Source: a virus. Taken from it: a stretch of DNA of 23,973 bases. Below the pieces are notes generated by a model, which was given only the letters and a program-made list of their open reading frames with translations, was not told where the DNA came from and did no database searches. A program made the position numbers and the translations under genes. The DNA lies in IMG/VR virus record IMGVR_UViG_3300042478_002738, positions 1-23,973 of that record; one strand, given 5' to 3'. Positions 1 to 23,973 of the stretch are shown piece by piece; positions within the stretch are counted from its first letter, which is position 1, and every line of letters begins with the position of its first letter.

Positions 1-707
1 TAGCGGCGGCGGTCGCTGCGCACCTCGAACTCGCTGGTGATCCTGCAGGCGCCGCGGCTGCCGGGGGTGGAGGTGACCAGCGCCTTGCGGTCGGGGAAGT
101 TGGTCTGGCGGGCCTCGGCATTCTCCAGCGGGTCGCCCTTGTCATCCATTTCCAGCGGCAGGGATGACACCTCATCAGCCCAGACGTTTTGCGCCGGCAT
201 CCCCTGCGCAGCGCTACCGCTGTTGCCGCCGATGATGCTTACCAGCATGTCGCCCTGAAACTCCTTCAGGAACATGGCGTTGGCCGCGTCCCTGGACTTC
301 GTGCTGATCTGCTTCGCCGCCACCGCCGGGGAGTCGGTGAACAGCGGCGTGAGGCGCTGGCGGATCTGGCGCTTGGCGAAACTCTCGGTGGGGAACATCG
401 CCAGGAACGGCGACGGGTCTAGGGCGATGGTGCGGCCCAGCCAGTTGAGGCCCACCTCGGTCTTGCCGGTCTGTGATCCGAACAGCAGCACCACCCGCTT
501 GATGCGCTTCTCGCGCGGGCTGAGCAGGTCCATCGGCTCGCGCAGGTAGGGCACCCGGTCGGTGCGCCACTGGCCGGGCTCGGAGCTGCTGCGGCGGGTC
601 AGGATCCGGTTCTGATCCGCCCACTCGCTGACGGTCAGGTCGAGCGGCGGCTGTAGGGCCTCGATAAAGGCTTGGCGGTAGATCGTCGCGGCGTCAAGCG
701 GCCTCAT
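1..707 (-). CDS. Phage terminase large subunit, lambda gpA type (partial, N-terminal 235 residues)
   Basis: This is the ATPase/nuclease motor that cuts concatemeric DNA and pumps it into the prohead. The ATG is at 707 and the frame stays open to the window edge, so about 235 residues are seen and the rest, including the nuclease domain, is missing. Near residue 25 the segment TVSEWADQNRIL matches the conserved N-terminal block of the gpA family. A Walker A-like GSQTGKTE lies at residues 77-84, a Walker B-like VWADEVSSLP at about 175-184, and a TSTPGSRGACRI block at about 213-223, in the family order. The start lies 14 nt inside the end of the small-terminase gene, so the two are probably translationally coupled. 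It is last in the visible part of the minus-strand packaging operon. The family call is secure. Confidence 0.93.
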   Translation of the reverse strand, partial: MRPLDAATIYRQAFIEALQPPLDLTVSEWADQNRILTRRSSSEPGQWRTDRVPYLREPMDLLSPREKRIKRVVLLFGSQTGKTEVGLNWLGRTIALDPSPFLAMFPTESFAKRQIRQRLTPLFTDSPAVAAKQISTKSRDAANAMFLKEFQGDMLVSIIGGNSGSAAQGMPAQNVWADEVSSLPLEMDDKGDPLENAEARQTNFPDRKALVTSTPGSRGACRITSEFEVRSDRRR

Positions 708-1218
708 GCTGCAGCCCCCTGAGCGCGTTGGTGATCTCGGCCTCCAGCAGATCACGCACCGCCTGAGTGTCCTGCATGCTGGCCACCTTCGCGGCATTAC
801 GGCCGGGGATGGTCAGCAGCAGGTCGCGGACCTGGCGGCCGAGGCGGCTGGCTTCCTGCTTCACTTCATCGGCAGAGATCAGCTCCTTTTTGGTGCGCTG
901 CAGCTCTAGCCTGGTCAGCTCCGCCTCATAGACCGCCTTCGCCCGCTTGGCCTGGGCTAGCGATGGCCCGCCGCCCTCCGGGTGCGGCTGGCGGGTGTTC
1001 GGCGGCTCCGGCAGCTCGGTGCCGCTGTCGGGCATGTTGCTGGTGTTGCCGGCCCACTGCGCATCGGCTAGGGGCGCGTCGATCTGCCAGCGGCCGCCCA
1101 CCTTGCGCACGGCAGGCTCGGTGAGGCGGCCGGTGTCGATCGCCTTGATCACCGCGACGTGGCTGGTGCCGCGGAGGCCCCGCGCCTTTCGGTGCTTGGC
1201 GTAGGCCTCTAGGTTCAT
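694..1218 (-). CDS. Phage terminase small subunit, Nu1-like
   Basis: This 174-aa protein is the likely DNA-recognition partner of the terminase. The N-terminal segment has the Nu1-family pattern: an AYAKHRKARG helix-turn-helix region, then AIDTGRL at about residues 26-32, then GGRWQIDAPLADAQW. A charged helical region from about residue 85 (AKRAKAVYEAELTRLELQRT) probably mediates oligomerisation or contact with the large subunit. ATG at 1218 was chosen over an upstream GTG because it forms an ATGA overlap with the methyltransferase stop and the family homology begins directly after it. The gene overlaps TerL by 14 nt. The position directly upstream of TerL supports the call. Confidence 0.85.
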   Translation of the reverse strand: MNLEAYAKHRKARGLRGTSHVAVIKAIDTGRLTEPAVRKVGGRWQIDAPLADAQWAGNTSNMPDSGTELPEPPNTRQPHPEGGGPSLAQAKRAKAVYEAELTRLELQRTKKELISADEVKQEASRLGRQVRDLLLTIPGRNAAKVASMQDTQAVRDLLEAEITNALRGLQHEAA

Positions 1219-2270
1219 GCGTACTCTTTCCCGAACCACTGCCGCCCGATTTCCAGCGCCACTCGCTGGGTCATGAATGGGGGGACGGACATTCCGCAGA
1301 CGTAGCCAGCGTGGCGGTCTGACGGCTTGCCGTAGTTGTAATCATCAGGGAATGACTGAATACGAGTCAGCTCTAGCGCTGAAAGATTGCGCGGCTCCTG
1401 ATCATGCAATGTGTGCCAGCTTTGGGAGATTGCTGTTCTTGCTGGGGCGGATTGATTTATCTTGTGAACCTGCAGCCCAGATGCCCCATAATCACGCCCT
1501 GCCTTCCCAGGTGGGATTTTTGGCCAGACCTTTGCATAACAAGGCGGGAGCTTGTCTCCTTTTTGCGGCGGCAAATCTTCCCAAGCTTCCCGAACGCTAA
1601 TCGGCCGCTCATCAAACCTCATCGTCAACTTCTCATACCCCAGATCCCGCCGCCGCGCAATAAAAAACGTCCGCTCCCTAGCCTGCGGCACTCCCATCCT
1701 TGCTGCGTTAAACAGGAACAACTGAGCGTCATAGCCCGCTTCCTTAAATGCTGCAAAGATCTCTTTGACGTAGCCCTTAGCGTTCCCGAGGATTAACCCT
1801 TTCACATTCTCAGCCACGATCACCTTCGGCTGCAGCCGCTGGCCAACTTCGATGAAATGAAAGAACAGGTCATCTAGTACCTGCTTCACTTGCCCTTCGC
1901 GGAAGTGGTGAGCATCTCCCCATTTCTTTTCTCTGCTGCCAGCCATGCTGAACGATGAGCACGGCGGCGAGCCGTCTAACAGATCCAGGTTCTTTAGCTC
2001 ATCAGGGATTTCGTCTAGCGGCAACTTGTTAAACTGCTGCACTCCCATCAGGTAGCTGTGCTTCGGCTTGTGATTGGCCCGATAGATGGCCATCATCTCC
2101 GGGTCAATTTCAACACCGCCTAGCACTTGAAAGCCGGCCAGCTTGTAGCCCATCGTTGATCCGCCGCCGCAGTGAAAGCAGCTGAATGCTGTAAGGCCAT
2201 TGCTTGGGACCTGCTTCAGGTCTGCCAGCCGCCAGGGGCCGGTGAATCGGCGCAGCCTACTTGTCGCCAT
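1215..2270 (-). CDS. DNA (cytosine-5) methyltransferase
   Basis: This 351-aa enzyme should transfer a methyl group from S-adenosylmethionine to C5 of cytosine in a specific target. The motifs occur in canonical order: motif I FSCFHCGGG at about residues 29-37, motif IV GSPPCSSFSMAG with catalytic Cys at about 104, motif VI AENVKGL at about 154-160, motif VIII PQARERTFFIA at about 195-205, and a C-terminal block with SALELTRIQSFPDDY. ATG at 2270 sits 14 nt inside the ParB-like gene, and the frame upstream of it lacks family similarity. Base composition from about 1300 to 2260 looks less GC-rich than the neighbours, suggesting separate acquisition. No restriction endonuclease is adjacent, so it is probably a solitary phage methylase for evading host restriction or marking DNA. 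The target is unknown. Confidence 0.93.
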   Translation of the reverse strand: MATSRLRRFTGPWRLADLKQVPSNGLTAFSCFHCGGGSTMGYKLAGFQVLGGVEIDPEMMAIYRANHKPKHSYLMGVQQFNKLPLDEIPDELKNLDLLDGSPPCSSFSMAGSREKKWGDAHHFREGQVKQVLDDLFFHFIEVGQRLQPKVIVAENVKGLILGNAKGYVKEIFAAFKEAGYDAQLFLFNAARMGVPQARERTFFIARRRDLGYEKLTMRFDERPISVREAWEDLPPQKGDKLPPCYAKVWPKIPPGKAGRDYGASGLQVHKINQSAPARTAISQSWHTLHDQEPRNLSALELTRIQSFPDDYNYGKPSDRHAGYVCGMSVPPFMTQRVALEIGRQWFGKEYA

Positions 2271-2805
2271 TAAACTCAAAGCCGCAGCGGGGGCACTTGT
2301 GCTCAAACTCACTAAACTCGTCCTCGCCGTACTCCTTCGCCCCTTCATGCTCTTTCGGGGCTTCGTTAATCCCCTCCGGGTCCAGCAGCCCCGCCAGCTC
2401 ATTTTCCGACCAGCCTATTAGGGACAGGTCAAAGTCCACCAGACTGAGCGCAGCGATCTCTTGCTGCAGCAGCTCCTCATCCCACCCCGCATTGAGCGCC
2501 AGCTTGTTGTCCGCCAGCACATAGGCCCGGCGCTGCGTCGGGGTCAGGTGGTCAAGCACCACCACCGGCACCTCGGCCAGGCCTAGATCCTTGGCCGCGG
2601 CCAGTCGGCCATGGCCCGCCAGGATGCCATCATCGCTGGCGACCAGTATCGGGTTGGTGAAGCCGAACTCTTGGATTGAGGCGGCAATCTGCGCCACCTG
2701 CTCCGCGCTATGGGTTCGCGCATTTTTTTCATAGGGCACCAGCCGCTCAATCGGCCAGCGCTCCAGCTTGTCCGGCATCACCGGCTGCGGAGGCTTTCGG
2801 GGCAT
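2257..2805 (-). CDS. ParB/sulfiredoxin-fold protein with C-terminal zinc knuckle
   Basis: This 182-aa protein begins with a ParB N-terminal-like domain. It has IERLVPYEKNARTHSAEQVA at residues 19-38, the hallmark GHGR at 64-67, and the LTPTQRRAYVLADNKLALN segment at 87-105 seen in phage ParB-like proteins that sit next to or are fused to DNA methylases. The C-terminus carries HKCPRCGFEF, half of a metal-binding knuckle. Such domains can bind or hydrolyse nucleotides and guide methylases to DNA. The 14-nt overlap with the C5 methyltransferase suggests a functional pair. ATG at 2805 was chosen, but 2778 also fits. A TGTAA-rich control region lies just upstream. The fold is clear, the exact role is not. 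Confidence 0.85.
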   Translation of the reverse strand: MPRKPPQPVMPDKLERWPIERLVPYEKNARTHSAEQVAQIAASIQEFGFTNPILVASDDGILAGHGRLAAAKDLGLAEVPVVVLDHLTPTQRRAYVLADNKLALNAGWDEELLQQEIAALSLVDFDLSLIGWSENELAGLLDPEGINEAPKEHEGAKEYGEDEFSEFEHKCPRCGFEFNGDK

Positions 2806-2819
2806 AGGGTGGGAGCGGT

Positions 2820-2927
2820 TGTAACTCAGGTTACAGGGTGCTCGCGCCAGTGGTGGAGCGGGGTTTAGGACGGCTTTCTGTTGGTTTTGTAAGCGGCTTG
2901 TAAGGATCTCCCGTTTTTTCTGTAACC
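2820..2927 (-). promoter_or_regulatory. TGTAA-rich operator-like region upstream of the ParB-like gene
   Basis: A perfect 16-bp dyad occupies 2820-2835, with arms TGTAAC (2820-2825) and GTTACA (2830-2835) around a 4-nt centre. It lies 15 bp from the ParB-like start. Further copies of the half-site follow: TTGTAAG at 2887-2893 and again at 2898-2904, exactly 11 bp apart or one helical turn, and TGTAACC at 2921-2927. This spacing suggests cooperative binding of a repressor or activator that controls the ParB-methylase-terminase operon. Part of the cluster overlaps a possible 47-aa reading frame. The function is inferred. Confidence 0.45.
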
Positions 2928-3008
2928 ACGCCAAAAATCACCCGCTAGGAAAAAGACGTACTTCGCATACACCGCAGTCCGCGTTTTCCCCAGGAGGACC
3001 CGCGCCAT
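2865..3008 (-). CDS. Possible 47-aa basic protein
   Basis: This small frame begins with ATG at 3008 and ends with TAA at 2865. The predicted peptide is basic and aromatic (it begins MARVLLGKTRTAVYAKY and later has DFWRGYRKNGRS), which looks more protein-like than a random frame. It fills most of the otherwise non-coding 2806-3052 gap. It has no recognised family and no clear ribosome site. The TTACA-rich half-sites of the neighbouring regulatory region fall inside its 3' half, so the stretch could be purely regulatory. Confidence 0.3.
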   Translation of the reverse strand: MARVLLGKTRTAVYAKYVFFLAGDFWRGYRKNGRSLQAAYKTNRKPS

Positions 3009-3052
3009 TATCACGCTACCGTTATGCCCGCAGCCCCAGCTATCACCCGCCC

Positions 3053-3796
3053 TTACCCGAACCCAGCCCGCCGCAGCTCCGCTTCCAGGCTGCTTTTGAT
3101 CAGCCGGGGATACTCACGCGCCACCTCCTCGTTGAGGATGCGCACGATCGGGAAGCGCCGCTCATGGTTGGGTGCATCGTCAAGCACCATGAAAGCCGTC
3201 TCCACGTCGCGGCTGTCACCGCCAGGCGGGCGGTAGAGGATCGCCCGACCTGATCGCGACATGAAGAACTGGCCAGCCTGGGCACGCTTGCGCTGCGATC
3301 GGGCGCTGCCGCTGGCGTTCATGTAGGACAGGCTGCCTTGATAGGCCTTCAGCTGGCTCAGCACCATGCTCATGGTGCCGCGTGGGACGTTGCCGTAAGG
3401 GTCGCCCTGCCACTCGCGGCGGGGCACGATGTACTGGCCGCGGCCGATGGCGCCAGCACCGCGCAGGACCGACTCAGAGCGCTTGTGCGAGCGGTCCCCA
3501 CCACGGGCCATGGCAGAGAGGTACTTGCCAGCTGGCGTGCCCTTGGCGGCGAACTGCTTAAAGCCCACCTCAGCGCTAAGCCTGTTTGGGTTGGCAAAGC
3601 TCACGTATGTGCTGCGCTGGGTGAATGGCGTAGGCCGATCGATGTAGCGGCTCATGCTGTCGGTGATGGCTTTCTGCCCAGCCTTGGCGCTGTCGGTCAT
3701 GGCCTGGGCCACGGCATAGCGGAACTGCAGATCCGTCAGCAGCGCCAGCTTGCCGACCTTCTCGGGGATGTTGGTTGTGATCGAGAGCTCCAACAT
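3053..3796 (-). CDS. Putative virion morphogenesis or tail-completion protein (gpZ-like)
   Basis: This 247-aa soluble protein has no signal peptide or membrane segment. The N-terminal region (VAQAMTDSAKAGQKAITDSM) is helical and resembles the start of phage minor tail protein Z and other neck or tail-completion proteins. A basic middle (KRSESVLRGAGAIGRGQYIVPR, then SQRKRAQAGQFF) and a C-terminal amphipathic stretch (EYPRLIKSSLEAELRRAGFG) follow the same general pattern. ATG at 3796 overlaps the preceding stop as TGATG. Position in the minus-strand packaging block supports a structural role. The similarity was judged by eye and is weak, so 'structural protein of unknown function' is the safe reading. 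Confidence 0.45.
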   Translation of the reverse strand: MLELSITTNIPEKVGKLALLTDLQFRYAVAQAMTDSAKAGQKAITDSMSRYIDRPTPFTQRSTYVSFANPNRLSAEVGFKQFAAKGTPAGKYLSAMARGGDRSHKRSESVLRGAGAIGRGQYIVPRREWQGDPYGNVPRGTMSMVLSQLKAYQGSLSYMNASGSARSQRKRAQAGQFFMSRSGRAILYRPPGGDSRDVETAFMVLDDAPNHERRFPIVRILNEEVAREYPRLIKSSLEAELRRAGFG

Positions 3797-4047
3797 CACC
3801 CCTCACCCTCTCCCACGGCCAGCAGCTCCTCCAGCTCCATCCGCTGCAGCTCCAGATCAGTGGGCAAATCCCAGGCGGCGAACTCTTCAGGGTCAGCAGC
3901 ACTGACAACGGTCAAACAGCCAATGGAATTCCACGACGACACCCAGTTGAGGATCAGCTCCTGCCACCAGGCCAGCCATGGTGTCGAGCGGTCTAGCAGG
4001 TGCCAAGGGGTGGCGGCGCGCTTCACGGTGGCAGGGCATCTGCGCAC
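3796..4047 (-). CDS. Hypothetical 83-aa phage protein upstream of the gpZ-like gene
   Basis: The frame is open from 4119, but a terminator at 4065-4093 makes starts above it unlikely. GTG at 4047 (83 aa) or GTG at 4026 (76 aa) are the reasonable starts. The body is Trp-rich and hydrophobic (TPWLAWWQELILNWVSSW). It then turns acidic, ending in PTDLELQRMELEELLAVGEG. The acidic helical tail and the TGATG coupling to the next gene would suit a small head-tail or tail-assembly factor. I do not recognise a family. The coding call rests on context and composition. Confidence 0.45.
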   Translation of the reverse strand: MRRCPATVKRAATPWHLLDRSTPWLAWWQELILNWVSSWNSIGCLTVVSAADPEEFAAWDLPTDLELQRMELEELLAVGEGEG

Positions 4048-4064
4048 AGTCTGCCAGCGGGCAT

Positions 4065-4093
4065 GAAAAACCCCCGCCTGCCAGGGCGAGGGT
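4065..4093 (-). terminator. Rho-independent terminator after the J-domain gene
   Basis: Read on the minus strand, a 9-bp stem (arms 4085-4093 and 4070-4078, one G-U pair) encloses a 6-nt loop and is followed at once by five T residues. It lies about 50 nt beyond the J-domain stop codon and just before the packaging block on the same strand. Confidence 0.7.
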
Positions 4094-4143
4094 CGGGGTC
4101 CACTCGATGCGCCATGCACCGAGGGCAGTGTAGGGGATGGCCG

Positions 4144-4644
4144 TCAGGCGGCGGCCAGTTGGCGGGGTGCGGCAGGCTGATTGGCCTCGCTGCTGGTGAA
4201 ACCCTGATAGCCGTACTTGGCGGCCAGCGTCTCCAGCCCGCCGGGGTTGCTGCGGCTCTTGCCGCACCATGCGGGCTTCCAGTACCAGCAGCTGCGGCCA
4301 GAGTGCCAGCGGCACTGCTGAGCCTTGAGCTGATCCTTGACGGGCTTGGTGTCACCCTGCACCCAGATCCAGTAGCCGATCAGGCTGATCTCCATGTTGG
4401 GGATCTTGAGCAGTTCAGCGATCACATCCATGATCTCTTGCTCCGACTTGGCGTTGTACTTGTAGGTGCGGCCGTCGCTGGTCTTGCCGTTCTGGCCACT
4501 CAGGGCAGCGTGGTAGGCGGCGTTGATGGCCTTCATCGTCTCCAGGTCGCCGCCAAGGTCGGGGTGGTGCTGGCGGGCGAGGTCGCGGTAAGCGCGCTTG
4601 ATTTCTTCAGGGGTGCTGAGGCCGGCGAAGTAGGTGGCGGTCAT
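4144..4644 (-). CDS. J-domain (DnaJ-like) protein with phage/cyanobacterial C-terminal domain
   Basis: This 166-aa protein starts with a compact J domain: EEIKRAYRDLARQHHPDLGG at residues 13-32 includes the essential HPD at 27-29, and helix IV (MKAINAAYHAAL) follows. J domains stimulate the ATPase of Hsp70 (DnaK). The C-terminal half has IWVQGDTKPVKDQLKA followed by a W/C-rich segment (CRWHSGRSCWYWKP). I associate this pattern with small J proteins of cyanobacteria and phages. It probably recruits host DnaK for replication or assembly. ATG at 4644 was chosen because it follows a leader shared with two nearby genes (CCACTCGCC box, then GCCATGACC). The gene has its own promoter-proximal repeat upstream and a terminator downstream. 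Confidence 0.85.
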   Translation of the reverse strand: MTATYFAGLSTPEEIKRAYRDLARQHHPDLGGDLETMKAINAAYHAALSGQNGKTSDGRTYKYNAKSEQEIMDVIAELLKIPNMEISLIGYWIWVQGDTKPVKDQLKAQQCRWHSGRSCWYWKPAWCGKSRSNPGGLETLAAKYGYQGFTSSEANQPAAPRQLAAA

Positions 4645-4683
4645 GGCTGGCTGGCGAGTGGTGGAGGGCGTCCCTCCGATGAA

Positions 4684-4710
4684 CATACCTTAGCGCGTCC
4701 CTTACGGTAT
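4684..4710 (-). promoter_or_regulatory. Promoter/operator repeat copy 1 upstream of the J-domain gene
   Basis: The 21 bp at 4684-4704 recur exactly at 5939-5959 upstream of another small gene. On the minus strand the element contains two TAAGG motifs 12 bp apart, the second reading TAAGGTATG. In this copy CATACC and GGTATG also form 6-bp inverted arms at 4684-4689 and 4705-4710. It lies 40-66 nt before the J-domain start, so it is suited to be a promoter or operator. Confidence 0.5.
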
Positions 4711-4732
4711 GGCGACCATCAGGGCGGCCAGT

Positions 4733-4957
4733 TCACAATCCGTCACGCTTGCGGCGCTGAGCACGCCTGACCCGCTCGGCGTGGGCTGCCTTGCCCTCCG
4801 GCGTGATGCGCTCCCAGCAGCCGGCACAGAGGGCGCCGTGGGCGCCGCGATGGATCTTGCCGCAGGAAGTGCAGCAGGGGCGCTCCACAGGCGGCAGGCG
4901 GCCGGCTTGGCGTTCTCTCCAGCGGCGCTGGTGTTCGGCGTTGCGGGGGTCAGGCAC
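4733..4957 (-). CDS. Small zinc-finger protein (CxxC...CxxC)
   Basis: This 74-aa basic protein has a four-cysteine metal site, CTSCGK and CAGCWE, separated by about 14 residues. A basic N-terminal segment (AEHQRRWRERQ) precedes it and a lysine/arginine-rich tail (HAERVRRAQRRKRDGL) follows. This layout is common in phage DNA-binding or HNH-like accessory miniproteins, but no HNH catalytic residues are present. GTG at 4957 is the only sensible start: it overlaps the end of the upstream gene by 8 nt, and the frame before it is out of character. Its role is unknown. Confidence 0.65.
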   Translation of the reverse strand: MPDPRNAEHQRRWRERQAGRLPPVERPCCTSCGKIHRGAHGALCAGCWERITPEGKAAHAERVRRAQRRKRDGL

Positions 4958-5180
4958 TGGGGTCGTTCTCCGCGATGCGGGCCTGTTCGGTGAGCAGGGT
5001 GCGCAGGTCCCGGCGGTCGTCCCAGACGCGCCAATCCTCGCTATTGATGTCATCAGGCTCCGGCTCCTCCGGCAACAGCCAGTCCCTGAAAGCGCGAATC
5101 AGAGCGGGAGTGTTGAAGAACGAGCAGCCGTAGGTGTCGGCAAGCGCTTCGCCCAGGGAGGCGTTGGTGGGGTCAGGCAT
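4950..5180 (-). CDS. Hypothetical acidic 76-aa protein
   Basis: This is a small acidic protein with a central EEPEPDDINSEDWRVWDD region and predicted helices on both sides. No membrane segment or metal motif is visible. ATG at 5180 overlaps the preceding stop (TAATG) and the 3' end overlaps the zinc-finger gene by 8 nt, so it is embedded in an operon with both. I do not recognise a family. Acidic phage miniproteins often bind host enzymes, but nothing specific can be said here. Confidence 0.6.
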   Translation of the reverse strand: MPDPTNASLGEALADTYGCSFFNTPALIRAFRDWLLPEEPEPDDINSEDWRVWDDRRDLRTLLTEQARIAENDPSA

Positions 5181-5329
5181 TACAAGCAGCGGGTTTGGAA
5201 GATCTTGATTTCGGTGCCGTGCTCAGCCCGTAGTTGGTCGGTGGCCTCCCACGGTGCTTTGCCGGTTCTGATCTCAACCATTAGGCGAGCCGAGCCGGGG
5301 GGGGTGAAGGAGATTTCGTAGCGGAACAT
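5180..5329 (-). CDS. Hypothetical 49-aa protein
   Basis: A short frame reads MFRYEISFTPPGSARLMVEI and so on to a C-terminal FQTRCL. Its beta-strand-like start and one helix (EATDQLRAEHG) look like a tiny folded domain. It runs from ATG at 5329 to TAA at 5180 and is coupled to the 76-aa gene by TAATG. The coupling and the protein-like composition support it as real. The function is unknown. Confidence 0.55.
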   Translation of the reverse strand: MFRYEISFTPPGSARLMVEIRTGKAPWEATDQLRAEHGTEIKIFQTRCL

Positions 5330-5353
5330 GGCGTTTGATGCGGTGGAGTGGTT

Positions 5354-5372
5354 GCCGGGGTGAGCCCCCGGC
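5354..5372 (-). other. Stem-loop between two small genes
   Basis: A perfect 7-bp GC stem (GCCGGGG and CCCCGGC) with a 5-nt loop lies between the stop of the 88-aa gene and the start of the 49-aa gene. No T-run follows on the minus strand, so it is not a classical terminator. It may stabilise or separate transcripts. Confidence 0.4.
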
Positions 5373-5386
5373 GGGATGGGTGGCTG

Positions 5387-5653
5387 TCAGGTGCCGCAGC
5401 CGGTGGACAGCACTCCGATAGGGCCGGAAACTTCCCGGCTAGCCCCAAGAACGGGGCACAGGCTGTAAGAGCCCTCAGGCATGCACTGCTCTTCGCCCGC
5501 GTACTCCATCACTTTGCATCGAACAACATCGATGCCATCGGTCAGGGTGACGAACTTGGCTGTGCGCTTGAGCACTTCGTAGGTGACGTGAAGGTCGGCG
5601 TTGCCAACGAAGGTGAGTTGATAGCGGGAGCCGGTTTGGAAGGTAGCGGTCAT
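5387..5653 (-). CDS. Small beta-rich (SH3-like) hypothetical protein
   Basis: This 88-aa protein begins MTATFQTGSRYQLTFVGN and continues with alternating beta-strand segments (LHVTYEVLKRTAKFVTLTD, then IDVVRCKVMEY). It has the look of a small SH3-like barrel, a type I associate with cyanobacterial and phage genomes. The first four residues, MTAT, are shared with the J-domain and 68-aa genes, and the leaders are similar too (GCCATGACCGC preceded by an ACTCACT box). The C-terminal 25 residues are low in structure and contain three cysteines. No function is known. Confidence 0.6.
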   Translation of the reverse strand: MTATFQTGSRYQLTFVGNADLHVTYEVLKRTAKFVTLTDGIDVVRCKVMEYAGEEQCMPEGSYSLCPVLGASREVSGPIGVLSTGCGT

Positions 5654-5692
5654 GGCTGGCAGTGAGTGGGTTAGTGATGTGGTGGAGGCTGC

Positions 5693-5899
5693 TTAGGCGA
5701 TCAGCTCGCGGGCGGGAGTATTTTCCACGCTTGCTGATGCGCTGCCGGCCCAGTAGGCCAAAAAACCGCTGTTCTGGTCCGCCCAGGACTGGGCGCGTTC
5801 GCGAGTCTTAAAAGAGCGGCCTAGGCAGCTGACTCCAGCAAACACGCTGTAGGAGCGGCCGGTCTTGCGAATTTCAACGGAAGGCGTGGTAGCGGTCAT
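5693..5899 (-). CDS. Hypothetical 68-aa protein
   Basis: The protein starts MTATTPSVEIRKTGRSYSVF and has a beta-hairpin-like half followed by a helix (TRERAQSWADQ). This resembles small domains sometimes found in phage and cyanobacterial proteins, but the match is too vague to name. ATG at 5899 follows the CCACTCACC leader box, and the 21-bp promoter-like repeat lies 40-60 nt upstream. It therefore seems to have its own promoter. Function unknown. Confidence 0.55.
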   Translation of the reverse strand: MTATTPSVEIRKTGRSYSVFAGVSCLGRSFKTRERAQSWADQNSGFLAYWAGSASASVENTPARELIA

Positions 5900-5938
5900 G
5901 GCTGGCGGTGAGTGGCGGAGCGCCTCGGCTCCTGTCCC

Positions 5939-5959
5939 CATACCTTAGCGCGTCCCTTA
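5939..5959 (-). promoter_or_regulatory. Promoter/operator repeat copy 2 upstream of the 68-aa gene
   Basis: This 21-bp stretch is identical to 4684-4704 and lies at a closely matching distance from its gene's start. On the minus strand it has two TAAGG motifs 12 bp apart. The inverted GGTATG arm seen at copy 1 is absent here, so the conserved unit is the TAAGG pair itself. Confidence 0.5.
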
Positions 5960-5997
5960 TGGGCTGGGGTGGCCGTAGGTGGCCGGTTGATGGATTG

Positions 5998-6321
5998 TCA
6001 CACTTCGCCCAGCAGCTCGCGGAACTGCTCCAGGCTCATCACCACGAACTGCTGCGACGGGTCGGTGGTGCCCTTGCGCTTCACCACCAGGGCATGGAGG
6101 CGCTTCCCGGCGTTGACCTGCTGCTCCATCGCATCGCGCAGCCAGGCGCCGAGGCTCAGGGTGCGGTGGTTCTTGCACTGGATCGCCGCGGCCGCGGTCC
6201 ACAGGTCGCCGCGGTCGAGGGTGGCACCGGCAGGGATGCGCTCGCAGGGGATGCGCTCCGCCAGGTAGTCGGCGATCAGCCGCTCAAAGGCGCTGCCCTT
6301 GCGTTTCTGGGGGTTAGCCAT
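5998..6321 (-). CDS. PD-(D/E)XK nuclease, Holliday-junction-resolvase-like
   Basis: This 107-aa protein matches the short resolvase-like nuclease pattern. An N-terminal basic stretch and a helix with Glu13 (KGSAFERLIADYL) come first. Then a strand and turn carry Asp39 (RGDLW), and Gln48-Cys-Lys50 (IQCKN) gives the E...D...QxK active site. A second helix (AWLRDAMEQQVNAG) and a final strand and helix (QFVVMSLEQFRELLGEV) complete the fold. It probably cleaves branched DNA during replication or before packaging. It follows the 128-aa gene with a 3-nt gap and belongs to that operon. VRR-type or generic endonuclease is the alternative. Confidence 0.75.
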   Translation of the reverse strand: MANPQKRKGSAFERLIADYLAERIPCERIPAGATLDRGDLWTAAAAIQCKNHRTLSLGAWLRDAMEQQVNAGKRLHALVVKRKGTTDPSQQFVVMSLEQFRELLGEV

Positions 6322-6324
6322 GGA

Positions 6325-6711
6325 TCAAGCGCCGAGACGTGCGGCGAGTCGCTGCAGAGCAGTCTGAGGGCAGCAGCTGCTCTCCACCTCGCTGCCGTCG
6401 GGCAGGTAGATCGCGTTGCGCTGGTACGGTTCCAGGGTGATGGGCGGGCTGTAGCTGGGGATAGGCAGCGGCGGCATCCACTCGCGGCGCCACCAGGCCA
6501 CCACGGCGCCACCCAGCAGCACTGCACGCTGAGCCTCGCCGGGGTGGGCCTGCGGGTCGGTGCGGGGCAGCCAGTCGCCGAACGTGAACGGGCAGGGCCG
6601 CAGGGGCGCCGCTGCGGGGGCTGCAGGCGATGGGGCGGGTGTGGGCACCGGCGGAGTGGTCGAGGCGCCTTCCTGGGCCACGGCGGCGCGTAGCTGCTGC
6701 AGGACGTTCAC
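6325..6711 (-). CDS. Hypothetical 128-aa protein with Pro/Ala-rich N-terminal linker
   Basis: A short N-terminal helix (NVLQQLRAAVAQ) is followed by a Pro/Ala-rich disordered stretch at residues 18-38. A compact domain then includes FTFGDWLPR, a hydrophobic AVLLGGAVVAWWRREWM and NAIYLPDGSEVES. The hydrophobic segment is short and flanked by charges, so it is more likely buried than membrane-spanning. ATG at 6711 overlaps the upstream stop (ATGA). The place between the 89-aa gene and the nuclease suggests a DNA metabolism role, but no family is recognised. Confidence 0.6.
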   Translation of the reverse strand: MNVLQQLRAAVAQEGASTTPPVPTPAPSPAAPAAAPLRPCPFTFGDWLPRTDPQAHPGEAQRAVLLGGAVVAWWRREWMPPLPIPSYSPPITLEPYQRNAIYLPDGSEVESSCCPQTALQRLAARLGA

Positions 6712-6977
6712 GGGGAGGGGATGGCGAGGAGACGTTGGGCGATGGTGTCGAGCGATTCACGAATGGGATCCGCGGCCGCACTGATCGAATTGTCCACGGA
6801 CATGGCCCCGATCAGTGTCGCGGCAGCCTGAAGGGAAGCATCGCCGCTCCATCCGTACTCCACAAAGCGACGAGCGATGGCATCAATGCGCGCCGCGTGG
6901 TCGGAGTAGGAGGAAGAACTTCGAACGCCGGATGGGGTATTCCACGTGATGAGACGGGACGTGTCGGCCGATTCCAT
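6708..6977 (-). CDS. Hypothetical 89-aa helical protein, first gene of a three-gene operon
   Basis: The protein is mainly helical in its second half (ARIDAIARRFVEYGW, then SLQAAATLIGAMSVDNS and SLDTIAQRLLAIPSP). It is uncharged to slightly acidic and has no cysteines. It is the promoter-proximal gene of an operon with the 128-aa protein and the resolvase-like nuclease, coupled by ATGA. A promoter about 190 nt upstream, inside the repeat block, could drive it. No family is recognised. A nucleoid- or replication-associated role is possible but unproven. Confidence 0.55.
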   Translation of the reverse strand: MESADTSRLITWNTPSGVRSSSSYSDHAARIDAIARRFVEYGWSGDASLQAAATLIGAMSVDNSISAAADPIRESLDTIAQRLLAIPSP

Positions 6978-7169
6978 GCAGCGATAGCGGGTAGGGGCAT
7001 CCTACCGCCAGTTGCACCCATCAGCACCAAACAACCGGATTTCGGAGGGTTGAAAGCGATTCCACCCCATTTCACCCCATTTCAACCCTGGCGGTGTGAA
7101 ATAGAATCCTGTCCACGACAGGCGCCTTGCCCTATTCCACCCATTTCACCCCATAGGGAGAGAATTACT

Positions 7170-7199
7170 TTTATACTCTCTCTCTTTATTTTTTCTTAA
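7170..7199 (-). promoter_or_regulatory. Sigma70-type promoter within the AT-rich core
   Basis: On the minus strand TTAAGA (7194-7199) is followed after 18 bp by TATAAA (7170-7175). This is the best-formed -35/-10 pair I noticed in the window. It would transcribe toward the 89-aa gene operon with a leader of roughly 190 nt. Repeats on both sides could act as operators. Confidence 0.5.
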
Positions 7200-7285
7200 C
7201 CTCCAGGGCACTCTCTCCCTTCTTTCCCCGTAAGTGGGTGGAATGGGTGGAATTGCCCCTAACACCAGTCATTCCAATGGATTAC

Positions 7286-7317
7286 GTTCACACCGCCCGG
7301 TGTGGAGTGGTGTGAAC
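7286..7317. other. Nested hairpins in the repeat block
   Basis: Two alternative perfect stems share sequence. A 9-bp stem pairs GTTCACACC (7286-7294) with GGTGTGAAC (7309-7317). A 7-bp stem pairs CACACCG (7289-7295) with CGGTGTG (7298-7304) across only two bases. Such overlapping dyads can extrude as cruciforms or bind dimeric proteins. The outer arms resemble the iteron motif. Confidence 0.55.
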
Positions 7318-7363
7318 GGGGTGGAATGCCGGGTGGAATGCCCTCAGTCGGGGTGAGGGCGCT

Positions 7364-9919
7364 TCAGGCAGGCGGCAGCCACTGCAGCGACCGCTGCACC
7401 TCCCTGAGCTCCCCCATGTCCGGGGCATCGCTAACGACGTGCTCCAGCCAGGCGCGGCGCTCGGCAGCCTTCATGCGCTTTTGCGGCAGGCACCACTTGC
7501 GCAGCTGATCGAGGGGCACAGGGATAGGGCCATTGGCGCGGCGCCACTCTTGACCACGGGCGAGCAGCTCCTTGACCTTGCCGGTGGCGTCGGCATCCCG
7601 CACGGCGCACAGCACCCGATCGCGTTCGACGATCAGCATGCCAGCGAAGCTGATCGCTGCCATCAGGGTGTCGGCGCTGATCGGGCCATTCATGCGAATG
7701 CCGCTGGCGCCGCAGCGGATGGCGTGGATGAGCAGGGCCAGGGTCAGCGTGGTTCCGCGCAGCTTGATGATGTAGCCCTTGTCTTCCTGCAGAGTGCGCG
7801 CCCTGCGCATCTCCAGCAGGTCATCCACCCACTGGGTCCACAGGGGGATGGCATCTTCCGCCAGCAGGATCTCGCAGCTCTTGCCGGGCGCCGGCATCGG
7901 CAGCCGCGCCGCGGTGGCGTCAATGGCCTTGTAGAGGTTGGATAGCACCGGGGTGAGATGCACCGTGGTGGGGCGGTAGCGGTAGTCCCACTCAGGGAGC
8001 TGCACCATGTGGAACCGGGCCCACAGGCCATCGGCATCCGGCACGCCCTGGCAGGCCTTCACGTCTGCCTCCCATAGGCCAGCGATGCGGGCCGGCTGCA
8101 GGTTGCCGAACAGCGAGCAGCGCGGGTTCTGGATGAGCACCTCGGTGCGGTTAACCCGATCAGTCATCAGGGACGACCCAGAGCCGATTGAGAGCCACTT
8201 CGGGCGATCACTCTTGCCGCCACGCTCACGGCAGAGGTTGGCGAACCAGCCAGAGAGCTCATCGTGAAACGACAGGTGGCCTGGCGTCTCGGCGCTGAGC
8301 AGGTTGATCTCCAGCTTCTCGATGGTGGTGTCGGTGGAGATGATGTAGCGCCGCTCGGGCTGCGGGTTCTCTGCCAGAAAGTCGCCGACCGGATCTTCAG
8401 AGCCGCCGGCGTCGTCGCCATTGCGGCGCCGCTTCTCGGCCTCCTCGGCCTTGGCCTTGCCGCGGTTCCACTCTTTGATGGCAGCCTCATGCTTCTCCCG
8501 CTCTGTGGCGTGCCAGGCCACCAGCGGCCGTTCGATGGCGGGTGCGGTGATGGGCGACTTGCCGGCGCTCACGCCACCGATGGACATGCCCCACAGCACG
8601 GCGATGCCGCGTACCTCATCGCCTGAGCGTGGGACGCAATGGGCCCGGTTGCCGATGATCGATGCCACCGTGGTGAGGATCGGCAGGTAGAAGCCGCGTG
8701 CGGGAAGCTGCTGCTCTTCGGCGTAGCTCAGCAGCTTGGTGGCCATATCCGGCGGGAACAGCAGCTGAGGAGTGACGACCGCGGCCAATTCCCCGGCATC
8801 GCGGAAGCTCTGCAGCTCTGCCAGTAGGTCGCTGCGGGCAGCAGCGGCGTCTTCATCGTCGAGGGGCTCCGTCTGCCATGGATCGGCCGCTGCGGGCTCC
8901 ACCGGCGCATCAGGCGGGATGAACTGCTCGCCGTTGAGGGGTGGGGTTGGTGGGTCAGGCTTCGGCTTGGGCTTGTCGATCACGAACAGCGAGCGCTCGC
9001 CGAAGCTGTCGTGATCCTCGGTGCGGACATAACCCCAGGTGCGGCCATCGTGGCCGGTGACCGTCTCGCCCTTTTTGCTGCAATCAGGGGCTGATTTCGT
9101 CTCGCCGTGGCAACACCAGACCGAATCGCCGTCCTGATGGATGCTGCAGGCGCCGGAGTGGTCGCGGCCGCACATCGGGCACGGTTGCCGCTGGCTGCTG
9201 TTGCGCCAGGTGCCGGATGCGTTGCTGTAGCTGCGCGGTCCGCGTGTGACCTGAGGCGAGATTGAGCGTCGTGTTTTCGGCCGCAGTGGTCGATCGCCGC
9301 AGAAGACGCCCTGCAGCAGCGCGAACCATTCAGCCGGCAGCGGCTGCGCGTCGGCAGGTGGCCGGCCAGCCCAGGCGTACTGATCGTCGTTGTCGGTGAA
9401 GTGGGATTCTTTGGTGTAGTGCTGGCCCAGCACCACCACCTGAGTGCCGTGCTTGGCAAAGACGGCAAACTCCTCGCCCTTGTCATCGGGCCCACCTTCG
9501 CCAATGCCGACCTTCACGGTCTTGCCGCCGGCGGCAAGGATGGCCTTCTGCTCGGCGGTGACGGTGTAGACCAGCTTCAGCCGGTCGCTGTTGCCGGTGC
9601 GCACGATGCGCCAGGTGTCGGCTGTGTACGGCTCGCAGCCATGCTGATGGCAGAACGCCGCGGCCCTCGGCCCGTCGATGTCGATGGCGATGTGGCCAGG
9701 GGCGGCGCCGATGTGCCAGCAAACGCATTCAGGCGCCGTGGTCTGTAGCTCGGCCACGGGCACGCCGGCATGGTTCTCCCAGCCGTCACCAACGAGTGGC
9801 CGTTTGTCAGGCGCGCCAGGGAGCAACGGCCCGAAACTGGCGAGCATCGGCAGGCGTTCTAGGCGCCAGCGATCGGGCCCATAGGGGCCTGCCGCAGCAG
9901 CGGCTTGAGGTGTCTGCAC
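7364..9919 (-). CDS. Primase-polymerase/DUF3987 helicase-like replication protein
   Basis: This 851-aa protein probably primes and unwinds phage DNA. The N-terminal region resembles the AEP (prim-pol) domain: KRPLVGDGW at about residue 39, then HIAIDIDG with paired acidic residues at 80 and 82. A cysteine cluster at about 247-270 (CPMCGRDHSGACSIHQDG, then VWCCHG) looks like a primase zinc ribbon. After a Pro-rich linker (320-350) comes a DUF3987-type module with a P-loop-like GGVSAGKSP at about 448-456, a charged coiled insert (about 480-510) and HLSFHDELSGWFANL as a Walker B-like site. The start is GTG at 9919, two bases after the RHH stop. The gene converges on the iteron-like block, which fits a replication initiator role. 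Confidence 0.85.
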   Translation of the reverse strand: MQTPQAAAAAGPYGPDRWRLERLPMLASFGPLLPGAPDKRPLVGDGWENHAGVPVAELQTTAPECVCWHIGAAPGHIAIDIDGPRAAAFCHQHGCEPYTADTWRIVRTGNSDRLKLVYTVTAEQKAILAAGGKTVKVGIGEGGPDDKGEEFAVFAKHGTQVVVLGQHYTKESHFTDNDDQYAWAGRPPADAQPLPAEWFALLQGVFCGDRPLRPKTRRSISPQVTRGPRSYSNASGTWRNSSQRQPCPMCGRDHSGACSIHQDGDSVWCCHGETKSAPDCSKKGETVTGHDGRTWGYVRTEDHDSFGERSLFVIDKPKPKPDPPTPPLNGEQFIPPDAPVEPAAADPWQTEPLDDEDAAAARSDLLAELQSFRDAGELAAVVTPQLLFPPDMATKLLSYAEEQQLPARGFYLPILTTVASIIGNRAHCVPRSGDEVRGIAVLWGMSIGGVSAGKSPITAPAIERPLVAWHATEREKHEAAIKEWNRGKAKAEEAEKRRRNGDDAGGSEDPVGDFLAENPQPERRYIISTDTTIEKLEINLLSAETPGHLSFHDELSGWFANLCRERGGKSDRPKWLSIGSGSSLMTDRVNRTEVLIQNPRCSLFGNLQPARIAGLWEADVKACQGVPDADGLWARFHMVQLPEWDYRYRPTTVHLTPVLSNLYKAIDATAARLPMPAPGKSCEILLAEDAIPLWTQWVDDLLEMRRARTLQEDKGYIIKLRGTTLTLALLIHAIRCGASGIRMNGPISADTLMAAISFAGMLIVERDRVLCAVRDADATGKVKELLARGQEWRRANGPIPVPLDQLRKWCLPQKRMKAAERRAWLEHVVSDAPDMGELREVQRSLQWLPPA

Positions 9920-9922
9920 GGT

Positions 9923-10087
9923 TCACGCCTTGGCGGCGAGGGCCTTGTCTGCCTGCTCAATCAGCATGCGGACGGCCTGGGAGCGGCTCTCGATGCCGGG
10001 GGTGGTTGCCGCGATGCGGTCGAGGGCCGCCATGTGGGCGGGTTTCACCATGACGTGCAGCGGCACGCTGCGGGCCTGGGTGGGCAT
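9923..10087 (-). CDS. Ribbon-helix-helix DNA-binding protein (RHH 1)
   Basis: This 54-aa protein has the RHH/CopG pattern: a strand (ARSVPLHVMV), helix A (PAHMAALDRIAATTPG) and helix B (SRSQAVRMLIEQADKALA). Such dimers insert paired strands into the major groove and usually repress their own promoter. ATG at 10087 is only 3 bp from a perfect dyad (10090-10121), which makes autoregulation likely. It is the first gene of the operon with the primase, separated by three bases. It is divergent from the SF2 helicase, so a single operator could set expression of both replication arms. Confidence 0.8.
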   Translation of the reverse strand: MPTQARSVPLHVMVKPAHMAALDRIAATTPGIESRSQAVRMLIEQADKALAAKA

Positions 10088-10089
10088 GG

Positions 10090-10121
10090 GGTAAGGTTGT
10101 TCAAGGTCGTTACACCTTACC
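10090..10121. promoter_or_regulatory. Divergent operator with perfect 8-bp arms
   Basis: GGTAAGGT (10090-10097) and ACCTTACC (10114-10121) form a perfect inverted repeat with a 16-bp spacer that holds another AAGGT. The dyad fills the 48-bp gap between the RHH gene and the helicase start at 10136. Its TAAGGT core also occurs in the two 21-bp promoter repeats at 4684 and 5939. It is the likely binding site of RHH 1 or a related regulator. Confidence 0.6.
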
Positions 10122-10135
10122 ACCATAGCCACGCC

Positions 10136-11728
10136 ATGCCCTTTCAGCTCCGCGACTACCAGACCAACCTGGCCGATGCCGGCGACGCTGCCATGCTTGA
10201 CGGGCGACGGCCTTGCATGGTGGCCCCCACCGGCGCCGGCAAGACCGTGATCATCGCCGAGCTGGCCCGCCGCGCCCTCGCCCGTGGTGAGCAGGTGGTG
10301 GTGATCTGCCACCGAGAGGAGATTCTGCAGCAGATCGTGGCCAGCCTGCAGGCCCACCTAGGGCCGCAGCAGGTGATCGCCATGGTGACGGCCGGCAGCC
10401 GCCCCCGCATGGATCGCCGGGTGGTGGTGGGCATGGTGCCCACGATGGTGCGGCGACTGAAGCTGCTGGAGCAGCTGACGGGCTGCACCCTGCTGGCCGA
10501 TGAATGCCACCACGCACCATCCCCCACCTGGCGCAAGGTGATCGAGGCGGCGCAGCCGCGACGCTTCGGCGGGTTGACCGCTACCCCGGTTCGCCCCGAT
10601 GGCAAAGGGCTGGGCGACGAAGAGATGTTCGACCTGCTGCTCAATGGCCCGGAGGCCGGCGAGCTGATGGCAGCCGGCAAATTGTGCCGCTACCGGCTGT
10701 TCGCCGCCCCGCATCGGATCGACTCCAGGGGCATGCGCAAGCGCGGCGGCGACTTCACCACCGCCGACATGGAGCGCAAGGTGGTTGAGATCCAAGGCGA
10801 GATCGTCCGCGACTGGATGCAGCTCAACCCGAACCGTGAGCGGACCATCTGCGTGGCGGTGAGCGTTCCGCATGCCCACCAGGTGGCGGAGCAGTACCGA
10901 GACCTGGGCATCGCCGCCGAAGCGGTGGACGGCGACACCCCGAAGCCTGAGCGACGGGGGATCTTTGAGCGATTCCGCCGCGGCCAGATCACGGTGCTCT
11001 GCGCCTGCGCTGTGATTGATGAGGGGCTCGACGTGCCGGAGGCGACCTGCCTGCAGATCCTGCGGCCCACTGCCAGCCTCAGGCTGTGGCGCCAGCTGAT
11101 CGGGCGGGTGCTGCGGCCAGCGCCAGGGAAGGATGCGGCGCTGTTGATTGATCACACCGACAACTGGCGGAGGCTGCCGCCGCCTGATGCGGAGATGGAC
11201 TGGAAGCTCAATGCCGAGGTGCAGGAGCCCCGCGAGAAGCGCGAGGCAGTGATTGACCCGGACACCGGCGAGGTCACCGAGGGCGAGCCGATCGAGACGG
11301 AGGTGCAGGAGACCGGCGCCAAGCTGGTTGAGATCACCCCCGACCTGCTGGCCCAGGCGCATCCTGTGGTCGCGCGGCGGCTGCTCAATGAACGCTGCAG
11401 GGCGGAGATAGGATTGCATGATCTGCGAATCAGCGTTCAGTCGGGCGATCCATACCCAACTCAAACCGATGATCAGTGGCGCGAAATTACAAGGCTTGCG
11501 TCGTCCATTGGTCGCACCCGGGACCAAGTAGTAAGGAATCCACCCGACCTGCGCCGCTGGTTGAACTACCTTGACGTGCTGGAGGATGAAACCCTGAAGG
11601 TGCTGGAGCCAGCGCTAGGGCTGCAGCCTGGCTGGGCCCAAGGGCAGATGATGCTGAGGATGCTGCTGAGCCCTGCGCAGCGGCTGGCGGCCACGAAGCG
11701 GCTGCAGCGGTCGTGGGGTGGGGTATAG
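10136..11728 (+). CDS. SF2 DEAD/DEAH-box DNA helicase
   Basis: This 530-aa ATP-dependent helicase begins QLRDYQTNLADAGDAAM (Q-like motif) and has motif I APTGAGKT at about residues 30-37, motif II ADECHH (a DECH variant of DEAH), motif III GLTATPVRPDG, and a second RecA domain with TVLCACAVIDEGLDVPEA (motif V) and QLIGRVLRPAPG (motif VI). A C-terminal helical domain of about 150 residues follows. Phage helicases of this type work in replication fork restart or recombination. ATG at 10136 was chosen because the frame upstream crosses the operator and RHH gene. It heads the plus-strand recombination module and ends TAGTG, overlapping the next start. Confidence 0.92.
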   Translation: MPFQLRDYQTNLADAGDAAMLDGRRPCMVAPTGAGKTVIIAELARRALARGEQVVVICHREEILQQIVASLQAHLGPQQVIAMVTAGSRPRMDRRVVVGMVPTMVRRLKLLEQLTGCTLLADECHHAPSPTWRKVIEAAQPRRFGGLTATPVRPDGKGLGDEEMFDLLLNGPEAGELMAAGKLCRYRLFAAPHRIDSRGMRKRGGDFTTADMERKVVEIQGEIVRDWMQLNPNRERTICVAVSVPHAHQVAEQYRDLGIAAEAVDGDTPKPERRGIFERFRRGQITVLCACAVIDEGLDVPEATCLQILRPTASLRLWRQLIGRVLRPAPGKDAALLIDHTDNWRRLPPPDAEMDWKLNAEVQEPREKREAVIDPDTGEVTEGEPIETEVQETGAKLVEITPDLLAQAHPVVARRLLNERCRAEIGLHDLRISVQSGDPYPTQTDDQWREITRLASSIGRTRDQVVRNPPDLRRWLNYLDVLEDETLKVLEPALGLQPGWAQGQMMLRMLLSPAQRLAATKRLQRSWGGV

Positions 11729-11904
11729 TGGCGGCAACTGCGCCCGCGATGATGCCAGCAGCAACCACTGAGGCGCGCAGCATCACGCTGCGGCTGCCTG
11801 TTCCACTGTTCGACCGCTTGCGGGCGGCGGCAGCTGATGACCGGCGATCAATGAACAGCATGGCAGCGTTGCTGCTGGAGGCTGAGCTTGATCGCCGCAG
11901 CTGA
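11728..11904 (+). CDS. Ribbon-helix-helix/Arc-like protein (RHH 2)
   Basis: This is a small basic protein of up to 58 residues. Its core, RSITLRLPVPLFDRLRAAAA then RRSMNSMAALLLEAELDRRS, is a textbook Arc/MetJ-type strand-helix-helix. GTG at 11728 overlaps the helicase stop (TAGTG). ATG at 11749 or 11752 is an alternative that would remove a non-conserved leader. It could repress the recombination operon or another phage promoter. A TATAGT at 11722-11727 may be a local -10 element. Four RHH proteins in this window is notable. Confidence 0.75.
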   Translation: MAATAPAMMPAATTEARSITLRLPVPLFDRLRAAAADDRRSMNSMAALLLEAELDRRS

Positions 11905-11958
11905 CCCGGCCCGCCAGAGCCGTGCCCAATCTGGCCGTCCTACCGCTCGATTCTGACC

Positions 11959-12540
11959 ATGCCCACAGCACGCGGGGCGGATGCCGCCCCGATTGATGAA
12001 TTGCTGCCGCCCAACTGCGGCCCCACTGGCCAGCAACTGGCCGCGCTCGATGCGGCCGTAGCCGCCGCCTTCCCTGCGTTCGGCAGCCTGGCTCCGAACG
12101 ACGCAGCCGACATCAAAGGTCGGCGCCACGCCTACCTGAACCTGCCAGGGCTGCTGGAGGCCGTTCGCCCTGCCCTGATGGCGCAGCAGGTGATCATCGC
12201 CAACACCATCAGCATCGTGCCAGGTGGGTTCGTGGTGTCCACCATGCTGCGGCACAGCGGCGGCGGCTGGCGGCTGTCTCAGTTCCCGGTGCTGAGCCTG
12301 ACCAGCTCCAGTGCGATCTCGGCCGCGTCCACTAGCGGCTTTAGGGTCGGCCTGCAGCTCCTCTTGGGCATCTGCGCCTCCGATGAGGATTCTGGGCATG
12401 ACGCGGCGCCTGCCGCAGCATCCGCCCCATGGGAACCTCCCGCACCTCCCTACTCACAGCTGCCGGCAGCACCGCCCCAGCAGCAGCCCTGGGCCGCCCC
12501 TGCTTCACAGTCTCAACCCGACCCTTCCGCCTACGTCTGA
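11959..12540 (+). CDS. erf: Erf-family single-strand annealing protein
   Basis: This 193-aa protein fits the ERF superfamily of phage recombinases that anneal complementary single strands. The N-terminal half has GRRHAYLNLPGLLEAVRPAL (about residues 54-73), matching the family YADL...V.PAL pattern. A strand-rich middle follows (IIANTISIVPGGFVVSTMLRH), then SSSAISAASTSGFRVGLQLL and LGICASDEDSGHD, equivalent to the conserved glycine/arginine block and the acidic DDDG end. The C-terminal 50 residues are Pro/Ala/Gln-rich and disordered. It overlaps the next gene as TGATG. Together with the exonuclease two genes on it forms a Red-like pair. Symbol given by family. Confidence 0.8.
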   Translation: MPTARGADAAPIDELLPPNCGPTGQQLAALDAAVAAAFPAFGSLAPNDAADIKGRRHAYLNLPGLLEAVRPALMAQQVIIANTISIVPGGFVVSTMLRHSGGGWRLSQFPVLSLTSSSAISAASTSGFRVGLQLLLGICASDEDSGHDAAPAAASAPWEPPAPPYSQLPAAPPQQQPWAAPASQSQPDPSAYV

Positions 12541-13046
12541 TGAAAAGCGCACGTGTCAATCTCTGGAACGCCCAGCCGTCCCAGAACCCCAAGGCCCCGA
12601 TCCTGAACGGTGCTGTCGAGCTTCCCGCCCAGCTGATCTGGGAGCTGTCCCAGGCGATGCAGCAGGGCCAAGGGCTGGAGACCAACCAACAGACCGGGGA
12701 GCAGTTCTTCAAGCTGCGCCTCAGCGTCTGGCGCGGCACCGGCGAGAACAATGCTCCGGTGTTGAACGGCCAGATCGAAAGCCCCTCCGAGCGGGCCCAG
12801 TACCTGGCGCAAAAGGCACAGCAGCAGGGCGGCGGGCAGTGGGGATCTCCTGCCGCAGCCCCATCCCAAACGCCCGCCTATGGGCAGCCCGCCCAACAGC
12901 CTGCGCCTGCTGGGTATCCGCCAGCAGCAGCGCCGCAACCTGCCGGGCCGCCAGCGGGCTACCCTGCGGCGCCTCCGGCAGCTGCTCCGCCAGCAGCAGC
13001 ACCGCCGCAGTGGGGACAGCCTGCCGCCGGCGGATGGGGCGGCTGA
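12540..13046 (+). CDS. Unknown protein between Erf and exonuclease; ssDNA-binding candidate
   Basis: This 168-aa protein has a folded N-terminal part of about 90 residues: NPKAPILNGAVELPAQLI, FKLRLSVWRGTG, then APVLNGQIESPSERAQYL. A disordered Pro/Ala/Gly/Gln-rich tail with repeated PPAA and GYP units ends in GGWGG. A short strand-rich head with a flexible Gly/Pro tail is the usual architecture of SSB proteins, but the tail end is not acidic and no OB-fold signature is certain. Its place between an annealase and an exonuclease is where phage SSBs are often found. It is tightly coupled, with starts and stops touching on both sides. The function is inferred only. Confidence 0.6.
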   Translation: MKSARVNLWNAQPSQNPKAPILNGAVELPAQLIWELSQAMQQGQGLETNQQTGEQFFKLRLSVWRGTGENNAPVLNGQIESPSERAQYLAQKAQQQGGGQWGSPAAAPSQTPAYGQPAQQPAPAGYPPAAAPQPAGPPAGYPAAPPAAAPPAAAPPQWGQPAAGGWGG

Positions 13047-13919
13047 TTGAGCATCGATCGCCCACGGATCGCCCTCCTGCCGCAGCAGGGGGGCATTTCA
13101 TTTGATGAGCCCAGCCATCGCTACTGGGTGTGGTCGCAGCGCCGTGGGCGGTGGCTGCAGCCGCCCAGCTGCTCGCAGGTGCTCGGCCTCTCTGGCGCCA
13201 AGGGCTTCAACCCCGAGCACTGGCGCCGCAAGCTGATCAACAAGGAAGGCATGCAGCCGGATGAGGCCGAGGCCTACATGGAGCTGCATCGCAACGGCCG
13301 GGCCGACATCGGCACCGAGCTCCACGCCCTGATCAGGCAGGAGCTGCTGGGCATCGCTGCGCCGCCGGTGCAGTTCGCCGAGTCGCTGATGCTGCTGGCC
13401 ACCTGGCGGCGACTGTTCCTGCCGCAGATCGAGGAGGTCATTGCCTGCGAATCGCCGCTGGCCTCGCTGCGGTACTTCTACACCGGCACGCCGGATCTGA
13501 TCGCCCGCGTCGCCGGGCAGTGGCTGATCGTGGATTGGAAGAGCAAGGTCAGCGCCGAGAAGGCCAAGCCCGATCAGGCGTGGCCGCTGCAGCTGGCGGG
13601 CTACGACTTGCTGGCTCAGGAGCGCTATGGCATCCGCTTGGATGGGGTGATGAATCTGATGGTATGGCCAGGCGGCTGCGAGGAAGTGTTCTGGCCGCCA
13701 GAGAAGATGGCCGAGCTGCGGCGCCGCTACATCGGCCACGTCGCTTGGGCCCATGCCGTCAAGGGGGTGCGCGGTGATGCTGCTGCCACCGGCGCACTGG
13801 CGCACGTGCTGCAGCTCCACCCTAAAGCGCTGGAGCTGGCCACACCACCATCAGGCCATGGGGCGTGGACGGTGGCGCAGCTGCTGGGCAGCGATCACCC
13901 CGCTTTGCGTGCGGCTTGA
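13047..13919 (+). CDS. PD-(D/E)XK exonuclease, RecB/Cas4-like
   Basis: This 290-aa enzyme likely resects DNA ends to give the single strands used by Erf. Motifs fit the RecB-type nuclease fold: GTELHAL with His at about 93, CESPLAS with a Glu near 135, GTPDLIARV with Asp at about 150, then LIVDWKSK with Asp163 and Lys165, and QLAGYDLLA with Gln near 182. The start is TTG at 13047, directly after the upstream TGA. The conserved ISFDEPSHRYWV begins at residue 17, and no ATG precedes it in frame. Its 3' end overlaps the convergent RHH 3 gene by 25 bp. Confidence in fold and role is good. Confidence 0.82.
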   Translation: MSIDRPRIALLPQQGGISFDEPSHRYWVWSQRRGRWLQPPSCSQVLGLSGAKGFNPEHWRRKLINKEGMQPDEAEAYMELHRNGRADIGTELHALIRQELLGIAAPPVQFAESLMLLATWRRLFLPQIEEVIACESPLASLRYFYTGTPDLIARVAGQWLIVDWKSKVSAEKAKPDQAWPLQLAGYDLLAQERYGIRLDGVMNLMVWPGGCEEVFWPPEKMAELRRRYIGHVAWAHAVKGVRGDAAATGALAHVLQLHPKALELATPPSGHGAWTVAQLLGSDHPALRAA

Positions 13920-14086
13920 CGCTGAGCGCGAGACTGCCGGCGCATATCCTCGAAGAGGAGCTGCCGCAGGTATCCGACCCTACCAAGCCCCCGCAGTTCG
14001 GCTTCGCGGTCAAGGTGCTCCACCTGCTCGGCGGGCAGTTCGACGGAGATTTGCCGGTGTCCGGGTTTTAGGGGCCAGCTGGGCAT
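13895..14086 (-). CDS. Ribbon-helix-helix protein (RHH 3), opposite strand
   Basis: This 63-aa basic protein has a strand (HRQISVELPAEQ) followed by two helices (VEHLDREAELRG and VGYLRQLLFEDMRRQSRAQR). The pattern is that of an RHH DNA-binding protein with a basic C-terminal tail. It is the only minus-strand gene inside a long plus-strand region. It overlaps the exonuclease by 25 bp tail to tail and is transcribed away from the wHTH gene at 14340, so the 253-bp gap probably contains divergent promoters. It may be an autonomous repressor. Confidence 0.65.
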   Translation of the reverse strand: MPSWPLKPGHRQISVELPAEQVEHLDREAELRGLGRVGYLRQLLFEDMRRQSRAQRQAARKAG

Positions 14087-14339
14087 CGCGCTCTGTTCAG
14101 TGAATCCACTCTAGAGGGTACCGGATGGGAACCTATGAGGTAGGGTACTGGGGCCATCCGCACACGCTGCTCCATGGCGATGCCGACCACTGCCCGGACT
14201 AGGTGGTGGGCGCTTTGCGTTCCACCGCAAAGCTCGGCCTCTCGCCTGTCACTGGACCCGTCGAGGTCTGCCGCTGGTTCCGGCTTTGTAAGGCTCAGGG
14301 CGGCAGCAAGCAACGAGCGGGTGGCCTCTATTCCGCGCC
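14087..14339. promoter_or_regulatory. Divergent intergenic region with repeats
   Basis: This gap separates RHH 3 from the winged-helix gene. AGGGTAC occurs twice in direct orientation, at 14115-14121 and 14142-14148. GGATGG (14123-14128) and CCATCC (14154-14159) form widely spaced inverted arms. A hairpin follows at 14212-14233, listed separately. No clear -35 box stands out; TAGGGT at 14141-14146 could be a weak -10. A possible 57-aa frame occupies 14174-14347. Confidence 0.4.
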
Positions 14340-14347
14340 ATGATTGA
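14174..14347 (+). CDS. Possible 57-aa frame upstream of the winged-helix gene
   Basis: ATG at 14174 opens a frame beginning MAMPTTARTRWWALCVPP and ending IPRHD. It overlaps the next start by 8 nt, like the other coupled genes here. The composition (Ser/Arg/Ala-rich, no obvious fold) is not convincing, and a stable hairpin lies inside it, so it may be a leader region instead of a gene. Confidence 0.2.
   Translation: MAMPTTARTRWWALCVPPQSSASRLSLDPSRSAAGSGFVRLRAAASNERVASIPRHD
14212..14233. other. Perfect 8-bp hairpin in leader region
   Basis: GCTTTGCG (14212-14219) and CGCAAAGC (14226-14233) form a perfect stem with a 6-nt TTCCAC loop. No T-tract follows on either strand, so termination is unlikely. 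It could be a protein-binding dyad or a transcript structure ahead of the wHTH gene. Confidence 0.5.
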
Positions 14348-14807
14348 ACCCGCCTACCTGGCAGCACTGCGTCATCAGGTGCGTTGTGAACTACTGCTGA
14401 CGATGGTGCAGCTAGAGCAGCTGTGCCCTAGCTGGTGGGCTGACCTCAGCGAGATGGCCCAGCAGCTAGGCACCGATCGCGCATCCCTGAATCGGTCGCT
14501 GACCAAGCTGGAGGCAATGGGATTGATCAGGCGCGAGCGGATCAGCAACACCGGCGGGAACTGGGTTTGGTGGGTCAAGCGTTGCGAAGATGACCAGCCG
14601 TGTCCAGACGCCGAGCCGGCGTGGAGGCTGCGCGATCTTCAGCGCGGGAGAGTCATTCGCGTCACGATCCGCGGCAGGTGGCAATGGGCGGAGCGCCAGG
14701 GGATTCCTCGGGCAACGATGCAGAGCTTCCTTGGCGGCCACCAACGCACGATGAAAGGCCGATGGCAGGTGGCAGGCAGTCCATGGGATGACGAATCTGG
14801 CTGCTGA
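14340..14807 (+). CDS. Winged helix-turn-helix regulator (MarR-like N-terminus)
   Basis: This 155-aa protein has a winged-helix DNA-binding domain in residues 20-85. The LSEMAQQLGTDRASLNRSLTKLEAMGLIRRE stretch is a classic helix 2, recognition helix and wing entry, and GGNWVWWVKR is the wing strand. The rest (ARG/TRP-rich, with RGRVIRVTIRGRWQWAERQGI) is not recognised. The start is ATG at 14340. It may regulate the long plus-strand operon downstream or the divergent RHH 3. MarR-like is a fold description only, since a ligand-binding domain is not evident. Confidence 0.7.
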   Translation: MIEPAYLAALRHQVRCELLLTMVQLEQLCPSWWADLSEMAQQLGTDRASLNRSLTKLEAMGLIRRERISNTGGNWVWWVKRCEDDQPCPDAEPAWRLRDLQRGRVIRVTIRGRWQWAERQGIPRATMQSFLGGHQRTMKGRWQVAGSPWDDESGC

Positions 14808-14820
14808 TGGGTGCAAATGG

Positions 14821-14856
14821 GGAACCGTTGCGGTAGGGTGGTGGAGACCACTCGCC
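14821..14856 (+). promoter_or_regulatory. Putative promoter/leader module with CCACTCGCC box
   Basis: GGAACCGTTGCGGTA (14821-14835) matches 14 of 15 bases with 19666-19680, which also lies upstream of a gene start. It is followed by a 5-bp stem (14838-14842 and 14847-14851) and by CCACTCGCC (14848-14856), a box found before several starts here. The module precedes the 102-aa gene. Confidence 0.4.
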
Positions 14857-14864
14857 ATGCACCA

Positions 14865-15173
14865 ATGGGCCACCATCAGGCGCCCTGCGCGCCGCCCCCG
14901 TCAATCAACACCATCCGCCAGCAGCTCGACGACCTACTGGCCCAAATCGAAACCGACCAACAGGCTCTCGCCGCCGAGAGCGCGGCCGTGGCCCGTGCCA
15001 CCGAGGCGCTGCACGAAACCCCGGCGCTGCAGGCTGCCCTATCCCAGGGCCAAGAGCTGATGCGCGGCCGGGTGGTTGCGCTGATTGACCACCAGCTGGG
15101 GATGCTTAGGGAATCGTCTACGGCGGTGGTGCTGCGGGCGCTGCGGCAGCAGGTCAGGGAGGTGGAGGCATGA
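14865..15173 (+). CDS. Predicted coiled-coil protein, 102 aa
   Basis: After a short Pro-rich start the protein is almost entirely helical with heptad-like leucines (TIRQQLDDLLAQIETDQQAL, then AAVARATEALHE and further LIDHQLGMLRESS). It has no cysteine cluster or membrane segment. ATG at 14865 was chosen; an ATG at 14857 is in another frame that gives an Arg/Pro/Ser-rich non-protein-like product. It is the first gene of the coupled train and overlaps the next gene by four bases. It resembles siphovirus helical accessory proteins only in a general way. Confidence 0.6.
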   Translation: MGHHQAPCAPPPSINTIRQQLDDLLAQIETDQQALAAESAAVARATEALHETPALQAALSQGQELMRGRVVALIDHQLGMLRESSTAVVLRALRQQVREVEA

Positions 15174-15298
15174 CCCTCTGCATCCTCGCCGGCATGGTCG
15201 AGATCATCGCCGTGCTGTCGATCGTCGGCACCGCCACCTTGGCCACGTCGCTGTGGTGGGCGCTGTGTGAGCGGTTGGTGGGGGAGGGGGAGCCATGA
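15170..15298 (+). CDS. Small single-pass membrane protein, 42 aa
   Basis: The protein MTLCILAGMVEIIAVLSIVG continues with TATLATSLWWALCERLVGEG and is dominated by a hydrophobic segment of roughly residues 3-31, enough for one membrane span. A good GGAGG-type ribosome site precedes the ATG. It overlaps the upstream and downstream genes by four bases each (ATGA). It could be a tiny holin-like or inhibitory membrane peptide, but no lysis gene is nearby, so the role is open. Confidence 0.6.
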   Translation: MTLCILAGMVEIIAVLSIVGTATLATSLWWALCERLVGEGEP

Positions 15299-15447
15299 CC
15301 TGGTACGTCCCATCCGCGATCCTCGCCGCACTGCGCGGCTACCAGCCCTCCGCCGGCACTGGCGGGTTCCTGCTGCAGGCGCCCGCCCCTGGCCTGGTGC
15401 TGGCCAATCCGCCGTTCAGCACGGAGGCCAGCCGTGTTCAACGCTGA
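15295..15447 (+). CDS. 50-aa miniature methyltransferase-like remnant
   Basis: Within only 25 residues this peptide carries PSAGTGGFLL (residues 18-27) and LVLANPPFS (34-42). These equal motif I and motif IV of N6-adenine methylases of the HsdM type, normally separated by about 50 or more residues. It therefore looks like an internally deleted methyltransferase whose SAM and catalytic loops were fused. It begins with ATG at 15295 (ATGA overlap) and ends 14 nt inside the intact methyltransferase gene. The small size argues against activity; chance similarity is possible. Confidence 0.5.
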   Translation: MTWYVPSAILAALRGYQPSAGTGGFLLQAPAPGLVLANPPFSTEASRVQR

Positions 15448-16867
15448 CTTCTACCCCACGCCGCCCGACGTGGCGGCCACCATGCTCGACCCACTCGACC
15501 TGCGCGGCCGGGTGGTGGTGGAGCCTTCCGCCGGCTCGGGCAACCTGGTACAGGCCTGCCTAGAACGCGGCGCCGCCGAAGTGCTCATGGTTGAGCCTGA
15601 GCCGAAGCTGCGGGCCATCCTCGCCGGCATTCCCGCCGACTGCCACCTGATCGGCAACGACTGGCTGGCCGTCACTGCCGAGCAGATCAGCCACGTCGAT
15701 CTGATCGTGATGAACCCGCCGTTCTCGGCCGATGAGCGGCACATCCTGCACGCCTGCGAGATCGCTCCGCCAGGCTGCGAGATCGTCGCGCTGTGCAACT
15801 GGAACACCGTCAGCAATGAGCACTGGGGCAACAGGGCTAGCCGGGAGCTCTGCACGCTGATCGAGCAGTACGGCAGCCGCCAGAAGCTGGGCCCGGTGTT
15901 TGAGGACGCCGAGCGCACCACGCGCTGCGAGATCGGCCTGGTGCGGCTCACCAAGCCCGGCCAACGTGCAAGCGGCGCTGATGAGTTCGACGGGTTCTTC
16001 CTGGGGCCCGACGACATCGAGGCCGAAGGCCAGGGCCTGATCAAGTACCGCCGCAGCCGCGACCTGGTAAACCGTTACGTGGAGGCCTGCAAAATCTATG
16101 ACCAGCAGCTGGAGGCCGGCGTGCGTCTGCAGGCCCAGGTGGGCGGCATCTACAAAGGCGAGCTGGGCATCCAGATCAGCATGGAAGGCTGCGCCGCCAG
16201 CCGCAACCGGTTCCGCAAGCAGCTCCAGAAGTCATTCTGGGAGTCGGTGATCGCCGAGATGCTCCCCCAGGAGATGGCGACCAGCCAGCTAGCAGGGGAC
16301 ATCAACAAGTTCGTGGAGCAGCAGACGAAGGTGCCATTCACCGAGCGGAACCTGTTCAGGATGCTGCAGGTGATCGCCGGCACCACTGACCAGCGGATCG
16401 ACCGGGCGGTCGAGGCCGCATTCGATGAGCTCACCCGCCACACCGCTGAGAACCGGTGGAACGTGGAGGGGTGGAAGACGAACGACGCCTACCTGTTCAA
16501 TCAGAAGTTCATCGTGCCTTACCTGGCGGAGAAGGACTGGAGCGGCGGCACAGTCAGCCTGAAGCAGTACTCCGCCAACTTCCCCAGAATCTGCGATCTG
16601 ATCAAGGCGCTCTGCTACATCACGGGTCGGCCATATGCCGAGGTGGAAGAGCCATCGGGTGGCTACAGCTACATCGATGCCGGCGTCTGGTACGACTGGG
16701 GCTTCTTCGAGTTCAAAATGTTCAAGAAAGGCACGGGCCACTTCAGGTTCAAGGACTTGGATGACTGGGCCGCCCTTAATGCCAGGGTGGCCCGCATCAA
16801 GGGCCTGGTGCTGCCGGAGAAACTCCGGCGGCCGAAGCAGCGCAGGCGGCAGGGGGTGGCGGCATGA
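15434..16867 (+). CDS. N6-type DNA methyltransferase with DUF4942-like C-terminus
   Basis: This 477-aa protein starts with a Rossmann methylase domain: motif I EPSAGSGNLVQA at residues 30-41, an acidic MVEPEPKLR equivalent to the SAM-ribose site, and motif IV IVMNPPFS at 91-98, the NPPF form of adenine-N6 enzymes. The C-terminal half ends in a block GVWYDWGFFEFKMFKKGTG with FRFKDLDDWAALNA, which fits the DUF4942 pattern common in phage and plasmid methylases. GTG at 15434 is the start; it is preceded in the overlap by the 50-aa gene. It likely protects phage DNA or controls genes. Target sequence unknown. Confidence 0.85.
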   Translation: MFNADFYPTPPDVAATMLDPLDLRGRVVVEPSAGSGNLVQACLERGAAEVLMVEPEPKLRAILAGIPADCHLIGNDWLAVTAEQISHVDLIVMNPPFSADERHILHACEIAPPGCEIVALCNWNTVSNEHWGNRASRELCTLIEQYGSRQKLGPVFEDAERTTRCEIGLVRLTKPGQRASGADEFDGFFLGPDDIEAEGQGLIKYRRSRDLVNRYVEACKIYDQQLEAGVRLQAQVGGIYKGELGIQISMEGCAASRNRFRKQLQKSFWESVIAEMLPQEMATSQLAGDINKFVEQQTKVPFTERNLFRMLQVIAGTTDQRIDRAVEAAFDELTRHTAENRWNVEGWKTNDAYLFNQKFIVPYLAEKDWSGGTVSLKQYSANFPRICDLIKALCYITGRPYAEVEEPSGGYSYIDAGVWYDWGFFEFKMFKKGTGHFRFKDLDDWAALNARVARIKGLVLPEKLRRPKQRRRQGVAA

Positions 16868-17007
16868 CCAAAACCCGCCGCCTAACCATCTGCCTCACCC
16901 TCCCCGAGGTTGAGGCGCTCCGCCGCCAGCTCCGGCCTGGCGAGGGGATGAACGATCTGCTGCGGCGGATCGTGAACGACCGCATCCACAACCCCATCCC
17001 GCAATGA
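16864..17007 (+). CDS. Ribbon-helix-helix-like miniprotein (RHH 4)
   Basis: The 47-aa product MTKTRRLTICLTLPEVEALR continues with RQLRPGEGMNDLLRRIVNDR. It has a basic strand then two short helices in the RHH arrangement, with the second helix slightly short. It overlaps both neighbours by ATGA. It may repress the coupled operon from within or act as a DNA-binding accessory to the methylase. Recognition is by pattern only. Confidence 0.6.
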   Translation: MTKTRRLTICLTLPEVEALRRQLRPGEGMNDLLRRIVNDRIHNPIPQ

Positions 17008-17279
17008 TCACCCTCACCACCCCCACCCAGCAGGCCATGGCCCGCATCGCCACCGCGCCTGTCACCAGCGATCAGGCCCGCCCCACGCCGACAGCATCCA
17101 CCCGGTTATCCCTGGCCGCCTGCCCCATGCCGGGCCGGTGCCCTGAGCCCTGCCAGACCTGCACCGCCGTCGCCCGCAGCGTCGCTGCTGAGCTGGGGCA
17201 GATCCTTCGGTCGCGCCACGGTGGGTCCAGTTCGGTGGCGGACTGGCTGGATGGATTCACACACACCCCAACGCCATGA
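17004..17279 (+). CDS. Hypothetical 91-aa protein with Cys cluster
   Basis: A Thr/Ala-rich N-terminal half is followed by CPMPGRCPEPCQTC (cysteines at about 40, 47, 51 and 54), which could hold one zinc ion. A helical segment (AVARSVAAELGQILRSRHG) leads to a polar end. It is coupled to RHH 4 and to the glycosyltransferase by ATGA overlaps. The N-terminal part looks disordered. No known family is evident, and the metal site is inferred from spacing alone. Confidence 0.5.
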   Translation: MITLTTPTQQAMARIATAPVTSDQARPTPTASTRLSLAACPMPGRCPEPCQTCTAVARSVAAELGQILRSRHGGSSSVADWLDGFTHTPTP

Positions 17280-19648
17280 CTCGCTGCATCGTCATTGGGT
17301 GGGACGCCCACCACAACTGCATCGGCCGGGCCCATCTGATCGCCCGTGCCGCCGCGCTGGCATTCTCTGAGGTCCAGCTGATCGCCTTCGGGTTCACCCA
17401 TCTAGGCCGTGAGGTGTGGGCGCCGTTGCGGGGTGAGCCGATCACTGTCATCCCTGAGCCCAAAACCGTCTCAGCGCTGATTCATCGCTGCCGCCGCGTC
17501 GCCGCGGCCACCGATGCAGACGTGGTGATCGCCTGCAAAACCCGGCTGCCGTCAGTGCTGCTGGGCATCGCCATCGCTGAGCGCAACGGCGCCCGGCTGA
17601 TCGTTGACATCGACGATCACGAATTGGCGTTCATCGATCCGAACGATGCCCCGCTCTCGCCGCTGGCGCTGCAGCAGCAGTTTCCCGAACGGCTTGGCGA
17701 GGCCCCCTACTCGCCGTTCTGGACGCTAGCGGCGCAGCAGCTCACCAAGGCCGCTGATCACATCATCACCTGCAACACCGAGCTGCAAGCGCTGCACGGC
17801 GGGGGGATCATCGCCCACCTGCGCGACCTAGATGCGTTTCAATCGCCGCAGGCTGAGCCGCCCGCTGAGCTGCTGGAGATCCGCCGCCGCTGCACCCCGT
17901 TGGTGATGTTCCTAGGCACGCCGCAGCGGCACAAGGGCCTCGACGCCATCGCTCAGGCCGTGGCCCAGGTGCCAGGTGCTGGCGCGGCATTCATCGGCCG
18001 CATTCCCGACCGAGGGATTGTGAACGACATCACCCGCGCAGCCGGCGATCAGGCCGCGATGATCGACAGCGTGCCATTTGCGGCTATGCCCGCCTGCCTC
18101 GCGCTAGCTGATGCGGCGGTGCTGCTGCAGGATCGGTCCCGCGAAGCCAGCCAGTATCAACTGCCGGCCAAGGGCTGCGATGCGCTGGCGGCCGGCATCA
18201 GGCTGATCGCCACACCTACCCCGCCGCTGCAGATGCTGGCGGACTGGGGGTTTCGGGGGATTTCATTTGTGGAGTCGCCCGCCGAACTGCCCGACGCGAT
18301 CCGCCAGCTGCAGCCACTGAGCGCTGCCGATCGGGAGGTGAATCAGCGCCTCGCGCACCAGCACCTGTCCTATGCCTCTGGAGCTACCACCATGCGCCAC
18401 CTCCTGTCCCAGCCCAGCCGCCGAGCGATCAGTTACGCCGCCAGATCATTGATCGGGCTGCCTGAGCCTGGCCGGCGGATCATCTTGATGCTCTGGAAGC
18501 AGAACGACGCTGGAGTGTTCGGCAGGCGGGTGGACATGGTGGCCAAGTATTTGGCCAGCCGCGATGACGTGGACCAGGTGCTGCTGGTGGAGAAACCGCT
18601 TAGCACGCTGGACCTGCGCAAGCTGGAACAGAGCCAGAACCGGCATCACCGGCTGTTGCACCGTTACGCGCAGCGGAAAAAGGTAGGGCTGCTGGACAAA
18701 GGCAAGCTGGCCATCCGCACGCCGGTGATGCCTGCGGGGCTCAGCGTGGCTGAACAGGGCGACTTCATTGAGCGGTACTGCCAAGGGCTGGTGGAGCAGT
18801 CCCTGGCGCGATTCCCCGGCGCCAAGGTGGGCCTCTGGGTCTATCCGTACTACCGCCACGCCGAGCGGATCGCCGCAGCCCTACCCACCGACTATGTGAT
18901 CGCCGACGTGGTAGACGATCACAGGGCATGGCCCAACACATCCGCCGAGCGGAAGACAGAGCTCACGGAGCACTACCGCGCCATCCTTGATCTGGCCGAC
19001 ATGGGCCTTTACAACTGCCGGCACACGCTGCAGAGCATCGGCAGACTCAGCCCCACGAAGGCGCAGGTGGTGGCCAATGGCGTGGATTTCACCGGCGCAC
19101 CGGACGCGGAAGAGGTGGCTGACCTGCGGGAGCAGTTGGTAGCGCCCGGCAATTTCCGGGGGATCATCGGCTATGCCGGAAACCTGGAGTCGAAACTGGA
19201 CTGGCCATTGGTGGAGCACGTGGCAGCCAAAAACCCTGACGACCTGGTGCTGATGATCGGCAGCACGCACGTGGCCACCCAGCTGCCACAGCGGCGGAAC
19301 ATTCGCTACGTGGGCCCAGTGCCCTATGACGAGCTGCGCGCCTATCTGGCGACGTTTGACGTGGCGATCATCCCGCACCTGAAAACGAATCTCACGGCGG
19401 CGATGAACCCGCTGAAATGCTGGGTGTACGCCACGCTGGGGATTCCAATCATCAGCACCGACATCCCTAACCTGCCGGAGGATCTGCCGCAGCTGAAAAT
19501 CACGCGCAGTCAGGGCGGGTTTACGAAGAACGTCCGCAAGGCGCTGAATTTGGGAGCTGAGATGGAGGCTGACGAGATCCTTGAGATCATCCGCCGCCAC
19601 AGCTGGGCCAGCCGCCTGGAGTCGGTGGTGGACTGGTTTCATTACTGA
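17276..19648 (+). CDS. Tandem two-domain glycosyltransferase (GT-B fold)
   Basis: This 790-aa protein contains two GT-B glycosyltransferase units. In unit 1 (about residues 1-390) a Rossmann start and VIACKTRLPSVLLGIA, IVDIDDHELAFID, then FLGTPQRHKGLDAI and a C-terminal segment resemble GT4-type enzymes. Unit 2 (about 397-790) restarts with RRIILMLWKQNDAGVFGRR. It has IADVVDDHRAWPN, VVANGVDF, IGYAGNLESKLDW, NIRYVGPVPYDELRAYL and FDVAIIPHLKTNLTAAMNPL, as in TuaH-like GT4 enzymes. The two could work sequentially or one could be non-catalytic. No signal peptide is visible. It sits in the early-type train right after methylase genes, so targets may be DNA, virion or host surface. Its composition matches its neighbours. 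Confidence 0.85.
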   Translation: MTRCIVIGWDAHHNCIGRAHLIARAAALAFSEVQLIAFGFTHLGREVWAPLRGEPITVIPEPKTVSALIHRCRRVAAATDADVVIACKTRLPSVLLGIAIAERNGARLIVDIDDHELAFIDPNDAPLSPLALQQQFPERLGEAPYSPFWTLAAQQLTKAADHIITCNTELQALHGGGIIAHLRDLDAFQSPQAEPPAELLEIRRRCTPLVMFLGTPQRHKGLDAIAQAVAQVPGAGAAFIGRIPDRGIVNDITRAAGDQAAMIDSVPFAAMPACLALADAAVLLQDRSREASQYQLPAKGCDALAAGIRLIATPTPPLQMLADWGFRGISFVESPAELPDAIRQLQPLSAADREVNQRLAHQHLSYASGATTMRHLLSQPSRRAISYAARSLIGLPEPGRRIILMLWKQNDAGVFGRRVDMVAKYLASRDDVDQVLLVEKPLSTLDLRKLEQSQNRHHRLLHRYAQRKKVGLLDKGKLAIRTPVMPAGLSVAEQGDFIERYCQGLVEQSLARFPGAKVGLWVYPYYRHAERIAAALPTDYVIADVVDDHRAWPNTSAERKTELTEHYRAILDLADMGLYNCRHTLQSIGRLSPTKAQVVANGVDFTGAPDAEEVADLREQLVAPGNFRGIIGYAGNLESKLDWPLVEHVAAKNPDDLVLMIGSTHVATQLPQRRNIRYVGPVPYDELRAYLATFDVAIIPHLKTNLTAAMNPLKCWVYATLGIPIISTDIPNLPEDLPQLKITRSQGGFTKNVRKALNLGAEMEADEILEIIRRHSWASRLESVVDWFHY

Positions 19649-19665
19649 CCGGGGGGTGCGGAACC

Positions 19666-19714
19666 GGAACCGCTGCGGTATGATTTCACCACGGGCACAG
19701 GCCCGCCACTCGCC
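19666..19714 (+). promoter_or_regulatory. Putative promoter/leader upstream of the AT-rich gene
   Basis: GGAACCGCTGCGGTA (19666-19680) contains the perfect 11-bp palindrome ACCGCTGCGGT and repeats the element at 14821-14835. TATGAT at 19679-19684 fits a -10 box, although no good -35 is present. CCACTCGCC at 19706-19714 is the shared leader box, 11 nt before the ATG at 19725. Confidence 0.45.
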
Positions 19715-19724
19715 ACTGCTTGCC

Positions 19725-20000
19725 ATGACCAAACAGACCGCCCCCCATCTCGCGGGAGGCCGAGCAATGACAATGCAACCAAAATTCTGGTCGGCTCGAT
19801 ACAAAATAATCATAAACGAGCACGGAAATCTTTATGAAGTTATGTACAAGCCGTTTTGGTTTTGGCCAATTTGGAGGGCATTTTCTCCCGTTCCGTTTGA
19901 TACCATTGAGAACGCTCGTCATTACTGCGCTATTCATTATTACGGCATTTCCAGGAGAGGCACGGAAGTCGCCAGGTTTTCCTCTGACGAGCTAAAATAG
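19725..20000 (+). CDS. Hypothetical 91-aa protein of low GC composition
   Basis: Apart from the first few residues the gene is notably AT-richer than its neighbours, which suggests recent acquisition. The protein is aromatic and strand-rich (FWSARYKIIINEHGN, LYEVMYKPFWFWPIWRAF), followed by TIENARHYCAIHYYG. The Trp/Phe run is interrupted by Lys and Pro, so it is not a clean membrane span. ATG at 19725 was chosen because of the GCCATGACC leader; an internal ATG at about residue 15 also fits. Function unknown. Confidence 0.55.
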   Translation: MTKQTAPHLAGGRAMTMQPKFWSARYKIIINEHGNLYEVMYKPFWFWPIWRAFSPVPFDTIENARHYCAIHYYGISRRGTEVARFSSDELK

Positions 20001-20062
20001 AGGCCCAGATTGCCTGCCCTTGATTCCCTCCTTTATTCACAACCTTCTACCCTTTCATTGCC

Positions 20063-20251
20063 ATGACCACGATTTTCTGCACCGTCTTGGTGCTGCTGTT
20101 ATTGCCCGCGCTGTTCCTGTTGTGGCTGACGGAATCCCGCCAGCAACGCGCCCGCCGCTGGCGCCGCGATGGGCTCACCTATCGGGTGATTGCGGAGCGG
20201 TTGGGCTGCTCACAGACCACCGCTCGCCGGTTGGTGGGGGTGGGGGCATGA
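20063..20251 (+). CDS. Membrane-anchored helix-turn-helix miniprotein
   Basis: This 62-aa protein has an N-terminal hydrophobic span (IFCTVLVLLLLPALFLLWL, residues 4-22), a basic linker (SRQQRARRWRR), and a C-terminal HTH (GLTYRVIAERLGCSQTTARR, residues 37-56) like the short resolvase-type DNA-binding units. The basic linker favours the HTH facing the cytoplasm. ATG at 20063 follows a GCC-ATGACC context. It overlaps the next gene by ATGA. It may tether DNA to the membrane or act as a repressor. Such a fusion in 62 aa is unusual. Confidence 0.6.
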   Translation: MTTIFCTVLVLLLLPALFLLWLTESRQQRARRWRRDGLTYRVIAERLGCSQTTARRLVGVGA

Positions 20252-20916
20252 GCACGCCACGTCGCGCCACGCCTGAGCAGTGGGATCTAATCGCAGAAAC
20301 AGCCGGCGGCTGCATGTCTGCCACCATCCTCGAACTCCGCGCCCGCGTCGAGGCGCTGGAAGCTGCGCAGCTAGAGCAGGCCGAGAGCGGCCGGTTCTGC
20401 GTTGACGCCATCGTTCGGCGGGTGGAGGCGCTGGAAGCCGCGCCGCAAGACAAGCTCGACCGGCTGATTGCGCTGGACCGCGAGGATCCGACTCCCGATC
20501 CCGCCATGTATTTGAATACCAATAAGAATAATAATGCTGATCCGCAGGATAATAAGCATTTATCAGTGACCGAACTCCGCGCCTGGCGCCCGCTCGACAT
20601 TGAGACCACCTACGGCAGCGAAGCCGCTGCCGATGCCGCGCAGATCCTGCACGCTCCCATGGTGGTGGAGGGCACATTCGATCACGGCGGCGAGACCTAC
20701 CGGTACAAGGCCAACGCCACGAAGGAATCCTTGACAGATGGCACGCCGCTGTTGGAGAGGGTGGCAAAAGCGATCTACAATGTTCCCCCCTCCCCCTCTG
20801 CCGAAGCCAGCGCCGCAATCCGTGAGGTCGCCACCTGGCTCGACCGGTTCGCCCTCCACGGCTCCGGCGAGTATGCGCAGGCGGCCAAGGTGCTGCGGCA
20901 GGAGGTGGGGCAATGA
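20248..20916 (+). CDS. Hypothetical 222-aa protein with helical repeats and AT-rich insert
   Basis: The N-terminal part has two copies of a VEALEAA coiled-coil unit (LRARVEALEAAQLEQ, then RRVEALEAAPQDK). An Asn/Lys-rich low-complexity stretch (NTNKNNNADPQDNK), coded by an AT-rich 60-bp insert at about 20505-20570, separates it from a second region. That region has strands (VVEGTFDHGGETYRYKANAT) and C-terminal helices (SAAIREVATWLDRFALHG). The start is ATG at 20248 by ATGA coupling; the open frame upstream is not real. The second half might be a single-subunit binding domain, but no family is recognised. Confidence 0.55.
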   Translation: MSTPRRATPEQWDLIAETAGGCMSATILELRARVEALEAAQLEQAESGRFCVDAIVRRVEALEAAPQDKLDRLIALDREDPTPDPAMYLNTNKNNNADPQDNKHLSVTELRAWRPLDIETTYGSEAAADAAQILHAPMVVEGTFDHGGETYRYKANATKESLTDGTPLLERVAKAIYNVPPSPSAEASAAIREVATWLDRFALHGSGEYAQAAKVLRQEVGQ

Positions 20917-21227
20917 GCCTTGACCTACACAATCTGCCTGCCTGGCCTCAAAGCCAAGAGTCAGTGACAGACCAACTGGCCAGCCTTGTGCTTATAGCCA
21001 ATCGGCTGGGCTTGTATGACGCCGCTGATGCTGTTAAGCAAATGAGCGGAAATATACCGCAGCTAAAGTATGGCTGCCATGTAGACCTAGAGCCACATCA
21101 AGAGCCAGACGGGTGCGTAATTGACGATGGCAATTTTCATAACTGTGTCTACGCAAAACCAGGCATGAGAAAAGAGCAATGCAAGTATTGGAGGATCGTT
21201 TCGCCCAAACTGGAGGCCAGCCAATGA
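20913..21227 (+). CDS. Hypothetical 104-aa cysteine-containing protein
   Basis: The first half is helical (QLASLVLIANRLGLYDAADA), and the second half holds several cysteines (YGCHVDL, DGCVIDD, NCVYAKPGMRKEQCKYW) that may bind metal or form a small redox-stable fold. Base composition is less GC-rich than the flanking genes. A strong AGGAGG-type ribosome site precedes ATG at 20913, and the gene overlaps both neighbours by ATGA. No family known to me. Confidence 0.55.
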   Translation: MSLDLHNLPAWPQSQESVTDQLASLVLIANRLGLYDAADAVKQMSGNIPQLKYGCHVDLEPHQEPDGCVIDDGNFHNCVYAKPGMRKEQCKYWRIVSPKLEASQ

Positions 21228-21475
21228 CCACACCACTCTCCCCGGCAGCTCAAGCGGTGTTAGATGCTGTGGCCGCCGCACTTGAGCGCGGGTATTCAGG
21301 CCCAGCCGCATATGACATTGCCGCCGCCGCCCTGCGAGCTGCAGCGGATCAGGTGGTGCCGGACGAGCCCGACTACATGCGCGCCGCTGTCCCTAGCACG
21401 GACTGGTGGGATAAGCATGATTCGATCCGCTCCGAACTTCTCGCCATCGCCAACGAACTCGACCCAACCCCATGA
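21224..21475 (+). CDS. Hypothetical 83-aa helical protein
   Basis: The protein is alanine-rich and helical (PAAQAVLDAVAAALERGYSG, AAYDIAAAALRAAADQV), then acidic with a WWDKHDSIRSELLAIANEL end. The repeated Ala-rich helices resemble small phage accessory proteins that form dimers. ATG at 21224 is within the preceding stop (ATGA), and the end overlaps the next gene likewise. Function unknown. Confidence 0.5.
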   Translation: MTTPLSPAAQAVLDAVAAALERGYSGPAAYDIAAAALRAAADQVVPDEPDYMRAAVPSTDWWDKHDSIRSELLAIANELDPTP

Positions 21476-21675
21476 CACGCACCATCAATGGAGAACGTCG
21501 CTACGGCTGCTGGAGTGGCTGCCCAAACGGAACTGCAGAAGATGCAACTAGGTGCATCGAAGAAGTCTGGTCGAGCGCATGGATCCCTGATCAATGCTGC
21601 CGCAAGCGAGGGCACGGGCCTGATGGCTTGTATTGCAAGCAACATGCCAAAAAACATAACGAGGCAACCCCATGA
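21472..21675 (+). CDS. Small zinc-binding protein, 67 aa
   Basis: Cysteine and histidine spacing (YGCWSGCPNG, then CIEEVW, DQCCRKRGHGPDGLYCKQH) fits one small metal-binding unit. The segment RGHGPDGLYCKQHAKKH is typical of tiny phage zinc proteins as I know them. A competing frame at 21488-21706 lacks such features. ATG at 21472 overlaps the upstream stop, and the end overlaps the next start. Role unknown. Confidence 0.6.
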   Translation: MTRTINGERRYGCWSGCPNGTAEDATRCIEEVWSSAWIPDQCCRKRGHGPDGLYCKQHAKKHNEATP

Positions 21676-21833
21676 CCACACCCCTGTTCACCGCCCTAGC
21701 CCGTAACGCCACCGTCAGGGCCCAGCTCATCGGCGCCACCGGCCACTGCCCCCCGTACTGGCGCGAACTGGCCTCCGCCGCCCACCTGCTGGGCAGCCCG
21801 TGGCGTGAGGCTGAGCGCTTGGGGGGTCGGTGA
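21672..21833 (+). CDS. Hypothetical 53-aa protein
   Basis: Short helical protein starting MTTPLFTALARNATVRAQLI, with HCPPYWRELASAAHLLGS and a charged end. It overlaps both neighbours, the downstream one as TGATG. It has no recognisable family. Coupling and protein-like composition support it. Confidence 0.5.
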   Translation: MTTPLFTALARNATVRAQLIGATGHCPPYWRELASAAHLLGSPWREAERLGGR

Positions 21834-21976
21834 TGCCCCGCCTCTACCACGTCCAGCTAACCACCGGCCCCATCGAGATCTACGCCGTCACCCAGGCCCA
21901 GGCCATTGCATCTGCCCTAGAGCTGGCTGGTCATGGCGCCAGGGTGCTCAAGGTGTGGCGAGAGGGGGAGTGGTGA
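21833..21976 (+). CDS. Hypothetical 47-aa protein
   Basis: The peptide MPRLYHVQLTTGPIEIYAVT then QAQAIASALELAGHGARVLK and VWREGEW has a beta-beta-alpha-beta look similar to tiny phage domains. It starts from ATG at 21833 inside the preceding stop and closes the run of coupled genes. No family known. Confidence 0.5.
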   Translation: MPRLYHVQLTTGPIEIYAVTQAQAIASALELAGHGARVLKVWREGEW

Positions 21977-21979
21977 CGT

Positions 21980-22054
21980 TCAGATCTCCCAGTCACCCCG
22001 CTTTTTCTTCCCGTCGCCCTTGCCTGTGTTGTAGGGCTTGCCGCCTTTGGGCAT
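21980..22054 (-). CDS. Possible 24-aa basic peptide on the opposite strand
   Basis: A very short frame from ATG at 22054 gives a Gly/Lys-rich peptide starting MPKGGKPYNTGKGDGKKK and ending in DWEI. It fills most of the 125-bp gap before the 132-aa gene, antisense to the surrounding operon. Composition is distinctive, not random-looking. No ribosome site is clear. It could also be a chance frame. Confidence 0.3.
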   Translation of the reverse strand: MPKGGKPYNTGKGDGKKKRGDWEI

Positions 22055-22101
22055 GATCTTAGTGCTGCTCTGTTCATTCTATCCACTCACCCCGATTCAC
22101 G

Positions 22102-22500
22102 ATGGCCACCTGTTACGCAATCACTGAAGACGAGTATTCCGATTACAAAGTGCTCGCGGTATTTAGCACAAAAGAATTGGCGGAGAGGGAACTGCCTAAG
22201 TACGGCACGGCACGATACCCGGTTACAGTCGAAGAGTTCCCGTTTGATCCCGAAGTGCCAGCGCCGCCGGCCGGGATGGCGGGGTTTTACTGCAGCACGG
22301 GAATTAGCGGCGACGTGTTTGCAGTCGCCAAAACCCCACACGAAATGGCCGAAAGCAAAAACGTGGGGGCAGTTAAGCTTACGTTTGGCGACAAAAGCTA
22401 CGCCGTCCTTCTCTGGGCCCGCAACGAAGATCACGCTATCAAGATTGCAGCTGAAAAGTTTGCACGGCAAAAGGCGATCGACGCTGGCATCGCCTACTGA
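22102..22500 (+). CDS. Hypothetical 132-aa protein
   Basis: A strand-helix start (ATCYAITEDEYSDYKVLAVF, STKELAERELPKYG) and a later VTVEEFPFDPEV plus AVLLWARNEDHAIKIAAEKF give an alpha/beta look. The gene is less GC-rich than its neighbours, so it may be a moron. ATG at 22102 follows the CCACTCACC leader box (22083-22091), suggesting its own promoter. Its stop abuts the convergent gene at 22501. No family recognised. Confidence 0.6.
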   Translation: MATCYAITEDEYSDYKVLAVFSTKELAERELPKYGTARYPVTVEEFPFDPEVPAPPAGMAGFYCSTGISGDVFAVAKTPHEMAESKNVGAVKLTFGDKSYAVLLWARNEDHAIKIAAEKFARQKAIDAGIAY

Positions 22501-22710
22501 TCACACCCCCGGCTCATCACACTCCGAAGGCCCGCGCCGCGGCTGCTCACTCCCTGCTGGGAGATGCAGTCCGCGGCGTTGGCATTTCCAGCGAAACGCC
22601 CGCAGCGCCGCGTGACGGCTGGCACTAACGGTCTCGACTCCCCACCCTTGGATCAGCCAAACGGGGATCCCGTCGCGGATGACCAGTTCGGTGGTGGGGA
22701 GGTGCTCCAT
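22501..22710 (-). CDS. Hypothetical 69-aa protein
   Basis: MEHLPTTELVIRDGIPVWLI is strand-rich and is followed by a helical basic region (SASRHAALRAFRWKCQRRG) and a polar tail. It is the last gene of the right-hand minus operon, 3 bp after the zinc-ribbon gene. Stop codons of this and the convergent 132-aa gene touch. Function unknown. Confidence 0.5.
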   Translation of the reverse strand: MEHLPTTELVIRDGIPVWLIQGWGVETVSASRHAALRAFRWKCQRRGLHLPAGSEQPRRGPSECDEPGV

Positions 22711-22713
22711 GGC

Positions 22714-23067
22714 TCAGGCTACGTGCCGCCAGGCCCGCCGCCGCACGATCCGAGTGACGTGGTTGGGCGTCACCCCATACCGCTTAGCCAGCACGGCTCT
22801 GGGCGTCCCTGCTGCGGCCTGCTCCCTGAGCCGGCGAATGTCGGCATCGGTGAGCACCGATCGCCCGTTGCTGGCCCCTTGTCGGGCCGGCCGCCGGCGC
22901 CTGACACCAGGAAGCGGCCCCGGAATCCGGCGGCCGCTTTCATAGGTTTCGATTGATCGGGTGAGCTGGCCGCAGTTTTGGCACCGCAGCCAGCGGCGCT
23001 GGCCCTGGGAGATCAACCTAGTGTCCACCACGCGGGTGGTCCCGTTGCACCACTGGCAGGGGAGCAT
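22714..23067 (-). CDS. NrdR-like zinc ribbon fused to a helix-turn-helix
   Basis: This 117-aa protein has an N-terminal zinc ribbon with CQWC (Cys4 and Cys7) and CQNC (Cys29 and Cys32). Between them VVDTRLISQGQRRWLRC closely follows the zinc-ribbon pattern of NrdR, the ribonucleotide-reductase repressor. The ATP-cone of NrdR is missing. Instead an Arg/Pro-rich linker leads to an HTH (LTDADIRRLREQAAAGTPRA, then LAKRYGVTPNHVTRIVRR) of the resolvase type. ATG at 23067 overlaps the dcd stop (TGATG). It likely binds DNA; the position next to a nucleotide enzyme suggests nucleotide-pool or phage gene control. Confidence 0.7.
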   Translation of the reverse strand: MLPCQWCNGTTRVVDTRLISQGQRRWLRCQNCGQLTRSIETYESGRRIPGPLPGVRRRRPARQGASNGRSVLTDADIRRLREQAAAGTPRAVLAKRYGVTPNHVTRIVRRRAWRHVA

Positions 23068-23579
23068 CAGCCCTTGCTGGCGTGAACAGTGGTGTCGCCG
23101 TTGTAGCGGCCAGTCTGCGCATAGCTGGCCCGTGGCCGCTCAGCCATCAGATGGAACACGATCTGCCCGATCTTCATTCCCGGCCACAACCACACGGGCC
23201 ACAGCTGGCGGGAGTTGTGCAGCTCCAGGGTGAGTACAGATCCATGCCAGCCGGGGTCACAGTATCCCGCCATAAGGTGCTCCAGTCCCTCGCGGGCCCG
23301 GCTTGACTTCAACATGAACTGCGCGGCGATGTCATCCGGCAGGTTGAACACTTCCACCGTCTGCGCCAAGACAAACTGCCCCGGCCGCAACTCATAGGGA
23401 TCATCCTGGCTGTGCCGGTGCAGCGGGTACGGCACCAGCTCCGGCGACTGCGCCGATTCGATCAGCAGGGTATCCCCTAGCCGCACATCGAGCGACGCCG
23501 GGTTGATCAACTCGGGGTCGTAGCCGACCACCATGCCGGCTCTGCAGCGCTCGGCGATTTGCCAGTCAGAAATAATCAT
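23067..23579 (-). CDS. dcd: dCTP deaminase (dUTPase superfamily)
   Basis: This 170-aa enzyme should deaminate dCTP to dUTP, feeding dTMP synthesis. It has the family blocks INPASLDVRLGDTLLI (residues 25-40), KSSRAREGLEHL (91-102) with the conserved serine/arginine pair, and DPGWHGSVLTLELHN with the catalytic Glu at about 119. LWPGMKIGQIVF follows, and the C-terminus has RYNGDTTVHAS. The MIISDWQI start at 23579 overlaps the upstream stop by ATGA and suits the family better than longer openings. Bifunctional deaminase/dUTPase activity or plain dUTPase is possible, but the sequence suits Dcd. Confidence 0.85.
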   Translation of the reverse strand: MIISDWQIAERCRAGMVVGYDPELINPASLDVRLGDTLLIESAQSPELVPYPLHRHSQDDPYELRPGQFVLAQTVEVFNLPDDIAAQFMLKSSRAREGLEHLMAGYCDPGWHGSVLTLELHNSRQLWPVWLWPGMKIGQIVFHLMAERPRASYAQTGRYNGDTTVHASKG

Positions 23580-23788
23580 GCCTGAATCAGTGAGGATGAA
23601 AGATGAATCTGCGGCACAAGCCATTCGTGGCCATCGGCATCCACCACGAAGTAGTGCGGCCAGTCGGTGCGGTTACGTTGGACCCTGCTGGTGATGATCG
23701 CCGGCTCCTGCTGGCGACCGGCGATGTAGACGTGATCTCCTGGGCTGAATCGCCAGGGGTTGGCGGTACGGGTGGCGGTTAGAGCCAT
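23576..23788 (-). CDS. Hypothetical 70-aa SH3/KOW-like protein
   Basis: MALTATRTANPWRFSPGDHV is followed by YIAGRQQEPAIITSRVQRNR and HYFVVDADGHEWLVPQIHL. This pattern of short strands around FSPGDHVYI resembles small SH3-like or KOW-type domains that bind nucleic acid or protein. The gene begins inside the preceding partial gene by 10 bp and couples to dcd by ATGA, so all right-hand genes form one operon. Function unknown. Confidence 0.5.
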   Translation of the reverse strand: MALTATRTANPWRFSPGDHVYIAGRQQEPAIITSRVQRNRTDWPHYFVVDADGHEWLVPQIHLSSSLIQA

Positions 23789-23973
23789 GGCGTGGATTTC
23801 CGAGAGAGGATTTCAATCGAGCTGGCATCAGGATGCCGGCGCTCAGCGAACTGGTAGGCCTGCTGTTTGCAGGTGGCGCGGATGGTGCAGCGCATCGGCC
23901 GGCAGCCGGGCCAGTGGATCTGCACCGGCCAGAACCTGGCGCCCGGCTCGCTGGTCCGGGTGATGCCCTCGCC
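23779..23973 (-). CDS. Partial protein at window edge (C-terminal 64 residues)
   Basis: The frame is open to the right edge and ends with TAA at 23779, overlapping the next gene by 10 bp. The visible part has ARFWPVQIHWPGCRPMRC, ATCKQQAYQFAERRHPD and an IEILSRKSTPWL end, with three cysteines in its middle. It reads as genuine protein and is the upstream member of the dcd operon. Its start lies outside the window and it cannot be named. Confidence 0.5.
   Translation of the reverse strand, partial: GEGITRTSEPGARFWPVQIHWPGCRPMRCTIRATCKQQAYQFAERRHPDASSIEILSRKSTPWL

Follow-up and report, generated by a model that had tools for sequence, protein, structure and literature searches.

Converging iterons behind a DUF3987 primase-helicase gene of a tailed phage: a candidate replication origin co-inherited with the C-terminal half of the protein

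Immediately behind a primase-helicase gene in IMG/VR virus record IMGVR_UViG_3300042478_002738, short repeats converge from both sides on an AT-rich tract. Is this block a replication origin and, if so, which protein, and which part of it, reads the repeats? The window, i.e., the whole stretch of DNA analyzed, is a linear virus fragment of 23,973 bases. We consider it highly probable that the block is a phage replication origin of the PICI type, in which two iteron sets converge on an AT-rich melting site right behind the 3' end of the initiator gene, and that its reader is the C-terminal half of the DUF3987 initiator encoded next to it.

The repeat block and its surroundings

The first-pass annotation had described tandem 9–10-bp units (ATTYCACCCC), forward to the left and reversed to the right of an AT-rich tract. 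Eight exact copies of the 9-bp unit ATTYCACCC in 7059–7339, four on each side in these orientations, bear this out (Table 1). When the whole window was searched for TTYCACCC, nine copies were found against an expectation of 0.85, eight of them within 7060–7338, and 0 of 100 shuffles reached nine. Degenerate copies lie at ~7079, around 7093–7102 and in 7287–7318. The AT-rich core recognized earlier holds the AT-richest 40-mer of the window (78% A+T; window mean 36%), and the perfect dyad is real and one of two, with 10-nt arms at 7285–7294/7309–7318 and at 7046–7055/7080–7089. The outer-to-inner iteron offsets are 75 and 83 bp. The block had been placed beside the primase gene; more exactly, it lies immediately downstream of the stop codon, the outermost right iteron (7339) being 25 nt from the stop codon end at 7364.

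Table 1. Positions of the repeat block, the adjoining gene and the exchanged segment in the window
Feature	Position	Strand	Basis or remark
Outer left iterons ATTCCACCC (7059), ATTTCACCC (7069) and degenerate ATTTCAACC (7079)	7059..7087	+	
Inner left iterons ATTCCACCC (7134), ATTTCACCC (7143)	7134..7151	+	step 9 bp
AT-rich core, proposed melting site	7152..7235	none	contains the AT-richest 40-mer, 7159–7198
Inner right iterons, reversed, GGGTGGAAT (7236), GGGTGGAAT (7245)	7236..7253	-	step 9 bp
Perfect 10-nt dyad CGTTCACACC/GGTGTGAACG	7285..7318	none	arms resemble degenerate iterons
Outer right iterons, reversed, GGGTGGAAT (7319 and 7331)	7319..7339	-	
Primase-helicase, proposed initiator, 851 aa	7364..9919	-	ORF; PF13148 E=4e-46
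Final 92 codons, modeled as a winged-helix domain and proposed to read the iterons	7367..7642	-	AlphaFold, Foldseek
Exchangeable cassette: primase-helicase C-terminal half and origin block	7054..8964		identity profile vs. L007 and L011; junctions approximate

Other signals were sought at the block. An iteron plasmid origin of the RepA/RepE type, recognized by a DnaA box beside the iterons, was rejected: no DnaA box lies near the block, and the sole TTWTNCACA of the window is at 20033. A structured RNA was likewise discarded, an Rfam search of the block giving no match. The GC skew across the linear fragment has no clear switch; it is uninformative and gives the origin reading no support. The linear record is incomplete, so another origin may exist elsewhere in the phage.

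The C-terminal half of the primase-helicase belongs to the DUF3987 family (PF13148; 158.3 bits vs. a curated cut-off of 27), for which a helicase function was predicted by Kazlauskas 2018 (PMC5862659). The N-terminal half (residues 1 to about 320) resembles primases and has, as judged by eye, a zinc-finger-like motif. AlphaFold modeled the whole C-terminal half too poorly for use (pLDDT 44), but the last 92 residues reached a pLDDT of 71.6 with the helix order and β-hairpin of a winged helix; their best Foldseek matches in the PDB were largely winged-helix proteins, none of them significant (best E=0.15). Origin reading has been proposed for C-terminal winged helices of related primases (Kazlauskas 2018, PMC5862659). 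From the model and the co-inheritance described below, we infer that the C-terminal domain binds the iterons, probably through the terminal winged helix.

No relative of the primase-helicase was found in isolated phages by tblastn, and a scan of genome contigs gave a single, distant match. A cyanobacterial host is likely, given that the neighboring helicase has its best isolate match in Synechococcus phage S-H1 (38%) and that cyanophage S-2L is matched at 40% by the N-terminal domain called N3 below, which occurs in relatives; a freshwater habitat is a guess. Elsewhere in the window, a C5 cytosine methyltransferase gene adjoins a ParB-like gene (1215–2934, - strand), and a second methyltransferase-like gene, with DUF4942, lies at 15434–16867 (+ strand), its best matches being phages of other hosts; both loci possibly serve DNA modification. 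A 790-aa gene that follows DNA-metabolism genes (17276–19648, + strand) is glycosyltransferase-like, perhaps with two such halves (by eye; PHROG E=0.004, weak). In the gene cluster downstream of the proposed origin, 5888–6030 and 4633–4777 are about 68% identical and apparently paralogous.

Repeat type and C-terminal half in natural recombinants

A protein search yielded 17 IMG/VR loci, and alignment of the C-terminal half added four new close loci (L026, L031, L034 and L039) and the distant L041. In about 20 IMG/VR relatives the layout and position of the repeats are as in the window, with two sequence versions, GGGTGGAAT (version A) and GTCCCAAA (version B). Absence of the repeats from close relatives that share the primase gene had been named as a result that would speak against an origin; every close relative having the region carries the block at the equivalent place. 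Proteins with a C-terminal half 85–100% identical to that of the window are followed by GGGTGGAAT repeats, and those with a half about 44% identical by GTCCCAAA repeats, which converge likewise around a different AT core. The repeat type follows the C-terminal type in 21 of the 21 loci tabulated, the window included, although some of these loci are near-identical and do not represent 21 independent events; L020, a partial, identical record, comes in addition. The earlier origin interpretation is supported: in more distant relatives the layout persists, with a different repeat sequence that tracks the C-terminal half.

The two halves of the protein recombine independently. The N-terminal halves fall into three types, N1 (the window type), N2 (L014, with PF09250 Prim-Pol and PriCT_2) and N3 (L011, related to the cyanophage S-2L primase/polymerase), and the C-terminal halves into two. 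N1 is joined to C-terminal type A in the window, L004 and L005, and to type B in L006–L010, L012, L013, L015, L016 and L018; N3 is joined to type A in L011 and L017, and to type B in L026, L031 and L034. This factorial requires at least two independent exchanges. The repeat type tracks neither the N-terminal primase domain, nor the neighboring helicase (57–100% identity among loci, regardless of repeat type), nor the downstream gene, which in most loci with either repeat type shares 87–100% identity with its L007 counterpart. Types A and B seem to occur together in one sample, since L014 (A) and L031 (B) bear one metagenome number (3300035670).

The DNA of the window was compared with that of L007, a type B locus. 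Over residues 1 to about 320 (positions 9963 to about 8964) identity is 97–100%; it falls to mostly 47–66% in the C-terminal half and to 40–50% in the repeats, and 6987–7054 is again 100% identical. With L011 (type A), the pattern over the primase gene and the repeats is the reverse. Judged from these profiles, the window is itself a recombinant, and the profile against L007 delimits an exchanged cassette of about 1.9 kb that comprises the C-terminal half and the origin block. Next to this region, between the block and the downstream gene, the window, L004, L005 and L020 share an 89-aa ORF (6708–6977, - strand) that L007-type relatives lack; in the latter the sequences matching 6987 and 6713 nearly adjoin, and by this comparison the ORF marks a small insertion.

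In the loci compared the repeats were never found apart from the C-terminal half, whereas the N-terminal half freely recombined. Co-exchange of the cassette thus points to the C-terminal half as the part that would read the origin. Physical proximity contributes to this co-inheritance, because the exchanged segment spans the entire C-terminal half; and because types A and B differ throughout that half (about 44% identity), the specificity determinant is not narrowed from it to the winged helix. The natural recombinants act like a ready-made domain-swap experiment that would place origin specificity in a single half of a functionally uncharacterized protein.

Arrays beside other DUF3987 genes and alternative explanations

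Starting from a gammaproteobacterial relative, genomes of its phylum and then of one class within that phylum were surveyed for PF13148 genes; two class-level searches returned essentially one genome set and were counted as one sample. Arrays of 7-mer repeats were scored from -100 to +350 around the stop codon against shuffles (p≤0.02). They were found beside the DUF3987 stop in 17 of 50 proteobacterial loci, i.e., in only about a third, and in 3 of 139 control windows taken from these loci (Fisher p=9e-9). The initial sample, from which the idea came, gave 12 of 31 (controls 2 of 85), and the second, taken afterwards, 5 of 19 (controls 1 of 54, p=0.004). Among steps of ≤15 bp, 35 of 44 were exactly 9 bp, and most arrays converge (e.g., ++-- and +++---). 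The motifs differ between loci (e.g., TGCGACA, ACTGACA and AAGTAGC). Motifs were shared by 21 of 58 pairs with a C-terminal similarity of ≥40 bits vs. 40 of 407 pairs below it, a difference whose p-value is only indicative, as the pairs are non-independent and close relatives share DNA by descent. Viral scans with four single distant DUF3987 proteins gave 3, 1, 1 (the contig of the query itself) and 0 loci. In L052, L050 and L054 the arrays 3' of the DUF3987 stop appear inside the start of the next ORF rather than in a gap. A four-block layout recurs in the window (7059–7339), in L012 after the primase stop and in L107 (8997–9284); four-block layouts with unrelated iteron sequences have outer-to-inner offsets of roughly 66–83 bp, mostly 75–79.

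It is conceivable, at somewhat less than even chance, that DUF3987 proteins form a large class of self-contained initiators that had gone unrecognized, every one with a 9-bp iteron of its own in a PICI-like origin just behind the gene. The C-terminal half plus origin would then be a plug-in specificity cassette swapped between co-circulating phages, perhaps selected by incompatibility or by origin-targeting nucleases, with PLE and the ICP1 nuclease Odn as a reported precedent (PMC8263062). The word "iteron" is absent from PMC10803314, in which a replicating element with DUF3987 was studied, and from PMC5862659; the link between DUF3987 and iteron origins is probably new, as judged from a literature search that lacked most subscription journals. 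With it, origins could be located in mobile elements and uncultured phages, and origin compatibility groups predicted.

Could the repeats have another role? As an operator cluster they would bind a regulator of the co-directional genes downstream, which could be the primase protein or a separate repressor. The block does lie between two co-directional genes, upstream of a gene cluster, and origins and operators often overlap. The good promoter reported by the first-pass annotation was not recovered, however, no site in 6500–7700 passing a sigma-70-like scan; the helicase and downstream genes, readable in most loci, do not co-vary with the repeat type; and the layout recurs behind DUF3987 genes with other neighbors and in a tested PICI origin. 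An operator cluster therefore fits less well than an origin; it is weakened and, in our estimate, quite improbable.

The block might instead be an origin read by a different initiator, with the primase-helicase recruited afterwards. The helix-turn-helix protein encoded at 14340–14807 would be an example, since it is weakly similar to phage replication initiators (PHROG E=9e-6), but the repeat type tracks the DUF3987 C-terminal half and arrays adjoin DUF3987 genes in unrelated genomes, so that we rate this reading even lower than an operator. Least probable of all is that the repeats serve partition by a ParB-like protein, packaging or recombination, the link to the C-terminal half being physical proximity only. 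Adjacent segments do travel together, and the window encodes a ParB-like protein (2257–2934) and a terminase small subunit (694–1239); nevertheless, the repeats never part from the C-terminal half, while the opposite side of the gene recombines freely, and arrays recur at DUF3987 stops across genomes.

These data suggest that (i) the block is a well-supported candidate origin with a strong specificity prediction; and (ii) its initiator would be the adjacent primase-like/DUF3987 primase-helicase. At such an origin, the C-terminal half, probably by its terminal winged helix, would bind the iterons on both sides, the DUF3987 ATPase would then assemble on or melt the AT core as a helicase, and the N-terminal half would act as the primase that starts synthesis for replication.

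Comparison with known origins

A primase-helicase that binds iterons itself, as proposed here, is known from phage P4 (alpha at ori1 and crr), in which the two iteron sites are kilobases apart and the helicase is of another family. In SCCmec, the isolated C-terminal domain of the initiator helicase Cch2 binds direct repeats situated just behind the Cch2 gene (PMC7581432). The repeats thus lie as in the window, but Cch2 is a D5-type helicase with a separate polymerase/primase and only three 5-nt iterons. Shuffling of an origin with its cognate DNA-binding domain among relatives is shared with RepA/ori of the PLE satellites of Vibrio cholerae (PMC7145576, PMC8263062); PLE RepA differs in belonging to the RepA_N initiators, in having its DNA-binding domain at the N terminus and semi-palindromic iterons of about 30 bp, and in lacking any predicted helicase or primase. 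The pRN1 orf904 replicon also has its origin just downstream of the replication-protein gene, but as a 100-nt stem-loop rather than iterons (PMC4234260).

The closest likeness is to PICI/SaPI origins. The SaPIbov1 and EcCICFT073 origins (PMC6092414; PMC7581432, citing Ubeda 2007) have two sets of short iterons, one on each side of an AT-rich region, directly behind the pri-rep gene, as the window has them 3' of the primase-helicase gene. SaPI Rep uses its C-terminal domain to read the origin (PMC7581432). The experimentally tested EcCICFT073 origin (PMC6092414) was analyzed as a positive control for the layout. Its CTGTCTACC-type 9-bp units run forward at 9012, 9021 and 9089, 9100, 9109, and in reverse at 9141, 9152 and 9220, 9229, with one extra copy per orientation off the pattern (9173 forward, 9068 reverse). 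Both origins have 9-bp units in four blocks, with outer-to-inner offsets of 77 and 79 bp in EcCICFT073 vs. 75 and 83 bp in the window, whereas the iteron sequences differ. Spacing that agrees between unrelated sequences, in very few cases so far, suggests that the nucleoprotein geometry is common to them.

The element itself is not a PICI, which is a satellite with an int/alpA module and without tail genes of its own: the window is a tailed-phage fragment and, incomplete as it is, encodes a minor tail protein, a terminase small subunit, an exonuclease and an Erf-like annealing protein. Nor does its initiator belong to the PICI families (D5_N/DUF5906 or DUF927), since it matches PF13148 only; EcCICFT073 Pri-Rep is a D5_N/DUF5906 protein, and BLASTP found no meaningful similarity between the two. 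By analogy, the candidate origin would work like that of a PICI, yet neither element nor initiator is in the PICI family as defined. A PICI-like origin layout is thus seen here in tailed phages, beside an initiator of another ATPase family.
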